From Flavobacteriales bacterium (GTDB lineage Bacteria > Bacteroidota > Bacteroidia > UBA10329): a stretch of 64,000 nt of DNA. The stretch covers positions 1 to 64,000 of the forward strand of contig JAIOYP010000011.1 of NCBI GenBank assembly GCA_021741155.1, written 5' to 3'. Below, in pieces: positions 1-64,000 of the stretch; position 1 is the first letter of the stretch, and every line of letters begins with the position of its first letter. The position numbers and the translations under genes are program-made. Below the pieces are notes generated by a model, which ran no database searches, had not been told where the DNA came from, and saw only the letters and a list, made by a program, of their open reading frames with translations.

Positions 1-87
1 ACACCAAATGAACTGTCAGACGGGAAACGGTATGTCCATTGGTTCGTTGTTCGACCATATCCGAAAGGTAAACTTTTTAGAAGCTGA
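1..87 (+). CDS. possible C-terminal end of a protein cut by the window edge
   Basis: The first frame is open from base 1 to a TGA at 85-87 and reads as a plausible protein tail (ends RPYPKGKLFRS). A second frame is also open to 103, so the choice is uncertain. It is followed immediately by a small hairpin (95-111), which fits the end of a plus-strand gene. No function can be given from 28 residues. Confidence 0.25.
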   Translation, partial: TPNELSDGKRYVHWFVVRPYPKGKLFRS

Positions 88-94
88 AAGCGAC

Positions 95-118
95 ATGCAC
101 TAAAAGTGCATAGTTTTA
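95..118 (+). terminator. short hairpin, weak terminator
   Basis: Perfect 7-bp inverted repeat (ATGCACT / AGTGCAT, loop AAA) followed by a T-rich stretch (AGTTTTAACTCTTTCT). It lies between the partial plus-strand frame and the convergent polymerase-like gene, so it could serve either side; the T-tract favours the plus strand. Confidence 0.4.
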
Positions 119-177
119 ACTCTTTCTGAGACCAATAAAAGCATGAATAATCAAGAATTAGGCGAACGCTGATAAAA

Positions 178-1464
178 CTAAGAAATCAAAACACTTTCAT
201 CTCTTTTGAACACGTTATCAAACTCGGTTCTAAAATGAGTTTTATAATAGGCACCCCAATATGCTAGAATAGTATAACACAACGAATGTGCTTTATGGTA
301 TGTCAAAGGAAACATATCTGTAACCATGTTTGTAAATGCTGAAATTTCAGTCTTACTAAGAGAACTATATTCTTTACAACCTTTTGCAAAAACAGAACTA
401 AAGGCAATTAAATCGTTGGCATTACTGTTATCTCGCATAATCTTCTTTCTCCATGTTTCCGCTTCCGGAAATGGGATTCCAGCAATCTCTTTTGAGAGGT
501 GAAGAAAGGTTTCTTGATAAATGAGAAGTCCATAGGTCTCATTTAAAATTTCTGAAATTCGGGCATCACTGAAACCAAACCGTTCCTTCCTGTTGAATTT
601 ATTGCTGATAACCGTTGGAATATGAGCGAGCAATCCTGGTCGAAACATAGAGCAGATAATGGATAGGTCGTTTATAGAATTAGGTTTAAACTGAACTAAG
701 ATTCGATTCAGGGATGGGTAATCTAATTGAAATACATTACCCAAATCACCCGAAGCAAAAAAATCAAATACTACCTTATCATTCAATGGTAATCTATAAG
801 GATGATATTCTTCGCCAATCTCATTAACTATAAGTTGTAGTCTGTTCAAATATTCAAGTTCAACAATATCAAATTTACCGCTGTAAATTGAATCGTTTGA
901 AATATCATGAGTAAGGTAAAATTCTTGTTCTTCAAAGACTATTATCGAATCACTCAGTCGTTCCTGCCTTACAATAATACCACAAGGATGCCTCTTATAT
1001 GTTTGATTGTCGTAGTAGATGTCATCGCAATCCGTATGTGTCTGTGAAGAAAAAGCTATCTGATATGTATGATACTCAGGATATCTTTGCTTCAGCTTTT
1101 CAATGATATCTTTCTGATTGTCTTTGGGTATATCAATGTCAATATCTGGCAATAGTTTTTGTAGCGGATTTAAGAATCTTTCAAAAATCAGATTTTCGGA
1201 AATTGGGTCGACCTTGGTGATATCTAAACAATAATTTACCAACGATTGTGTTGCACTTCCTCTACCACACGTACGAATCAGATTAAGTTCATTACAGATT
1301 CCAATTATTCTCGAATAGACAATGAAGTAATCAGCGCAACCCAAGCTTTCAATTACTGAAAGCTCATAACTAATTCTGTCCAAGACGATATCAGTGATAG
1401 CAATGTTTTTATTACTAGCACCTTGGTGAACGAGCTTCTTTAATTGTTCAGATTTATTTATCAT
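178..1464 (-). CDS. minimal C-family DNA polymerase (DnaE core only)
   Basis: A 428-residue protein aligning by eye with only the palm and fingers of the bacterial Pol III alpha subunit (usually about 1,100-1,200 aa). Seen in order: GRGSATQSLVNY (68-78), LIFERFLNP then PDIDID (106-111, catalytic Asp107 and Asp109), HPCGIIV (159-165), KFDI (197-200, third catalytic Asp199), NVFQLDYPSLNRIL, FRPG, YGLLIYQETF (311-320), and YHKAHSLCYTILAYWGAYY (389-407). The PHP domain is missing in front, and the beta-clamp and OB parts are missing behind; the segment between the two palm motifs is also shortened. All three metal-binding aspartates remain, so it may be an active mini-polymerase rather than debris. 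The ATG at 1464 is chosen; the frame is open a further 14 codons upstream without an ATG. It is the last gene of an AT-rich minus-strand cluster of unknown genes, suggesting an accessory or defence-like island. Confidence 0.75.
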   Translation of the reverse strand: MINKSEQLKKLVHQGASNKNIAITDIVLDRISYELSVIESLGCADYFIVYSRIIGICNELNLIRTCGRGSATQSLVNYCLDITKVDPISENLIFERFLNPLQKLLPDIDIDIPKDNQKDIIEKLKQRYPEYHTYQIAFSSQTHTDCDDIYYDNQTYKRHPCGIIVRQERLSDSIIVFEEQEFYLTHDISNDSIYSGKFDIVELEYLNRLQLIVNEIGEEYHPYRLPLNDKVVFDFFASGDLGNVFQLDYPSLNRILVQFKPNSINDLSIICSMFRPGLLAHIPTVISNKFNRKERFGFSDARISEILNETYGLLIYQETFLHLSKEIAGIPFPEAETWRKKIMRDNSNANDLIAFSSVFAKGCKEYSSLSKTEISAFTNMVTDMFPLTYHKAHSLCYTILAYWGAYYKTHFRTEFDNVFKRDESVLIS

Positions 1465-1496
1465 CTGGCTAATTCGTGCGTCAATTCCTCCCTTGC

Positions 1497-1616
1497 TTAA
1501 TGATATTCAGTAATTGATTCTAAATGATCGAACGCGTAGGGGGTTGTCAAATTTTCAGAAACAAAACGCATATGAGGCGGACATACTGAATCTTTCACAA
1601 ATGCTTCTCCAAACAA
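1497..1616 (-). other. small open frame between unknown gene and DnaE-core gene
   Basis: A frame without stops runs from just after a TGA at 1653-1655 down to a TAA at 1497-1499. Its translation is protein-like (contains GEAFVKDSVCPPHMRFVSEN). The only starts are a TTG at 1616 (39 aa) or an internal ATG at 1571 (24 aa). It ends 33 nt before the polymerase start, in a different frame. It could be a small gene, or a relic of a longer upstream part of one of its neighbours separated by a frameshift. No family recognised. Confidence 0.25.
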
Positions 1617-1630
1617 GAAAATGAGAACTT

Positions 1631-2494
1631 CTAGGAGACAACATGGTTCGCATCAAAGTATGTTTCAATAGCCTGATTGTACTTTTGAATATTAGCTTTA
1701 ATTGTCTCAAGCGAAAGAATTTGTGAAGTCAAGGCCTGATACTGCTTCTCCTTTTCCTTGTACACAGGAACAAATTTTTCATATTCTGAATTTTGTTCTT
1801 TAAATCTTTTTTCAAGTTCTTCAAAACTAAAATTGTACGCTGTATACTCCTTATCAGCGATCATTTTGAATCGAAGTTTACTCTTTAAGGATTCATAAAC
1901 TTCACTACTTTTTTTAAGGTTTTCATAAATAGGTTTAAGAATAATAAGTGTTCTATTCAATTCCCTTAATTCGTCTTCAATTAATAATCCTTCGTTCACT
2001 AACATTGGTAGAACTTTTGAATTGCAAGTCTCAATACGTGTAACAAACTCATCTACTTCTGCGATTTTTTCGAATTCGTTTATTTTCTCAATGAAATCTA
2101 ATGCCCCAGAGAGTTTTTCACCGCGAAATTCAATCAAATTGTGACCTTCCTTGTGAACATCCGTGAAAATTCTTTGCCCATCGATAAACTTGAATTTATT
2201 GCCATGGAGAAATCCTTCAAGCCCTAAAACCATTCGTTCACATTCGTCTATTACATATTTTCTTACAAACGCTGTTTCATCAGTTAGTGAAAGATTGCAA
2301 GCATCCCTTGAATATTCAAGAGCCTCAATCCAGCTTCTATTTATAAGCTCATGTTTCGCTGAATACCTTATAATTTCAAACAAGTGCGCTCGTTCGTATA
2401 AAATCCAATCCGAAAATGGAATGACATCAAGTTCCTTATATCTAATTCGAGTATAAAAGTAACTGACACTACCATAACCAAAATTTGTTTTCAA
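1631..2494 (-). CDS. unknown helical protein of the DnaE-core cluster
   Basis: 287 residues, no family recognised. The N-terminal 60 residues carry aromatic and charged positions; from about residue 180 the sequence is rich in Lys, Glu and Leu in heptad-like spacing, suggesting a long coiled coil (for example the stretch containing LEKRFKEQNSEYEKF). No signal peptide or membrane segment is evident, so it is probably cytoplasmic. It starts 106 nt after the end of the 135-residue gene and lies 166 nt ahead of the polymerase-like gene, on the same strand, so co-transcription is likely. Composition is AT-rich like the rest of the block. Confidence 0.7.
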   Translation of the reverse strand: MKTNFGYGSVSYFYTRIRYKELDVIPFSDWILYERAHLFEIIRYSAKHELINRSWIEALEYSRDACNLSLTDETAFVRKYVIDECERMVLGLEGFLHGNKFKFIDGQRIFTDVHKEGHNLIEFRGEKLSGALDFIEKINEFEKIAEVDEFVTRIETCNSKVLPMLVNEGLLIEDELRELNRTLIILKPIYENLKKSSEVYESLKSKLRFKMIADKEYTAYNFSFEELEKRFKEQNSEYEKFVPVYKEKEKQYQALTSQILSLETIKANIQKYNQAIETYFDANHVVS

Positions 2495-2599
2495 CTCAAT
2501 TGAGAAGTTTGGGTTTAGTTCATACTTAGGTGTCCCGAATCCAACTTTTCTATGTGAGTAGGCAAGTATAGATTTTTGAAGTCTTTGCTGTTCACATGA

Positions 2600-3007
2600 T
2601 TAATATGCTAATTCAAGATAGTAAGCTTGTAATCTATCTTGCAACTCAACCAATAAGGTTCCTTTTTCCTTTTTCTTTAATTCTTCTTTAGTTGTTGGAT
2701 TTGAAAAGTTACTCGGATATTTTGCTTCAATTGCAGGTATGTTAAGAAACAATCCTTGATAGGCACCTTCTAATTCGCTACAGTAGTTGAACTTTTCTAA
2801 CAATTCTCTGAGCCTAGTGTGATTTTTAACGAAGGAAAAAATACTTTTTGCATCCGTGTAATCCGAGGAAAATTGTAACATCAATTGCTCAAAATCGCTG
2901 TCTAGAGGCCTCAATATCGGCTCATAGTCCAACATTACCAATTCTGAATCTGGAGCGAATTTTAATACGCAAAGTGCATCGAAATTTATTTGCCACATAT
3001 TTTGCAT
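2600..3007 (-). CDS. unknown small protein of the DnaE-core cluster
   Basis: 135 residues (133 if it starts at the second ATG, three codons in). Acidic and aromatic, with a Lys/Glu-rich C-terminal helix (KEELKKKEKG) before LQDRLQAYYLELAY. No known domain recognised, no export signal. Its start overlaps the end of the preceding gene by 22 nt, a sign of translational coupling and of a shared complex or pathway. Confidence 0.65.
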   Translation of the reverse strand: MQNMWQINFDALCVLKFAPDSELVMLDYEPILRPLDSDFEQLMLQFSSDYTDAKSIFSFVKNHTRLRELLEKFNYCSELEGAYQGLFLNIPAIEAKYPSNFSNPTTKEELKKKEKGTLLVELQDRLQAYYLELAY

Positions 3008-3747
3008 AATCTCATATTTAGTTCGCCCAAATAAAGCTTGTCCACCGTATAGTAATGTTGACTTCTCATCAATCCCTTTTCAGAAAACACACCAGTATTT
3101 TCATGAAATGTCTTTTCAAGATAATCAGAACGCATAAACTTACATTCAAGTCTGTTATGAAAAATCCTTCTATTGTAATGGCGCTTTAAAGAAATAGTGT
3201 CATGGTAATTCCTGAATACTTCCTTAAATCTATTCTGTTGCTCTAAATCATTGGCAAAATTCTCGAATCTGTCATTCTCATTCATCTCTTTGTACAGATT
3301 TAGAAAAAAGACACTTTGATTAACAAAAGAGTGCTTTAATTCGTCCGTATTGAAAAAATGTCTTTCCAAATTTCCAAATGAATATTTCAATCTCAAATCT
3401 TTAATTTCGATTGGACTTAAACCTTTATTATTGAGATAAGCCATTGCATAGAAAACCACAGAATTTGCAACTGCATTCGTAATAAATGCAACTTGAATTG
3501 GTTCTCTTTGAAAACTAAATATTGATTTCTCAGTTGGCGCAAAACCAGAGACTAGAAATTCCCTTATGTCAAAAGAGTAATCCTTTAATGCAGTTATTAA
3601 AGGAATTCCATTTTGCAATTTGACAAATGCTTCTTTAGAAATGTATACCCAATAAGGCTTCTTATTCTGAACTTCAGTTGCACTTATTTTTACATGTTCA
3701 GTTGAACCTGCAGTAAAATATTCAATATTACATTTTTCCCAAAACAC
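2986..3747 (-). CDS. unknown protein of the DnaE-core cluster, C-terminal CxxC
   Basis: 253 residues beginning with GTG that overlaps the TAG stop of the gene before it by one base. No family recognised. Visible features: basic, Arg/His-rich stretch near residue 185-200 (SLKRHYNRRIFHNRLECKF), which could bind nucleic acid, and a C-terminal CKICGK, a single CxxC. No signal peptide or membrane helix. The tight one-base junction upstream and 22-nt overlap downstream show it belongs to a single translation-coupled set. Confidence 0.65.
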   Translation of the reverse strand: MFWEKCNIEYFTAGSTEHVKISATEVQNKKPYWVYISKEAFVKLQNGIPLITALKDYSFDIREFLVSGFAPTEKSIFSFQREPIQVAFITNAVANSVVFYAMAYLNNKGLSPIEIKDLRLKYSFGNLERHFFNTDELKHSFVNQSVFFLNLYKEMNENDRFENFANDLEQQNRFKEVFRNYHDTISLKRHYNRRIFHNRLECKFMRSDYLEKTFHENTGVFSEKGLMRSQHYYTVDKLYLGELNMRLCKICGK

Positions 3748-4379
3748 TATATTTCACTATCATTTAATCCTAAGGCGTATGCAATAGTGTAATCTATATT
3801 TACATATTTAACATCAGCATCTATTTCTGTTTCCAAATGGTGTTTTTTTAACACAAACAGACTTTTATCTTTCTCTTCAACAAGCACTTCCAGTTGGGGA
3901 TTTAATTCATGGTTATCAGCTACCATAATAATCCGTGAAACCGTTGTACTATGATTAAGTATCCTTAGCATTTTGACAAAATTTGTAATAGAAGTTTCAT
4001 CTTCGTCTCCGAAAAATGAACGGATTAAAAATGTACCTTTTTCAGTTTCAATTTGAACTTGTTTGCTATCAATAAAGCCAAATACATCATTCGGCTCACA
4101 GTTCGTCAATATACTGTTATTAAGTGTGTAGGAGAAAAGAATATCCACCTTATGTCCTGCTTCTTCGACTCTTGCATTAATTACAAAGGTGTAAAGTAAG
4201 TCTGCAAGATTAATTTTTTTAAACTTTTTGTTTGGATACAACTTCCTATAAAAATCCAAATTATGATTCATCCGTTCATTAAGAAAATCTGTGTCAATAA
4301 GAATTACTGTCTCATTCAAGATTCCTAAATTCATTTCGGTGACGTATTTATTATTAGCATCAACTCTTACAATACACAA
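3747..4379 (-). CDS. unknown protein, possibly NYN/PIN-like nuclease fold
   Basis: 210 residues, first gene of the minus-strand cluster. The order of elements resembles NYN/PIN-like nucleases: a strand ending in acidic residues (VILIDTDFLNERM, about 25-37), a helix and strand (DLLYTFVINARV ... VDILFSY), a helix-strand pair (NFVKMLRILNHSTTVSRIIMVADNHEL, where Asp and Glu could be metal ligands), and a closing VLKKHH strand. This is inference from pattern only and no family was matched. If right, the neighbour polymerase core and this nuclease-like protein would make a nucleic-acid processing set. The 171 bp upstream (4380-4550) show no gene. Confidence 0.6.
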   Translation of the reverse strand: MCIVRVDANNKYVTEMNLGILNETVILIDTDFLNERMNHNLDFYRKLYPNKKFKKINLADLLYTFVINARVEEAGHKVDILFSYTLNNSILTNCEPNDVFGFIDSKQVQIETEKGTFLIRSFFGDEDETSITNFVKMLRILNHSTTVSRIIMVADNHELNPQLEVLVEEKDKSLFVLKKHHLETEIDADVKYVNIDYTIAYALGLNDSEI

Positions 4380-4550
4380 AAGACCAATTCATTCTGGCCA
4401 TCTTAAGTTATTGGCAATCAAAGAATCCTATTAAAAACATTGAACAATCATTATTGTGTGTATTGTCACTTTCAGCTAAAAAATGTAATCCCACATAGCC
4501 AGAGCCCCTTACTCCCCCCTCAAATGCTTCGGCCCTTCCGGTTCAAAATT

Positions 4551-5393
4551 CTAAACTACCGAGCGGATTTCGTCCTTTTCGATGGTAATTAACTTTTGCT
4601 TGTACAGTCCACCGATGGCTTTCTTAAAAAGCTTTTTACTCATGTGCAATTCGCGCTCAATATCTTCCGGTGCGCTCTTGTCCGATAGCTTCAAAACACC
4701 TCCATTTCGATTTAAAGCATCTAGAATTTTTCGTGAATTCGGTTCGATGCTTGCCACGCCAAGCGGTTCGAGGCTCACATCAATCTTACCGTCTTCGCGC
4801 ACTTGTTTGATGTAACCTTTTGTCAAATCTCCAACCTCAATCGGTCTGAAAACTTCGTTTTGATAGACCAATCCGCCATGCTTCTGATTTATCATTACCT
4901 GAAAACCGAGGTCGGTTTCGTTGTAAACAACCAATTCAACTTCTTCGCCCACTCTGAGGTCGATATTGCTTTGATCGAGCAACTTTCCAATGCGTGGGGT
5001 TCCTACTAATCGTTCTGACTTTTCATCCAGATACATACCAACGAGGTATTTCTCTCCCACTTCCATTTGCTGCACCATTTCGCCATAAGGAACAAAGAGG
5101 TGTTTTTCCAATCCCCAATCGAGGAAAGCCCCAATTCTATTGACAGAATGCACTTCCAACCACGCGAATTTCCCTATGGAAATGAGTGGAATTTGCGTGG
5201 TGGCAACAGGTCGCTCCTCCATATCGAGATAAACGAAAACGGTGAGTTCATCACCTTCGTGCATACCCGGTTTCAAGTATTTGTTTGGAAGTAGGATGAC
5301 ATCCTCATAGCCAGCATCGGGTTCGCCCAAATAGGCGCCTACGCTGGTGAATCTGTGAATGGTAAGTGTTGTATATTCTCCGGGATGAAACAA
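4551..5393 (-). CDS. cvfB: S1-domain RNA-binding protein, CvfB/YitL family
   Basis: 280 residues, the usual length of the CvfB (YitL) family of RNA-binding regulators. It shows three S1-like segments in series: residues 1-65 (GEYTTLTIHR ... GAYLGEPD), 70-135 (LEVHSVNRIGAFLDWG, FVPYGEM), and 150-210 (VELVVYNETDLGFQVMI). A winged-helix C-terminal part follows from about 220 (ILDALNRNGGVLKLSDKSAPEDIERELHMSKKLFKKAIGGLYKQ). In Firmicutes the family affects virulence gene expression and binds RNA; its exact role in Bacteroidota is unknown. It lies downstream of rpoN on the same strand with a repeat-rich spacer between. Confidence 0.85.
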   Translation of the reverse strand: MFHPGEYTTLTIHRFTSVGAYLGEPDAGYEDVILLPNKYLKPGMHEGDELTVFVYLDMEERPVATTQIPLISIGKFAWLEVHSVNRIGAFLDWGLEKHLFVPYGEMVQQMEVGEKYLVGMYLDEKSERLVGTPRIGKLLDQSNIDLRVGEEVELVVYNETDLGFQVMINQKHGGLVYQNEVFRPIEVGDLTKGYIKQVREDGKIDVSLEPLGVASIEPNSRKILDALNRNGGVLKLSDKSAPEDIERELHMSKKLFKKAIGGLYKQKLITIEKDEIRSVV

Positions 5394-5502
5394 GTTGGTA
5401 AAGTTGATTAGTTGATATAGAGATAAAGTTTACAAAGTTGATTGGTTGATAAAGTTGATTTTAAACTATGTAAACCTTATCAACTTAATAAACTTCATCA
5501 AC
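5394..5502. repeat. AGTTGATTAGTTGAT-type short repeats
   Basis: The spacer between rpoN and cvfB consists of near-repeated AAGTTGAT / GTTGATAAAGTTGAT words and their inverse (TTATCAACTT, TTCATCAACTTA). One more copy of the word lies at about 22330 (AAGTTGATTAGTTGAA). The inverse copies could form weak hairpins and act as a terminator for rpoN. Confidence 0.5.
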
Positions 5503-6969
5503 TTATAACTCCTTACGCAGTCTCGCTACAGGAATTCCTAGCTGTTCGCGGTATTTAGCCACGGTCCTTCGGGCAAGGATGTAACCACTTTCTTTGAGCA
5601 AAGCAGCTAACTTTTCATCGGCAAGCGGATGGGTTTTATCTTCTCCTTCAATAGCATCGCTCAAAATCTTTTTCACCTCACGACTACTAACTTCTTCGCC
5701 ACTTTCTGTAGTGAGAGATTCTGAGAAGAACGATTTAAGCAAGAACGTTCCGAATTGCGTCTGAACATATTTGCTGTTTGCGACACGTGAAATAGTTGAA
5801 ATATCTAGCCCAACGATGTCAGAAATATCTTTCAAAATCATTGGTTTCAGCTTCGTTTCATCTCCCGTTAGGAAATACTCTTTCTGATATTCCATGATTG
5901 CATCCATGGTGCCATAAAGCGTCATTTGTCGTTGAAGAATGGCATCAATAAACCATTTGGCGCCATCCAATTTCTGCTTCACAAACTGAACGGCTTCCTT
6001 CTGCTCCTTATTTGCGTTTCCCTTTGCTTCGGAATAGGCACGGAGCATTTGCTTGTATTCGTTACTCACCTTCAATTGTGGCGCGTTGCGTCCGTTGAGT
6101 GTCAAATCCAACTTGCCATCTTCATTGGTAATCATGAAATCGGCAACAATATTCTGCACAATTTTAGTACTGTCTGAAAGCGAATCGCCTGGACGAGGAT
6201 TGAGTTTCAACACCTCATCAAGTACCTTTTTCAGCTGATCTTCCTCAATATGCAATCGCTGACAAATCTTGGTGTAATGCTTCTTCGAAAACTCATCCAT
6301 CATTTTCTCGATGAGTGTCTTTGCAAGTGCAATGTTTTCCGTGTCTTCCTTCACATTCAATTGCAGTAACAGGCATTCTTGCAAATTGCGTGCACCAACT
6401 CCAGCAGGTTCAAAACCTTGAATTATCTCCAACAAATCTTCCACCTCATCTTCGTTGGTGTGAATGTTTTGGGTAAACGCCAAATCATCCACAATGGCAA
6501 AAAGCTCTCTTCTCAGATAGCCGTCATCATCCAAATTGCCAATAATTGTTTCGGCAATGGTGCGTTGCTGCTCAGAAAGCACACGCATTCCAAGCTGCTC
6601 ATTCAGTAAATCGCGGAAGCTGTAACCGCTGCTCAGTGGCGATTCGCGCTCTTCATCATCGGCACTTGTGTTGTTTGCATAAAGCTTATAATCAGGAATA
6701 TCGTCATCTTGGAGGTAATCCTCAATGGTGAATTCGTCATCGTCATTCGAATCGTATTCATCCTGCTCATCATCATTTTTCAGATCAGAAAACTCATCGT
6801 CCATCTCATCCCCTTCAGGACCTTCTTCCAACGCAGGATTGATTTCCAATTCTTCCTTAATGCGTTGCTCCAACGCGATGGTCGGAATCTGCAACAGCTT
6901 CATTAATTGAATCTGTTGTGGCGATAATCGCTGTAGTTGCTTTTGTTGTAATCGTTGATTGAGTGCCAT
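5503..6969 (-). CDS. rpoN: RNA polymerase sigma-54 factor
   Basis: 488 residues, full length for RpoN. Region I is clear (LSPQQIQLMKLLQIP and EELEINPALEE, residues 14-48), followed by a strongly acidic region II (Asp/Glu-rich, about 50-95), the core-binding region, the helix-turn-helix part (DISDIVGLDISTISRVANSK) and the RpoN box ARRTVAKYR (466-474) near the C-terminus. It directs RNA polymerase to -24/-12 promoters and needs an AAA+ activator; none is seen in this window. The start MALNQRLQQKQLQRL is the family norm. Confidence 0.97.
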   Translation of the reverse strand: MALNQRLQQKQLQRLSPQQIQLMKLLQIPTIALEQRIKEELEINPALEEGPEGDEMDDEFSDLKNDDEQDEYDSNDDDEFTIEDYLQDDDIPDYKLYANNTSADDEERESPLSSGYSFRDLLNEQLGMRVLSEQQRTIAETIIGNLDDDGYLRRELFAIVDDLAFTQNIHTNEDEVEDLLEIIQGFEPAGVGARNLQECLLLQLNVKEDTENIALAKTLIEKMMDEFSKKHYTKICQRLHIEEDQLKKVLDEVLKLNPRPGDSLSDSTKIVQNIVADFMITNEDGKLDLTLNGRNAPQLKVSNEYKQMLRAYSEAKGNANKEQKEAVQFVKQKLDGAKWFIDAILQRQMTLYGTMDAIMEYQKEYFLTGDETKLKPMILKDISDIVGLDISTISRVANSKYVQTQFGTFLLKSFFSESLTTESGEEVSSREVKKILSDAIEGEDKTHPLADEKLAALLKESGYILARRTVAKYREQLGIPVARLRKEL

Positions 6970-7160
6970 GGGAGTGGTGTTTTACGATTGGTGCAAGGTC
7001 GTGATTCCAATTTGAGTGCCAAAGGTTTTTGAAAGGAGAATTGTCAACCAACAGTAGGGAATGACGTTAGAAACATTCTTCTTTGCGCCCCGTTTTGCGG
7101 CTTGGTGGTCTTCTCTGCCTTTTAATTCCTATTGTTGTTGCCTTATTTAAAGTTTTAAAA

Positions 7161-8033
7161 ATGAAAATTGTTGTGCTTTCGCGTAATGCCAAGCTTTATT
7201 CTACCCGCAGATTGGTAGAGGCAGGCGAAAAACGTGGACATGAAATGTTGGTGGTAGATCATGCGAAGTGTGACATCATTATTGAGAAGAAACGTCCGCA
7301 CATTATGTACCAAGGACAGGAATTGACGGGAGTTGATGCCGTTATTCCTCGAATTGGAGCGTCTATCACGTTCTACGGAACGGCAGTTGTGCGTCAGTTT
7401 GAGATGATGAAAGTGTTTACAGCTGTTGAATCGGTTGCACTTGGCAGATCACGAGATAAACTTAGAAGCCTTCAGATACTTTCTCGTGCAGGCTTAGGTC
7501 TGCCTAAGACAGCTTTCACCAACTATTCGAAAGATGTAACCGAAGTGATTCGGCAAGTGGGTGGAGCTCCACTTGTGATTAAATTGCTAGAAGGAACGCA
7601 AGGGGTTGGTGTGGTTCTGGCAGAAACGAACAAAGCAGCCGAATCCGTACTTGAGGCCTTTAATGGACTGCAAGCGAGGGTTATCGTTCAGCAGTTTGTG
7701 AAAGAAGCTGGCGGTGCAGACATTCGCGCATTCGTAGTAGATGGTGTGGTTGTTGGAGCCATGAAACGTCAGGGAAAGGAAGGAGAATTCCGTTCCAATC
7801 TACACAGAGGCGGCACGGCCAGCATCATCGAACTTTCGGAGGAAGAAGAATCATGCGCTCTCAAAGCGGCAAAGGTTCTTGGTCTTGGAATTGCGGGTGT
7901 TGACATGCTTCAGTCCAATTCAGGACCAATGATTATGGAAGTAAATTCATCTCCAGGTTTGGAAGGAATTGAAGGAGCTACTGGAAAAAACATCGCAGGG
8001 ACCATTATCAAGTACATCGAACGCAGTGTCTAA
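7161..8033 (+). CDS. rimK: RimK-type ATP-grasp ligase (S6 glutamylase)
   Basis: 290 residues from the ATG at 7161 ([18 protein letters not shown]), which matches the family start; a longer frame from 7083 is rejected. Strong resemblance along its length to RimK, which adds glutamate to the C-terminus of ribosomal protein S6. Seen: [32 protein letters not shown]-type segment, ATP-grasp core [29 protein letters not shown] and the metal-binding [18 protein letters not shown] at the end. The next gene starts inside its stop region, so the two are coupled. Confidence 0.93.
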
Positions 8034-9009
8034 ACCGAAAGTTCAAGAAGAATTAATCATTTTCGATACGCCCATCGGCTACGGCAAAACCGTGGTCAAC
8101 TTCGAAATTGCCAAACTTCACACTCGAACACCGCTTTCCATTCCAATAATCATTCAACGAGCCAAGAAACCCGGACCAGTCATTCTATTTAGCGCTGGAA
8201 TTCATGGTGATGAAGTGAACGGAGTGGAAATCGTGCGACAAATTATCACGCGCAAATACAACATTCCTGACCGTGGAATGACGATTTGCTTGCCTGTAGT
8301 AAATGTTTTCGGATTTCTTAATCAAGATCGGAAATTCCCAGATGGAAGAGATTTGAACCGCTCGTTTCCTGGAAGCGAAAAAGGTTCGTTGGCAAGCAGG
8401 TTTGCTCATTTTATCATGGCGGAAATCGTACCCCATGTGAGTCACATAATTGATTTTCATACCGGAGGTGCTAGCCGCTTCAACTATTCGCAGATTCGCT
8501 ACAATCCTGAGGATGCTGAATGTGAAGCATTGGCTAAGCTTTTCGGTACAAAATTCATTTTGAGGGCTTCCACACGCGACCATTCCTTTCGCGATGCAGC
8601 TTCTGCGCTTGGAAAAAAGGTTTTGATGTTTGAAGGAGGAAAATCCAAACACCTCGATCGCATTGTAACCAAATCAGGTTTAGATGGAACGCTGCGCGTG
8701 TTACATCAACTTAAAATCCGTGATTGCTCAAAGGAATTAGCCAAACTCGATAAGCCAGAACCACCCATTATCATTGAAAGTTCCTCTTGGGTTAGGGCTA
8801 AATATTCGGGCATGTTCCGTTCCTACAAGGCAAATGGTTCTTACGTTCAAAAAGGAGAACGCATAGGAACGCTTACCGATCCATTTGGAGACTTTGAGAA
8901 GGCTGTGAAAGCAAAATGGGATGGCCATATCATCTGCATTAGTCATAATCCCATTGTTAACCAAGGAGATGCGCTGGTGCATATTAGTACGAAGGTTTTA
9001 GAAAGGTGA
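8026..9009 (+). CDS. M14-type succinylglutamate desuccinylase/aspartoacylase family protein
   Basis: Zinc-dependent deacylase of the AstE/AspA branch of the M14 fold. Seen: zinc motif [11 protein letters not shown] (His and Glu), NRSFPG substrate-binding Arg, DFHTGG (third zinc ligand), and a beta-barrel C-terminal part ending GDALVHIS. I choose GTG at 8026, which overlaps the rimK stop by 8 nt and gives 327 aa; a TTG at 7969 would give 346 aa. No ATG is available in the right place. Pairing with rimK suggests a role in handling an amino-acid modification or amide, but the true substrate cannot be read from the sequence. Confidence 0.85.
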
Positions 9010-9100
9010 TTGAGGAAGTACGAATTACGATTTTAGATTTTTGACGGATGCTTCACTCTTAACTCTATGTCCCTAGTCCCTAACAAATTCAAAAACAACC

Positions 9101-9439
9101 ATGGCATTTAGCGAACATTTGGTAGAACGCGTTCGTCAGCGGCTTCAAAAAGCCAACATCACAGATGAGAAGAAAATGATGGGCGGACTCATTTTCATGG
9201 TCAACGATAAGATGTGTATTGGTGTTGATAAAATGAAAGAAACAGGCGAAGACCGTTTGATGGTGCGCGTTGGCAAAGCCTCGCACGAACAGTTGCTCTT
9301 TAAGAACGGTAGCCAAGAAATGGATTTTACAGGACGTGTAATGCGCGGTTTCCTGTTCATTTCTCCCGAAGGATTTGATACCGAAGAAGACCTCGATTTC
9401 TGGACAGATAAAGCGTTGGAGTTCAATCAAACGGTGTAA
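9101..9439 (+). CDS. TfoX/Sxy N-terminal domain protein
   Basis: 112 residues, the length of standalone TfoX-N proteins. Recognised by ERVRQRLQ at the start, KKMMGGLIFMVNDKMCIGV in the middle and GRVMRGFLFISPEGF toward the end. In gamma-proteobacteria TfoX/Sxy promotes competence gene expression through an N- plus C-domain protein; here only the N-terminal domain is present, as is common in Bacteroidota, and its role is not known. Probably a single-gene unit, 45 nt before the PhnA gene. Confidence 0.85.
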   Translation: MAFSEHLVERVRQRLQKANITDEKKMMGGLIFMVNDKMCIGVDKMKETGEDRLMVRVGKASHEQLLFKNGSQEMDFTGRVMRGFLFISPEGFDTEEDLDFWTDKALEFNQTV

Positions 9440-9484
9440 ACTGAGTAATTAATTTACCTTCGGCCGCTCAAACAACAAGCGTCC

Positions 9485-10057
9485 ATGTCAAAAGAAATAA
9501 TTGCGCGTAGCGGTTCTAAATGCGAACTATGCGGATCTGAAAACGACCTTCAATTCTATGTGGTTCCACCAAAGTCTGCGGGTAATGCCGACCACGCAAT
9601 TCATGCTTGCGGAACGTGTTTTGAGCAATTGAATGATGCCGAAAAGGTTGACGCAAACCATTGGAGATGCTTAAACGACAGCATGTGGAGTACCGTTCCT
9701 GCTGTGCAAGTAGTTGCGTATCGTATGCTCAACCAGTTGAAGGGCGAAGGCTGGCCGCAAGACCTTTTAGACATGATGTACATGGAAGAAGACACTGCTG
9801 CTTGGGCTAAAGAAGGAATGGTTGACGATAGCGATGAAGCCATTGTACACCGAGATGCCAATGGTATTATTCTCAGTTATGGCGACTCAGTTGTTCTCAT
9901 AAAAGACCTCAATGTTAAAGGAACCAGTATGGTTGCCAAGCGTGGCGAAGCGGTAAGAAACATCACCCTCGTACACGATAATGCCGAGCAAATTGAAGGT
10001 CGCGTAAACGGACAGATGATTGTGATTTTGACACAGTACGTGAAGAAGACGAATTGA
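9485..10057 (+). CDS. PhnA/YjdM-domain zinc-ribbon protein
   Basis: 190 residues. The N-terminus carries a zinc ribbon (CELCGS ... HACGTC), and the C-terminus carries the PhnA signature (VHRDANGIILSYGDSVVLIKDL ... GTSMVAKRGEAVRNITLVH ... IEGRVNGQMIVILTQYVKK). The name comes from an alkylphosphonate locus, but PhnA itself does not have an established phosphonate role. This form is longer than the roughly 110-residue YjdM owing to a helical middle part (about 60-110). Eight bases separate it from the next gene. Confidence 0.85.
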   Translation: MSKEIIARSGSKCELCGSENDLQFYVVPPKSAGNADHAIHACGTCFEQLNDAEKVDANHWRCLNDSMWSTVPAVQVVAYRMLNQLKGEGWPQDLLDMMYMEEDTAAWAKEGMVDDSDEAIVHRDANGIILSYGDSVVLIKDLNVKGTSMVAKRGEAVRNITLVHDNAEQIEGRVNGQMIVILTQYVKKTN

Positions 10058-10064
10058 TTAATAA

Positions 10065-11312
10065 ATGAAATCTCTATTCAACGACCGAATTGTATTTAGC
10101 TTGGTCATACTGACAATTCTTCTAAAATCGGTGGTTTGGTTAAATTCTGGGCGTTTTCACGATATGTTTTCGGATGAAGAACGGAATTATCAGATTGCGT
10201 GGAATAATCAGAACGGTTTGGGCTACACAATTGATGGAGAATTAACCGCTTTCCACGCAAGCACACCGGTGTTCATTTATGAGTTCCTGATTTCAAACGA
10301 TATTTCCAAAACGTCCTATGTGATATTTGGGCATATTCTAAATATTTTAGTTTTCGGATTTTCAATATTCTATTTCAATCGTATTTTGATTCATTTTGCA
10401 GTTCCGAGATGGATTAGATACGCAGCTATAATACTGTACATCATATACCCTTCTAATCTTGAATTCATCGGAAACAAGTTCAACTATGAGCGTTTGGCCA
10501 TGCCTCTCCTCGTAATATCATTCTTTTACTTGTTAGAACTTAAAGCCACAGCAAAGGCCTTTCGAAAATGTGCAACTGTTGCCGTATTGATGTCTATTGT
10601 TACATTATTTCGGCCGCAATTCATTTATATCATGCCATTTATTATTGGTGCATTTGGACTAATTGCCTTAATCCAAAGACAGAGAGTTTGGAGAACGTTT
10701 GCCGTCTGCTTAGGACTCATGTTGCTCTGCACATTTCTCCTTCACATTCCAGAATTAAAGAAAAACAATTCAATGTTCGGTTCTTACATCCTGTCCACTC
10801 AGGGTGGTTACGAATTTATGCAAGGACATTGTGATATTGCAAGGGGCAGCTGGAATGGCTCATGGGCAGATTCAGCAAGTGAATATGCAATATATTCGAG
10901 ACAAATGATTCCGGGAATTGATCAAATGAATGAGCTACAACAAAGCGATGCCAGAATGTCTTTCGCTAAGAACTGGATTCTATATCATCCAATGAAAGAG
11001 TTTATGCTTATTATCAGGAAAGTGGCTATCTTCTTCATCCCTAGAAATTTTCTTGGCAACTTGAACATTATTAATGGATTTGTTCATTTGAGCTTTATTA
11101 TTTCTTTGTTTTTAATGGGATATTTCTACATTCGAAAAGACGGTTTTGACTGGGAAACACTCACCATTCTTTCTCCTATTATGGCGGCACTTTCATTGAG
11201 CCTGATTTTTTTTGTAGGATATAGATGGCGTTACTATGCGGAGCCCTTTATGATTATATGGATTAGTGTGTGTTTAGCCAAAGTTATTTCCGTGAAATCG
11301 GTTCATAATTAG
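10065..11312 (+). CDS. multi-pass membrane protein, GT-C/GT39-like glycosyltransferase
   Basis: 415 residues with about 9-11 hydrophobic segments. After the first membrane helix lies MFSDEERNYQIAWNNQNGLGY, the acidic extracytoplasmic loop pattern of dolichyl- or undecaprenyl-phosphate-sugar dependent glycosyltransferases (GT-C fold, ArnT/PMT-like). It probably transfers a sugar from a lipid carrier outside the inner membrane; the acceptor is unknown. It follows the PhnA-like gene by 8 nt and is the last gene before the transposase remnant. Confidence 0.6.
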   Translation: MKSLFNDRIVFSLVILTILLKSVVWLNSGRFHDMFSDEERNYQIAWNNQNGLGYTIDGELTAFHASTPVFIYEFLISNDISKTSYVIFGHILNILVFGFSIFYFNRILIHFAVPRWIRYAAIILYIIYPSNLEFIGNKFNYERLAMPLLVISFFYLLELKATAKAFRKCATVAVLMSIVTLFRPQFIYIMPFIIGAFGLIALIQRQRVWRTFAVCLGLMLLCTFLLHIPELKKNNSMFGSYILSTQGGYEFMQGHCDIARGSWNGSWADSASEYAIYSRQMIPGIDQMNELQQSDARMSFAKNWILYHPMKEFMLIIRKVAIFFIPRNFLGNLNIINGFVHLSFIISLFLMGYFYIRKDGFDWETLTILSPIMAALSLSLIFFVGYRWRYYAEPFMIIWISVCLAKVISVKSVHN

Positions 11313-11319
11313 CAAACTA

Positions 11320-12107
11320 CTTCGGGAAAATTCCACGAGGAATTAGACCTGTATGAGAGTAAAAATGAGTATTGTGATGAGAGTAGTCCAAATCTGTAGC
11401 ATTACAGCGTTCTCGCTAGTTCCCACAAAGTATTTGACGTGTAGTAGTTGCTTGATGTCGCGGAAGAATATCTCCACATGCTATCAGCTCTTGTAATGTT
11501 CACCGATGGTATTTGCCGTCCATGTCATTTGTTTGGTAATGAGTTCAATGAACTGCTGATTTTTTTCTTCCCACACGCTCACGCGCTTCATTGACTTGAG
11601 ATATTTGACCTTGGATAGCTCAGATTTGAGTTAGATGACCTCATCCTTGAGCACGTGCTGATGACAGTTCTCTTGCAGTTCGTTCTCTGTAATAATCTTT
11701 ACCGAATATTGGCCTTGTGCCTAATGACGAAGAACACCCCGTTGCTGTCCCAAACCTTGAGCAGCGGAAAATCGTTGTAAATCTATCCGCCACAATCACA
11801 CTCCCCTTTACTAGCGGGATGTAATAAGCTCCTCTGTGGTTAGCTGTCTTGCCCTCAGTAATGTTCACGTATGGGGAGTCTTGTTCACTCCAAGATGATT
11901 CAGGTTGCTTGTGGCTCAGCGAAGCCCGTTACTAATATCACGGACAGACTGCTCTTTTTGGAACTGGCAGAAAAGCATTGACACCAAATGTGACCAGTTA
12001 TCATAGTCCTTTTGGTGCTTGTCGGTCTGTTTCTTACGCACTACAGGCGAGAAACTGTTCGTGTCAAGTTTGGAGATAATCTGAGAGAACAGCGTTAAAT
12101 TCGCCAT
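11320..12107 (-). pseudogene. decayed IS4-family transposase
   Basis: Pieces of one transposase can be read in different frames of the minus strand. The N-terminal DUF4372-like part is at 12107-11916 (LTLFSQIISKLDTNSF ... SVRDISNGLR). The middle is at about 11868-11700 (NRGAYYIPLVKGSVIVADR, then after a frameshift YNDFPLLKVWDSNGVFFVIRHK). The C-terminal part is at about 11490-11370 (VEIFFRDIKQLLHVKYFVG, then TSENAVMLQIW). Several stops and at least two frameshifts break it, and the total is shorter than the usual 380 or so codons, so it also has deletions. It has no function now. Terminal inverted repeats or a target duplication were not found. Confidence 0.8.
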
Positions 12108-12244
12108 GGGAGAAGTCCGGTCTTGTTGTGTAACTCAAGGATAACTTTGAGATAGAGACCTCTGCTTCTCCCTTTTTCAAAGGAATGTGCAGCGTCCCAC
12201 TGGCAATTTCAGAATACGCAGTACACACTAAAAGATTAGCGAAC

Positions 12245-12289
12245 GAAAAAAAATAATCAAAAAGCCCCGAACACAAAGTGCCCGAGGCT
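12245..12289 (-). terminator. rho-independent terminator of rpmE2
   Basis: On the minus strand an 11-bp stem (AGCCTCGGGCA / TGTTCGGGGCT, with wobbles) is followed by TTTTTGATTATTTTTTTT. It lies 22 nt after the rpmE2 stop codon. Confidence 0.8.
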
Positions 12290-12310
12290 CTCAAAGAAAA
12301 ATCATTCGAT

Positions 12311-12601
12311 TTAGTCTTCCGTATTCTCTTCTTCTGGTCTAACAGCAGAAGCACGGTGAGTTTTGTAGCGGTTACGGAACTTGTCAACACGTCCAGCAGT
12401 ATCCACCAACTTCATTTTTCCAGTGTAAAATGGATGTGAAGTGTTTGAAATTTCCAATTTAATCAACGGGTATTCTTCTCCGTCTTCCCATTTGATAGTT
12501 TCTTTTGCAGCAACGCAAGAACGTGTGCGAAAAGTGTGTTCGTTAGACATGTCTTTGAACACTACGTATCTGTAATCTGATGGGTGTATGCCTTCTTTCA
12601 T
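12311..12601 (-). CDS. rpmE2: 50S ribosomal protein L31, type B
   Basis: 96 residues from the ATG at 12601 ([19 protein letters not shown]). Signature residues [24 protein letters not shown] are present. The zinc-binding Cys set of type A L31 is absent, so this is the non-zinc type B form usual in Bacteroidota. A clear TAnnTTTG promoter lies upstream and a terminator downstream, so it is a single-gene unit. Confidence 0.96.
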
Positions 12602-12627
12602 TATTACTCGTTTTTCAGAATGGAGCG

Positions 12628-12635
12628 CAAAGATA
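12628..12635 (-). promoter_or_regulatory. rpmE2 promoter -7 box
   Basis: Minus-strand TATCTTTG, an exact match to the Bacteroidota TAnnTTTG box, 26 nt upstream of the rpmE2 start codon. The -33 element is weak (TTTC). Confidence 0.65.
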
Positions 12636-12673
12636 AACAAAACCTTCTTTTATGAAACACACAATTTAACTTC

Positions 12674-12707
12674 TTTGAAAACGTAGTAACCGCGTTCCCT
12701 ATATTTG
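12674..12707 (+). promoter_or_regulatory. promoter of beta-helix lipoprotein gene
   Basis: TTTG at 12674-12677 and TATATTTG at 12700-12707 fit the Bacteroidota -33/-7 pattern. The ATG follows only 8 nt after the -7 box, so the mRNA would be almost leaderless. Confidence 0.5.
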
Positions 12708-12715
12708 CCTCAAAT

Positions 12716-14179
12716 ATGAAAATTCTCCGTTGGGCCGCGCCCGTTCTATTCATCCTTGCTTTGTTCAACACTAGTTGCAAAAAGGACATTCTGAATACGG
12801 ATGGTGCTTTGACGTTCTCTACGGACACCGTCATTTTCGACACAATCTTCACTACTATTGGTTCGGCCACGCGGCAATTCAAGATTTACAATCCGAGTAG
12901 TGATGAAATAAATATTTCGTCCATCATGCTGGCTGGAGGACAACAATCGAAGTACAGAATGAATGTGGATGGCGTGGCTGGCATCTCATTCAGCAACATT
13001 TCCATCCCAGCTAAGGATTCTCTTTTCGTTTTTGTGGATGTAACACTCGACCCAAACAATTTGGCGCAACCAGCCATTGTTGCTGACAGTATTGTCTTCA
13101 ATACAAATGGTGTTATCCAAGATGTAGACTTAGTAGCATTTGGATGGGATGCCGATTTCACGTATCCAAACGTGTTCGACAATCCGATTGGTCCGTATCG
13201 GTTCTTGGATTGCAACGTGACGTGGACGTCAGCAGAACCTCACGTTATATATGGATGGGCGGTAGTTCCTGAAGGTTGCACGTTAACGATTGAAGCTGGA
13301 GCACGCGTTTATTCTCACAAAGGTTCAGGCATTATTGTAGATGAAGGTGGAACGCTGATTGTGAACGGAACACCACAAAATCAGGTGATTTTTGCAAGTG
13401 ACCGTTTGGACGATTTTTATGAAGATCAGGCTGGTGAGTGGAATACGATTTGGCTTTACGCGGGTAGTTTGAATAATGAAATTCATGGAGCATTAATCAA
13501 GAATGGAAATATTGGTGTACGGGTTGATTCATTGGCCGCCAATTCTAATCCGAACCTGATTATGACCAACACAATCATTGAAAATATGGCTGGAATTTCG
13601 TTGCTTTCCATTGAAGCAACTATTGAAGCGTACAATTGTGTGTTTGGAAATGCTGGTCAGTATTCTGCAGCACTTACCCGTGGTGGCGCTTATGATTTTT
13701 ACCATTGCACTTTCGGTAATTATTGGGTGAATGGCAATCGCCAAACTCCTGCCTTGCTGCTCAACAATTGGATAGAAGCCGATGGAACAGTTTACACCTA
13801 CGACCTACAGCGTGCTTATTTTGGCAATTGTATTGTCTATGGCAACAATCAAACAGAGCTGGGTTTAGATGAAGATATTTCCACTCCATTCAATTTCAAG
13901 TTTGACAACTGCTTAATGCGGATTAATTTCAATGATGACATACCCATTGATGTCAGCAATGGCAGCGAGTTTGCCGCAATAATCTACAATGAAGACCCAC
14001 TTTTTGTAAATCCTTCGGAGAACAACTTTGCCCTTGACTCTTCCATATCTCCAGCCTTTGATGCTGGGTCTATTAGCATTACAAATTTCGACCTAGGAAT
14101 TCTTGGAAGCGATGTAATCGGAAATTCAAGACCATTCGGTTCAAATCCTGATATTGGTGCGTACGAACGACAAGAGTAA
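12716..14179 (+). CDS. lipoprotein with parallel beta-helix (choice-of-anchor Q type)
   Basis: 487 residues. A type II signal peptide with the lipobox FNTSC puts the lipidated Cys near residue 21. It is followed by a beta-sandwich-like part (about 30-140) and then repeated short strands typical of a right-handed parallel beta-helix (IEAGARVYSHKGSGIIVDEGG ... NPNLIMTNTIIENMAGISLLS). The end carries the GSNPDIGAYE motif seen at the C-terminus of many such lipoproteins. Probably surface- or periplasm-exposed; ligand unknown. The next gene begins on the base right after its stop codon, so the two are co-transcribed. Confidence 0.8.
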   Translation: MKILRWAAPVLFILALFNTSCKKDILNTDGALTFSTDTVIFDTIFTTIGSATRQFKIYNPSSDEINISSIMLAGGQQSKYRMNVDGVAGISFSNISIPAKDSLFVFVDVTLDPNNLAQPAIVADSIVFNTNGVIQDVDLVAFGWDADFTYPNVFDNPIGPYRFLDCNVTWTSAEPHVIYGWAVVPEGCTLTIEAGARVYSHKGSGIIVDEGGTLIVNGTPQNQVIFASDRLDDFYEDQAGEWNTIWLYAGSLNNEIHGALIKNGNIGVRVDSLAANSNPNLIMTNTIIENMAGISLLSIEATIEAYNCVFGNAGQYSAALTRGGAYDFYHCTFGNYWVNGNRQTPALLLNNWIEADGTVYTYDLQRAYFGNCIVYGNNQTELGLDEDISTPFNFKFDNCLMRINFNDDIPIDVSNGSEFAAIIYNEDPLFVNPSENNFALDSSISPAFDAGSISITNFDLGILGSDVIGNSRPFGSNPDIGAYERQE

Positions 14180-15007
14180 ATGATAAATACAGTATTTAAA
14201 GAAGGTCTTTTTAAGGATAAAGTTGTCCTGATAACTGGTGGCGGAACAGGTATCGGACTGCGCATTGCCCGCGAATTCTGTCAGCTTGGGGCTAAGGCAG
14301 TTATTGCCAGTCGAAAGATGGAAAAACTTACAATGGGACTAAAGGTCTTGACAGATGAAGGTGCAGAAGCCATTGCATTGGAATGCAATATCCGTGAGGA
14401 GGAAAGTGTAAAAAGCTGCGTCAGCTCCGCTATTTCCGCCTTTGGAAAGATTGACATTCTAGTAAATAACGGTGGTGGTCAATTTCCTTCTCCAGCAGAA
14501 TTCATTAATCGAAAAGGCTGGCATGCTGTGATTGAGACGAACCTAACAGGAACATTTTTCCTGACGCAGGAGGTTTTCAATCAATCCATGAATAAGTATG
14601 GTGGTTCCATCATCAACATCACCATGGACAACCGCAATGGTTTTCCCATGTTGGCACATTCTGCCGCAGCGCGTGCTGGTGTTCAGAATTTGACAATGAG
14701 CCTCGCCACCGAGTGGGGAAAATATGGCGTTCGCGTGAATAGTATTTTACCGGGAATCATTGAATCGAGTGGATTGGACACGTATGCCCCAGCGTTTCAG
14801 GAATTTGTTCGTGCCTACGGAAAAAACAACCAATGTTACAGAATCGGTACTGAGGCGGAAGTTGCGGGAGCAGTTGTCTTTTTGGCTTCTCCAGCAGCGT
14901 CATTCATTACTGGAATCAGTTTGGCTGTCGATGGCGGTGAATCGATTTATACTCCGCTAATGCCACCAATTGACAATGACAAAAACGAACGGTTTTCTGA
15001 TGTATAA
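14180..15007 (+). CDS. SDR-family reductase, PECR / 2,4-dienoyl-CoA reductase-like
   Basis: 275 residues. Rossmann cofactor motif TGGGTGIG (19-26) with R following the second strand (VIASRKMEK), suggesting NADP preference, then LVNNGGGQF. The usual YxxxK active site is replaced by HSAAARAGVQNLTMSLATEWG. This is the pattern of peroxisomal trans-2-enoyl-CoA reductase (PECR) and DECR2 rather than FabG, so the substrate is probably an enoyl- or dienoyl-CoA thioester. It starts one base after the lipoprotein gene and its stop overlaps the following lipoprotein start. Confidence 0.8.
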   Translation: MINTVFKEGLFKDKVVLITGGGTGIGLRIAREFCQLGAKAVIASRKMEKLTMGLKVLTDEGAEAIALECNIREEESVKSCVSSAISAFGKIDILVNNGGGQFPSPAEFINRKGWHAVIETNLTGTFFLTQEVFNQSMNKYGGSIINITMDNRNGFPMLAHSAAARAGVQNLTMSLATEWGKYGVRVNSILPGIIESSGLDTYAPAFQEFVRAYGKNNQCYRIGTEAEVAGAVVFLASPAASFITGISLAVDGGESIYTPLMPPIDNDKNERFSDV

Positions 15008-15305
15008 GTTGTTTCTGAGTACAGTTTTACTCTTCCTTTTAGCTGGTTGCGATTGTCTTCAAACTCTTAAAGGAACGGTGGTTGATGCAACTACGGGCAA
15101 CCCATTATCAAATGCCATAGTTTACAAGGAACTTGACAATTCGATAAGAGATACTACTGATGCCCAAGGCATGTTTGAAATTTCAGACATAACCAGTACC
15201 AAAGATTGCAACAACATCAAACTTATAGCAGAGCGGTCGGGATACAATACTTTGGCTTTGACAGCACCCAACGGAGCAGACATCATCATAAAATTATCTA
15301 ACTGA
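15000..15305 (+). CDS. small lipoprotein with carboxypeptidase-regulatory-like fold
   Basis: 101 residues from the ATG at 15000, which overlaps the end of the SDR gene by 8 nt. The signal peptide ends in LLAGC (lipobox), so it is lipid-anchored. The rest resembles the CarboxypepD_reg beta-sandwich: LKGTVVDATTGNPLSNAIV ... RDTTDAQGMFEISDI ... LIAERSGYNTLAL. Such domains often serve as plug or adhesion modules; here it stands alone. Function unknown. Confidence 0.7.
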   Translation: MYKLFLSTVLLFLLAGCDCLQTLKGTVVDATTGNPLSNAIVYKELDNSIRDTTDAQGMFEISDITSTKDCNNIKLIAERSGYNTLALTAPNGADIIIKLSN

Positions 15306-15351
15306 CCTCGTTCAGTGAAAAAGTAAGTCTTAGGCTTAACTTTACTTAGTC

Positions 15352-16269
15352 ATGCAAAGTCTATCAGAAATACTGCACAATCTTACCCTCGAAGACCTAG
15401 GTAAAGACCCAACAGTCTATTTCATTCCTGGTTTTATCATTTTAGCACTTCTTGAGCTTTACCTCAGCCACAGGCAGCATATAAAAGTTCACGAACCTAA
15501 AGACAGTCTGGCCAGTATTGGAATGGGTATTGGATCGCTAATACTTGGAGTTGGAGTGAAATTTGTTGGATTCGGACTTTTTGTTTTCCTCCATCAATTT
15601 GCCATTTTCGATATCGGTTACCAGTGGTGGGCTTGGGTTCTCATCCTTTTTGCAGATGACCTTTCCTTCTATTGGCACCATCGGTTAAGCCATCACATTC
15701 GAGTGCTTTGGGCGGCACATATCAATCATCATTCTTCTGAGAATTACAATTTGGCTGTGGCGCTGCGACAAAGTTGGACGGAAGAGTTTTACAAATTCGC
15801 GTTTTGGTTGTGGCTCCCACTAATCGGATTTGAACCGTTGATGATATTTACGATGATGGGATTCAGCCTCATCTATCAATTTTGGGTTCACACAAAAACC
15901 ATCAAATCTTTAGGGCCTTTGGAATGGGTTCTGAACACTCCCTCTCACCACAGAGTTCATCACGCTAGTAACACGCGTTATTTAGACCGAAATCATGCGG
16001 GAATTCTCATTATTTGGGATCGATTGTTCGGCACATTTCAAAAGGAAGAAGACTCTGATCCAGTAGTTTATGGGATTACAACCAATATTCACACCTACAA
16101 TCTTTTCAAGATTGCCTTTCACGAATTTCAAAGTATTTGGGAGGATGTAAAGAGTGCTCCCAATCTTAAAGCAAAGCTCGGTTACATATTCATGCCGCCT
16201 GGATGGAGTCATGATGGAAGCCGAAAAACTTCAGATCAACTTCGGGAAGAACAAGGAATTAATGCCTAA
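15352..16269 (+). CDS. sterol desaturase/fatty-acid hydroxylase family membrane protein
   Basis: 305 residues with several membrane segments and the di-iron histidine clusters of the family: HHRLSHH (HxxxHH form), HINHHSSENYN (HxxHH) and HHRVHHASN (HxxHH). It is expected to use O2 and a di-iron centre to hydroxylate or desaturate a lipid in the inner membrane. The exact substrate cannot be told; the protein is closer to the general bacterial sterol-desaturase group than to the shorter hydroxylase at 20981. A strong terminator follows directly. Confidence 0.85.
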   Translation: MQSLSEILHNLTLEDLGKDPTVYFIPGFIILALLELYLSHRQHIKVHEPKDSLASIGMGIGSLILGVGVKFVGFGLFVFLHQFAIFDIGYQWWAWVLILFADDLSFYWHHRLSHHIRVLWAAHINHHSSENYNLAVALRQSWTEEFYKFAFWLWLPLIGFEPLMIFTMMGFSLIYQFWVHTKTIKSLGPLEWVLNTPSHHRVHHASNTRYLDRNHAGILIIWDRLFGTFQKEEDSDPVVYGITTNIHTYNLFKIAFHEFQSIWEDVKSAPNLKAKLGYIFMPPGWSHDGSRKTSDQLREEQGINA

Positions 16270-16270
16270 C

Positions 16271-16300
16271 TAAAAAGGCCGCTTAAAGCGGCCTTTTTAG
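16271..16300. terminator. bidirectional terminator
   Basis: Perfect hairpin AAAAAGGCCGCTT / AAGCGGCCTTTTT between the convergent hydroxylase and clpX genes, with a T-tract on each strand. It can end both transcripts. Confidence 0.9.
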
Positions 16301-16319
16301 TTCAAAATATTCTTAAAAA

Positions 16320-17567
16320 CTAAGCTGCTTTCAACTTACTGATAGTAGAATTGGAAAGTTTATCCTCTGCATAATCGCGGGTAATAGTGATAAACCTTTC
16401 ATTCGTAGATGGTAGTTCAAACATGGCATCAATAAGAATGGCTTCGCAGATGGAACGAAGTCCACGTGCTCCGAGATTGAATTCCATTGCTTTCTCAACA
16501 ACAAAATCAAGCACACCTTCTTCAATTTCGAGTTCAATACCGTCCATTTTGAACAGTTTCTTGTACTGCTTGGTCAATGCATTTTTCGGCTCGGTCAAGA
16601 TTCGTTTCAATGCATCAGCATCCAACGGATTCAAATGAGTCACTACTGGCAGACGACCAATTAATTCTGGAATTAATCCAAAGTTTTTGATGTCTTGCGC
16701 AGAGATATATTGAAGAAGATTCTCCTCATCAATTTCTTCCCTTCCAACATGCGAAGCATAACCAATGGTTTGCTTTTTCATTCGCTTGGCAATGATTTTC
16801 TCAATACCATCGAACGCTCCTCCACAAAGGAAAAGGATGTTCTTGGTGTCAATAGGAACCATTTTCTGTTCAGGATGCTTTCGTCCTCCTTGAGGTGGAA
16901 CATTCACAACCGAGCCTTCCAATAGCTTCAACAGACCTTGCTGAACACCTTCACCAGAAACATCTCGCGTGATGGAAGCATTATCGCCTTTACGGGCAAT
17001 TTTATCCACTTCATCAATAAAAACAATTCCTTTTTCGGCAGCGGCCTGATCGTAATCCGCAGCTTGCAGCAAACGGCTCAGAATGCTTTCTACATCTTCT
17101 CCAACATAACCGCTTTCGGTAAGAACCGTGGCATCGGCAATACAGAACGGAACGTTCAACATTTTGGCAATCGTTCTCGCTAAAAGTGTCTTTCCAGTTC
17201 CTGTTCTACCTACAAGAATGATGTTTGATTTTTCAACCTCCACATCAGCATTTTCCTTGTCTGGCTTCTGAACCAATCGCTTGAAGTGATTGTAAACCGC
17301 CACAGCCAAAACTTTCTTCGCCTGATCCTGCCCTATCACATACTCATTCAAGAAATTCTTAATCTCAATCGGCTTGAGGACATTCAACGATTTACTGAGC
17401 GACTTGTCTTGCTTGTTGGCAAATTCCTCATTCACAATCTGGTATGCTTGCGCAATGCACCGATCGCAAATGTGTCCGTTTATACCTGCAATAAGAACCG
17501 CGGTATCTTGTTTATCCCGTCCGCAAAACGAACATTTAATGTGATCCTTCTCTTTACTTGCTTTCAT
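16320..17567 (-). CDS. clpX: ATP-dependent Clp protease ATP-binding subunit ClpX
   Basis: 415 residues, full length. N-terminal zinc-binding domain with C12, C15, C34 and C37; Walker A GRTGTGKT (120-127); Walker B FIDEVDKI; SGEGVQQGLLKLLEG; sensor and C-terminal AAA+ parts (LNPLDADALKRILTEPKNAL, NLGARGLRSI). The ClpP-binding loop reads IGY instead of the proteobacterial IGF. It unfolds tagged proteins and feeds them into ClpP, which is encoded just upstream (64 nt) in the usual tig-clpP-clpX order. Confidence 0.97.
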   Translation of the reverse strand: MKASKEKDHIKCSFCGRDKQDTAVLIAGINGHICDRCIAQAYQIVNEEFANKQDKSLSKSLNVLKPIEIKNFLNEYVIGQDQAKKVLAVAVYNHFKRLVQKPDKENADVEVEKSNIILVGRTGTGKTLLARTIAKMLNVPFCIADATVLTESGYVGEDVESILSRLLQAADYDQAAAEKGIVFIDEVDKIARKGDNASITRDVSGEGVQQGLLKLLEGSVVNVPPQGGRKHPEQKMVPIDTKNILFLCGGAFDGIEKIIAKRMKKQTIGYASHVGREEIDEENLLQYISAQDIKNFGLIPELIGRLPVVTHLNPLDADALKRILTEPKNALTKQYKKLFKMDGIELEIEEGVLDFVVEKAMEFNLGARGLRSICEAILIDAMFELPSTNERFITITRDYAEDKLSNSTISKLKAA

Positions 17568-17630
17568 TGTGTTTCAGTTCCTTAAACCCTAATTGGTTTC
17601 CTGTTCCAATTCGAGCCTTCAATTTACGGC

Positions 17631-18290
17631 TTATTTCGTTCTAACAAGAACCTCATCAATCATTCCGTAGGCTTTTGCCTCATCTGCCGTCATCCAATAA
17701 TCACGGTCAGAATCTGCCCAAACCTTATCGTAAGTCTGTCCAGAATGAGTTGCAATGATGTCGTAAAGCTCCTTTTTTAACTTGGCAATTTCTCGTGCCG
17801 TAATCTCGATATCAGAAGCCTGCCCAGATGCACCACCCAACGGTTGGTGAATCATCACACGCGAGTGCTTCAAAGCTGTACGCTTTCCTGTTGCTCCTGC
17901 ACACAAAAGAACTGCTCCCATTGATGCTGCCATTCCTGTGCAGATGGTACTCACATCTGGTGCGATATATTGCATCGTATCGTAAATACCCAATCCTGCA
18001 TACACAGAACCTCCAGGTGAATTCAGATAGATTTGAATGTCTTTCTTATTATCGGCACTCTCCAAAAAGAGTAATTGTGCCTGAATGATGTTTGCAACTG
18101 TATCATCAATACCTGTTCCGAGGAAGATAATGCGATCCATCATCAAACGCGAGAACACGTCCATTTGCGCCACATTGAGCGAACGCTCCTCAATAATATA
18201 TGGAGTCATTGAGCCAATCACACTATCAAACGTGGTGCTGCTGATTCCTCTGTGCTTAATCGCGTACTTTCTAAATTCGTTACCGTCCAT
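17631..18290 (-). CDS. clpP: ATP-dependent Clp protease proteolytic subunit ClpP
   Basis: 219 residues. Catalytic Ser in GMAASMGAVLL, His in SRVMIHQPLGG, and the expected Asp further on; QLLFLESADNKKDIQIYLNSPGG is the conserved front part. It forms the barrel chamber served by ClpX. It lies between tig and clpX; a hairpin at 18324-18363 separates it from tig, so clpPX may also be transcribed alone. Confidence 0.97.
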   Translation of the reverse strand: MDGNEFRKYAIKHRGISSTTFDSVIGSMTPYIIEERSLNVAQMDVFSRLMMDRIIFLGTGIDDTVANIIQAQLLFLESADNKKDIQIYLNSPGGSVYAGLGIYDTMQYIAPDVSTICTGMAASMGAVLLCAGATGKRTALKHSRVMIHQPLGGASGQASDIEITAREIAKLKKELYDIIATHSGQTYDKVWADSDRDYWMTADEAKAYGMIDEVLVRTK

Positions 18291-18323
18291 TTTGTTCTAC
18301 TACTTGTTGTTGTTTAAAACCAA

Positions 18324-18363
18324 GAATGCCGAATATCGCAATTAATGACAATACTCGGCATTC
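18324..18363 (-). terminator. hairpin between tig and clpP
   Basis: Inverted repeat GAATGCCGA(A)TAT / ATACTCGGCATTC, 13 bp with one mismatch, followed on the minus strand by TTGGTTTT. The T-tract is poor, so it may attenuate rather than fully end transcription into clpPX. Confidence 0.5.
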
Positions 18364-18397
18364 AAGGTAAAGACAGTTTTTAACTGCAAATTGTTCT

Positions 18398-19756
18398 TTA
18401 AATATTCTCTTTCGATAGCATTTCGTAGAACTTTTCGCTGCTAACTTTCTTTTCGTTCAGATTTGCTTTACTTCTAAAAAGCTCCATCACCTTTTGATCA
18501 TACAGCTGATCGTTCATCTTACGAACCTCAGATTCCTGCTTTAGGAATTTCTCCACCATGCCATCAACCATTTCATCGTCAGCCTGTTGCATTCCGTAGT
18601 AAGCAAATTGCTGAAGCAATTGCCCACGGATACCAACTTTCAAGTCCTCTAACGTCACCTTTATATCATTCTCACGAATCACCTTATTCTGAATCAATTG
18701 CCATTTCAGACCATCACGGTAGTTCGGGTACTCCTGATCTATTTGCGCCTTGGTTGATTTCTCCTCATTGACAGTTACCAACCAACGCTTCAAGAATTCA
18801 TCAGGAAGTTCAACTTTGGTATTCTTAATAAGTTCGATAACGATATCGTTTTTCAGCTTCTTATCGCTTTCGTTTTCAAAATAAGCAGCATAATCCTGCT
18901 TAATTTTATCCTTCATTTCATCCAAGTTCGTCACCGAGCCATCAGGATACATTTTCTTAAAAAGCTCCTCGTTCAATTCAGCCGGCACCAAACGCTGAAT
19001 TTTTTCAATCGTAATCTTGAAGCTATTGTTTACGGTATGAAGTTCATCCTTTGCAACGGCAAGCATAGCTGCCATATCGGATTGGTTATCAGAGAAATCG
19101 CGGTAATCAACAGTCAAACTTTCAGTAAGTTTTTTTCCAATAATCGATTTCTTCAAATCACCTTGCAACTTGTCAATGGCGATGCTTGAACTGTGGAGAA
19201 CCCCACCAGCCTTGATGCTTCCATCTTCATTCAACTCAACCCATTGAACCTTAACCAAGTCGTTATCTGCAATGGTATCGTGCTCAACCATTTCTCCGCT
19301 TCGCTTCTTGATGTTCTCCAACGAACTCTCAATGTCCTTATCTGTAGCTTCAATCTTGAAATAATCAAACTGAAACCTTTGACCCAAATCAAGGTCAATC
19401 TTAGGCGCTAGGCCCAGATCATACGTGAAAACCATATCAGCAGGATTTTCAAAATCAGCAACTGGTTTCACTTCTTGAGAGGGAAGAGGATTTCCAAGAA
19501 TCTCCAACTTCTCGTTTCCGATATACTCATACAATTTATTAGCGAGCATCTTGTTCACTTCGTCTGCAAGAACAGATGGACCATACATTTTTTTCACAAC
19601 GCCTACAGGAACTTTTCCTGGTCGGAAACCCGGAAGTTTCGCTTTAAGTGCGTGCTGCTTCAACATTTTGTCAACCTGCGGTAGATAATCAGCTGGTTGC
19701 AACTTGATAGTTACCCGCGCATTCAACTCGTCAATGCTCTCTTTGGTAATATTCAT
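18398..19756 (-). CDS. tig: trigger factor
   Basis: Ribosome-associated chaperone, 452 residues from the ATG at 19756 (MNITKESIDELNARVTIKL), the usual start in this phylum; an ATG four codons earlier is also possible. The ribosome-binding signature GFRPGKVPVGVVKKMYG is present at about residue 40. The middle FKBP-like domain is diverged (no clear PPIase motifs), which is common in Bacteroidota. The C-terminal helical arms follow (from about 230). It heads the tig-clpP-clpX set. Confidence 0.93.
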   Translation of the reverse strand: MNITKESIDELNARVTIKLQPADYLPQVDKMLKQHALKAKLPGFRPGKVPVGVVKKMYGPSVLADEVNKMLANKLYEYIGNEKLEILGNPLPSQEVKPVADFENPADMVFTYDLGLAPKIDLDLGQRFQFDYFKIEATDKDIESSLENIKKRSGEMVEHDTIADNDLVKVQWVELNEDGSIKAGGVLHSSSIAIDKLQGDLKKSIIGKKLTESLTVDYRDFSDNQSDMAAMLAVAKDELHTVNNSFKITIEKIQRLVPAELNEELFKKMYPDGSVTNLDEMKDKIKQDYAAYFENESDKKLKNDIVIELIKNTKVELPDEFLKRWLVTVNEEKSTKAQIDQEYPNYRDGLKWQLIQNKVIRENDIKVTLEDLKVGIRGQLLQQFAYYGMQQADDEMVDGMVEKFLKQESEVRKMNDQLYDQKVMELFRSKANLNEKKVSSEKFYEMLSKENI

Positions 19757-19792
19757 CGTACTCATCAATTTGATTTATAACCTGTTATTTGC

Positions 19793-19831
19793 AAAAAAAG
19801 GGACCTGCTTTTCAACAGTTCCCTCTTTTTT
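19793..19831. terminator. terminator between tRNA-Leu and tig
   Basis: Hairpin AGGGACCTG / CAGTTCCCT at 19799-19824 flanked by A-tract on one side and T-tract on the other. It lies just after the minus-strand tRNA and before tig, and fits as the tRNA terminator. Confidence 0.75.
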
Positions 19832-19835
19832 GAAG

Positions 19836-19917
19836 TACGGATGGAGGGACTCGAACCCACACACCTCACGGCACCAGATCCTAAGTCTGGCGTGTCTACC
19901 AATTCCACCACATCCGC
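19836..19917 (-). tRNA. tRNA-Leu (anticodon UAG)
   Basis: 82 nt on the minus strand starting GCGGATG and ending CATCCGT plus discriminator A. Acceptor arms pair over 7 bp (first pair G-U). Anticodon stem CCAGA/TCTGG encloses loop CTTAGGA, giving anticodon TAG (reads CUA and related Leu codons). A long variable arm (GCCGTGAGGTGT) and the T-loop GGTTCGAGTCC mark a class II tRNA. CCA is not encoded. Confidence 0.95.
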
Positions 19918-19951
19918 ATACTTTGTAAGAACCTTCCCTAAAACGGGAGCG

Positions 19952-19980
19952 CAAAGATAAATTTCTTTTTGAAAAACAAA
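19952..19980 (-). promoter_or_regulatory. tRNA-Leu promoter
   Basis: Minus strand TTTG (19977-19980) and TATCTTTG (19952-19959), 17 nt apart, upstream of the tRNA. Exact Bacteroidota consensus words. Confidence 0.7.
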
Positions 19981-20102
19981 CATGGATTTTTGTTAAAAAA
20001 GAGACGAAGGGCGAGGGTCGAAGTATGGTTTTGGCTCTTATCACTCATCTCTATATCAAAAACAAGAGTTACCGAAATCGGTCTTAGGGTGCAAAAAGTG
20101 AA

Positions 20103-20588
20103 TTACTTATTCAGCGAAGCTTCGAAATAGGCGTCCATTTGGTCGAAATCCATTCCTGAGATAAGCTTTCCCTCTGGAGTGATTATGAATTTTGCTGGAA
20201 TATCTGACACTCGATAATCACGAGCAATGGATGATGCCAACAGCACTTTGGCTTCTTCTACTATTTGATATTTCCAATTAAACCCTGCTTTTTCGGAAAC
20301 TGCTTTCCAACGTTTGTCGTTCTTCTCAAAGGCAACCGTTACGAAGATTACCTCTTCACTATATTTATCATAAAGCGCAATCAGCTTCGGGAAATCGCGA
20401 ATGCACGGTCCGCACCACGAACCCCAAAAATCAAGCACAACGTAGTTTCCTTTCAGCTCAGACAGTTTGAATTGAGAACCATCAATCAATGTGGTTTCAA
20501 TCTCTGGTGCGAGGCTTTGGTTTGGAGTATTTGAACACCCCATTAAGAATATGGAGAGTATAAAAACTAAACGTGCGCTATTTTTCAT
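20103..20588 (-). CDS. TlpA-like thioredoxin-fold lipoprotein
   Basis: 161 residues from the ATG at 20588. Signal peptide with lipobox FLMGC (lipidated Cys18), then a thioredoxin/AhpC-TSA fold with the redox motif WCGPC (58-62) after VVLDFWGS. The cis-Pro loop is in VSDIPAKFIITPEG. Expected to be a membrane-anchored periplasmic thiol-disulfide reductase, for example keeping cytochrome or other Cys proteins reduced. It appears as a single gene. Confidence 0.88.
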   Translation of the reverse strand: MKNSARLVFILSIFLMGCSNTPNQSLAPEIETTLIDGSQFKLSELKGNYVVLDFWGSWCGPCIRDFPKLIALYDKYSEEVIFVTVAFEKNDKRWKAVSEKAGFNWKYQIVEEAKVLLASSIARDYRVSDIPAKFIITPEGKLISGMDFDQMDAYFEASLNK

Positions 20589-20726
20589 AATTGCAAACGT
20601 AAACAACCGCCTTCCAAATAAGTTTTGAATTTAAATGCTGCCCGTTTCATGGCCTTTCGACCAACGGTAAAACTAAAAATGTGGCTTCCTGCGTAATACA
20701 TATAACCGGAACTGGAATTACACATC

Positions 20727-20984
20727 ATGGAACACCTCCCAATAAATGAGTTCAAGTTCAGGGCTTGGTCTCAGAAACAGGCTGAGCGCTTTATTGCTCA
20801 CATTCCAGATCTTCTGGTTTTTGAAGCAGATTTTGACAAATGGTCTGATTCGGGAACAGATGTAATTGTCTCTCTTCACGTATCTGCGAGCCTAGAACAA
20901 CTCAGAACGATTTTAGACGGAATGAATGACGTGGAGATTATCAAAAAGACAATCCGCCCATCAAAGGAATTCAAACCATTTTAG
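20727..20984 (+). CDS. small unknown protein
   Basis: 85 residues, no family recognised. It has no signal peptide or membrane segment, and a mixed alpha/beta pattern (DVIVSLHVSASLEQLRTILDGM, DVEIIKKTIRP). An ATG at 20727 gives a clean frame; the end overlaps the end of the convergent hydroxylase gene by 4 nt, which supports real coding on both. Small ferredoxin-like or ACT-like folds would look similar, but this is a guess. Confidence 0.55.
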   Translation: MEHLPINEFKFRAWSQKQAERFIAHIPDLLVFEADFDKWSDSGTDVIVSLHVSASLEQLRTILDGMNDVEIIKKTIRPSKEFKPF

Positions 20985-21721
20985 CTTTTCATATTCACCT
21001 TATCCATCACTTCTGGTGGATGCATGGTACCGAAAACACGGTCCCAGAATATGGTACTGAGGCCAAAACCGCTGTTAGGCTCACGATAATGGTGCAATAG
21101 GTGGCTGCGCTTAATACGTTGAAACCAGCCATTTTTGAAATTGTAGAAATGTGACGCATAATGCATCAGGTCATAAACCATGTATCCGAAAGTGAACCCA
21201 GCAAAAAAACCAGCTGTTATTCCTTTGTTCTGAATAATGACATAAAAACTCCAATAGAACAAGAGGGCGAGGCTGAGATTAATTACTGGAGGCATTACCA
21301 ATCGAAGTGAATCGTTGGGGAAATCATGATGCACACCATGTGCTACATGGTATATTTTCTTTCCTAGAGAAGTAGTGAAGTTTTTATGAAAAAAGAACCG
21401 ATGGATGCAGTATTCCATCAGTGTCCAAAAACTAAATCCAGCTACAAAAAGACCGAGCACAGTGGCCCAACCTATCTCAAACTCAACGGCAGACCGATAG
21501 ATGAAATAACTCGTAATTGGCACGAACAGAATGGGAACTGATAAAACATGAACTCTTGAGAAAAAATCGAGAAACTTGTTCTCAAACATTTTTGGAGATT
21601 CATTCCTATTTGATACGAATAATCTTTTGCCTTCAGCCATGCTCCAAATGTATGCACTCGCCATGAAGAGGACAAAGAAAAAACCCTGATAAATATTAGC
21701 ATTATCAGGGCTTTTCAACAT
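20981..21721 (-). CDS. fatty-acid hydroxylase family membrane protein
   Basis: 246 residues, hydrophobic, with the histidine clusters HRFFFHKNF, HGVHHDFPND, HYASHFYNFK and SHLLHHYREPN. The spacing resembles the FA2H/Scs7 type (fatty-acid 2-hydroxylase) more than the 15352 protein. It would act in the inner membrane on an acyl chain of a lipid or sphingolipid, using di-iron and O2. Start ATG 21721 is taken; internal ATGs at residues 28 and 45 are alternatives. The gene upstream is separated by only 12 nt. Confidence 0.8.
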   Translation of the reverse strand: MLKSPDNANIYQGFFFVLFMASAYIWSMAEGKRLFVSNRNESPKMFENKFLDFFSRVHVLSVPILFVPITSYFIYRSAVEFEIGWATVLGLFVAGFSFWTLMEYCIHRFFFHKNFTTSLGKKIYHVAHGVHHDFPNDSLRLVMPPVINLSLALLFYWSFYVIIQNKGITAGFFAGFTFGYMVYDLMHYASHFYNFKNGWFQRIKRSHLLHHYREPNSGFGLSTIFWDRVFGTMHPPEVMDKVNMKS

Positions 21722-21733
21722 ATATAATCGGCC

Positions 21734-22273
21734 TTAGAATTGACCGTTAAGGTATTTGGGAACCTTCGTTGAAGGACGAATATCCGTAGTGGTTTTGGTC
21801 ATTTCAATTCGGATTTTGTTGTCGCCAACCAACTCCTCTATTACAATGGTTTCTCCCATTTCGGCAGTTCGCTTGTTGTTCGAACGTTCTTCGTAGAATC
21901 CATTTGGGTTGCAAATCAACATCAGGTAGGTATCTGCTCCTGGGTAACCCGCTTGACCGTTTGCACCACCTGAGCCACCTGCATTTCTGAATAAACGATA
22001 CGTTCCGTACCAGTACTCGTAAGGATTGATGAAATATTCGAATTCATAAACGCCCGTGTTTGTTGGATAGAATGAACCAAGAACTGGGTTATCTGGAATG
22101 CTGGCATTGTTGTCCCAGTAACTGTATGGAAGTGCGTGATCGTAATCCACTCCGAAGTAGGCTTCGCCTGAGCGACCATCTGGACCTTGAACCGGATCGA
22201 CAACGAAGATGCAACTAGTAAGTAGCATGGTAGCTACTATGGCAACACTTGCAATTTTGAATAAGCTTTTCAT
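21734..22273 (-). CDS. unknown lipoprotein
   Basis: 179 residues. Signal peptide with LLTSC lipobox (Cys about 21). The mature part is rich in Tyr, Gly and Asn, including a collagen-like GPDGRSGEAYFG stretch near the start and AGGSGGANGQAGYPGADTY in the middle, and looks beta-rich. No family recognised. It lies 12 nt upstream of the hydroxylase gene, so the two may be co-transcribed. Confidence 0.65.
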   Translation of the reverse strand: MKSLFKIASVAIVATMLLTSCIFVVDPVQGPDGRSGEAYFGVDYDHALPYSYWDNNASIPDNPVLGSFYPTNTGVYEFEYFINPYEYWYGTYRLFRNAGGSGGANGQAGYPGADTYLMLICNPNGFYEERSNNKRTAEMGETIVIEELVGDNKIRIEMTKTTTDIRPSTKVPKYLNGQF

Positions 22274-22458
22274 GACGTTGGTGTTTTGGTGTGATTACCT
22301 AAAACCAAACGGTGTGCCAGTTTTGAAAAAGTTGATTAGTTGAACGAGAGTAGACTAACGAGATAAAACCCACCCAGCCCTTTGTTTCGCTGACAAAGGA
22401 AGCGTCTCAAGCTAAACCCCTTCCCATCGATAAAAAACTCAGGGTGACAAACGGACGA

Positions 22459-23844
<1,386 letters not shown>

Positions 23845-24954
23845 TCAGGCTTCTACCATTTTGAGACTTCCCACAAATTGGTCGAAGAGATAGCGGCTAT
23901 CGTTCGGGCCTGGGGATGATTCGGGGTGATATTGTACACTGAAAACAGGACGGCCTTTGAGGCGAAGTCCAGCAACAGTATTGTCGTTTAAGTGAACATG
24001 TGTGATTTCTACGGCATCATTCTTCTCGCAGTCCTCACGTTTAACCACAAAACCGTGATTTTGTGATGTGACTTCACACTTTCCAGTGATGAGATTTTTG
24101 ATTGGATGGTTGATGCCGCGATGGCCGTTGTGCATTTTATAGGTGGCGATTCCTTGGCTGATAGCCATTACCTGATGTCCGAGGCAAATTCCAAAAACAG
24201 GACTGCCTGAGTCAATCATTTTGGTGACAGTTGCACTCACTTTTGGCATGACCGCTGGATCGCCAGGACCATTAGAAATCATAAACCCATCAGGATTCCA
24301 CTTCTGAATTTCCTCAAACGAAGTATCCATCGGGAATACTTTCAAGTAGCATCCTCTATCGGAAAGACATCTGAGAATGTTCTTCTTTACACCAATATCA
24401 AGCACGGCTACGCGGTGATCTGCATTCTCATCACCGAAAAAGAACGGTTCTTTGGTGCTGACTTTTGACGAAAGCTCCAATCCTTCCATGGAAGGAACAA
24501 GTGCCAGTTTTTTCTTGAGAACCTCCACATCCAACTCATCGGAAGAAATGATGGCGTTCATGGCTCCGCTATCGCGGATATGCTGTACAATGGCGCGGGT
24601 ATCAACATCCGAAATACCGACAACTTCGTTCTTTTCAAAGTATTCTTGAATGCCTCCATTAGCACTTGGACGGCTGAAATTGGGAGAGAAGTACTTGCAA
24701 ACCAGTCCGCTGATTTTCATCGAATCGGACTCCACCTCTTCATCGCTCACACCGTAATTTCCAATATGAACGTGGGCTGTAACCAAGATTTGACCGAAGT
24801 AAGATGGGTCGGTAAAAATTTCCTGATACCCAGTCATTCCCGTATTGAAGCAAATCTCGCCTGTGGTGGTTCCGATTTTTCCTGCTGCCTTTCCTCTGAA
24901 AACTGTTCCGTCTTGGAGAAGTAGTATGGCGTCAGGTCGGTTTTGGTATTTCAT
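23845..24954 (-). CDS. carA: carbamoyl-phosphate synthase small subunit
   Basis: 369 residues, complete. The N-terminal domain shows GEICFNTGMTGYQEIFTDPSY and VGISDVDTRAIVQHIR. The class I glutamine amidotransferase domain shows the nucleophile in FGICLGHQVMA and the His/Glu pair in VQYHPESSPGP. It supplies ammonia to CarB for pyrimidine and arginine synthesis. carB is not adjacent here. A TATTTTTG box lies 18 nt upstream of the start. Confidence 0.98.
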   Translation of the reverse strand: MKYQNRPDAILLLQDGTVFRGKAAGKIGTTTGEICFNTGMTGYQEIFTDPSYFGQILVTAHVHIGNYGVSDEEVESDSMKISGLVCKYFSPNFSRPSANGGIQEYFEKNEVVGISDVDTRAIVQHIRDSGAMNAIISSDELDVEVLKKKLALVPSMEGLELSSKVSTKEPFFFGDENADHRVAVLDIGVKKNILRCLSDRGCYLKVFPMDTSFEEIQKWNPDGFMISNGPGDPAVMPKVSATVTKMIDSGSPVFGICLGHQVMAISQGIATYKMHNGHRGINHPIKNLITGKCEVTSQNHGFVVKREDCEKNDAVEITHVHLNDNTVAGLRLKGRPVFSVQYHPESSPGPNDSRYLFDQFVGSLKMVEA

Positions 24955-24971
24955 CTAAATTCGGGTTTGGG

Positions 24972-24979
24972 CAAAAATA
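24972..24979 (-). promoter_or_regulatory. carA promoter -7 box
   Basis: Minus-strand TATTTTTG, exact TAnnTTTG match, 17 nt ahead of the carA ATG. Confidence 0.55.
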
Positions 24980-25065
24980 CATAGCTCATCCCGAACGAAA
25001 GGCACATGAGCCTTGGTTTTTTCCACAGGATTTGCACGAACTTGAATTTGAGGAACCAAGTGCGG

Positions 25066-26364
25066 TTACTGCACCACCAATCGCTTGCTATAAATCGCAT
25101 CATCCACCTTAAAAACCACTAGGTAAATTCCACTTTTCCAATCAGACACATCCACTTTTTCGGATGATGCCATCTTCTGCTGTAGCAGCTTTCTTCCAGT
25201 AATATCAAAAATAGCAAGTTCGAACGGCTTAGGAACATTCAACGCAAACCACTCAGAAGTCGGATTTGGATAAAGCGTCAATTCCGATTCGGATTCTATC
25301 TGCTGCACATCGGTAAACGTATCATCGCCATACAATCCGAGGTAGTATTTGTAGCACGGATAAATGCTATCCTCAGAAATGACATGCGAATTGAACATGG
25401 AGAAATCCCACTGCCAATCCCAATAAAACCACGGAATGTGATTCTGCTTCAAACGTGTCATGGTGTACTCCAGCCAATTGCAAACACTGGTAGAATCGCA
25501 GTAGCCACTCAGACCGAATTCGCCCATCATCAAGGGCAGTTGGTAGGTATTGCGCCAAGTAAGCGCCCGCTCCCACCCTGTAAATAGAAAGTTCTCGAAA
25601 AACGTGGTGTCTCCAGTTGGAAACGGAGTTCCAGCAGGAAAAGATGGATTGTTCCAAGTGAGACCCTGATGAGAGAAATCCAATGGGTCGTAGATGTGCC
25701 ACGTGTAAATGATATTGGTGTCTGCCATCGGTTCCCAATCTAGAAACACCATAGCAGTACCCCCAAAATGTGGCGAAACAATGATGGAATGCTCTACGGT
25801 GTGCTGTCGGATGGAATCGATGGCATCGGAATACATAATGCGCAGCGAGTCTTCTGGAAAAGCAAGTGTTGGCTCATTCATGAGCTCCAAAAACACACGA
25901 TCTGGGTCTAGGTTCTGGTAACGCTGAGCCACCACACTCCACAGATGAGAGAACATGGGCAACTGTGGCCGCCAGTTTTCGGGCGTTAAATCCCAACCAT
26001 GGTGGTTGTCTATAATGAGTTTCATGTTCAGCTCATCCGTCCACTGAATGACGCTATCAATCAGATCAAACAGCACGTGAGCTGTATCCACTTCGTAGGG
26101 TGCATTGGCATCAACCACCCCATGAAAACCGATAGGTAGCCGAATGGAAGTAATTCCCGCCTCTTGCATCCGTACAAGGTCTTGCTTTGTATACCCAGTA
26201 AGAGTTGGCCAATTGGCATCCCAATGCCGCTCAAGCCAATTAGAAATGTTCATGCCCTTTTCCATGGCATCGCAACGTTGCTGCGCTACGGATTGCGCCT
26301 TGGTCGTGGTAGTTGTGAAGAGGAAGAAGAAAGGAATGATGATGCCGTAACGGAGAGAGGTCAT
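25066..26364 (-). CDS. secreted glycoside hydrolase family 5 enzyme with type IX sorting domain
   Basis: 432 residues. Signal peptide to about residue 24 (cleavage near KAQS). GH5 (cellulase-type) barrel: GMNISNWLERHW, IRLPIGF, DNHHGWD, acid/base Glu164 in ELMNEP, HIYDP, nucleophile Glu282 in MMGEFGLSG, and WFYWDWQWDF. Residues about 360-432 form a Por/T9SS C-terminal sorting domain (LTLYPNPTSEWFAL ... FDITGRKLLQ ... GIYLVVFK). It is thus secreted by the type IX system and probably attacks a beta-glucan or mannan; the precise substrate is open. No SusCD pair is nearby. Confidence 0.9.
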   Translation of the reverse strand: MTSLRYGIIIPFFFLFTTTTTKAQSVAQQRCDAMEKGMNISNWLERHWDANWPTLTGYTKQDLVRMQEAGITSIRLPIGFHGVVDANAPYEVDTAHVLFDLIDSVIQWTDELNMKLIIDNHHGWDLTPENWRPQLPMFSHLWSVVAQRYQNLDPDRVFLELMNEPTLAFPEDSLRIMYSDAIDSIRQHTVEHSIIVSPHFGGTAMVFLDWEPMADTNIIYTWHIYDPLDFSHQGLTWNNPSFPAGTPFPTGDTTFFENFLFTGWERALTWRNTYQLPLMMGEFGLSGYCDSTSVCNWLEYTMTRLKQNHIPWFYWDWQWDFSMFNSHVISEDSIYPCYKYYLGLYGDDTFTDVQQIESESELTLYPNPTSEWFALNVPKPFELAIFDITGRKLLQQKMASSEKVDVSDWKSGIYLVVFKVDDAIYSKRLVVQ

Positions 26365-26410
26365 GTTATGAATAAATGTTGTATCGCGAATGTAGTATTC
26401 ATTTCCCTTT

Positions 26411-26434
26411 AGAGACGCGGTTATTCACGTCTCT
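26411..26434. repeat. AGAGACG ... CGTCTCT hairpin
   Basis: Seven-bp perfect inverted repeat with a 10-nt loop in the 254-bp divergent spacer between the GH5 and phosphatase genes. It may be a dispersed palindrome; nothing else was recognised in the spacer apart from an imperfect T-rich stretch. Confidence 0.4.
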
Positions 26435-26618
26435 GGATTGACGCACTCGTTTCCATGTAAATTGCACGAGGGTATATGAAAAGGGAAAACCGACCCAAAC
26501 AGCATCACGTATTCAAAAAAATCACAGATACGAATCCAAATAAAAAGAGATTGTCTAGTCTTTTCAGACACCCTCTGAAAGGTCATTCGGTTAACTTCGC
26601 GAAAAATTTGAACACCGT

Positions 26619-28982
26619 ATGAAGCATAGCATCTTTTTCTCCTTTTTCCTTTTTCCTTTTTTCTCGGTGGCGCAAAACATGACGGTAAAACCGTATTTGC
26701 AAAATGCCGAACCTACTTCCATGCACGTCATGTGGGAATCGAGCACAAGCGGTTCTTCTACCGTGGAATATGGCCTGACAAACGCGCTCGGTAGCACGGC
26801 AAATGGTTCGTCTATCACGGGATTTGGTATATCTCGCATTCATGATGTAGAGCTGTCTGGTCTGCAACCTGCCACCAAGTACTTCTACAAAACAGTGACG
26901 GGAAGTTTAGAAAGCGATGTCTATTTCTTCAAAACTCCACCACTAAAATCATCCGAAGCTTCGTTCAATATTGTGGCAATGAGCGATATGCAGCAAGATG
27001 TTTCGCATCCTTCTGTGTTCTCAGATATTGTAAACGACAACCTCATCCCCTACATCAACACCAAATTTGGTAACGATTTGGCAGAAGACATTGGCTATTT
27101 CATGATTCCGGGCGATTTGGTGGATTGGGGCCCCATCTACCAAACATGGGCTTCCACCTTTTTCGCGCCAGCCGAAAACCTCCTGAGCTACGTTCCGCTT
27201 TACCCCGTTCCTGGTAATCACGAATCGAACACAGAAACCTTCTTCAAATACTTTAACCTGCCTATGAACGGCACCAATACCAATGACTATCCCGAACATT
27301 GGTGGTACAAGGATTATTCGAATGTACGATTGATTGGTCTTGAATCGAACACCGGCTACCGTGTGCAAGCTCAGCTCGATTGGCTTCAAACCGTATTAGA
27401 CGATGCGGCAACAGACAACGATATCGACTTTGTATTTGCACAAATCCATCACCCTTTCGAATCAGAACTTTGGATTGATGGCAACTTGGATTACACGGGA
27501 GATGTGATTACACTTTTAGAGAATTTCTCAACCGCAACAGGAAAACCAACGACACACTTTTTCGGTCACACACACGGCTATTCTCGTGGACATAGCAAAA
27601 ACCACAACCACTTGATGGTAAATGTGGCCACAGCAGGTGGCGCCATCGATAACTGGGGTGAGTTTGCTCAGTTTGATTATCCAGAATTTACGCGAAGCGA
27701 TGATGATTTCGGTTACGTGTTGGTTGAAGTGGAAGCTGGTGCGGATCCACAGTTTCTCCTCACTCGTTTGAGCCATGGAAGCTACGAAGACGGACTTGTG
27801 ACTAATGTGCTAAAAGACAGCGTTCGTATTAAGTTCAACAACCCCGCGCCTGTTACACCAACGGGTCTTTTCCCAGGAAACAATGACGTGCTTGCCCCCG
27901 ACTGTATCATCTTCCTTGGAAGTGATTTTACTGACTTAGATAGCGATTTGCATGGTGCAACGCAATGGCGTATTGCTACCGATGCCAACTTCAGCACCAT
28001 CGTTTATGACGAATGGTATCAGCACGAAAACTGGTATTTCGATGTGGATTTACTGGCTGGAAACAACATGGTTGACCAAGAAGTGAATGTCCTATTAGAA
28101 AATACGACCTACTACTGGCAAGTGCGCTACCGCGATAGAAGCTTGGCGTGGAGCGAATGGTCTGAGGCCAACATGTTTCAAACCACCAACTCTAGTCTTA
28201 CAGCAAACCTCTTGTTAAATGGTGGCGCAGAAAATGGAACCACAAACTGGGTCGAAACTGCTGGTTCGTTTGAATCGATTAACAGTGGCGAATGCAGTGG
28301 AAACGATGCCTATGCAGGCAGCAAACTGTTTGCTGTTGGTGGGGTTTGCAATGACAATTCCTACGGGGAAGGATATCAGACAATTGATGTTTCTAGCCAC
28401 GCCACGCAAATTGATAACGGAAATGTGAACGTGAATTTTGGCGGCTATTTGAGCGATTACAACGGTGCCGACAGACCAGAATTCAAACTAGAATGTTTGG
28501 GAGCATCCTCAAACGTGCTCGCTACCTCTCCTACCACGGGGCATCAATCTGGTACATGGACTTTGAAGAACGAAACGATGGTAGTTCCGGTAGGAACGCG
28601 TTCCGTGAAAATGATTCTAATGGGAACTAGAAATCAAGGTCTCGACAACGACTGTTATTTTGATGAGGTATTTGTGAAACTGAACTTAGGTTCTAGCTGT
28701 GCCGAATACATTCCTGTGAGCATTAACGAGCACGTTTACAATCAAGGTGTTTCGGTGTATCCAAATCCATTCTCTGAAGAAGCTACAATTGAAATCTTGA
28801 AACCAAGTCGCAATGCAACGTACCAGTTAGAGGTTTATGACCGTGCAGGCCGGATGGTTGAAACAATGAACTCCAACACAGGCAAATTTGCCGTAAGCGC
28901 TAGTCGATTGGCAAGTGGGTTCTACATCTACCGTGTAACGGATGGCAAATGGCAGTCTACAGGAAAACTGATTGTTGATTAG
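26619..28982 (+). CDS. secreted purple-acid-phosphatase-like metallophosphoesterase with type IX sorting domain
   Basis: 787 residues. Signal peptide to FSVAQ (about 19). A fibronectin-III/PAP N-terminal domain (KPYLQNAEPTSMHVMWES ... GLQPATKYFYKT) precedes a calcineurin-like domain. That domain has the metal motifs SDMQQD (first Asp), GDLVDWG, GNHES, IHHPFES and GHTHGYSRGH. Two beta-sandwich parts follow (about 420-520 and 530-690), then a T9SS C-terminal domain (VSVYPNPFSEEATIEI ... YDRAGRMVE ... SGFYIYRV). It is expected outside the cell, releasing phosphate from esters. Confidence 0.9.
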   Translation: MKHSIFFSFFLFPFFSVAQNMTVKPYLQNAEPTSMHVMWESSTSGSSTVEYGLTNALGSTANGSSITGFGISRIHDVELSGLQPATKYFYKTVTGSLESDVYFFKTPPLKSSEASFNIVAMSDMQQDVSHPSVFSDIVNDNLIPYINTKFGNDLAEDIGYFMIPGDLVDWGPIYQTWASTFFAPAENLLSYVPLYPVPGNHESNTETFFKYFNLPMNGTNTNDYPEHWWYKDYSNVRLIGLESNTGYRVQAQLDWLQTVLDDAATDNDIDFVFAQIHHPFESELWIDGNLDYTGDVITLLENFSTATGKPTTHFFGHTHGYSRGHSKNHNHLMVNVATAGGAIDNWGEFAQFDYPEFTRSDDDFGYVLVEVEAGADPQFLLTRLSHGSYEDGLVTNVLKDSVRIKFNNPAPVTPTGLFPGNNDVLAPDCIIFLGSDFTDLDSDLHGATQWRIATDANFSTIVYDEWYQHENWYFDVDLLAGNNMVDQEVNVLLENTTYYWQVRYRDRSLAWSEWSEANMFQTTNSSLTANLLLNGGAENGTTNWVETAGSFESINSGECSGNDAYAGSKLFAVGGVCNDNSYGEGYQTIDVSSHATQIDNGNVNVNFGGYLSDYNGADRPEFKLECLGASSNVLATSPTTGHQSGTWTLKNETMVVPVGTRSVKMILMGTRNQGLDNDCYFDEVFVKLNLGSSCAEYIPVSINEHVYNQGVSVYPNPFSEEATIEILKPSRNATYQLEVYDRAGRMVETMNSNTGKFAVSASRLASGFYIYRVTDGKWQSTGKLIVD

Positions 28983-29031
28983 TAACCAGTCTCTAGGTTC
29001 TTTTTTTTCGAAGACGTAAAGAGGCAAAAGG

Positions 29032-29052
29032 ACGTGGATGCTTCATCCACGT
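29032..29052. terminator. hairpin between convergent genes
   Basis: Perfect 9-bp inverted repeat ACGTGGATG / CATCCACGT, loop CTT, between the phosphatase and the GT2 gene. T-tracts are weak, so termination is only probable. Confidence 0.5.
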
Positions 29053-29085
29053 TTACAAACGGTTTAGAGCATCACGGTAAACAGT

Positions 29086-30285
29086 TCAAGCACTCTGAAC
29101 CGACTCAGGATTCTTCCTCAACGCAGTCAATGTTCCCCAACTCACCACGAACCCAATCAGGCCTGTAATCAATGCAAGCAGGATAGCGCCAAGCACATAT
29201 TGAATGTAGCTGTCGTGGATGTTCTCCAGTGATAACTGAGACAGTTGGTCAAACGGAATGGGTTCCGAATCAACAAAAGGTTGTCCCATCATATAGCTGA
29301 AGAAAATGATGAAGGGAATAAGCGGTGGCAAACTGATGTTGGCCGCTGCTATAAAAAGCACTTTATTCATCCGAAGGAAAATAGCTGTTGGTATTCCGAG
29401 TAAAAGCTGAAATCCCCAAATTGGAAGAATTCCAACGAAGAAACCAAAGCCAATACTTGCTGCTTTTCTCAAGTTCGTCTCCTCAGGTTTAATCGCCTCT
29501 TCTTTAATCAGCTTGATGAGTTTCCCTTTGAACAACAAGCGTTTAGGTAGATGATACAAAGCCGTCAAAATCGTAAACCAAGCATTGAGAAAACTAATTC
29601 GCGTAAAATCGGGCCCTGGACGGAAATGAGAAACACGCTCATTCGGATCGTATTTCACCTGAATGGGAACAGAAACGAACGGAACATCGCGCCAAGCCAA
29701 TTTCACGATTACCTCAATTTCAAACTCAAACCGATTGGTGAAAAGTGAGAGATTCTTAATCTTATCCAATGGATACAAACGAAACCCCGTTTGGGTATCA
29801 GGCATAAAAATCCCTGTCTGCAACCGGAACCAAAAATTAGAAAAGCGATTGGCAAAGCTGCTTTTGGCAGCCATACCATGTGCTTCCAAATTACGAGCGC
29901 CCATAATTACCGATTCCGGGTGACTGCGATGCACTTCAACAAACTTTGGAATATCATTCGCGAAATGTTGTCCATCGCTATCAATCGTAATCGCATAACG
30001 ATAGCCAAGTTCGGTTGCCTTGGCAAATGCCATTCGTAGAGCGTAGCCCTTTCCCTTATTTGGGGAATAAGAAATCAGACTAATCTTATCTCCAAATTCC
30101 TTTAGAATTTCTGGCGTTTCATCTGTGGCACCATCATTCACCACAATCAAGTCGCTGGTGTATTCCAGCACACTTTCAATGACGCGTTTCACGGTTTTGT
30201 GATTATTGTAGGTAGGAACAATCACACAAATTCCCATTTGCTTGAGCTCTGTACTGTAATTCATCGAGCTATCCGAAGATTCCAT
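29086..30285 (-). CDS. glycosyltransferase family 2 fused to DUF2062
   Basis: 399 residues. The N-terminal GT-A domain (about 14-240) has VIVPTYNNHKTVKRVI, DLIVVNDGATDETPEI and the metal-binding DSDGQH. The C-terminal part (about 270-390) is a DUF2062 membrane domain (AASIGFGFFVGILPIWGFQLLLG). Fusions of this type recur in aryl-polyene/flexirubin loci, where they probably glycosylate a polyene lipid at the inner membrane. It is the last gene of the 38914-29086 operon; its start overlaps the dehydratase gene by 17 nt. Confidence 0.85.
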   Translation of the reverse strand: MESSDSSMNYSTELKQMGICVIVPTYNNHKTVKRVIESVLEYTSDLIVVNDGATDETPEILKEFGDKISLISYSPNKGKGYALRMAFAKATELGYRYAITIDSDGQHFANDIPKFVEVHRSHPESVIMGARNLEAHGMAAKSSFANRFSNFWFRLQTGIFMPDTQTGFRLYPLDKIKNLSLFTNRFEFEIEVIVKLAWRDVPFVSVPIQVKYDPNERVSHFRPGPDFTRISFLNAWFTILTALYHLPKRLLFKGKLIKLIKEEAIKPEETNLRKAASIGFGFFVGILPIWGFQLLLGIPTAIFLRMNKVLFIAAANISLPPLIPFIIFFSYMMGQPFVDSEPIPFDQLSQLSLENIHDSYIQYVLGAILLALITGLIGFVVSWGTLTALRKNPESVQSA

Positions 30286-30631
30286 TCAACTTGAAATAAT
30301 TCGTTTCGCCTGAGCGACCTACGCAGGTGAACATGTCTACGCCATTCCGTTCTCGGAAGTCAAATTCCAACTCCAAATCTTGAACTTGGGTTGGGTCGAT
30401 GACCGATAGAAATTTGATTTGACGGAATTCCGTCACTTTCTTTTCACCATTCGTTAAACGAATGGCTTCATCCAAAACCATCTGCGTCAAAGCAGCTCCT
30501 GGCGCGACTGGTTTCCCTGGAAAGTGGCCTTCATAAACCTCGTGATTTGGGTTGAGTTTGGCACTTACCACCGTACCATTATCAGTCTTGAGACCTGCAA
30601 TTCGTTCGTAAAATCCAGTCAACGTTGCCAT
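30269..30631 (-). CDS. FabZ-like 3-hydroxyacyl-ACP dehydratase (ApeI/ApeP-type hotdog)
   Basis: 120 residues, hotdog fold with the FabZ signature EGHFPGKPVAPGA holding the catalytic His. The usual central helix (ALTQMVLDEAIRL) is present. The Glu/Asp of FabZ is not obvious. Probably dehydrates polyketide intermediates in making the polyene chain. It overlaps the neighbours on both sides (1 nt and 17 nt). Confidence 0.8.
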   Translation of the reverse strand: MATLTGFYERIAGLKTDNGTVVSAKLNPNHEVYEGHFPGKPVAPGAALTQMVLDEAIRLTNGEKKVTEFRQIKFLSVIDPTQVQDLELEFDFRERNGVDMFTCVGRSGETNYFKLNGIFG

Positions 30632-31194
30632 TATTTCTTCTTTAATGGTTCAAGAACAATAGAAAACGGAAATCCTTGATGGTCGATGCTCAACTCATCA
30701 ATGCAATCTTCACCCCGTTTGTATTTCACCGTTTTGGATGGATGATGTCTCCTTCCAATAATCTTCACTGAAGTCAACTTCCCTTCATCAAAACTCGGGA
30801 GCATCGTCTTCTTGTTCCACTTCCATTCATCACCAAAATCCTCAAAACCATTGTCGTATTGGTAATGCGCAAAGAGCAAAAGAATGTCTTCCGTCATCAT
30901 GTTGAAGATTAGCTTACCGCTTAGTTTCTTAGTGGCATAAATCTTTTTCCATTTGCCTCGCTTCCACTCTATCTCCAAGAGATTATTTCCCATTGGCGAG
31001 GTGAACTCCACATGTAACACATCATTCCGCTTGTGCTGCACCGCCAAAAATCCGTTGATACTTGTTCCTGTGACGTTGAATTCAGCCTTGTAAATCGCTT
31101 CCTTTCCACGAGCAAGAATTTCCACATCTTGTCCAGGCGCTTGCGCTTGAACCGAAGTGGCAAGCAGACTAAAAATCAGCAAAAAGAGCCGCAT
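30631..31194 (-). CDS. unknown exported protein of the pigment operon
   Basis: 187 residues with a signal peptide (LLIFSLLATSVQAQ). The body resembles small beta-rich periplasmic proteins found next to LolA-like genes in aryl-polyene loci (KAEFNVTGTSINGFLAVQ ... LEIEWKRGKWKKIY), probably outer-membrane or periplasmic handling of the pigment. No named family recognised. Its start overlaps the LolA-like gene end by 26 nt. Confidence 0.65.
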   Translation of the reverse strand: MRLFLLIFSLLATSVQAQAPGQDVEILARGKEAIYKAEFNVTGTSINGFLAVQHKRNDVLHVEFTSPMGNNLLEIEWKRGKWKKIYATKKLSGKLIFNMMTEDILLLFAHYQYDNGFEDFGDEWKWNKKTMLPSFDEGKLTSVKIIGRRHHPSKTVKYKRGEDCIDELSIDHQGFPFSIVLEPLKKK

Positions 31195-31795
31195 TTATCT
31201 TTTGGTTGGACTGAACGTTCGAAAAATGAATATCCGTCATGTCGCCAGACGGGTCGGTCAAAGTTACTTTCTTTAGAATAGAGCCTTGCTTCATGAACTC
31301 AACATCAATCTGCTGAATGAACTCTTTCAAATTCTTCTCCTTCGGCTGAAGTTGAATTCTGATTGATTTTCCATCGGTTGAAAACACTGTTTTGTAATTG
31401 GCGTTTCCCATAATGGAACCATCAATACAACCGAGGATAATCTCCTTCACTTGACGCAAAATCTGGTTCATTCCCTTGTATTTCTTCTCCACCCCTTCCT
31501 CTTTCAAGCGCATCGTATTCTCATTGATGAGAATGATGTACTCGATTGGTTCTTTGAATTCCCAACGCAGTTTGCTTTCCTTCTGATAAAGAAAAACGCC
31601 CGTTGAAACGAGTTTATCTGTCAGAAACGCGAACGATTTCTCTTGACGAATGTCGCCTTTGATGCTGCTCATTCCCGCCAAGGTCGATTTCAAGCCAGTC
31701 AGCATTGGGTCGGATGCCGCGACAGATTTCCAATCCTGAGCAGAAAGGAAAAGCGGAAAAACGAGTAAAAGGAAAAACGGGATTGCGTTACGCAT
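31169..31795 (-). CDS. LolA-like outer-membrane lipoprotein carrier protein
   Basis: 208 residues from the ATG at 31795 (signal peptide ending FLSAQ). LolA-type pattern: MSSIKGDIRQEKSFAFLTDKLVSTGVFLYQKESKLRWEFKEP, then LRLKEEGVEKK and an amphipathic C-terminal half. LolA carries lipoproteins across the periplasm; the copy in aryl-polyene clusters (ApeL-like) is thought to help move the pigment lipid to the outer membrane. It begins 14 nt after the metal-binding gene end and overlaps the next gene. Confidence 0.8.
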   Translation of the reverse strand: MRNAIPFFLLLVFPLFLSAQDWKSVAASDPMLTGLKSTLAGMSSIKGDIRQEKSFAFLTDKLVSTGVFLYQKESKLRWEFKEPIEYIILINENTMRLKEEGVEKKYKGMNQILRQVKEIILGCIDGSIMGNANYKTVFSTDGKSIRIQLQPKEKNLKEFIQQIDVEFMKQGSILKKVTLTDPSGDMTDIHFSNVQSNQKINAALFADF

Positions 31796-31809
31796 GTGGT
31801 TATCGAGGA

Positions 31810-32154
31810 TTAATCCTTCTTGCAGCAACCATCCAACTTCTTGTAAGCTTCTGGATCTGCTTTCACATCATCCGCATTAAAACCAGATTTGGAAAGGGCA
31901 AGTCTAATTTCATCGGGAGTGGTTTTATCTGTTCTGTAAGTCACCTCAACCGTGTTTTCTTCTGGGTTGATTGTCACTTTTCGAACTCCAGCAGCCTTTC
32001 TCACTTGCGTATCGATGTTGAAACCGCAATCGTTGCATTCCATGCAATGGTCGCACGCAATGCTGGTTTTAATAACGATTGTTTCGAGTTTTTCTTGCGC
32101 AAAACCACCAAATGAAATGGTTGCGAACGTTAGCGTTAAGAGTAAATTTCTCAT
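31810..32154 (-). CDS. exported heavy-metal-associated domain protein
   Basis: 114 residues with a signal peptide (to about FAQ, residue 20) and an HMA-like ferredoxin fold: TSIACDHCMEC (Cys34, Cys37, Cys40), GVRKVTINPEENTVEVTYRTD, and ALSKSGFNADDV. A CCKK tail follows. Expected to bind Cu or a similar metal in the periplasm. Its place inside the pigment operon (7 nt and 14 nt from the neighbours) is unexplained. Confidence 0.8.
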   Translation of the reverse strand: MRNLLLTLTFATISFGGFAQEKLETIVIKTSIACDHCMECNDCGFNIDTQVRKAAGVRKVTINPEENTVEVTYRTDKTTPDEIRLALSKSGFNADDVKADPEAYKKLDGCCKKD

Positions 32155-32161
32155 GTAAGTT

Positions 32162-32920
32162 TTAGTTTGAATAAGGTTGAATTCCAGATTGTTCTGGGAT
32201 TGAAACGATTTTCATGCCATTCTGCTTGCAAAGATGAATAATCTCGCGAAGAGCATCAGGCGTTGTTGGATTTGTATCGTGAAACAGTAGTACTGTCGAT
32301 TTTTTCAAATTGTTCTTTACTCTTCTGATAGTGGCTTCTTTGGTTCGGATTCTTCCATCTTGTGAACGCAAATCCCAACCAATTACCGCGCATTTTTCCT
32401 TCCTAATAGCTGAAGCAATCTCAGGCGTCATTACTCCAAAAGGCGGACGGAAGTAGTTGGGTTTCTTTCCAATGATTTTCTCGATGACCTCCTGCCCTTC
32501 AGTTACTTGTTTTTCTGCCGCAGCTTTTGAAAACACGTAGTCATGATTGAAGGTGTGATTTCCAACTGCGTGACCTTCCGCAACTATCTGACGAACCAAT
32601 TCTGGATGTTTCTCAGCAATCCTTCCAATCACAAAAAAGGCGGCTTTCACATTTGCTTCGCGAAGTACATCCAGCACTTTAGGCGTGACCTCTGGGTCTG
32701 GACCATCATCGAATGTGAAGCTAACTTCTCCTCGTTTTCCTCGCCAAAAAGTAGGAATGAAGAATTGCGAGCCTATATCAAAAACACCCCAACCAAGTGT
32801 GATTGAGTATGCGAGAAGCAACAACAGCAAAATCTTCCAGCCAATAAATCCAAGCGAAATCGCTGGCAACAAAATCAGGACAAACCCAATGGCAAGGATG
32901 TTCAGTCGTTGATAATTCAA
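32162..32920 (-). CDS. NodB-type polysaccharide deacetylase family protein
   Basis: 252 residues. Two N-terminal membrane segments (about 8-45), then the NodB homology domain: TFDDGPDPEVTPKVL (catalytic and metal Asp), GNHTFNHD (metal His pair), RPPFGVMTP and LFHDTNP. Likely a zinc-dependent de-N- or O-acetylase acting on a glycan or glycolipid facing the periplasm. Overlaps the chain-length-factor gene by 4 nt, so it is coupled to the polyketide genes. Confidence 0.9.
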   Translation of the reverse strand: MNYQRLNILAIGFVLILLPAISLGFIGWKILLLLLLAYSITLGWGVFDIGSQFFIPTFWRGKRGEVSFTFDDGPDPEVTPKVLDVLREANVKAAFFVIGRIAEKHPELVRQIVAEGHAVGNHTFNHDYVFSKAAAEKQVTEGQEVIEKIIGKKPNYFRPPFGVMTPEIASAIRKEKCAVIGWDLRSQDGRIRTKEATIRRVKNNLKKSTVLLFHDTNPTTPDALREIIHLCKQNGMKIVSIPEQSGIQPYSN

Positions 32921-33804
32921 ACCTTTTCGAGTAGAATGCTCATTTCTTGTCCGAGCAATTGATGATGTACCAAAATACGTGTTGGATGGACGAATGAAAC
33001 GTGACCATTATCAACTTTCCCTGCTTCAAAGGCTTTCAAAGCCATGAAAAGTCCAAAACCAATGGAGGTGAAATGCTCACCAGAGAACTGTGTATAATTG
33101 AAGCCTTTGCTTGGGTTTGAAAGAACGAGGTCAACCTCTTCCTCAATCTTCCCAGTCAAATTCAATCCGACCATTTTTGCGACAGATGAACTGAGTTTGT
33201 CCCTTGAAGCCAAAAAGAACGCTCCACCCTCGCCTATAGCTGGCATTTTGTAATCAGCACTTTCCGAAAGTTTGGAAAGCAAGGCCACCAATTCATCCGT
33301 TTTCTCATCAACAGCACCAACAAGAACAGTTTTCGCATCTCCTTCACCGATCAACAATTCAGCATCAGAAAGCGAGTAGCCCAATGACAACGCTCCTTGA
33401 ACGTGCGTCATATTGTAGCCGTGATTTCCCAACATCAATGCCAACTGTCCAGCAATGGAATTGTGGGTAGATTGAATAAAAGCCGTTGGTGAAAGTCCGC
33501 CTTCACCATCTTGATAAACGGCAGACAGGAACTTCAACGTATCTCGTACGCAGCCAAGTCCTGTTCCAACCGTGATGGCATCCGCATTTTCCAATCCCGC
33601 TTGCTGTAAGCACGATTTTCCTGCAGCAGCACCCATTTTCAATACGCTGCTCATTCTGCGCAACGCGGCTGGATTGACGAATTCCTTGTAATCTGGCTGA
33701 ACAAGCTGGGTTTCTGCGTTGATTGCAACCAGTGAATTCCACGGGTTTTCATTCCCGAAAGTGTCTTGAAACGATATGCAACTGGCGGCTCCTAAATACA
33801 TCAC
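32917..33804 (-). CDS. ketosynthase-like chain-length factor (KS-beta)
   Basis: 295 residues of thiolase-like fold, shorter than a full ketosynthase (about 400). At the position of the active Cys it has Gln136 (NMTHVQGALS), the hallmark of KS-beta/chain-length factors. The HGTGT and GHT histidine motifs are not present. It directly follows the active KS gene with a 4-nt overlap, the normal order for a KS-CLF heterodimer that sets polyene length. Reading is by motif only. Confidence 0.75.
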   Translation of the reverse strand: MMYLGAASCISFQDTFGNENPWNSLVAINAETQLVQPDYKEFVNPAALRRMSSVLKMGAAAGKSCLQQAGLENADAITVGTGLGCVRDTLKFLSAVYQDGEGGLSPTAFIQSTHNSIAGQLALMLGNHGYNMTHVQGALSLGYSLSDAELLIGEGDAKTVLVGAVDEKTDELVALLSKLSESADYKMPAIGEGGAFFLASRDKLSSSVAKMVGLNLTGKIEEEVDLVLSNPSKGFNYTQFSGEHFTSIGFGLFMALKAFEAGKVDNGHVSFVHPTRILVHHQLLGQEMSILLEKV

Positions 33805-34988
33805 GTTTTCGAAAAAATAACCGTTGAGTTGTTGCCTCCAAACCCGAAAGAATTGGACAAAACATGCTTGATTTCCGCTGTTTCAACTTCCAATTGTGGT
33901 TGCCAATCGTTCTCAGCAATCGGGTCTTGGTAATTCAAATTCGGAAACAATTTATTCTCCTTCAACGCAAGAATGGAATAAACCGCTTCAATCGCTCCAG
34001 CAGCAGCAAGCGTGTGACCAGTAAAAGCCTTGGTGGAACTGATAGGCGGTTTCTGTGCATCAAAAACGCGATGAATAGCTATGCTTTCCGATTGATCGTT
34101 ATTCTGCGTTCCCGTTCCGTGGGCGTTGATGTAACTGATGTCAGATGAATTCAAACCAGCTTTTTCCAACGCCTGTGTCATGGCCATAAAAGCACCATTT
34201 CCATCTGGGGAAGAAGCCGTTTGGTGATACGCATCATTCGTATTTGCCCAACCTGTCACCAAGCCATGAATTTCTGCTCCGCGCGCTTCCGCCTCTTCCC
34301 TACTTTCCAAAACCAAGTAACCAGCAGCTTCGCCTAAGTTCAATCCAGCACGATTGGCTGAGAATGGCTTGCACCATTCCGTATCTAAAATCATTAACGA
34401 GTTAAAACCATTTGCCGTAAATCGGCACAAAGCATCAGTTCCCCCCACAATCACACGTTTTAGTTTTCCCTGTCTAATTAAGCGCGCGCCCATGGCGATG
34501 GCATTGGCTGCGGAAGAACAAGCCGTGCTGATAGTCGTTGTGTAAGCCGTAATTCCAAAATGCTCGGCTGCTTGTTTCGTGCAGGTTCCACAGTCGTGCG
34601 TGCCAAGCATCATCACATTCGCGAAATCCTGTTCGGTGTAGTAGGGTTCAAAGAAGCCTTCGCTGCGGTCCATGCCGCCAACGGATGTTGAAGAAACCAA
34701 ACCAACGTGCTCATCCATCACAATTCCTGCTTGAGCAATGGCTTCTTTGATTGCCCAAGCGCTCAAAAGCGTGGTTCTTGAAACGGCTTCAGAATTCCAA
34801 TTCAAGCCTTTTCTCAATTCATCATTCGAAAGCTTTACTTCTCCGAAAAGATGTGTTTCGGTGAGTTTGGAGCTCAGCAACTTGGCTTTACCAATTCCCG
34901 TTTCCTTCGCCAATAACGAACGCAGGTTTCCCTGCACATCGTTTCCGATGGCCGAAATTGCTCCTATGCCTGTGACTGCGATTTCCAA
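33801..34988 (-). CDS. beta-ketoacyl-ACP synthase (KS-alpha of KS-CLF pair)
   Basis: 395 residues, FabF-type fold. The catalytic triad is intact: Cys157 in STACSS, His290 in NAHGTGT, His325 in FTGHT, with Lys320. Elongates an acyl chain with malonyl-ACP by decarboxylative condensation. Pairs with the CLF gene downstream. The ACP, priming ligase, ketoreductase and exporter expected in a full aryl-polyene locus are not in this stretch. Confidence 0.9.
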   Translation of the reverse strand: MEIAVTGIGAISAIGNDVQGNLRSLLAKETGIGKAKLLSSKLTETHLFGEVKLSNDELRKGLNWNSEAVSRTTLLSAWAIKEAIAQAGIVMDEHVGLVSSTSVGGMDRSEGFFEPYYTEQDFANVMMLGTHDCGTCTKQAAEHFGITAYTTTISTACSSAANAIAMGARLIRQGKLKRVIVGGTDALCRFTANGFNSLMILDTEWCKPFSANRAGLNLGEAAGYLVLESREEAEARGAEIHGLVTGWANTNDAYHQTASSPDGNGAFMAMTQALEKAGLNSSDISYINAHGTGTQNNDQSESIAIHRVFDAQKPPISSTKAFTGHTLAAAGAIEAVYSILALKENKLFPNLNYQDPIAENDWQPQLEVETAEIKHVLSNSFGFGGNNSTVIFSKT

Positions 34989-34997
34989 CTCTTAGTT

Positions 34998-35100
34998 TTT
35001 ACATTTTTTAGCCACTGATTCACGGATTTCCACGGATGAAAAAGATGATTTATTTCTGCGAAAAATCAGTGTTAATCTGTGCATCTGTGGCTTTACCATG
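34998..35100. repeat. CACAGATT/GATTCACGGATTTCCAC-type dispersed repeat
   Basis: AGCCACTGATTCACGGATTTCCACGG ... followed by the near-inverse TCAGTGTTAATCTGTGCATCTGTGGC. A close relative lies at 44311-44365. It can form an imperfect hairpin and fills the spacer between KS-alpha and the KS-N gene. Confidence 0.6.
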
Positions 35101-35101
35101 T

Positions 35102-35701
35102 TCATCTACCTAAGTAAATATCAGTCAAACTTTCAGCCGTTACTTCATTCATTCCAGAAGCGGTAATGAATGCGAAAAAGCCATCATGTGTATCATTCTC
35201 CGCTTCCGTCCAGCCAATGAGAACGGCTTTGGCAGCATTATCAGCAAAGAGTGCTTCGCATTGCTCCAACAATTGCTCGGCATCAAAGCGTTCGGTAATC
35301 AAGAAGTTGTTCTCGCCATACAATTTGTGACGGATGCATATCTCGCCCACTTCGATATTCGGAAGGGTATAAACGAATAACGCTGGACTGGCGATACCGC
35401 TTTTCAGCGTTTCGTAGAATTGAAGATCGGTCTGCAAACTGGATGAACGATTGGAGAAGATTACAGCCACATCATCGTCCGCATACGTCTCCAACTCCGA
35501 ACGCATCAGGGTCATTTCAGCACCAATGAAGCCCAATCTTGATAGCTCATCCATCTTGAAGAACTTCGGATAAGTCAATCCAATGTGCTTGTAAACCGAA
35601 CGCAGAAACGGCTCCTCATCCATGTGCTGACAGAATAGTTCGCCATTGATGTGAACTTCTCCATCCTTAATGCGGCAATATGTTTTTAGGAATAAACTCA
35701 A
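35102..35701 (-). CDS. standalone ketoacyl-synthase N-terminal domain protein
   Basis: 199 residues resembling only the N-terminal half of a KS (Ketoacyl-synt_2 type): PKFFKMDELSRLGFIGAEMTL, VIFSNRSSSLQTDLQFYETL, SPALFVYTLPNIEVGEICIRHKL, and KAVLIGWTEAE. No catalytic Cys or C-terminal lobe is visible, so it is probably not an enzyme by itself and may be a partner or modulator of the KS proteins. Such proteins occur in aryl-polyene/flexirubin loci. Confidence 0.65.
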   Translation of the reverse strand: MSLFLKTYCRIKDGEVHINGELFCQHMDEEPFLRSVYKHIGLTYPKFFKMDELSRLGFIGAEMTLMRSELETYADDDVAVIFSNRSSSLQTDLQFYETLKSGIASPALFVYTLPNIEVGEICIRHKLYGENNFLITERFDAEQLLEQCEALFADNAAKAVLIGWTEAENDTHDGFFAFITASGMNEVTAESLTDIYLGR

Positions 35702-35747
35702 ATCAAAGCGCGAAGAAACGGGTTTTTGGCTTCAAACAGGATAGAAC

Positions 35748-36134
35748 TTACCATCGTGTTTCGACAGAATAATGGGTGAACATGCGGTCTTTTGTAAGCA
35801 CCGTCAACTTCTCCGCTTTGGCCTGTGCAATTATCAATCTGTCAAAAGGGTCGCGGTGAAAGTGTTCTAAGCACATCAGTTGGCTCAAGTGAGCATAATC
35901 TATTTGAAATGGTAGGATCTGATTTTCCGAAAGCAATTGGTAAATCTTTTCAAGATCTTCATTGAGAATGAGTTTCCCTAAACTGGCTTTCACAGTAATC
36001 TCCCAAAGGCTTGCAACGCTCACAAAACACTCGTTTTCCACATCGACAATAAGCTTGCGAATTTCATTCGGAAGTTGCTCGTTTCCTTGCAAAAACCATA
36101 GGACAGTATGCGTGTCAAGCAAAAAACGCATCAC
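35748..36134 (-). CDS. PIN-domain toxin (VapC-like)
   Basis: 128 residues. PIN fold acidic residues: LLDTHTVLWFL (first Asp), VSVASLWEITVK (Glu), and HRDPFDRLIIAQA (Asp pair), ending TKDRMF. Expected to be an RNase toxin. It overlaps the antitoxin gene by 4 nt and is inserted between two genes of the pigment operon. Confidence 0.88.
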   Translation of the reverse strand: MMRFLLDTHTVLWFLQGNEQLPNEIRKLIVDVENECFVSVASLWEITVKASLGKLILNEDLEKIYQLLSENQILPFQIDYAHLSQLMCLEHFHRDPFDRLIIAQAKAEKLTVLTKDRMFTHYSVETRW

Positions 36135-36343
36135 ATATAATCCTTAAAATCTTCCAATGGTTCGTCAAAATCGTCAGACATTTTGAAAAAGCCCTTGGCA
36201 CATCCGAACTGTCTTTTTTCGAGAGGTTTCTTTTCAACCTCACTCTTCAATTTTTCACCAAGGAAATCGATAAAATCTTCCACTTCCTTCTGCTTTTCAA
36301 GCGGAAGTGAATAAATCTTTGAGAGTAATTGGGTAGCGGTCAT
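36131..36343 (-). CDS. DUF2281-type antitoxin
   Basis: 70 residues from the ATG at 36343. DUF2281-like pattern LLSKIYSLPLEKQKEVEDFIDFL, then a basic/acidic tail ending EPLEDFKDYM, which is how these antitoxins inhibit PIN toxins. First gene of the pair. Confidence 0.8.
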   Translation of the reverse strand: MTATQLLSKIYSLPLEKQKEVEDFIDFLGEKLKSEVEKKPLEKRQFGCAKGFFKMSDDFDEPLEDFKDYM

Positions 36344-36370
36344 GACTTCAGTTTTCAACCCTAAAGGTAC

Positions 36371-37522
36371 TCAATTTGTTCCCACCTTGAATAAAGCTGC
36401 CGCATTGCATCCGCCAAAACCAGAAGCCGTTTTGAGGAAATAATCCGAGGTTGGAGAGGTAGTTTCGGTGATGATGTTCATCGGGATAGAAACGCCCATT
36501 TCTTCAAATCCTAAGGAAGGAACGAGTTGTTTGCGCTTCATGGCTTCCAAACCAAGCATGGTTTCGATTACGCCTGCTGCACCAAGCGTGTGACCGAAAT
36601 ATCCCTTCATGCTATTCACAGGAACCTCAGACAATCCACTTCTTTCAAAGGCAATGCTTTCCATCTCATCGTTAAAAGAAGTTCCCGTTCCGTGAGCTGA
36701 TAAATAACCGATCTGTTCTGGACCAACTTCTGCTGGATTCAACGTGCGTTCGATGCTTCTATGCAAACCTTCCCCCGTACGTGATGGACCCGAAATATGG
36801 TTCGCATCATTGGCGCTTGCTCCAGAAATGTATTGGTCATACGTTCCTTTGAAAAGCGTATCGTCATTCGAAAGCACCAATCCTGCGGCTGCTTCGCCCA
36901 AGTTGATGCCCGTTCTGTGCTTATCGTAGGGTTTGCAAACGCCATCAGTCAACGCATGAAGCGAAGCAAACCCTGATAGCGTGAACTCAGAAACGACATC
37001 GCCACCCAGTACCATCACATGATCGTACTTGCCAGCACGTATCAATCGTGCAGCGGTGATGATTCCAAGAACGCCTGAAATACAGGCATTGGAAATGATC
37101 ATCGGGTCGTTGCCGAGGTCGAACATCTGCTTCATAAACTTGGACAAGCGCGTAAGCGGCAAACGTGGGTCTTGGGGCTTCCCAATCTTATCAATATTCC
37201 CTTTCGTAGTGCAAATAATGACCAACGCATCTTTGTCCTGAAAAGGATCGAAGCGCAGCTTTCTGACCGAACGCTCGTAGCAAGCGGCCAACATATTCGT
37301 CAAACGAAGACTGTCAATATGTTCCTGAGGAATGAGGCTGTCATCAATCAACCCAACATGACTTGTGGTGTTAATGCCAAATGGTTTCTCAACCGATTTC
37401 AAGCCTGTTTTACCATTCAGCATAGCCTCGTACACCTTAGAAGGCGTATCGCCCAACGGGCACAAAACCGATTTCGCTCCGATGTAAACCTCGCTCAAAG
37501 CAGTTTCATTTTTCGTTTCCAT
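36371..37522 (-). CDS. beta-ketoacyl-ACP synthase, second KS
   Basis: 383 residues. Catalytic Cys147 in SNACIS, His277 in SAHGTGT and His311 in FGHT are all kept. It is a different ketosynthase from the one at 33801 (different sequence around all motifs) and may be the priming or early-chain enzyme of the locus. The start overlaps the thioesterase gene by 28 nt. The toxin pair begins 28 nt after its stop. Confidence 0.88.
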   Translation of the reverse strand: METKNETALSEVYIGAKSVLCPLGDTPSKVYEAMLNGKTGLKSVEKPFGINTTSHVGLIDDSLIPQEHIDSLRLTNMLAACYERSVRKLRFDPFQDKDALVIICTTKGNIDKIGKPQDPRLPLTRLSKFMKQMFDLGNDPMIISNACISGVLGIITAARLIRAGKYDHVMVLGGDVVSEFTLSGFASLHALTDGVCKPYDKHRTGINLGEAAAGLVLSNDDTLFKGTYDQYISGASANDANHISGPSRTGEGLHRSIERTLNPAEVGPEQIGYLSAHGTGTSFNDEMESIAFERSGLSEVPVNSMKGYFGHTLGAAGVIETMLGLEAMKRKQLVPSLGFEEMGVSIPMNIITETTSPTSDYFLKTASGFGGCNAAALFKVGTN

Positions 37523-37917
37523 TCCTCAAAAAAGGGTGGTGTATTCAGTTGCAATATATTCTCCGTATCCATGAAGACCTGCACAGTTTCCCCTGTTACT
37601 TTCAATTGGGTTCTGTCTGCATTAAAGATCTTGTACCTGAAAATGACCTTTGCCGCAGGTGAATTGATAAACGTAGTTTCAATTAACCCAGTCTCATTGT
37701 ATCTCAACGGATATTTGAACTCGATATTGGTCTTTACCAAAGGTGCCAGCAGGCCGTATTTCTCGTAAACCTCCAGCGAATTCAATCCATACTGAGCTTC
37801 CCAAGCATCTCTTCCATCTTCAAAATATTTGAGATAGTTGCCGTGCCAAACGATGCGCAGGCTGTCCACTTCGCTGAAACGAACTCTGAATGTGGTAGTA
37901 TTGATTAGCTCTTTCAT
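37495..37917 (-). CDS. 4-hydroxybenzoyl-CoA thioesterase-like hotdog protein
   Basis: 140 residues. The 4HBT pattern FSEVDSLRIVWHGNYLKYFEDGR with the catalytic Asp in the first helix is clear. Hydrolyses an acyl thioester, likely from CoA or ACP, which fits release or editing in the aryl-polyene pathway. Starts 130 nt downstream of the acyltransferase across a repeat-filled spacer. Confidence 0.85.
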   Translation of the reverse strand: MKELINTTTFRVRFSEVDSLRIVWHGNYLKYFEDGRDAWEAQYGLNSLEVYEKYGLLAPLVKTNIEFKYPLRYNETGLIETTFINSPAAKVIFRYKIFNADRTQLKVTGETVQVFMDTENILQLNTPPFFEEWKRKMKLL

Positions 37918-37920
37918 GGT

Positions 37921-38047
37921 TTACTATTACACAGAGATAATTTTGAGAAGATGAGATACACGGAGGAAAAATCTCTCTGTGTTCTCTGTGCAAGAAAAGA
38001 AATCCCTCTGTGAAACTCTCTGTAATCTCCTTTAAACTCTGTGTAAA
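37921..38047. repeat. ACTCTGTGTAA / CACAGAG-type simple repeats
   Basis: The spacer has four or more copies of a CTCTGTG-like word (CTCTCTGTGTTCTCTGTGCAAG, CCCTCTGTGAAACTCTCTGTAATCTCC). Related words occur in the repeats at 41730-41960 and 44365-44430. Confidence 0.5.
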
Positions 38048-38914
38048 TCATCTCTTCCAAAAGTCGTAAAAATTGAACCATTGGTTCGGGTATTTTCGCA
38101 CCATTTTGTCCATTTCATCAACATACTTTGTGAGTAAAAGTTCAGGCGCCAATTTACCCGTAATCGGCTCCGTGGCGTAGAACGAATAATCGTACGTCCC
38201 CGTCTTAAAACCATAGACAAACGTCTTCGGAACATCAAACTTAGCAGCAATCGCAAACGGCCCGTACGGAAACTGCGCTTCCTGCCCCAAAAAATCACCC
38301 TTCAACGTGCGCATTCCTTCACGGTAACGATCACCATGAATACACACCAACTCCTTATTCAGCAACGCCTTGCTAATCAGAAAAACGTGCGAAATATCGT
38401 CCTTAATCGGAATCACATTAAACTTCCTACCGCCCGTAGTCTCATCAATGTGCTTCTTAATCTTCTGATGTTCCTCGTCATACATCACCACATTCACCAC
38501 CCCGCCATAACCGCGCATCAAATGACTGGCAATTTCCCAGTTACCCATGTGGCCCGAAATCAGAATGCCGCCCGTTTTGTTCTCCACCATATCCCTAATA
38601 ATCTCAGCGCCATTGTGCGTCAGGTTAAAACGGTCCTTAATGCCCGAAGCCATCGCCACCTTATCAATAATCACCTGCCCAAAAACGTAGTACGTTTTAT
38701 AGATATTCACCATGCTCTTCCACCATCCGTAACCCAAACCTTGGCGATAATAGCGGTAAATCCATTTAGAAGACGACCACGAAAACAGGAAGAAATACAG
38801 CACCACAAAATGCAGGAACCCATAGGTAAAACCCATTCCCAAATTCCGCATAAAGAAGATGAAGAACCAGTAACCGAGGGCATTTCCCCTACTCTTTCCG
38901 CTCCATTCGCTCAT
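38048..38914 (-). CDS. LpxL/HtrB-family acyltransferase
   Basis: 288 residues. N-terminal membrane segment (about 15-45). The acyltransferase catalytic HxxxxE is His122-Glu127 in GHMGNWEIAS, with GDRYREGMR later. Lipid A-type acyltransferases of this family are used in aryl-polyene clusters to attach or acylate the pigment lipid. First gene of the operon. Upstream lies a repeat-rich gap. Confidence 0.88.
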   Translation of the reverse strand: MSEWSGKSRGNALGYWFFIFFMRNLGMGFTYGFLHFVVLYFFLFSWSSSKWIYRYYRQGLGYGWWKSMVNIYKTYYVFGQVIIDKVAMASGIKDRFNLTHNGAEIIRDMVENKTGGILISGHMGNWEIASHLMRGYGGVVNVVMYDEEHQKIKKHIDETTGGRKFNVIPIKDDISHVFLISKALLNKELVCIHGDRYREGMRTLKGDFLGQEAQFPYGPFAIAAKFDVPKTFVYGFKTGTYDYSFYATEPITGKLAPELLLTKYVDEMDKMVRKYPNQWFNFYDFWKR

Positions 38915-38969
38915 AGCCGCGAAATTAACAAGCTTGGCAACTTTACGAATACGCTGATTTGCGTGGTTT

Positions 38970-39160
38970 ATCCTCAGCCGTCATTGCGAGTGAGGAACGA
39001 ACGTGGCAATCTCCTGATAAACAACGATTGTTCGGGCGTTCCCGCCATGCCAGTTTGGTCGGGTAAAATCGAAATTTGGTAGTTGGCGGTCGGGCTTTCC
39101 GCTATATCTTTTTTGCCCAAAAGCAAAAAAGGATGTCGCTCCAATCCCTAACGCACGCTA
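38970..39160. repeat. dispersed short repeats in gene-free stretch
   Basis: The 424 bp between the acyltransferase and the small gene at 39339 hold no credible gene. Two recognisable motifs occur: CGTCATTGCGAGTGAGGAACG with CGTGGCAATCTCC at about 38979, and GGGCTTTCCGCTATATC with the inverted pair TTTTTTGC / GCAAAAAA at 39090-39140. Both look like widespread genomic repeats. Confidence 0.45.
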
Positions 39161-39338
39161 CCTGCCATTGACAGGAATTCAGCAAGAACATTGGCATCTA
39201 AGAATAACCAGCGTGAAATTATTAGGACAAAAAATCGCCAACTTAAATAGTTGAAGATCGGTGCATTCGCATTGTCCACAGAACTCTGTCTATAACGGAC
39301 GTTCTTTAAAAATTTTGCAAACCACAGATTGAAGCTAA

Positions 39339-39503
39339 CTATTTACGATTTTTTTTACCCTTTTCATAACCATCGTTATACTCATCAATCTCCTTGTTTT
39401 GCTTGGTTGTGTTAAACACTCCCATCATGAAATCATTTGGTCTATTATAATCAGATTTCTGACCATCATCATGACCTTTTTCTTTAAAATCCTTTTTTGA
39501 CAT
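39339..39503 (-). CDS. small hydrophilic unknown protein
   Basis: 54 residues from the ATG at 39503. The frame reads as a real small protein, with MSKKDFKEKGHDDGQKSDYN at the start, RPNDFMMGVFNTTKQNKEID in the middle and a YNDGYEKGKKNRK tail. No family recognised. It lies alone upstream of the restriction gene on the other strand, 311 nt away. The next 310 bp (39504-39813) show no confident gene. Confidence 0.45.
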   Translation of the reverse strand: MSKKDFKEKGHDDGQKSDYNRPNDFMMGVFNTTKQNKEIDEYNDGYEKGKKNRK

Positions 39504-39813
39504 GGCAAAGGTTTTAATATTCAGAACGCCTACTTTATTTGGTTTTCGGCTTACCCAGCGACACCAAATTAAGCAGTAAACTTTTACTTATCCAATCAAT
39601 CCGAATTGATTTTTTAGAATTTCGTGCTTTGCCCAATCCATTAGCTTTGCCGCCCATGCCTCTCAACATCATAACCTTACATCCCGAACTGTTTTCTGGG
39701 CCATTTAGCCACAGTATTCTTAAACGTGCACAAGACAATAGGCTTGGTGTAAACTGCTAAATTTGTCGCAACGGAGAATTCAATAGAGGTCTGTTGTTTG
39801 AGTACCACCGAAC

Positions 39814-40455
39814 ATGAACAAAGTATTTAACAGAGAAGAGCACGTTTACACCTCCGATGCCTTTGAGGAAATAATCAAAGACACCATTCGGTTCTTCAAT
39901 GGCACGCCAGTTATCTCTTTACCTGCTCCCATTAAGTTTCATGGGACTGGTGTTTATGCCATATACTACATAGGCAAAAGCAAAATTTATCAAGAATTAT
40001 CTCAAAAAAACAGGATTGAGTTCTCAATGCCCATTTATGTAGGCAAAGCCGTCCCGCGTGGATGGCGGCAGGCAAGAACAGAAAACCAAGCTGACAAGAA
40101 CACATACGAACTCAATGGACGCTTGAACGAACATGCCAGAGGTATTGAACAGGCTAAAAATCTGAATTCCAAAGATTTTCATTGTCGTTTCATGATTTTG
40201 GAAAGTGCTGCAAGCAGCCTAATTGGAACAGTTGAAGCCGCACTCATAAGACAGTATAAACCTATTTGGAACACCCAAATTGATGGCTTTGGCAATCATG
40301 ACCCAGGCAAAGGAAGATACAACCAGGCAAAATCTGAATGGGACACGTTACACCCTGGAAGACCTTGGGCAGACAAGTGTTTGGGAGAGGCTCCTGATGA
40401 CAATAAGGTAGAGGAACGGGTTCAAACGTATTTCTCAAACTGGAAAGCCAAATGA
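39814..40455 (+). CDS. type II restriction endonuclease, Eco29kI family (GIY-YIG)
   Basis: 213 residues with a GIY-YIG nuclease core. Seen: GVYAIYYIG with Tyr48, IYVGKAVPRGWRQAR with Tyr75, RLNEHARGIEQA with Arg103 and His107, VEAALIRQYKPIWNTQIDGF with Glu141 and Asn153. These match, one residue shifted, the catalytic set known for Eco29kI, which cuts CCGCGG. One CCGCGG site occurs in this window at 17498-17503. The partner methyltransferase starts with a 4-nt overlap. Confidence 0.9.
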   Translation: MNKVFNREEHVYTSDAFEEIIKDTIRFFNGTPVISLPAPIKFHGTGVYAIYYIGKSKIYQELSQKNRIEFSMPIYVGKAVPRGWRQARTENQADKNTYELNGRLNEHARGIEQAKNLNSKDFHCRFMILESAASSLIGTVEAALIRQYKPIWNTQIDGFGNHDPGKGRYNQAKSEWDTLHPGRPWADKCLGEAPDDNKVEERVQTYFSNWKAK

Positions 40456-41630
40456 GGTCTTTAGAGTTATTTTCTGGGGCAGGTGGATTGGCCGAAGGGC
40501 TGAAATTAGCTGGTTTCGACCATGTGGGTTTACTGGAATACAATAAAGATGCTTGTAATACACTTCGATATAATTTCCCACAATCAAAAATTTTCGAGCA
40601 GGACATCAAGACGTTCGACTATAACCAACTTGATAAAATTGATCTAATCGGTGGTGGCCCACCATGTCAACCGTTTTCTTTGGGTGGAAAAGCACAAGGA
40701 CAGAATGATAAACGCGATATGTTCCCGTATGCCATAAATGGAATTCGCAGACTAATGCCAAAGGCATTTGTGTTTGAGAATGTAAAAGGACTATTGAGAC
40801 AGTCTTTTTCATCCTATTTCAATTACGTTATACTCCAATTAACATATCCTGAAGTAACAATTTCCCAGAAAGAAACTTGGAAAAGTCACTTAGAAAGGCT
40901 GGAAAAGACACATACGAGCGGCTTTTATTTAGGGCTCAAGTACAACGTGGTTTACAGACTTATCAATGCTGCAAATTACGGTGTGCCACAAAAAAGGGAA
41001 CGTGTCGTAATTGTGGGAATTCGAAGTGATTTGGGGCTTGAATGGTCTTTCCCTGAAGAGACGCATTCTGCCGAAAGATTATTTTGGGACAAGTTCGTAA
41101 CAGCTGAATATTGGGACAAGAATTGCGTACCTATTAACCTGAGAGAAACGCCTAACGCTAACTTGATAAAAAAGATAGACCGTTTGAAAAATCAATTTGG
41201 GTTCTTCCCTCCAGAAACCCAACCTTGGATGACAACAAGAGAAGCAATTAATGATTTGCCAATCCCCAATTCAAAAAACAATAAAATCGAAGACCACGTT
41301 TATCGTAGTGGAGCAAAAGCTTATCCTGGTCACACTGGAAGCTACATTGATGAACCTTCGAAAACGATAAAAGCTGGAGACCACGGTGTGCCTGGTGGCG
41401 AAAACATGATACGATTTGAAAATGGTGAGGTTAGATACTTTACCATTTTGGAGGCTAAAAGAATTCAGACATTCCCAGATGATTATTCAATAACTGGATC
41501 GTGGACAGAAGGAATGCGGCAACTCGGAAATGCGGTTCCTGTAAAGTTGAGCAATATCATAGGGAAAGAACTGCATCGCAAACTAAACTTTAGCAAGAGT
41601 TTTAGAAACACTGCTTCAGTCTCCATTTAA
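40452..41630 (+). CDS. DNA cytosine-C5 methyltransferase (partner of Eco29kI-like enzyme)
   Basis: 392 residues. Motif I LELFSGAGGLAEGL, motif IV GGGPPCQPFSLGG with catalytic Cys72, motif VI FENVKGL, motif VIII VPQKRERVVIVG, and motif X QLGNAVPV. It would protect the host from the endonuclease by methylating the same site. No separate control (C) protein or specificity subunit is visible, so expression balance must rely on translation coupling. Confidence 0.95.
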   Translation: MRSLELFSGAGGLAEGLKLAGFDHVGLLEYNKDACNTLRYNFPQSKIFEQDIKTFDYNQLDKIDLIGGGPPCQPFSLGGKAQGQNDKRDMFPYAINGIRRLMPKAFVFENVKGLLRQSFSSYFNYVILQLTYPEVTISQKETWKSHLERLEKTHTSGFYLGLKYNVVYRLINAANYGVPQKRERVVIVGIRSDLGLEWSFPEETHSAERLFWDKFVTAEYWDKNCVPINLRETPNANLIKKIDRLKNQFGFFPPETQPWMTTREAINDLPIPNSKNNKIEDHVYRSGAKAYPGHTGSYIDEPSKTIKAGDHGVPGGENMIRFENGEVRYFTILEAKRIQTFPDDYSITGSWTEGMRQLGNAVPVKLSNIIGKELHRKLNFSKSFRNTASVSI

Positions 41631-41729
41631 AAACACTTCCCCGCCCGAGCACGTGTTCCGCAGGATCAATTGTTTGGTTTACAACACGATCAGTTTGTAA
41701 CTGATCTCTATACATCATCAACCAACTAT

Positions 41730-41965
41730 TCACTCCCTACCCCAAACCACCATCCCTTTGCGCCTCCGCGCCTTCGCGTGAAAAAAACTGAGCGTAGCGA
41801 ACCGACCAACGAGAACACACGGCCATGCCGTAATCTCCTCTTCTCCTTCTCTCTGCGTGAAAAAACCTGAGCGTAGCGAATCTCCTCCGTGCAACTCCAC
41901 TTCCTCCATTCTCCTCTGTGCAATAACCCCCATGAGCGCAGCGAATCCTCTACGAAATACCGCTT
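41730..41965. repeat. GCGTGAAAAAACTGAGCG / CTCTGCGTGAAA-type repeat block
   Basis: Between the methyltransferase and the HTH gene lie 369 bp with no credible gene. They hold repeated words such as CCTTCGCGTGAAAAAA, GAGCGTAGCGAA (three copies, one with AGCGCAG) and CTCTCTGCGTGAAAAAA, the style of dispersed chromosomal repeats. Open frames across it on both strands look artefactual. Confidence 0.55.
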
Positions 41966-41987
41966 ACAATAACTCCCACCTACCTCT

Positions 41988-41995
41988 TACCTTTG
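41988..41995 (+). promoter_or_regulatory. promoter -7 box of the BtrH-ABC operon
   Basis: TACCTTTG, exact TAnnTTTG, only 4 nt before the ATG at 42000, implying a leaderless transcript or a start slightly further in. Confidence 0.5.
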
Positions 41996-41999
41996 CGCC

Positions 42000-42398
42000 A
42001 TGAAAAAAGACGAAGTTCCTCAAGACGATGAGAACTTGTTTGAAGGCAAGTTCAAAGTGGTTAAATATGCCGTGGATGAAGACGGCAAGTACGGAACCGT
42101 TGGAAGTTCTGGTTGGGAACCCGAAAATGTGGTACTTAATCAAGCGTGGGATGAAATCAACAAGAAGGTTGAGGAGACGAAGATGAAGATTGAGGCAGGA
42201 GAACTGAGCCCCCTCGCCTACCACATGGAAAAGAACATTATGGATGTGGGCATGTTGAGCCAATACATGGATATTTCTAAACGAAATGTGAGCAAGCATT
42301 TGGAGCCAAGTGGCTTCAAGAGCTTGGACGAAAAAACCTTGAAGCAATATGCTGAGGTGTTCGATATTACGGTGCAAGAGCTGAAGAAGACGGAATGA
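42000..42398 (+). CDS. small HTH-like protein
   Basis: 132 residues. The C-terminal third reads like a helix-turn-helix: MLSQYMDISKRNVSKHL followed by EKTLKQYAEVFDITVQEL. The N-terminal half is acidic (KKDEVPQDDENLFEGKF ... GWEPENVVLNQAWDEINK). May act as a local regulator or adaptor. It overlaps the BtrH-like gene by 4 nt, so it belongs to that operon. Confidence 0.6.
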   Translation: MKKDEVPQDDENLFEGKFKVVKYAVDEDGKYGTVGSSGWEPENVVLNQAWDEINKKVEETKMKIEAGELSPLAYHMEKNIMDVGMLSQYMDISKRNVSKHLEPSGFKSLDEKTLKQYAEVFDITVQELKKTE

Positions 42399-43393
42399 TC
42401 ATAGATTTTGAGCACCGCCAATCGGCACACTGCGAAACAGGCGTTATTTCTAACCTTATGCGGCATCATGGTCTCGATATTTCCGAGCCATTGGCGTTGG
42501 GAATTGGTTCTGGATTGTTCTTCGCTCACATGCCATTTATTAAGGTGAATGGCTTGCCTGTTACCACCTACCGTATCATGCCTGGAGATATTTTCAAGAA
42601 ATTCTCGAAGAGAACAGGTGTTGAGATGAAACGAGAGAAGTTCTCATCGCCAGAAAAAGCAATGAACGCTTTAGACGCTTGTTTGGAACAAGGTCTGCCG
42701 GTCGGAATGCTCACAAGCGTATTCTACCTACCCTACTTGCCGCGTGCGTTTCGCTTCCACTTCAATGCACATAATATAGTGGTGTACGGAAAAGAAGGTG
42801 ACGACTACTTGGTTTCTGACCCGATTTTAGAAAAGACCGAAGTAATTGACCGCAGGATGCTGATCCGTGCTCGATTTGCCAAAGGAATGCCCAACACAAA
42901 TGGTCGGATGTACTATCCAACGCACGTTCCGCAAGATGTAGACATCAACGCAGCCATCATTAAAGGATTGAAATACACCGCCAAGGACATGGGAACCATT
43001 CCGTTGCCAATTTTCGGTGGGCGTGCCATTGGTTTCTTGGCTTCACGCGTAGCGAATTACGACAAGAAATACGGCAGAGAGGAAGCCAAGAAATACTTGG
43101 GGAATATTGTACGTATGCAAGAAGAAATAGGCACAGGTGGTGCTGGTTTCCGCTTCATGTTCGGGGCTTTTTTGCAAGAAGCTTCCACAAGATTGGGCAA
43201 CCCGATATTGTATAAAAAGAGTTTGGAAATTACCAAGATTGGTGACCTGTGGCGCAACTTCGCTTATGATTGCGGTCGCATGGTAAAGGATAGAGCCGAT
43301 GGCATGACGTACCAAGACTTGGCCGACCAACTCAACGATATTGGCAAGAAGGAAATCCTGTTCTTCCAGTCTATTCACAAAATGAAATTGTAA
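42395..43393 (+). CDS. BtrH-like (butirosin H N-terminal) protein
   Basis: 332 residues. Papain-like fold candidate with the nucleophile Cys13 (SAHCETGVISNL), His in FNAHNIVVYGK and Asp in YLVSDP, the pattern of BtrH/DUF4872 proteins. BtrH in butirosin synthesis moves an acyl group from a carrier protein; homologues accompany ABC exporters in flexirubin-type loci. Here it sits with an ABC transporter. The product moved is inferred to be the pigment or its precursor. Confidence 0.75.
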   Translation: MIIDFEHRQSAHCETGVISNLMRHHGLDISEPLALGIGSGLFFAHMPFIKVNGLPVTTYRIMPGDIFKKFSKRTGVEMKREKFSSPEKAMNALDACLEQGLPVGMLTSVFYLPYLPRAFRFHFNAHNIVVYGKEGDDYLVSDPILEKTEVIDRRMLIRARFAKGMPNTNGRMYYPTHVPQDVDINAAIIKGLKYTAKDMGTIPLPIFGGRAIGFLASRVANYDKKYGREEAKKYLGNIVRMQEEIGTGGAGFRFMFGAFLQEASTRLGNPILYKKSLEITKIGDLWRNFAYDCGRMVKDRADGMTYQDLADQLNDIGKKEILFFQSIHKMKL

Positions 43394-43434
43394 GATTTAG
43401 GTTTGAGTAAAGAATGAAGATTATTTATCTGTCC

Positions 43435-43494
43435 ATAGTCCATAGACCATTGCCAATAGTCGATTCGTACTGTCGACAATGGTCTATGGACTAT
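43435..43494. repeat. large hairpin, ATAGTCCATAGACCATTG arms
   Basis: Perfect 18-bp inverted repeat (43435-43452 and 43477-43494) around a 24-nt loop, in the spacer between the BtrH-like and ABC genes. May be a dispersed palindrome or partial terminator. Confidence 0.75.
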
Positions 43495-43543
43495 CGACCT
43501 TGCTTCGAATACGCGTTTACTAAGCCAGTTTATTCCAAATAAA

Positions 43544-44296
43544 ATGGTAACAGAAACAAGGTTTTCAGCCATCGCCATATCAGACTTGGTGCATCAATAC
43601 AATGGTGTAGCCCAACCTGCCGTCAACCATCTTAACCTGAGCATTCCGAAAGGGGCGTTTTACGGTTTACTTGGACCAAACGGTGCTGGAAAAACCACCA
43701 CCATTTCCATTATCTGTGGCATTCTAAAACCTACTTCGGGCAACGTTTCCATTCTTGGAAAGGATTGGAAGACGGATGCTACAGCCATCAAGAAATCCAT
43801 CGGATTTGTCCCGCAGGAAATCGCGTTGTATGATACCATGACGGCTACGGAGAACTTCAATTTCTTCGGACAAATGTTGGGATTGGATAGAAAGTCAATT
43901 GCTAAGAAAGCAGATGAATTGATGGAAGCCTTCGGGCTTTCGGAACATCGCGGAAAGCAGTTACAGAACTACTCAGGTGGCATGAAGCGAAGAGTGAACC
44001 TGATGGTGGCGCTGCTTCACGGTCCTGAAATCCTCATTCTGGATGAACCGACTGTGGGTATTGATGTGCATTCAAGGCACATGATTAACACGTACTTGAA
44101 GGAGCTGAATACGAACGGAATGACCATCGTTTATACGTCTCATCAACTGGATGAAACAGAGAAGCTTTGCGATCAGGTTTGCATTATCGATAATGGAAAA
44201 CTATTGATTGAAGGTTCAACAGCCGAACTCATTTCAGACGGACATAGCCTGCATCATCATTTCATTGAACTCACTGGAAAGCAGCTAAGAGATTAA
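43544..44296 (+). CDS. ABC transporter ATP-binding protein
   Basis: 250 residues. Walker A GPNGAGKTTT, signature YSGGMKRRVN, Walker B ILILDEPTVGID, H-loop TSHQLDETEKL. Belongs to the ABC-2 exporter ATPase group (drug/antibiotic type). The permease is encoded 141 nt downstream across a repeat. Confidence 0.93.
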   Translation: MVTETRFSAIAISDLVHQYNGVAQPAVNHLNLSIPKGAFYGLLGPNGAGKTTTISIICGILKPTSGNVSILGKDWKTDATAIKKSIGFVPQEIALYDTMTATENFNFFGQMLGLDRKSIAKKADELMEAFGLSEHRGKQLQNYSGGMKRRVNLMVALLHGPEILILDEPTVGIDVHSRHMINTYLKELNTNGMTIVYTSHQLDETEKLCDQVCIIDNGKLLIEGSTAELISDGHSLHHHFIELTGKQLRD

Positions 44297-44310
44297 TGAA
44301 AAAGACATTT

Positions 44311-44436
44311 TTTAAGCCACAGATGCACGGATTTCCACTGATTTTAACACAGATTAATTTCTTTTTCTGTGCATCTCCATTTCTCACATTCTCTCTGTGT
44401 AATAACTCTAATTCTCTTCTTCTCTGCGTGAAATAA
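44311..44436. repeat. second copy of the CACAGAT dispersed repeat
   Basis: AAGCCACAGATGCACGGATTTCCACTGATTTTAACACAGATT resembles the element at 34998-35100, then CTCTCTGTGTAATAACTC and CTTCTCTGCGTGAAAT, as at 41730. It lies between the ABC ATPase and permease genes of the same operon. Confidence 0.6.
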
Positions 44437-44437
44437 A

Positions 44438-45721
44438 ATGAAACTCCTCGCATCCATAAAGAAAGAATGGCTGTTGCTTATCCGCGATAAAGGCGGTTTG
44501 GGCATCCTCTTCCTCATGCCAATGGTGTTGGTAGTTGTGATGGCCGTGGTGCAAGACGCCCCTTTCCGAGATTATCAAGAGCAACAAATTCCTGTGTTGT
44601 TTGTCAATAACGATAGCGGAGAAATTTCTGAGCAAATCATGAAAGCCATTGAAGGTGGAAAGACCTTCTATGTGATTGATAGCCTCAACGGACAACGGTT
44701 AGATAGTACGCAATTAGCTAAGTCTATCAATGCTGGAGATTACCAAATTGGAATCATTGTAAATCAAGGACTTGGAAGCGAGCTAAAGCAAGTAGTTGAT
44801 GCGCAAGTTGATGGCATGTTGGCTGGTCTAATGCCGGGCGATGAAGCGATAGAAGTAGAACAACCGAACCTCGAACCATACATCACACTTCTAGTTGACC
44901 CAACCACAAAACACACCTTTAGAAGCAGTATCAGAAGTGCCATCAAGCAATTTCTGAGTAAGCTAGAAGCCAAGATGATTGTGGATGGCCTGACCACCAA
45001 ATTGGCCGAAATGACAGGCAAAACGCCTAAGGTCGACCTTTCCTCAAACGGCATTGTCCAACTAAGAGAAACCACCGCCACAAGCACCATCATGGCTTCG
45101 GATGTAGCCAACAATTCCACGCAGCATAACGTTCCAGCTTGGACGGTCTTTGCCATGTTTTTCATCGTAATTCCTTTGGCTGGGAATATGGTCCGTGAGC
45201 GAACCGCAGGAACCATTGTCCGTCTGCGCACCATGCCCACAAGCATGTTCCATTTTTATGCTGGAAAACTGATGACTTACAGCACAGTCGGCTTACTTCA
45301 AGCTTTACTCATGATTAGCGTTGGATTTTGGCTGATGCCGCTACTCGGACTTGCCCAACTTGACCTTGGAAGTGGCCTCATTCCCCTACTCTATGTTTCC
45401 GTTGTGGCTGGTTTTGCATCTACTGGCTACGGCCTTTTAATTGGTACAGCTTTTAAAACATTACATCAGGCTGCTATTTTCGGAACTGTTTCCGTGGTTA
45501 TCATGGCGGCACTAGGCGGAATTTGGGTGCCATTATACATTATGTCCGACACCATGATTTTCATCGGTCACCTTTCTCCTATGAATTGGGCGATGGAAGC
45601 TTTTAATGATGTTTTTCTTCGTGGCGATGCCCTCCTCCAAATAATTTTCGGAACTGCTAAACTTTGGCTGTTCGGGGTTGTTTGCTTCGGAGCATCCCTG
45701 ATTTTGGAACGGAACAGATAG
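44438..45721 (+). CDS. ABC-2 type transporter permease
   Basis: 427 residues. One N-terminal membrane helix (LGILFLMPMVLVVVMAV), a large extracytoplasmic domain (about 55-210), then five membrane segments with the ABC-2 pattern NMVRERTAGTIVRLRTMP and LVSFG-like helices. Works with the ATPase 141 nt upstream to export a compound. The following hairpin (45722-45749) marks the end of the operon. Confidence 0.9.
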   Translation: MKLLASIKKEWLLLIRDKGGLGILFLMPMVLVVVMAVVQDAPFRDYQEQQIPVLFVNNDSGEISEQIMKAIEGGKTFYVIDSLNGQRLDSTQLAKSINAGDYQIGIIVNQGLGSELKQVVDAQVDGMLAGLMPGDEAIEVEQPNLEPYITLLVDPTTKHTFRSSIRSAIKQFLSKLEAKMIVDGLTTKLAEMTGKTPKVDLSSNGIVQLRETTATSTIMASDVANNSTQHNVPAWTVFAMFFIVIPLAGNMVRERTAGTIVRLRTMPTSMFHFYAGKLMTYSTVGLLQALLMISVGFWLMPLLGLAQLDLGSGLIPLLYVSVVAGFASTGYGLLIGTAFKTLHQAAIFGTVSVVIMAALGGIWVPLYIMSDTMIFIGHLSPMNWAMEAFNDVFLRGDALLQIIFGTAKLWLFGVVCFGASLILERNR

Positions 45722-45749
45722 AAAACCCGATTACTCACAAATCGGTTTT
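45722..45749. terminator. bidirectional terminator
   Basis: AAAACCCGATT / AAATCGGTTTT with one bulged C, between the permease stop and the convergent hicA relic. T-tract on both strands. Confidence 0.65.
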
Positions 45750-45938
45750 GTCAATTCCTACCTGTTTCAGTATGCCATAGAATGTTCCTTTTGGCATGTC
45801 CTTACTTCCGTGCATCGGAACAATCACCGTTTTTCAAGTAGCAGAATTGTAATAGACCTGATGGCTTCCTTTTGAGCGTTTGAAAATGAAACCGTGCTTC
45901 TCAAGCACTATTACAAGAAACTTGGCCGTCAGGTTCAT
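45735..45938 (-). pseudogene. hicA: hicA toxin with a nonsense mutation
   Basis: The frame starts with an ATG at 45938 that overlaps the hicB stop (ATGA). It reads as a HicA mRNA interferase: VIVLEKHGFIFKRSKGSHQVYYN before codon 35, and KTVIVPMHGSKDMPKGTFYGILKQVGID after it. Codon 35 (45834-45836) is TGA, where related proteins have Gly (in TGKT), so one GGA-to-TGA change would explain it. A downstream GTG or ATG could in theory restart. Toxin activity is probably lost unless the base is a sequencing error. Confidence 0.85.
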
Positions 45939-46162
45939 GCGGTCAGATTGAGTGAATACTCCAGCGTAGAACTATCATCTGGAATTTCCTCGCCCCGAGA
46001 TTGGAGTTCTTCAATGTACAACTCAATCGCCTCTTTAGCCATTTCAATCGCATGATCCACATTCTCCCCGAACGTAATGCACCCTGGCAATGCCGGAACA
46101 GTCACCGTGTATTGACCTTCGGCTTCCTTGTTCAAAAGCAATTTGTATGTCAGGTGTCTCAT
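45935..46162 (-). CDS. hicB: HicB-family antitoxin
   Basis: 75 residues, partial RNase H-like HicB fold: YTVTVPALPGCITFGENVDHAIEMAKEAIELYIEEL. It normally neutralises HicA and represses the operon. Here its toxin is a pseudogene, but HicB itself looks intact. It has no C-terminal DNA-binding domain. It precedes hicA, an order found in some families. Confidence 0.88.
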   Translation of the reverse strand: MRHLTYKLLLNKEAEGQYTVTVPALPGCITFGENVDHAIEMAKEAIELYIEELQSRGEEIPDDSSTLEYSLNLTA

Positions 46163-46283
46163 CTTTGGTATGGTTTAAATGTGAACTTTCGAGTTTCAAA
46201 GATACGTGAAAACTGACCTTTACCCTTGCCTCGATCAATTCTCTCACGATCTTAGCGACCTGATTAACGAATTATCATTTGGA

Positions 46284-47972
46284 ATGAATAGACAATTTGA
46301 CGTTGTAATTCTTGGAGGCGGACTTGCGGGTCTCACGCTTTCCATGCAGTTGAAACAGCAAAACCCAACCATCAAGATTTTGGTCTTGGAAAAGCGCGAT
46401 GATGCTGCTCCCGATGCCGCTCATAAAGTGGGCGAAAGCACGGTTGAATTGGCTACGCATTACTTGCGAGAAGTACTCGGTTTGAAAGATTATTTGGATG
46501 AATACCAACTTCCGAAGCACGGACTGCGTTTCTTCTTTTCGCCTAAGCACAAAACCACCATCCACAAACGGGTAGAATTAGGACCAAAAGTGCTGCTACC
46601 TGTGCCAAGTCATCAGTTGGATAGAGGAATATTGGAGAATGATCTGGTTCGTTTTAGTCGTGAATTGAAAAATGATGTCGTGCTTGGTGCCAAGGTCGAT
46701 AGTGTGGATATCGCTGCGGATTCGCATTCGGTTATGTACACGGTAGATGGCAATCAAAGCACAGCTACTGCCCGTTGGGTAGTGGATGCTTCTGGTAGAG
46801 CGAGCATTCTAAAGCGAAAGTTTGGTTTTGCGCAAGCGCATCCACATGATGTCAATTCGGCTTGGTTCCGTGTAGATTGGAAGATTGACATCGATACTTG
46901 GTCTGATGATGCAAAATGGCATTCTCACGTTCAGCCTGGATTGCGCTATTTGAGCACAGTTCACCTCATGGATGCGGGTTATTGGGTTTGGATTATTCCG
47001 TTGGTGGGCGATAAAACCAGCGTTGGAATTGTGGCCGATCCTGCCATTCATCCGTTTGAGACTTACAACAAACTTGATAAAGCTTTGGCTTGGATTGAGC
47101 AGTGGGAACCGCAACTTGCAAAGGAATTGAAGGCAAAAACGGAGGATACAGGCAACATCCTCGATTTCAAACTCATGAAGCACTTCGCTCATAGTTCCGG
47201 TGAGTTGTTTCATACCGACCGTTGGGCAGTTACGGGTGAAGCCGGATTGTTTGCCGACCCGTTCTACTCTCCCGGTTCCGACTTCATTTCCATGGCCAAT
47301 ACTTGGACAGCAGACCTCATTCAGCGCGATTTGAAAGGCGAAGACATCTTCTTCCGCACCAAGTTCTATTCGGAAGTGTTGAAGGCGCTATTCGACAACT
47401 GGATGCCGATTTACACAGGCCAATACCCGATGTGGGGAAGCACACAGGTGATGGTAGCGAAGATTTTCTGGGATTGGGGCGCATATTGGAGCATCAACAC
47501 GCTGCTGTTCATCAATAACGGACTGACAGACCTCGAACTGCTGCGTAAATTGACCGCAGGGCCGAAATCCTTGCTTCAGAAATACGGTGAGTTGAGCAAG
47601 CAGATGCAGAAGCTCTTCAAGGATGCGATGCCCTACGACACAGCCGACATCACAGACCGTTATACCGACCCATTCGACCTTGATTTCCTTCGTAAATTCC
47701 AAGAAGATATTGTAGAAAAGGAATACTCAACCGAAGAAATGCTGGACAAACTGTTCTCAAACCTTGGAGTTTTGGAACACGTGGCTGCCGAAATGTTCCG
47801 ACTCTTCAGCAACTTGGCGCATGGCACCGAAATGGACATCGATGTGGATCCTTACACCATGTCGCTCGAAGGCGAAAAACTCGAAAGTGTGAACAGCAAA
47901 ACGGTGAAACGCGATGCGCATATTGCAAATGAAATGAAGGCGATGTGGCTTTATGAAGCTGTGGGCGTTTAG
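46284..47972 (+). CDS. flavin-dependent halogenase-like monooxygenase, copy 1
   Basis: 562 residues from the ATG at 46284 (MNRQFDVVILGGGLAGL), chosen because the family begins just before the GxGxxG flavin motif; an ORF open 26 codons further is rejected. FAD motif GGGLAG (11-16), K48 in HKVGES, DASGRAS, and the halogenase motif WxWxIP as W234-V-W-I-I-P239. Much like halogenase-like proteins of flexirubin loci, which may chlorinate the aryl head. About 170 nt before the closely related second copy. No ATGAT-N4-ATCAT site is seen ahead of it. Confidence 0.8.
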   Translation: MNRQFDVVILGGGLAGLTLSMQLKQQNPTIKILVLEKRDDAAPDAAHKVGESTVELATHYLREVLGLKDYLDEYQLPKHGLRFFFSPKHKTTIHKRVELGPKVLLPVPSHQLDRGILENDLVRFSRELKNDVVLGAKVDSVDIAADSHSVMYTVDGNQSTATARWVVDASGRASILKRKFGFAQAHPHDVNSAWFRVDWKIDIDTWSDDAKWHSHVQPGLRYLSTVHLMDAGYWVWIIPLVGDKTSVGIVADPAIHPFETYNKLDKALAWIEQWEPQLAKELKAKTEDTGNILDFKLMKHFAHSSGELFHTDRWAVTGEAGLFADPFYSPGSDFISMANTWTADLIQRDLKGEDIFFRTKFYSEVLKALFDNWMPIYTGQYPMWGSTQVMVAKIFWDWGAYWSINTLLFINNGLTDLELLRKLTAGPKSLLQKYGELSKQMQKLFKDAMPYDTADITDRYTDPFDLDFLRKFQEDIVEKEYSTEEMLDKLFSNLGVLEHVAAEMFRLFSNLAHGTEMDIDVDPYTMSLEGEKLESVNSKTVKRDAHIANEMKAMWLYEAVGV

Positions 47973-48074
47973 GAATTAGCTTTTATGTTACGGTGAAGAT
48001 TGGATCACAGCCGCAAACCCCGTTCCTAATGTTCATTTTCAACGAAGTTTAGACAGGTTCTAAATTTCATTTGT

Positions 48075-48110
48075 ATGATATACATCATATACTAGGAAGA
48101 TACACATCAT
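48075..48110 (+). promoter_or_regulatory. operator ATGAT-N4-ATCAT, plus degenerate second site
   Basis: Perfect palindrome TATGAT-ATAC-ATCATA at 48074-48089 (core 48075-48088). A weaker copy AAGAT-ACAC-ATCAT at 48097-48110 is centred 22 bp away, two helix turns. The first core ends 21 nt before the TAnnTTTG box at 48110. The layout (5+4+5) is that of CRP/FNR-type sites; the factor is not known. Confidence 0.7.
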
Positions 48111-48117
48111 ATTTTTG
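48110..48117 (+). promoter_or_regulatory. promoter -7 box of halogenase copy 2
   Basis: TATTTTTG, exact TAnnTTTG, 27 nt before the ATG at 48145. There is no separate -33 box; the operator occupies it, as expected for an activator at about -42. Confidence 0.65.
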
Positions 48118-48144
48118 GCGACTTCAATCCCAAAAATGTAAAAC

Positions 48145-49839
48145 ATGAACGAACAATTTGATGTAATTATCCTCGGTGGTGGACTTTCTGGTCTGCTGCT
48201 TTCACTTCAACTCAAACAACAGAAACCAGATATAAAACTTCTGTTGCTCGAAAAACGAGAAGGTAAAGCTCCTGCGGCCGCTTTCAAAATTGGGGAGTCT
48301 TCTGTTGAACTTGGAACGCACTACATGCGAGAGGTGCTCAACCTAAAAGATTATCTCGACAAGAAACAACTTTCCAAGCACGGACAACGTTTTTTCATGT
48401 CGCCAAAACACAAGACCGAACTGCACAAACGTGTCGAACTCGGCCCACGTGCTTTCTTGCCAGTTCCAAGTCATCAATTGGACCGTGGTATCTTTGAAAA
48501 TGATCTTATTGACATGACCCGCGAATTGGGAAATGAATTCCTTTTGGGGGCAAAGGTGGAGAATGTGGAGATTAAAACAGATGGCAGCAACCATGAGGTG
48601 AAATACACCAAAGACGGAAAGTCGCACACGGTCAATTCCCGATGGGTAGTGGATGCCACAGGCCGTTCAAGCTTCCTGAAAAAGAAAATGGGTTTTGCAG
48701 AGGAATATCCGCACAACGTAAGCTCATCCTGGTTCAGAATTGACCGTAAGGTTGATGTAGAAACTTGGTCTGATGATCCGAAATGGCGAGGACGTGTGGC
48801 CGATGGCCTCCGTCACTTGAGCACCGTTCACCTTATGGATAGTGGTTATTGGGTCTGGATTATTCCGTTGATCGGTGGCCGTACCAGCATCGGAATTGTG
48901 GCAGATGAGGCCATTCATCCATTCTCAACCTATAATACACTCGAAAAAACACTTGATTGGTTCAAAGTGAACGAGCCGCAACTGGCAAAGGAATTGAGCG
49001 GACATGAAGGAGAGATTATGGATTTTCTGGTGATGAAGCATTTTGCTTACGCATCAAAAGAAACCTACTCAACCGATCGTTGGACCGTTGTGGGCGAATC
49101 GGGGCTTTTCGGTGATCCATTCTACTCGCCCGGCATCGATTTCATTACGCTGGCAAACACGTTCTCTGGAGACCTTATCCTTCGTGATCTTGGAGGAGAA
49201 GACGTGCTTTTCCGTACCAAATTCTATGCACAGGTAATCCGTGCATTGTACGATAATTGGATGCCGCTTTACAAGAACCAATACGTTCTTTGGGGAAGCT
49301 CGCAGATTATGGCTGCCAAGATATTCTGGGATTGGGGCGCATATTGGAGCATCACCACACTTCTGTATGTCAACAAGGGCATTACGGACGTTGACCTGAT
49401 GAAGGCTGTTGTGAGTGGCCCCACAAGTTTCCTACAACGCTATGGCGAGCTCAGCGCGCAGATGCAGCGTTTGTTCAAAGACATGCTTCCTTACGACACG
49501 GCAGACCATACGGATCGTTATTTAGATCCATTTCAATTGGATTACCTCCGTGGTTTCCAAGAGGATATTGTGGAAAAACAGTACAGCAAGGAAGAACTGG
49601 CTACCAAACTGTTCGCTAATCTGGAAACGATTGAAAAAGTGGCTACCGAAATGTTCCGATTGTTCAGCAATCTGGCCCATGGCACCGATATGGATATTAT
49701 GGTCGACCCTTACACCATGTCGCTGACAGGCGAGAAACGTGAAAGTAAGAACAGCAAACTGCTTGGACGCGATGCATACCTTGCTGGAGAACTGAGCAAG
49801 ATGTGGATGTATCCGTATCCTTCGGAAGTGACGGTTTAG
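48145..49839 (+). CDS. flavin-dependent halogenase-like monooxygenase, copy 2
   Basis: 564 residues, a clear paralogue of the gene before it: both share FDV-IILGGGL-GL, KHG-RFF-SPKHKT, PVPSHQLDRGI and the WxWxIP motif (in GYWVWIIPL). FAD motif GGGLSG and K/GES position are kept. Preceded by its own operator and promoter, so it is regulated apart from copy 1. A strong terminator follows. Confidence 0.8.
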   Translation: MNEQFDVIILGGGLSGLLLSLQLKQQKPDIKLLLLEKREGKAPAAAFKIGESSVELGTHYMREVLNLKDYLDKKQLSKHGQRFFMSPKHKTELHKRVELGPRAFLPVPSHQLDRGIFENDLIDMTRELGNEFLLGAKVENVEIKTDGSNHEVKYTKDGKSHTVNSRWVVDATGRSSFLKKKMGFAEEYPHNVSSSWFRIDRKVDVETWSDDPKWRGRVADGLRHLSTVHLMDSGYWVWIIPLIGGRTSIGIVADEAIHPFSTYNTLEKTLDWFKVNEPQLAKELSGHEGEIMDFLVMKHFAYASKETYSTDRWTVVGESGLFGDPFYSPGIDFITLANTFSGDLILRDLGGEDVLFRTKFYAQVIRALYDNWMPLYKNQYVLWGSSQIMAAKIFWDWGAYWSITTLLYVNKGITDVDLMKAVVSGPTSFLQRYGELSAQMQRLFKDMLPYDTADHTDRYLDPFQLDYLRGFQEDIVEKQYSKEELATKLFANLETIEKVATEMFRLFSNLAHGTDMDIMVDPYTMSLTGEKRESKNSKLLGRDAYLAGELSKMWMYPYPSEVTV

Positions 49840-49852
49840 TCCGATTTGAATT

Positions 49853-49891
49853 AAAAAAGAGGCTGTCTGACATATTCAGACAGCCTTTTTT
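49853..49891. terminator. rho-independent terminator
   Basis: Perfect 10-bp stem GGCTGTCTGA / TCAGACAGCC with A- and T-tracts on either side (49853-49891), after halogenase copy 2 and before the convergent cyclase. Confidence 0.92.
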
Positions 49892-49986
49892 ATGTTCGGA
49901 TATTTGAAGAAATTATTCTGAGACAACCTCCATAGAGTTTATACTTCATTCTGGAATCAGCTGCGTGGAATCAAGACGGGTCTTAC

Positions 49987-51924
49987 TCACGCGATCTTCT
50001 CAACGAAATACATGTCAATATTCCCTTTGTTCTTGGCGTGTATCTGTCCCCGATGATCACACTGAAAATTGTCTTTGACCAAAGCATAGGTACTGCTGCT
50101 GATGTTCACTTTTCCTGCCTCACTGTTCTGCTCCATGCGTGCGGCAGTATTCACCGTATCGCCCCAAATGTCGTATTGGAATTTTTTGATACCGACAATA
50201 CCCGCCACCACTGGGCCAGAATTGATACCGATGCGTATCTCCAATTTGTGCTCGGTTCCGTCTGCAAGTCTGATGGCCGACCGTCCAATCATAAAATCTC
50301 GCATGTCAAGAGCCGCATTAACTACATCATTTGGATTGGTAGTATTGGAAACGGGTAATCCGCCAACGGCCATGTAAGCATCTCCGATGGTCTTTATTTT
50401 CTCTATGCCATACTTGCCCATAATAGCATCAAATGCCTTGAAACAATCATTGATCTCGTTCACCAAATCCTTTGCGCTCAATTTCTGAGACAGCGTTGTA
50501 AAGCCTTTGAAATCGGTGAATATGACCGTTACCTCATCAAACTGTTTAGCATCGGCATAACCCTTGTCTTTCAGCTCCTCTGCCACCTCGGCCGGAAGAA
50601 TATTGAGCAGAAGGTCATCACTTCGCTTCTTTTCCTTGGTTATGCGGTTGCGCTGAGTGAAGAATACAATGGCAAAAAGCAGTACAAAGGCAAATCCTCC
50701 AATAAATCCATTACGTAGCAATTTCTGCCTCGTAATCTCTTTTAGCTGAATCTCACTGTCCTTGTTGAGCAAAGCTATCTCATGATCCTTCTTCTCCGTT
50801 TCATAGATGGTTTTCATCTGAGCAATCTGCTCATTATTGTCTTCGTTGAGTATGCTGTCCTTGTATGATGTATGTAGCTTGTAATGTTCCAAAGCCGCTT
50901 GATAATCGCCTATCGTGCTGTCCAGAAAAGATAAAGCATGATAACTATCACTGACATTATCCTTAGCTCCCAATTGTTTGGAGACAGACAGCCCATCCTC
51001 TAGGTATTTTCTTGCTTCCAAGTAATTTTTGAGCTTGGCATGCTGTAGGCCGATGTTCACATAACACAACGCGATTTCAAATTTGTTTCCGAGCTCCTCA
51101 TTTATTCGCAGGGCAGTCAAATAATTGTCTAGTGCATCTTTGTTCTTATGCTGGCCCTCATAGATCATTCCTATCGAGGAATATGCGTTGGCAATACCTT
51201 TCTTATCCCCCAGTTCTTCTTTTATTTTCAGGGATGCGAAGTAGCTCTTCAATGCCTCCTGATGATTATTCTGAGCTGCGTATATATGACCGATATTGTT
51301 GTAGAGGTAGGCTATTCCCATTTTGTTGCCCAACTCTTCCCATAGCTTCAATGAGGCATCATAATTTTTCAAGGCATCATCAAAATTATCCTGCCGATGG
51401 TAAATAATTCCAATGTTGTTGTAAGCAGTGGCAATCCCTTTTTTGTCATTACTTTCCATCCGTAGCCTCAGAGAAGCAAGGTAATTTTCAATAGCCAGCG
51501 GATAATTGCCCTGGTGATCATAGACCAGTCCGATATTGTTGTAGGAAGTTGCCATTCCTTCCTTATTTCCGTTGTCCTTTCTTATTTTCAGTGCAGCAAA
51601 ATGATTTCGCAATGCCTCGGTATAATTGCTCTGATGGTAACTGATAAAGCCGATGTTGTTGTACGCATCTGACATGAACTCAGACAAATCTGCCTCAGTG
51701 GCAAGTGCTAATGCATCAGTGGCATATTGTTTTGCTTTTCCGTAATCGCCAGCTTGGCAAAGCTTTTCGCTAAGCGCATTGAGAGCATTTACCTTATCAG
51801 CATCCTCTACCGCAACGTTCAATACGGTCAGTAAAGAATCCACAGTTCTGTCCTGAGAAAAGGCTCCCACTGAATAATGGACAAAAAGCACCAACAAAAA
51901 TATTCTTACAGTTCTATCTATCAT
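49987..51924 (-). CDS. TPR-repeat adenylate cyclase (class III)
   Basis: 645 residues from the ATG at 51924 with signal peptide (IFLLVLFVHYSVGAFSQ). Extracytoplasmic part: about eight tetratricopeptide repeats (repeating SDAYNNIGFISYHQSNYTEAL-like 40-residue units, about 40-350). A coiled coil and one membrane helix follow, then a cytoplasmic class III cyclase domain. In the catalytic domain, FTDFKGFT and GDAYMAVGG carry the metal Asp pair. KIKTIGD and QYDIWGD have the Lys and Asp of adenylate specificity. Makes cAMP in response to a periplasmic or surface signal. Confidence 0.9.
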   Translation of the reverse strand: MIDRTVRIFLLVLFVHYSVGAFSQDRTVDSLLTVLNVAVEDADKVNALNALSEKLCQAGDYGKAKQYATDALALATEADLSEFMSDAYNNIGFISYHQSNYTEALRNHFAALKIRKDNGNKEGMATSYNNIGLVYDHQGNYPLAIENYLASLRLRMESNDKKGIATAYNNIGIIYHRQDNFDDALKNYDASLKLWEELGNKMGIAYLYNNIGHIYAAQNNHQEALKSYFASLKIKEELGDKKGIANAYSSIGMIYEGQHKNKDALDNYLTALRINEELGNKFEIALCYVNIGLQHAKLKNYLEARKYLEDGLSVSKQLGAKDNVSDSYHALSFLDSTIGDYQAALEHYKLHTSYKDSILNEDNNEQIAQMKTIYETEKKDHEIALLNKDSEIQLKEITRQKLLRNGFIGGFAFVLLFAIVFFTQRNRITKEKKRSDDLLLNILPAEVAEELKDKGYADAKQFDEVTVIFTDFKGFTTLSQKLSAKDLVNEINDCFKAFDAIMGKYGIEKIKTIGDAYMAVGGLPVSNTTNPNDVVNAALDMRDFMIGRSAIRLADGTEHKLEIRIGINSGPVVAGIVGIKKFQYDIWGDTVNTAARMEQNSEAGKVNISSSTYALVKDNFQCDHRGQIHAKNKGNIDMYFVEKIA

Positions 51925-52133
51925 TTGGTACAATTTACGCTGATTATAAATACATCTACCATCACAGTGCAAAATCTGTTCTTTTCACTATAGTTTATCC
52001 ATATTCTCTAAAAAACGTAGTTCCGTTGTGGGCAATGATACGGTATGATGATGAACACGGATAGACTGGGAACGATAAATCCCGATTATTGTGGTGATTT
52101 GATGGATTAAACTTCGTTTTACATTTTCGTTTT

Positions 52134-52871
52134 ATGGGTATTTCAGAAAACATAGAGACCGTAGTCTCCACCTTCCAGAAAGGAAGAGAATTGGCGGAAA
52201 GCGGACTTTCTTTGGATGAACTCATCTCAAAACTGAACGATTTTGAACCGAGGTACCGTTCGGTGGCGTTTGAAGGTGCTTCGATGGGAGTTGCGCTGAC
52301 AGACTGGAAAAGTTGGGCGGAATACGCCAAGCGTGCTGAAAAGCACGGAACGCAAGTTCATATAGGTTTGGGTTGGGCGATTGCCCAGCCCCCTAAATCC
52401 CCCGAAGGGGGAACTTCTAGCCCCCTAAATCCCCCAAAGGGGGACTTGGCTTCGCCTCCACAGCTTGACCTCGCTTCTACTCTATCTCAAATTGAACAAG
52501 AACTGCGTGTCAAAGTGTTGGATGGTGTTGGTTATTGGCATGGACTATTTCAAAGGAGAGCTACTATCCGAACCCAGCAAATTCCTGAATTCATAACAGC
52601 CGAATATCAAGCGGGGTTTGACCACGGAGTTGGCCGTGCCATTTGGTACATCACCAAAGGGGAAGTGGACAAAGTGGCGAACATCATCAGTCATTTCTCC
52701 GAAGATCGAAGACCAAACCTTTGGCAAGGCATTGGTGTGGCTTTAACGTTTGTGGGCGGTTGTCCGGATGAATTGATTGCTGAGTTAAAATCGGCAGCTG
52801 GTAAGTTCAGATTGAACTTGGAGAAGGGAATTGAAGCGGCTGAAGGAAGTATGCGGAGGGCTCAGATATAG
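52134..52871 (+). CDS. DUF1702-like protein with in-frame repeat insertion
   Basis: 245 residues. Pattern of DUF1702 proteins: FEGASMGVALTDW, GLGWAIAQ, DGVGYWHGLF, GFDHGVGRAIWY, and LWQGIGVALTFVGG. Residues about 85-110 (PPKSPEGGTSSPLNPPKGDL) are not family-like. They are encoded by two tandem copies of a DNA repeat (52387-52447) that keep the frame. DUF1702 proteins accompany enediyne and other polyketide loci. Whether the insertion is tolerated is unknown. It precedes the first NO reductase by 90 nt, with that gene's own promoter in between. Confidence 0.65.
   Translation: MGISENIETVVSTFQKGRELAESGLSLDELISKLNDFEPRYRSVAFEGASMGVALTDWKSWAEYAKRAEKHGTQVHIGLGWAIAQPPKSPEGGTSSPLNPPKGDLASPPQLDLASTLSQIEQELRVKVLDGVGYWHGLFQRRATIRTQQIPEFITAEYQAGFDHGVGRAIWYITKGEVDKVANIISHFSEDRRPNLWQGIGVALTFVGGCPDELIAELKSAAGKFRLNLEKGIEAAEGSMRRAQI
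52387..52447. repeat. two tandem copies of AGCCCCCTAAATCCCCC-AAGGGGGACTT element
   Basis: Copy 1 at 52387-52416 (with CGAAG loop), copy 2 at 52419-52447 (CAAAG loop); each is an inverted C-run/G-run hairpin. It adds codons inside the DUF1702-like gene without a stop. The element looks like a short mobile repeat of the REP type. Confidence 0.8.
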
Positions 52872-52889
52872 TTTCTCCTTTCCTACAAT

Positions 52890-52932
52890 ATGACACACAT
52901 CATACCGCAATACCGATAGAGCAATAATTTTG
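52890..52932 (+). promoter_or_regulatory. operator and promoter of first NO reductase
   Basis: ATGAC-ACAC-ATCAT at 52890-52903 (one mismatch from the palindrome; flanked T and A) and TAATTTTG at 52925-52932, 21 nt apart, exactly as at 48075/48110. The ATG at 52961 lies 28 nt after the box, which also decides that start against the upstream one at 52934. Confidence 0.7.
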
Positions 52933-52960
52933 CGTGCCTACCCCCTATTCTGCACGCAAA

Positions 52961-55300
52961 ATGAGCACCCAACTACAGGAGAAAGACGAATCAAAACGAA
53001 GCCTCAACTACTTCATGGAATCCAAAAACTGGTGGGGACCGCTGCTTTTCATATTGATTGTGAGTGTGGCTGGTGTAGGCATGATTGGTTTTCAGACCTA
53101 CAACGATGCTCCGCCCATGGGTGGTTTTGCGGATGAGGCTGGAACGGTTGTCATTTCTCAACAAACGATAGAACAAGGTCAGGAAGTGTTCCATCGCTAT
53201 GCGCTGATGGAATACGGCAGCATGTTCGGAGATGGAGCGCAGCGCGGGCCCGATTTCACTGCCGAGGCTTTGCATCGCATCAGTCTTTCCATGGTGGAAT
53301 TCCATGTGAATGAATACACTTCTGCACACGGAACGCCACCCTCCGATCTGGAGCGCAGAATGATACAGGAAAGTGTGAAGGACGAACTGAAACTGAACCG
53401 CCATGATGTTTCTACAGACCTAGTGACCTTATCTGCTGCACAGCTTTTCGCCTTGGCACAACTGAAAGAATATTACATCGACCTGTACACCTCACCACGA
53501 ACAGGCAAGTCATTTCCTCCTGCCAATTACATTACCGACAAGGAAAAACTGGCAGATTTAGCATCTTTCTTCTATTGGGGAGCTTGGGTGTGCGTGGCAC
53601 AACGGCCAGGAAGCAATTTCAGCTATACCCACAACTGGCCTTACGACCCCGATGCGGGCAACACGCCCACCTCACCCACCATCATTTGGAGTGTTATCGG
53701 TATGCTGGCATTTGTGCTGGCCTGTGGCGTGGTACTCTACTTTATCGGGCAGTATAACCAACTGTCTAACAAGTTTTTCAAAGCTCCAAGTAAAGACCTA
53801 CTTACCATGAAACGGGTGAATGGAATGCAACCATCAGCCACACAACGGGCGGCTTTCAAGTTCTTCTTTGTGGCCATCATCCTATTCTTCCTTCAGGTTT
53901 TCAGCGGTATTCTCACCATTAATAGTTTCACTGATTATTTTGGCTTCATCGGCATCGATTTCTCAGCCCTCTTGCCCGTAACCGTTACGCGCAGTTGGCA
54001 CCTCATGCTTTCGCTTTACTGGATAAGTGCATGTTGGATAGCATCATCCATCTTCATCCTTCCAATCCTTGCCAAAACAGAAGTAAAAGGTCAGTTGAAG
54101 CTGATAAACCTGCTTTTTGCAATGGTCTTTGTGCTGGTGGCAGGTTCGGTGGCGGGTATGTTCCTCGGCCCACTGGGTTATTTGGATGAATGGTGGTTCT
54201 GGCTGGGCCATCAGGGTTGGGAGTTTGTAGATCTGGGCAAATTGTATCAGGCGTTGCTCATGCTCATCTTTATTCTGTGGGCCATTATTGTTTTTCGTGG
54301 AGTGAGACCTGCCCTTATCAAAGGTGAACCTTGGAACATTCCCAACTGGTTGCTCTACTCCGTCATTGGTATTCCCGTGTTCTTCATTTCGGGGTTCGTT
54401 ACCCGTCCCGAAACCAACTTTGTGATAGCCGATTTTTGGCGATGGATGGTCATCCACATGTGGGTGGAAGCCTTCTTTGAAGTGTTCGTAACCGTTATTG
54501 TAAGTTACCTGATGGTGCTGATGGGATTGGTGAGTCGACAGGCCGCCATTCGCGTAATCTACTTTGCCACACTTCTTTTTCTGGGCACAGGGTTACTCGG
54601 TATTTCGCACAATTTCTATTGGAATGCCAAGCCCGTAGCCACCATGGCATTAGGCAGCGTATTCAGCACGCTTCAATTCGTGCCACTCATCCTGCTTACC
54701 GTAGAAGCTTGGCGATTTAAGAACATGCCGCGCATGGCCGTGAACGGATTGGAGAAGAAAGATCTAGGAGATTTCGCTTTTCCTGAAGTATTTCTCTTTT
54801 TGGTTGCTGTGAACTTCTGGAATTTCTTCGGAGCGGGCGTGCTGGGCATCATCATCAACTTGCCCATTATGAACTATTTTGAACACGGAAGCTACCTCAC
54901 GGTAAACCACGCCCACGCAGCTTTGATGGGTGTTTACGGAAACATCTCCCTAGCTGCGCTGCTCTTCGCCTGCCGCATCTTACTCAAACCCACAGCTTGG
55001 AACGGACGCTTGGTAAAATTCTCCTTCTGGAGCATCAACATCGGACTTATGCTGATGGTGCTGCTCGACCTTTTCCCTGCTGGCATCATTCAGTTTCAGG
55101 CTATTGTAGAACGAGGATTATGGTTCGGGCGATCAGAAGCTTTTATACAAGGCGGCACGTTTGAAGCCCTCACTTGGCTGCGCGGAATTGGCGCCACAGT
55201 GTTCTTCTTTTTGGGTGTCACACCTATGGCATGGTTCGTTGTATCGCGTTTGGCATCGCTCAAACCGAAGAATGAGAGCCCTGAAAATCACCTCACTTAA
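52961..55300 (+). CDS. norZ: quinol-dependent nitric oxide reductase (qNOR), copy 1
   Basis: 779 residues from the ATG at 52961; an upstream ATG at 52934 lies on top of the promoter and is rejected. The N-terminal periplasmic extension contains the qNOR pattern GMIGFQTYNDAPPMGGF, GQEVFHRYALMEYGSMFGDGA, and RGPDFTAEALH. About 13 membrane segments follow, with heme-binding RSWHLM, HMWVEAFFEVFVTVIV, HNFYWNAK and NHAHAALMGVYG. It reduces NO to N2O with quinol electrons in the inner membrane. No separate norC is needed. Confidence 0.92.
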   Translation: MSTQLQEKDESKRSLNYFMESKNWWGPLLFILIVSVAGVGMIGFQTYNDAPPMGGFADEAGTVVISQQTIEQGQEVFHRYALMEYGSMFGDGAQRGPDFTAEALHRISLSMVEFHVNEYTSAHGTPPSDLERRMIQESVKDELKLNRHDVSTDLVTLSAAQLFALAQLKEYYIDLYTSPRTGKSFPPANYITDKEKLADLASFFYWGAWVCVAQRPGSNFSYTHNWPYDPDAGNTPTSPTIIWSVIGMLAFVLACGVVLYFIGQYNQLSNKFFKAPSKDLLTMKRVNGMQPSATQRAAFKFFFVAIILFFLQVFSGILTINSFTDYFGFIGIDFSALLPVTVTRSWHLMLSLYWISACWIASSIFILPILAKTEVKGQLKLINLLFAMVFVLVAGSVAGMFLGPLGYLDEWWFWLGHQGWEFVDLGKLYQALLMLIFILWAIIVFRGVRPALIKGEPWNIPNWLLYSVIGIPVFFISGFVTRPETNFVIADFWRWMVIHMWVEAFFEVFVTVIVSYLMVLMGLVSRQAAIRVIYFATLLFLGTGLLGISHNFYWNAKPVATMALGSVFSTLQFVPLILLTVEAWRFKNMPRMAVNGLEKKDLGDFAFPEVFLFLVAVNFWNFFGAGVLGIIINLPIMNYFEHGSYLTVNHAHAALMGVYGNISLAALLFACRILLKPTAWNGRLVKFSFWSINIGLMLMVLLDLFPAGIIQFQAIVERGLWFGRSEAFIQGGTFEALTWLRGIGATVFFFLGVTPMAWFVVSRLASLKPKNESPENHLT

Positions 55301-55429
55301 TCCATCTAAGTGATGGGCTGCGTGTTGGAAGAAAATTGGTAGTGTTCGGGTAGTGGGATGACAGACCTAACTGATGGCACAATAGCAGTTACAATTTCCA
55401 AATACGGATTTTGGAATGATACTTTTTTC

Positions 55430-55443
55430 ATGATGCATATCAT
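55430..55443 (+). promoter_or_regulatory. operator ATGAT-GCAT-ATCAT ahead of second NO reductase
   Basis: Perfect palindrome core at 55430-55443, third copy of the site. Unlike the other two it has no TAnnTTTG box at 21 nt; the nearest similar word is CAAATTTG at 55457-55464 (13 nt). The ATG is 150 nt downstream, leaving a long leader with nothing recognised. Confidence 0.55.
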
Positions 55444-55592
55444 AAAAGGCTCAGGACAAATTTGCGTATTTCGCTGCCATGGACAAATAATCAGTGTCTG
55501 ATATGAATTCGCAATCCCATCAGATATTTTAATTTAATCTATTTATAAGCACAGAAATCTACTTAACAAACCAAAAAGGAATACCGAGGCTC

Positions 55593-57938
55593 ATGAAAAA
55601 GAACATTATTGCAAAATATATACTCAGTAAGAAGTACTGGTTTGTTCATTTTATAGCGGTTTCGCTCATGTCAATCTTTGGATTGCTATTCATGACGCAA
55701 GACGTTTACGACACCGCTCCACCTATTCCTAATTATACCACGCAAGAAGGGGAGGTTCTTATCTCTAAGGAGAAGATCATGCGTGGGCAAAAAATATTTC
55801 ATGCCAGAGGACTTATGAATTATGGCTCCTTTTGGGGAGATGGAGCTGAAAGAGGGCCAGACTACACCGCTGAGGCTTTACATCTTATGGGTCTTGGCAT
55901 GCAAGAATTCTATGTAAATCAAGACCAATTAGGAACTGTAACTAAGGGCAATTCGATACATACTTGGGAGTTTGATATCCCTGATGATAGCAAGTTGGCA
56001 GTTGAAGCAAGGGTTAAAAAAGAGATTAAAATAAACAACTACACTGAACAAGGAGACAAGGTTGTTATTTCTAAGGCTCAAGAACACGCATTCAAATACA
56101 TCGAATACTATTATACACAGATATACTCTAACGAGACCTGGCCTGATGCCATGAAACCAGTTGGTTTTATTTCAGATGAACAGGAGATGAAAGACCTGTC
56201 GGCCTTCTTTATTTGGGGTGCATGGGTAGCAGTAACCAATAGAGTGGATGAAAACCATAGTTATACTCAAAACTGGCCTTATGATGAGTCGGTTGGAAAT
56301 GTGGCAACCTCTAATGTCTTGGTCATTAGTTTTTTGTCGATTGGGCTACTGTTTTTAGGTGTTATGATTATACTTTATCTGTATGGAGCCATCAAAGAAT
56401 TGCCTGGTGATCCTTTAAAGATAAAAAGTGCGGATAGAATTCTAACTACTAATGACCTAGAGGGGGATATTGTAAGGCCGACCCAAAAGAGTACCTACAA
56501 GTTTTTTGTATTCAGCATTCTACTGTTTGTTGCGCAAGTTACCGTTGGAATTTTGATGAGTATGGACTTCAGCTCACCATTTGCAGGCAAGATTTATAAT
56601 ATCTCACCTTTTAATTTGCTTAGATCATTCCATACGTTCCTACAGATTTATTGGTTTTTCTTAATGTGGATTGGTTATACCATCTTCTTCTTACCAAGAT
56701 TTCACACACCTCCTAAATATCAACAACTATTAATCAATGTATTATTTGGCACAACACTATTTATTGGTGTGTTTGGAGGAATTGGAATTATACTTGGGCA
56801 ACTAGGAATTTTAAAAGGAGATATGGCCATTTGGTTTGGCTCTCAAGGTTGGGAGTTTATGGAGCCAGGGCGATTCTTCTTCTTTGTTCTATTGTTCGCT
56901 TTTACACTATGGATTTTCATTATCTATAGAGGTGTAAAACCATGGGTAACACTTAAAACATTCTGGTCTTTGCCCGCTTGGATTTTATGGGGGTCAGGCA
57001 TAATGGTCTTCTTCCTATACTTTGGTATGTTCGCCACCACCGATACCAATTGGGCAGTTGCAGATTATTGGAGATGGATGGTTGTGCACATGTGGGTTGA
57101 AGTAACTTTCGAAGTATTCACTACCGTTATCGTAGGATACATTTTGGTACAACTAGGTTTTGTTTCTAGAGCCATGGCTGAAAAGGTTATTTATCTGGGA
57201 GTTATTCTATTCCTCATTACAGCAACAATAGGTGTTGCCCATAATTTCTATTGGATAGCTAAATCCACAACGATTATTGCTTTGGGTAGCGCATTCAGTA
57301 CACTTCAAGTGCTGCCTCTACTCCTACTGACCTTTGATGCTTACAAAATGAGAAGAGATGGAGGTCTGGCACTTATTCAACACCAGAAGGGGCATCAAAA
57401 ACATCTTATGGATGGTGTTTGGTTATTCGTCTTGGCAGTCAATTTCTGGAACATTTTTGGAGCGGGGGTTTTTGGTTCAATGCTCAACCTACCAATAATA
57501 AACTACTATGAACATGCAACGAGCTTTACCCACGCTCATGCACATTTGGCCATGTTTGGAGTTAAGGGCAATGTTTCATTGGCAGGAATGCTATTTGTAA
57601 TGCATCATTTAGTAGATGCCAAATACTGGAGCGCTAAACTGGTGAAATGGTCTTTTTATGCATTAAATGGAGGAATTACATTGATGGTACTTATAGATCT
57701 GTTGCCACTAGGTGTAGTCCAAGTAGTTGAAGTTATGGATAGTGGTTTATGGTATGCAAGAAGTAACGAGTTTATTACAAGCACCACATTCCAGATATTT
57801 AGCAATTTACGCTCTATTGGAGGGACATTATTCTTTGCTGGGGTTCTTATGATATCCTGGTTTGTTATCAGCAGAAGTGTTAGACTGAAAAGCGATAATG
57901 ATAATGTGGATGAAAACGATTTCGTAGAGGGGAATTGA
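55593..57938 (+). CDS. norZ: quinol-dependent nitric oxide reductase (qNOR), copy 2
   Basis: 781 residues, starting MKKNIIAKYILSKKYW. Same domain plan as copy 1: MTQDVYDTAPPIPNY, GQKIFHARGLMNYGSFWGDGA, ERGPDYTAEALH, HTFLQIYWF, HMWVEVTFEVFTTVIVG, HNFYWIAK and HAHAHLAMFGVKGN. It is clearly diverged from copy 1 and its codons are noticeably richer in A/T, so it is unlikely to be a recent tandem duplicate and may have been acquired separately. Confidence 0.92.
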   Translation: MKKNIIAKYILSKKYWFVHFIAVSLMSIFGLLFMTQDVYDTAPPIPNYTTQEGEVLISKEKIMRGQKIFHARGLMNYGSFWGDGAERGPDYTAEALHLMGLGMQEFYVNQDQLGTVTKGNSIHTWEFDIPDDSKLAVEARVKKEIKINNYTEQGDKVVISKAQEHAFKYIEYYYTQIYSNETWPDAMKPVGFISDEQEMKDLSAFFIWGAWVAVTNRVDENHSYTQNWPYDESVGNVATSNVLVISFLSIGLLFLGVMIILYLYGAIKELPGDPLKIKSADRILTTNDLEGDIVRPTQKSTYKFFVFSILLFVAQVTVGILMSMDFSSPFAGKIYNISPFNLLRSFHTFLQIYWFFLMWIGYTIFFLPRFHTPPKYQQLLINVLFGTTLFIGVFGGIGIILGQLGILKGDMAIWFGSQGWEFMEPGRFFFFVLLFAFTLWIFIIYRGVKPWVTLKTFWSLPAWILWGSGIMVFFLYFGMFATTDTNWAVADYWRWMVVHMWVEVTFEVFTTVIVGYILVQLGFVSRAMAEKVIYLGVILFLITATIGVAHNFYWIAKSTTIIALGSAFSTLQVLPLLLLTFDAYKMRRDGGLALIQHQKGHQKHLMDGVWLFVLAVNFWNIFGAGVFGSMLNLPIINYYEHATSFTHAHAHLAMFGVKGNVSLAGMLFVMHHLVDAKYWSAKLVKWSFYALNGGITLMVLIDLLPLGVVQVVEVMDSGLWYARSNEFITSTTFQIFSNLRSIGGTLFFAGVLMISWFVISRSVRLKSDNDNVDENDFVEGN

Positions 57939-58019
57939 TTTTCAAAAGGATAGCAAGGGTAAAACTTGACAGGGCAATCGCTTACCTTCAACCTGTCCAA
58001 TCCATTTAGAATCATATAG

Positions 58020-58508
58020 ATGAAAACATTTATCACCCTACTGGCCTCCATACTGGTACTTTCTTTTTCTTCCTGCGACCTCAACGACACAGATGACAAT
58101 GGCGATTTCTCGCTCTACTTCCGAACACAGATGGATGGCGTGCTTTGGAATGCATCGGTGACACGTGCACGATTCGACAACAATGGCATCGACCCCTATG
58201 TGCATATCGAGGGCGATGGGGCAGCCACCTCCGGGGAATACTTCAGCATAAGCATCCCTCCCATGGTCGCTTCCGATACGACCATTTCAGGGGCCGGGCT
58301 GGCCGGAGTGATAAGTTTTACCCAGAACCTCAACGTCTGGACCTCCACCACAGGAACACTCACCATACATGAAGACCATTTTCAGGGAGGCAGCGGCACA
58401 AAGCACGAATACACAGGAACTTTCTCTGGGACGCTGGTCAACACAAGCAATGGAACTTCCAAGACCCTCGCCAGTGGCGAATTTCTGGTGCAGGGCATCT
58501 TTAACTAA
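58020..58508 (+). CDS. unknown lipoprotein
   Basis: 162 residues. Signal peptide with lipobox SFSSC (Cys about 19). The mature part is a beta-rich domain: FRTQMDGVLWNASVTRARFDNNGIDPYVHIEG ... YFSISIPPMV ... TLTIHEDHF. Such small lipoproteins with an MDG-x-W start are common in Bacteroidota and not assigned. It begins 81 nt after copy 2 of the NO reductase. Confidence 0.65.
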   Translation: MKTFITLLASILVLSFSSCDLNDTDDNGDFSLYFRTQMDGVLWNASVTRARFDNNGIDPYVHIEGDGAATSGEYFSISIPPMVASDTTISGAGLAGVISFTQNLNVWTSTTGTLTIHEDHFQGGSGTKHEYTGTFSGTLVNTSNGTSKTLASGEFLVQGIFN

Positions 58509-58529
58509 TCCGGTCGTTGAGCTGAAGAG

Positions 58530-59972
58530 TTACAGTTCTTTCAGATGCTCCGCCAAGCGATGGGCAAAGGCCATGATGGTGACCTGCGGATTGACACCGG
58601 GCGAATCGGGCAGCACCGAGGCATCGCACACATAAACCCGTTCAGATCCGAACACCTTCAGGTTGCCATCCACCACACGGCCAATGCCCGCTGTTCCCTG
58701 CGGATGAAATCCACTGAGGATGATGTCCGTTCCCTTGATCTTGCTGGCATCTATGGCCTTCAGTTGATCGGCATCTTCGAACTCATTCCTATTTGGGCCC
58801 ACAAAAGGCAATAGCACCCGCTCTGCCCCTGCGGCAAAAAATGCCTCGGCAATGAGTTTCAATCCATCAACCACATCCTTGGCATCTTGGGGATGAATGC
58901 GGTAGCGCAAGGTGGGAAAGTTGGCATGCTGCATCACTTTTCCATGTCCACGGTCGCGCACCATCAGCCCAAAACTGGCCATATCATCATGATGCTTCAT
59001 CCACCAGTTGAAGCGATGTCCGGCAGCCGAAATGATCGGGCCCGTCATGCTCTGTGGCGTATGGATGCCTTCGAGGGTGATGCGCGGCAGTTCGGTTGGC
59101 TTGTAGCCCGTTCCCTGCGGAATGCCGCCTTGCCCATGTTTCAGTCCGGGGAAATGGGCAAAGACCTTATTGGCCGGATGGATCTTGAGATGATCGCCCG
59201 CCTTCCCATAACTACTTCCGATGCGGTTTCTTTTCAGAATACTGGGCGTGTTGAGCGCCCCACCGCTGATGATAAGGGTCCTTGCTTTCAGCTCCTGCTG
59301 TTTCCCATCCTTTTCAATCCTCACGGCAACGTGATCTTTGTTCTCCTTAATGGCAATGGCCTTGGTGCCGATCATCAGTTGCAGTCCGTTTTTCACCGCC
59401 TCTGGTAGATAAGAGATGTCGGTGCTCTGCTTGGCCTTTGTGGGGCAGCAGAAACAGCATAACCCTTTGGCCGTACAGTTTATCGAATTGCGCGGAAGGA
59501 TGAAGGTTTGTTCGTTACGTAGTTTCTGCATTCCCTCATCAAATTTGAGGGCTGATTTGCTGAGCAGCGAGCGATGGGGAACGCACACACTCAATTGCTT
59601 TTCCACCTTCGGAAAATAGGGATTGAGCAACCCATCGCTGAAACCCATCTGCGTTTGCCTGTCCCATTCCTCAAGGCATTCTTGCAATGGCCTCAAACAC
59701 GTGCCCGAATTGATGGCCGTGGTGCCGCCCACTGCCGATCCTGCCAAAACGATGGTGTTGCCACCGTTCACCGAAACAGTGAAACCCTGTGCCATATAAT
59801 ACTTCTCCAAGATTGCCGGTGGCGATGCCGGTCTGAGCAGTTGACCCTGCTCCAACATCACCACATCCCAACCTTTTTTGCAGAGTTCCAAAGCAAGGGG
59901 CGCACCACCTGCACCCGACCCGATGATGATCGCATCGTGCAGTTGCGTGCTATGTTCAGGCGCGGCACTCAT
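58530..59972 (-). CDS. GMC-type FAD oxidoreductase
   Basis: 480 residues from the ATG at 59972, which overlaps the stop of the gene before it (ATGA). FAD motif IIIGSGAGGAPLALELCKKGWDVVMLEQG, VLAGSAVGGTTAINSGTCLRP, GGALNTPSILKRNRIG and the C-terminal catalytic-type GFHPQGTAGIGRVVDGNLKVFGSERVYVCDAS, VNPQVTIMAFAHR. A CCFCC cluster (GLCCFCCPTK) is unusual for the family and could bind a metal or cluster. Likely oxidises an alcohol or sterol-like substrate. Confidence 0.85.
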   Translation of the reverse strand: MSAAPEHSTQLHDAIIIGSGAGGAPLALELCKKGWDVVMLEQGQLLRPASPPAILEKYYMAQGFTVSVNGGNTIVLAGSAVGGTTAINSGTCLRPLQECLEEWDRQTQMGFSDGLLNPYFPKVEKQLSVCVPHRSLLSKSALKFDEGMQKLRNEQTFILPRNSINCTAKGLCCFCCPTKAKQSTDISYLPEAVKNGLQLMIGTKAIAIKENKDHVAVRIEKDGKQQELKARTLIISGGALNTPSILKRNRIGSSYGKAGDHLKIHPANKVFAHFPGLKHGQGGIPQGTGYKPTELPRITLEGIHTPQSMTGPIISAAGHRFNWWMKHHDDMASFGLMVRDRGHGKVMQHANFPTLRYRIHPQDAKDVVDGLKLIAEAFFAAGAERVLLPFVGPNRNEFEDADQLKAIDASKIKGTDIILSGFHPQGTAGIGRVVDGNLKVFGSERVYVCDASVLPDSPGVNPQVTIMAFAHRLAEHLKEL

Positions 59973-60343
59973 TTGACAGTTGCCGCCAATTGTTCGAGCG
60001 GATGGATAAAGTCCCACTTGTAAGGTTCTTCGTCTTGCAAAACCTCCATCAGCGGCAGCGTGGCCATCATTCCTATTCCACGGATGTAGGAGTTGCGGTG
60101 CCGTTTCAGAGCCACCATGAATTGTTCGAATTGTATTTCAGAAAGCTTGGTAGCTCTTCTAAAGGAGAAGAGGACGATGAGCGGGCCGAACCAATTCAGC
60201 ATAAAAACAATCACGGGATAAAGGCGATCAATGGGCTTTGGATAGCGTTTGGCGCGATCCCAAGCCTTTAAGTTGCGTTGCTTTATCTTATCCGAAGGGA
60301 CTTCTGATAAGCGCAACCAGCGTTGGGTGAAAGTGAGTGCCAT
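59969..60343 (-). CDS. small protein partner of GMC oxidoreductase
   Basis: 124 residues. A hydrophobic segment (about 42-62, RLYPVIVFMLNWFGPLIVLF) is followed by a basic stretch (RRATKLSEIQFEQFMVALKRHR). No family recognised. The 4-nt overlap with the GMC gene and 14-nt gap from the AttH-like gene make it part of the same operon. By position it could be a membrane anchor or small subunit of the oxidoreductase. Confidence 0.65.
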   Translation of the reverse strand: MALTFTQRWLRLSEVPSDKIKQRNLKAWDRAKRYPKPIDRLYPVIVFMLNWFGPLIVLFSFRRATKLSEIQFEQFMVALKRHRNSYIRGIGMMATLPLMEVLQDEEPYKWDFIHPLEQLAATVK

Positions 60344-60357
60344 CGGTCATAAACGAC

Positions 60358-61749
60358 TTAAAGATCCACTTTTCGGTCGGGGCGGTTGCGGTTCACCAGT
60401 TCGAAGGCTGCTGTTCCTTTGGCCACAAATTTCTTGGTTTCCTTGGTGCTGTGATCGGTCAGTTCCAGTTCGAGGTCGCTCAACTTGCTATTGTGGCACC
60501 ACAGGTTGCTGTCATCGGTATCGGTGTATTCCACCAAGGCCACCTTTTGGGGCGAAGTGAGCTTTCCTCTCAGGGTCGCTTGTTTGGATGTCGCCTTAAA
60601 TTCCCATTGGCCGTTTCCGAATACCGAATGTGTATTGAGCAGGGTTTTGATGGTGCAGAAAGAATAGCATTTATCGCCTACAAAAAGCACGGTGGATGTC
60701 AAAGGCGGGGTGATCTTTCCGCCCAGCTTTAAGCGTGCCGACAGGCTTTCGAATACGACATGTTCGCTGCCCTCAAAGTTGTTGCAATGCGCCCAGGCCC
60801 ATTCGTTCGCTGTGCTTTTGCCATAGATATGACCGATCATACCCGGACGGTTTTCCACTTTAATGGTGCCCGATGCTGTTTTTATCTCACCCGAAAAACG
60901 CAGGTCCATAAAGCAATTGTTGTAGGTGCTTTTGGCCACACCAAGGGCTTTTACGGATGATGGGACGAACTCAAACCGTTTGCCGTGATCAACAAACGAC
61001 AGATCCCAGCTTACCTCGCCTGCCTCACCGATGGCATTTGCTTCATCCAAATGCTGTTTGCCTAGATGGAACACCTGTTTCTTGCCAATGAACCTTCCCG
61101 CAAGGTCATCATTGGGCAGAATGACGCTGTTGGCCGGGGCAAGTTGGTCCAGCGGCCATGTGTTCTTGCCTGTCACTATCTTCTCCTCCTGAAACAGAAT
61201 GGCCCAGGTGCTTGCTTCCTGCTTCACCCCGTTGAGGGTGGTGTATCTGAACCAAAGGGCGTTGCCCGGAGAAAGGTCGATCTTCCCGAGCCAGACATTG
61301 TAAAATGGAGAAGCAACATCGGTGGGTCGGGCAAAGCCCGGGATGTTTCCCAATTCTTTCTTAGGAAATGTCATGACCAATGTGAGGGCCACAAAGCCAT
61401 CGGCAACGGCACAGGTCAGCCATGCCGATCCGTACAGGGCCGTCAGCCACAGAAACCCCATAACGCTTATCAGTTTGGCGGCAACAATTGTTTTGCAATA
61501 CACGGAATTGGACGGTTCCTTTGCCGATTGCGCAGCCAACAGTGCCAGCGTGCCCATCAACGAAAAGGTAAGCACATGCCAAAGATTGTGTGGCGGTGCG
61601 GTTATGCTGCCCGAAAGACCGAGCATAGCGGCCAGTTGGGTCAAGGTATCTGCCAGTTGTTCGGGAATGAACAGAAAGAGCAAAGCCACAGCAACGAAGA
61701 CAATGCTCCACGCTTTGGCCGTAAGTCGGTAGGTTTTTTCAGATTGCAT
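60358..61749 (-). CDS. membrane protein with AttH/tocopherol-cyclase-like lipocalin domain
   Basis: 463 residues. The first about 140 hold four membrane segments. The rest resembles the paired lipocalin-type domain of AttH, CrtC and tocopherol cyclase proteins: FYNVWLGKIDLSPGNALWFRYTTL, SWDLSF, and GMIGHIYGKSTANEWAWAHCNNF. CrtC hydrates carotenoids, so a terpenoid or other hydrophobic substrate is plausible. First gene of the operon with the GMC oxidoreductase. Fold assigned by motif only. Confidence 0.6.
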   Translation of the reverse strand: MQSEKTYRLTAKAWSIVFVAVALLFLFIPEQLADTLTQLAAMLGLSGSITAPPHNLWHVLTFSLMGTLALLAAQSAKEPSNSVYCKTIVAAKLISVMGFLWLTALYGSAWLTCAVADGFVALTLVMTFPKKELGNIPGFARPTDVASPFYNVWLGKIDLSPGNALWFRYTTLNGVKQEASTWAILFQEEKIVTGKNTWPLDQLAPANSVILPNDDLAGRFIGKKQVFHLGKQHLDEANAIGEAGEVSWDLSFVDHGKRFEFVPSSVKALGVAKSTYNNCFMDLRFSGEIKTASGTIKVENRPGMIGHIYGKSTANEWAWAHCNNFEGSEHVVFESLSARLKLGGKITPPLTSTVLFVGDKCYSFCTIKTLLNTHSVFGNGQWEFKATSKQATLRGKLTSPQKVALVEYTDTDDSNLWCHNSKLSDLELELTDHSTKETKKFVAKGTAAFELVNRNRPDRKVDL

Positions 61750-61894
61750 GTCGGGGTGGGAATAGTAAGTGGTTGAAATTAACCTTTTTGCAGCGAGAAC
61801 ATCATAAACTAAGTCGCTGATGGCCCGAAAAGAAAGGTGATTTCCTAGAAAGTGGCAATCAGCCCCAAAAGTTGTGATTCACTAAATAAATGAG

Positions 61895-61970
61895 AGACCC
61901 TTCGTTCCTCAGGGGAACAAACGGATGGCTGCGGAGCCCGCTACTTGCTTCCCTGAGGAACGAAGGGTCT
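61895..61970. repeat. long hairpin, AGACCCTTCGTTCCTCAGGG arms
   Basis: Perfect 20-bp inverted repeat (61895-61914 and 61951-61970) with a 36-nt loop, in the 326-bp divergent-free spacer between two minus-strand genes. Reading across it gives a false frame. The rest of the gap (61750-62075) shows nothing further. Confidence 0.8.
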
Positions 61971-62075
61971 GTTTTCTATAGCCAATTAAGCCCTCAGCCA
62001 TTGGCTAGGCAATCACCAAAAGAAAAGGCCACAATACACCTGCAACACACCGACCCTATGGTTAGTTCCTTCTGC

Positions 62076-64000
62076 CTAAAGGCGAATGCCCACTACCAGC
62101 ACATCATCAGTCTGCTCATTCCCGTTCATCCACTGTTCCAGTTCTTGGCGCACAGCCTCGGCCTGTTCTTGGGTGGGCAGATGCGCTATGTGGGAAAAAA
62201 ATTCGCGCATGGCCCGTTTACCATACTTGCGGTCTGATGGCCCACCAAACTGCGATTGCATGCCGTCTGAAGTGAGATAGATCATGCTGCCCGGCACAAA
62301 GGAGATGTCGATATCGGTGTACTGCTTCTCATAATCAGAGGTGCCGCCACCTATAGAGAATGTACTGCCCCTGTACTCGGCCACCTCGCCACTGGGCGCG
62401 GCCACCCACAGCGGACGATAGGCCCCTGCAAATATCATCTTGCCCTTTTGCACATCTATGTAGCACAGGGCTATATCCATGCCGTCTCGCACCTCGCTCC
62501 TGCCGCCATGGAAGCTTTGCATCATCTGCACCAGTTCTGAGTTAAGCTGATACAGCACCTCCGATGGTGTGCTCAGGCCATGTTCTTTCACGACCCTGTT
62601 GAGCAGGTTGGTAGCAATGACCGACATGAGTGCGCCCGGCACCCCGTGGCCGGTACAGTCCACGGCAGCCACCAACATGCCTTCGGGCAGGCGGTGCCAC
62701 CACAAAAAATCGCCACTTACAATGGAGTGTGGGCTGCTATATAGGAAGGTGTTGGGCATGGCGGCCGCTAGTCCTCGGTATGAAGGCAGCACCGCATCCT
62801 GTATGCGCTTGGCATAAACAATGCTGTCGGTCATATCGCGATTCAGCAACAGGAGCGACTCGGTGCGCTCTGCCACCGTTTTTTCGAGCTGCTCGTTAAT
62901 CTCGTTCAAAGTAACTTCTGCCTGCTTGCGCAGGGTAATGTCGGTGTGCGAAACCACCATGCGGTCGTCCCGGCTGTCGAACCTGAGTGCGCGCATCAGA
63001 AACCATCTTTCGGTATCGGGGGCGTGGCAGGGATACTCGAACGTGAAGATCTGATTGCGCCCTTCCAGCACATCCATCATTCCCTGTAGTGCCTCGGAGG
63101 CCAATGTGTCGCCTCCTTGGGCGGCCATGCGGCAGGTGTGGAAATAGTTGCTGCCTATGCCCACGCGCTCCATGGGTACGGGGCCGTTCTCTTGGGCAAA
63201 ATCCATCCATGCGCGGTTCACAGAGAGAATGATGCCTTCATTGTCGATTACCGCAATGTGGGCACTGAGCGATGCCAGCACTCCCCTATTGAACACCTCG
63301 CTTTGGCGCAATGCCTCCTTCGCCTGCACCCTTGCGCTGATGTCTATGCCCAGCCCTACCACGTGCCTTTCGCCTTCCACATCGAAGGGAATTCCCTTGA
63401 GCAGATAAGGCATCTTGGCTCCATCGGCTCTGCGCAGCAGGCACTCGGCCTCTTGTGATTGGCCCTTCAGCACATTGTAAAAAACGGTGTTCATACGCGG
63501 CAGGTCGGTCTCATCGGCCACCAGATCACCTATGGTCATGCTTTCGGAGGTGGGCACGCGGCCTGCAAACTGCTCAAGGTTGCTGTTCCAGCGCAGCAAC
63601 TTGCCGTGCTTGTCAATGAGATAGAAAAGCCCCGGCAAGCTGTTGATGATGGAGGTGGACAGGTTGCGCTCTCCAACAAGCACCTGCTCGGCCTCCTTGC
63701 GAGCGGTAACATCGCTGAGAAAGGCCAGCGACCCTATCACTTTGCCATCATGGAACCTCGGTGTGGCACTGCCTTCCACCGGCACCCTGCGTCCGTCCTT
63801 TGCAACGAACACGGCTTTCACACCTCCCACGGCCTCCCCGTTAAAGATTCGGCTCAGGCGCAGCCGGCAGTCTTCTACCGACTCCTCTGCAATAAAATCC
63901 CAAACGCTGCAATCGGTGAGGTCATCTTCGGCATAGCCCAGTGTGTTGAGCCATGTCTTGTTGGCAAAGGTCAGCTCCTCTTTTAGCCCGATGCTGAATA
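62076..64000 (-). CDS. PAS-domain SpoIIE-type protein phosphatase, N-terminus beyond the window
   Basis: The frame is open to base 64000, so at least 640 residues are present and the true start lies outside. Four PAS segments are recognisable, with the last starting near EVFNRGVLASLSAHIAVIDN. A coiled coil (EINEQLEKTVAERTESLLLL) and a C-terminal PP2C/SpoIIE serine phosphatase domain follow: DSIVYAKRIQDAVLP, SGDFLWW, VDCTGHGVPGALMS, LYLTSDGMQSQFGG. It senses a small ligand or redox state and dephosphorylates an unknown anti-sigma or regulator protein. Cytoplasmic. Confidence 0.85.
   Translation of the reverse strand, partial: FSIGLKEELTFANKTWLNTLGYAEDDLTDCSVWDFIAEESVEDCRLRLSRIFNGEAVGGVKAVFVAKDGRRVPVEGSATPRFHDGKVIGSLAFLSDVTARKEAEQVLVGERNLSTSIINSLPGLFYLIDKHGKLLRWNSNLEQFAGRVPTSESMTIGDLVADETDLPRMNTVFYNVLKGQSQEAECLLRRADGAKMPYLLKGIPFDVEGERHVVGLGIDISARVQAKEALRQSEVFNRGVLASLSAHIAVIDNEGIILSVNRAWMDFAQENGPVPMERVGIGSNYFHTCRMAAQGGDTLASEALQGMMDVLEGRNQIFTFEYPCHAPDTERWFLMRALRFDSRDDRMVVSHTDITLRKQAEVTLNEINEQLEKTVAERTESLLLLNRDMTDSIVYAKRIQDAVLPSYRGLAAAMPNTFLYSSPHSIVSGDFLWWHRLPEGMLVAAVDCTGHGVPGALMSVIATNLLNRVVKEHGLSTPSEVLYQLNSELVQMMQSFHGGRSEVRDGMDIALCYIDVQKGKMIFAGAYRPLWVAAPSGEVAEYRGSTFSIGGGTSDYEKQYTDIDISFVPGSMIYLTSDGMQSQFGGPSDRKYGKRAMREFFSHIAHLPTQEQAEAVRQELEQWMNGNEQTDDVLVVGIRL

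Follow-up and report, generated by a model that had tools for sequence, protein, structure and literature searches.

The closest described systems belong for the most part to the CRP/FNR family, in which the 5+4+5 geometry of FNR- and DNR-type sites is already known. In the regulon descriptions of PMC1274295, the DNR/NNR box of denitrifying Proteobacteria is given as CTTGATnnnnATCAAG, the box of HcpR2 from Bacteroides and others as GTAACnnnnGTTAC, with P. gingivalis said to differ, and the NsrR motif as the odd-length dyad gATGyAT-N5-ATrCATc. CrpPg of P. gingivalis is described as a cAMP-independent global regulator whose DNA binding is ligand-independent (PMC12040651). A wastewater meta-regulon study placed CRP/FNR proteins of Flavobacteriales and Saprospiraceae near MalR and, as far as its text on these proteins goes, searched them only with the MalR motif (PMC8510549). 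For promoters, the -7 box of F. psychrophilum occupies -12 to -5 (PMC9723704).

In the window analysed here, a stretch of 64,000 nucleotides from a Flavobacteriales draft genome, we found a box of the form ATGAT-N4-ATCAT. From its sequence context, we consider it likely that these palindromes are sites of a CRP/FNR-family activator of nitrate and NO respiration genes, most likely the protein encoded on contig C57 (hereafter the C57 regulator); what is new is the box, its spacing to the promoter and this candidate regulator. What recalls DNR/NNR is the even 14-bp dyad, the activator-like position, a CRP/FNR protein that lacks FNR's cysteine motif, and nor and nos among the genes, whereas the outer base here is A and not T, the promoter is of the Bacteroidota -7 type, and nar, molybdenum, RIC and nrdJ genes are included in the set. 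By gene set and linkage the system fits a DNR/NNR-type regulon, in which a cysteine-free CRP/FNR protein would control nor and nos. FNR shares the geometry and a Glu corresponding to CRP E181, but the regulator here is without its set of four cysteines and the outer bases differ: with the core TGAT-N4-ATCA fixed, they were A..T in 15 of 20 promoter-linked site directions from 43 regulator-linked loci and T..A, the FNR form, in 0 of 20, and the FNR/DNR box TTGAT-N4-ATCAA was rejected on these counts. HcpR2 is likewise a CRP/FNR protein of the nitrosative response found in Bacteroidota, but it has another box, rejected here on sequence, and mostly only hcp as its target. The NsrR box was rejected because the box here is an even 14-bp dyad with N4. 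Among solved chains CrpPg (PDB 2GAU) is the best sequence match (E 1.9e-31 with the A2 profile), and in the alignment it has Val and Ser where the C57 regulator has its helix Tyr and Glu.

In a text search of the open-licence literature, ATGAT forms of the box were not found and TGATNNNNATCA was, and the open-licence literature on Bacteroidota and flavobacterial denitrification regulators yielded no report of the box. Bacteroidota are rich in clade II nosZ, and we found no account in the open-licence literature of how they turn denitrification on. The box, its spacing and the regulator could make NO- and N2O-handling promoters readable from the genomes and metatranscriptomes of uncultured Bacteroidota.

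Sites and promoters in the window

The original prediction, made from the letters of the window, named three palindromes ahead of two NO reductase genes and a halogenase gene, and a pattern scan recovered all three, exact at 48075 and 55430 and with one mismatch at 52890 (Table 1). The predicted gap of exactly 21 nt to a perfect TAnnTTTG was also found at 48075 and 52890. It did not extend to the 55430 site, which has no match of at least 5/6 to TAnnTTTG at 21 or 22 nt; when gaps of 10-29 nt were scanned, the only match of at least 5/6 was CAAATTTG at 13 nt. CRP/FNR activators of class II sit near -41.5. Given a -7 box placed as in F. psychrophilum, gaps of 21 and 22 nt put the predicted site centre at -40.5 and -41.5, in line with the class II position near -42 that had been proposed.

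Table 1. Features of the window (plain positions) and genes downstream of intergenic sites in this genome (contig:position)
Feature	Position	Strand	Description
Regulator box ATGAT-ATAC-ATCAT	48075..48088	.	Exact palindrome, putative site ahead of halogenase-like gene
Second imperfect box AAGAT-ACAC-ATCAT	48097..48110	.	One mismatch; 22 bp after 48075 site, overlaps -7 box
-7 box TATTTTTG	48110..48117	+	TAnnTTTG 6/6; 21 nt from 48075 site
FAD-dependent halogenase-like gene	48145..49839	+	Pfam FAD_binding_3 and Trp_halogenase above cut-off
Regulator box ATGAC-ACAC-ATCAT	52890..52903	.	One mismatch, putative site ahead of norB1
-7 box TAATTTTG	52925..52932	+	TAnnTTTG 6/6; 21 nt from 52890 site
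norB1, quinol-type NO reductase	52961..55300	+	Pfam NorB_cytochrome_c-like and COX1
Regulator box ATGAT-GCAT-ATCAT	55430..55443	.	Exact palindrome, putative site ahead of norB2
norB2, quinol-type NO reductase	55593..57938	+	Pfam
narK-like transporter	C57:3189		TIGR00886 258.8 bits, cut-off 311.7
Cytochrome c gene, then narG	C57:20991		narG TIGR01580 above cut-off
Cytochrome c/CCP_MauG run	C1:20605
ModE-like HTH gene	C30:6716		In run with MobA-like gene
Xanthine-dehydrogenase-like gene	C56:32224
HGD-D and MobA-like genes	C56:55547/55612
Lysyl-oxidase-like gene, then Fer4_5/TPR gene	C22:63691
PaaA	C7:16152
TauD-like gene	C21:8017
Small protein	C5:9668		No Pfam match

Sites with at most one mismatch numbered 12 in the window against 4.46 expected, a count reached in 0 of 100 shuffles; according to the ORF list, eight of them lie within ORFs, the other four being 48075, 48097, 52890 and 55430. 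At two mismatches the excess was small (72 sites vs 53.7 expected; 3 of 100 shuffles reached 72). The site at 48097-48110, AAGATACACATCAT, was missing from the list of the original prediction. Another 22-bp tandem pair was seen in a relative (L217, 9575/9597), where it precedes cytochrome c and narG-like genes.

For the halogenase-like gene, the top NCBIfam match was CmlS at 71.7 bits (cut-off 900), and its translation contains a WxWxIP stretch. The first halogenase copy (46206) has upstream only a two-mismatch site, without a -7 box. The two NO reductases are 42% identical, and for norB1 we take ATG 52961 (Table 1) as the more probable start, the GTG at 52934 given in the ORF list falling directly after the -7 box.

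Recurrence of the box across genome, genus and class

The draft genome comprises 3,757,329 bases (3.76 Mb) on 69 contigs and is 94.7% complete. A genome-wide search for the motif, named in advance as the check that could refute the proposal, came out above chance: exact ATGAT-N4-ATCAT occurs at 22 places vs 2 for the reversed control, and the full motif plus box, allowing two mismatches, at 11 places vs 2 at a spacing of 21 nt and at 15 vs 4 at 22 nt, the two lists overlapping in some places. The half-site ATCAT followed by N18-24 and TAnnTTTG was barely enriched genome-wide (19 vs 13), indicating that it is the full palindrome that carries the signal. Fourteen of the exact palindromes are intergenic and eight lie inside ORFs; a -7 box (at least 5/6 of TAnnTTTG) stands at 21 or 22 nt from 8 of the 14 and from 0 of the 8 (one-sided p 0.009). 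Six intergenic sites lack such a box, among them 55430, the narG site and that of the cytochrome c/CCP run; the latter two and the C22:63691 site have only a 4/6 match at 21/22 nt, and no plausible promoter was seen at the intergenic place C22:74670. Sites do stand ahead of both NO reductases and the halogenase, but the set of genes with a site is much wider than these three (Table 1). These data support the first observation and enlarge it: in denitrifying Bacteroidota a class II-like box recurs genome-wide and probably serves a CRP/FNR regulator.

Within the genus, orthologues of the C57 regulator with 57-75% identity are present in G004, G005 and G007 (two copies), and in G002 the orthologue is split over two frames; the other four genomes have only remote relatives. 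Palindrome counts over the nine genus genomes were 22, 14, 13, 16 and 11 with the regulator and 4, 6, 3 and 9 without it, and palindromes per Mb separated the two groups completely (one-sided p 0.008), with three of the nine genomes less than 85% complete. In G002 and G005, nosZ (TIGR04246 above cut-off) adjoins the regulator and RIC (TIGR03652 above cut-off) has an exact site ahead of it. G002, G005 and G007 each have a one-mismatch site before their fasciclin-nosZ run, the G007 contig ending before nosZ. Ahead of nrdJ (TIGR02504), there is an exact site in G007 and, by eye, a one-mismatch site in G002, where one of two nrdJ sites has a 5/6 box at 22 nt. At the RIC sites, the nosZ-run sites of all three genomes and the G007 nrdJ site, we found at best a 4/6 box at 19-24 nt, and these weak boxes count against a strict spacing rule.

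Since norB occurs in one of the nine genus genomes, the genus offers no footprint and homologues were drawn from other families; 13 of 396 genomes of the class matched norB at 1e-60. Four genomes whose regulator match is below 1e-50, namely G013, G092, G152 and G011, have at norB a site with at most one mismatch and a box of at least 5/6 at 22 nt. No box was found at norB of G016 and G226, which are GC-rich members of family f9 with a regulator match below 1e-50. No site was found at norB of G319 (regulator match only 1.7e-37; less than 400 bases upstream on the contig) or of G390, G104, G070, G028 and G014, where there is no regulator match. The norB box was thus present in five of the seven genomes that matched the regulator below 1e-50, this genome included, vs none of the six others (two-sided p 0.02), the identical norB promoters of G011 and G152 not being independent.

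Class-wide, 140 of 396 genomes matched the regulator profile at 1e-30, a threshold that takes in paralogues, and a scan of genome contigs gave 14 loci. The named records with the nearest regulators were Flavobacteriales MAGs, two of whose contigs are labelled Chryseobacterium gleum. Among relatives, the regulator stands in nar-like clusters elsewhere, as judged by eye. An exact site, its -7 box 21 nt away, precedes a lysyl-oxidase-like/Fer4_5-type run near the regulator in L147, L149 and L152; the same run has its site without a good -7 box in L150; and in L153 and L154 sites, mostly at 22 nt, stand before the regulator run as well as before narK-like, porin-like and MobA-like genes. No qualifying upstream site was found in L145, L146, L148 and L151 (gene labels in L145-L154 were assigned by eye, save the Fer4_5 protein of L147 and the MFS proteins of L153). 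In G147, G040, G011 and G013, sites, many of them at 22 nt, lie ahead of DUF2249-ScdA_N-hemerythrin, cytochrome c, narG-like and norB genes.

The spacing preference recurs in relatives, including other families of Bacteroidota. Over 15 of their loci, 31 of 105 intergenic site directions (at most one mismatch) had a box of at least 5/6 at 21 or 22 nt, 6 at 21 nt and 25 at 22 nt, with other spacings averaging 1.1 and with controls of 1/32 for ORF-internal palindromes and 1/26 for five other palindromes; L214 and L215 in this set were chosen partly for clustered palindromes, as were the genus loci L136-L138. For exact palindromes, 14 of 100 directions over the fetched loci had the box at 21/22 nt vs 0.625 per spacing, a count that leans on the many loci fetched by palindrome/promoter pattern or palindrome surroundings and includes L154, a near copy of L153. 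ATGAT-N4-ATCAT is also the commonest 5+gap(0-10)+5 palindrome in the 41.7 kb of intergenic DNA that the 43 regulator-linked loci contain, where 28 copies are spread over 18 loci, and the second and third commonest are the same box in shifted register; these loci were fetched around the regulator, leaving out L154 and the distant match L156, and one of them, L216, adjoins a palindrome cluster.

Palindromes per Mb did not differ between the 25 genomes that have a strong orthologue and the 16 that lack one (two-sided p 0.43), the 16 being taken from the listed non-matching genomes outside the genus, less the 0.5-Mb G032, and in the GC-rich family f9 the regulator is present and palindromes are few. 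Location is more telling than number, as palindromes gather around the regulator: 8 of 14 in G147 lie within about 42 kb that includes it and 11 of 18 in G174 within about 70 kb, these two genomes being of one genus and not independent.

A candidate regulator and its rivals

The 5+4+5 form had been taken as CRP/FNR-like; the even 14-bp dyad indeed has FNR geometry, and a candidate binder of that family was located. Five proteins of the genome score above the Crp-HTH cut-off. The candidate, the most likely binder judging by sequence and linkage, is a 228-aa protein (G000:C57:12140-12823) encoded after moaA and beside narI, both neighbours above their NCBIfam cut-offs. It is a member of the CRP/FNR superfamily, with a cNMP-binding sensor domain and a Crp-like HTH (PF00027, E 1.8e-16; PF13545, E 2.4e-10; both above cut-off) and, among the five, the sole match at E 1e-30 to the orthologue-group profile; the four others are alternative candidate binders. 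Its cysteines are at 17, 123, 223 and 228 only, so that the N-terminal four-cysteine set of FNR is absent, and C17 and C123 are invariant among five orthologues. It is not FNR proper (59.5 bits vs a cut-off of 228 for NCBIfam Fnr), and none of the nine NCBIfam models that it matched at 1e-6 reached its own cut-off. With regard to the heme-based NO sensing of DNR/NNR-type regulators, His83 (GHRG) is kept in every aligned orthologue row except L171, 11 of 40 loci having no row. Having no FNR four-cysteine set, the C57 regulator would functionally resemble DNR/NNR-type regulators; NO or some other nitrogen oxide is its probable signal, low O2 a possible one. An NO signal would suit the nearby RIC, norB and nosZ genes; nrdJ, the radical-SAM genes and the nar genes are also compatible with low O2 or nitrate.

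The same box might be read by another CRP/FNR protein, especially an Fe-S FNR-type O2 sensor responding to low O2, with the C57-type protein binding elsewhere or sharing the box. We regard this as unlikely, although nrdJ and radical-SAM genes adjoining sites would fit anaerobiosis and the clusters of four relatives encode a further CRP/FNR-like protein whose N-terminal cysteines are clustered (L219:3191, L214:16510, L217:16834 and L153:2348; domains were checked in L219). The helices of these cysteine proteins vary (SPEQLTR, NAAQLSR, RPEQFIK, TTETSIR) while the box is constant. In this genome, which at its level of completeness may miss such a gene, the box is frequent even though a cluster of at least three N-terminal cysteines is absent from all five clear CRP/FNR proteins (a pair is present in two of them, with the ORF as listed). 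That the box is the target of an NsrR-like NO repressor of the Rrf2 type is very improbable: an Rrf2-family gene (TIGR00738) does occur in the nos region of G002 (L136:9497), but the Rrf2/NsrR motif given in PMC1274295 is of odd length, unlike the even 14-bp box with its FNR geometry, and the box stands ahead of the -7 box, where an activator would bind, and does not cover it. Chance palindromes arising from base composition, with coincidental spacing, are the least credible reading and a largely contradicted one, for although raw palindrome numbers range widely and, over the class, are unrelated to the regulator, the spacing preference, the intergenic bias and the recurrence at like genes all speak against it.

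Under the preferred reading, in which the C57 regulator is the binder, a dimer would sit on (T)ATGAT-N4-ATCAT(A), its centre some 41 bp upstream of the transcription start, and would aid RNA polymerase at a Bacteroidota promoter with TAnnTTTG 21-22 nt downstream, as at class II FNR/DNR sites; it would thereby activate, rather than repress, nitrate/NO respiration and related genes. We give an even chance to the broader proposal that it represents a Bacteroidota-wide subfamily of NO/denitrification regulators with a box of its own and a pairing of Tyr180 with A at base 3, which would control nar, nor, nos, RIC and class II ribonucleotide reductase genes and recruit newly acquired ones, such as the two norB genes and the halogenase.

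The helix TYE[ST]xxR is present in the query and in 39 of 40 orthologue loci, and was not found in L176, whose frame contains a stop codon. In the alignment with 3h3u, a CRP/FNR-family chain, the regulator has Tyr opposite Arg and Glu opposite Glu of RET, residues which we take to be CRP positions 180 and 181. The half-site base 3 is A in this box, G in CRP boxes and T in FNR/DNR boxes. Residue 180 of CRP has been linked to half-site base 3 and residue 181 to base 6 (PMC1274295), and Tyr at position 180 paired with A at base 3 may set the specificity.

The box also lies ahead of the regulator's own run, which suggests that the regulator is autoregulated. In L215, L218 and L219 the run is preceded by an exact box with GTTATTTG at 22 nt, in L153 by a one-mismatch box with TAATTTTA at 22 nt, and in this genome (L060:2341) by a two-mismatch box with GTTATTTA, again at 22 nt.

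Tandem halogenase-like genes and paired boxes

The predicted CRP/FNR-family box (ATGAT-N4-ATCAT) was present ahead of the second tandem halogenase-like FAD gene only, not of the first, and the two copies may therefore be separately regulated. At 48075-48110, two sites are spaced 22 bp apart, the second overlapping the -7 box (TAnnTTTG); in L217, a locus from a relative, a cytochrome c gene is preceded by a comparable 22-bp pair (9575/9597).

Start of norB1 and the upstream ORF

The mechanically called start of the NO reductase gene norB1, GTG 52934, is directly 3' of its -7 box; translation more probably begins at ATG 52961. A 245-aa ORF (52134-52871) contains repeated CCCCTAAATCCCCC-like stretches at 52385-52450.

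Further genes and regulators

Elsewhere in the same genome, at G000:C7:16152 (L003), a PaaA (phenylacetate degradation) gene follows a box spaced 22 nt from TAAACTTG; such a gene is unexpected in a low-oxygen regulon. In relatives, boxes adjoin B12-dependent (class II) ribonucleotide reductase genes (L140:312-2888 and L136:1-1742), with the family assignment tested for L140. Relatives' clusters also encode additional CRP/FNR-like proteins with clustered N-terminal cysteines and varied recognition helices.

Coordinates of the halogenase-like genes and second CRP/FNR-like proteins
Feature	Position	Remark
Halogenase-like FAD gene, first copy	46206-47972	tandem with second copy
Halogenase-like FAD gene, second copy	48145-49839	tandem with first copy
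Second CRP/FNR-like protein	L219:3191-3934	clustered N-terminal cysteines
Second CRP/FNR-like protein	L214:16510-17238	clustered N-terminal cysteines
Second CRP/FNR-like protein	L217:16834-17535	clustered N-terminal cysteines
Second CRP/FNR-like protein	L153:2348-3139	clustered N-terminal cysteines

The record holding L143 and L145 (CAMCFW01 contigs) is titled Chryseobacterium gleum, a label that may be wrong, since its regulator shares 75% identity with the candidate regulator of G000, the genome holding the window.
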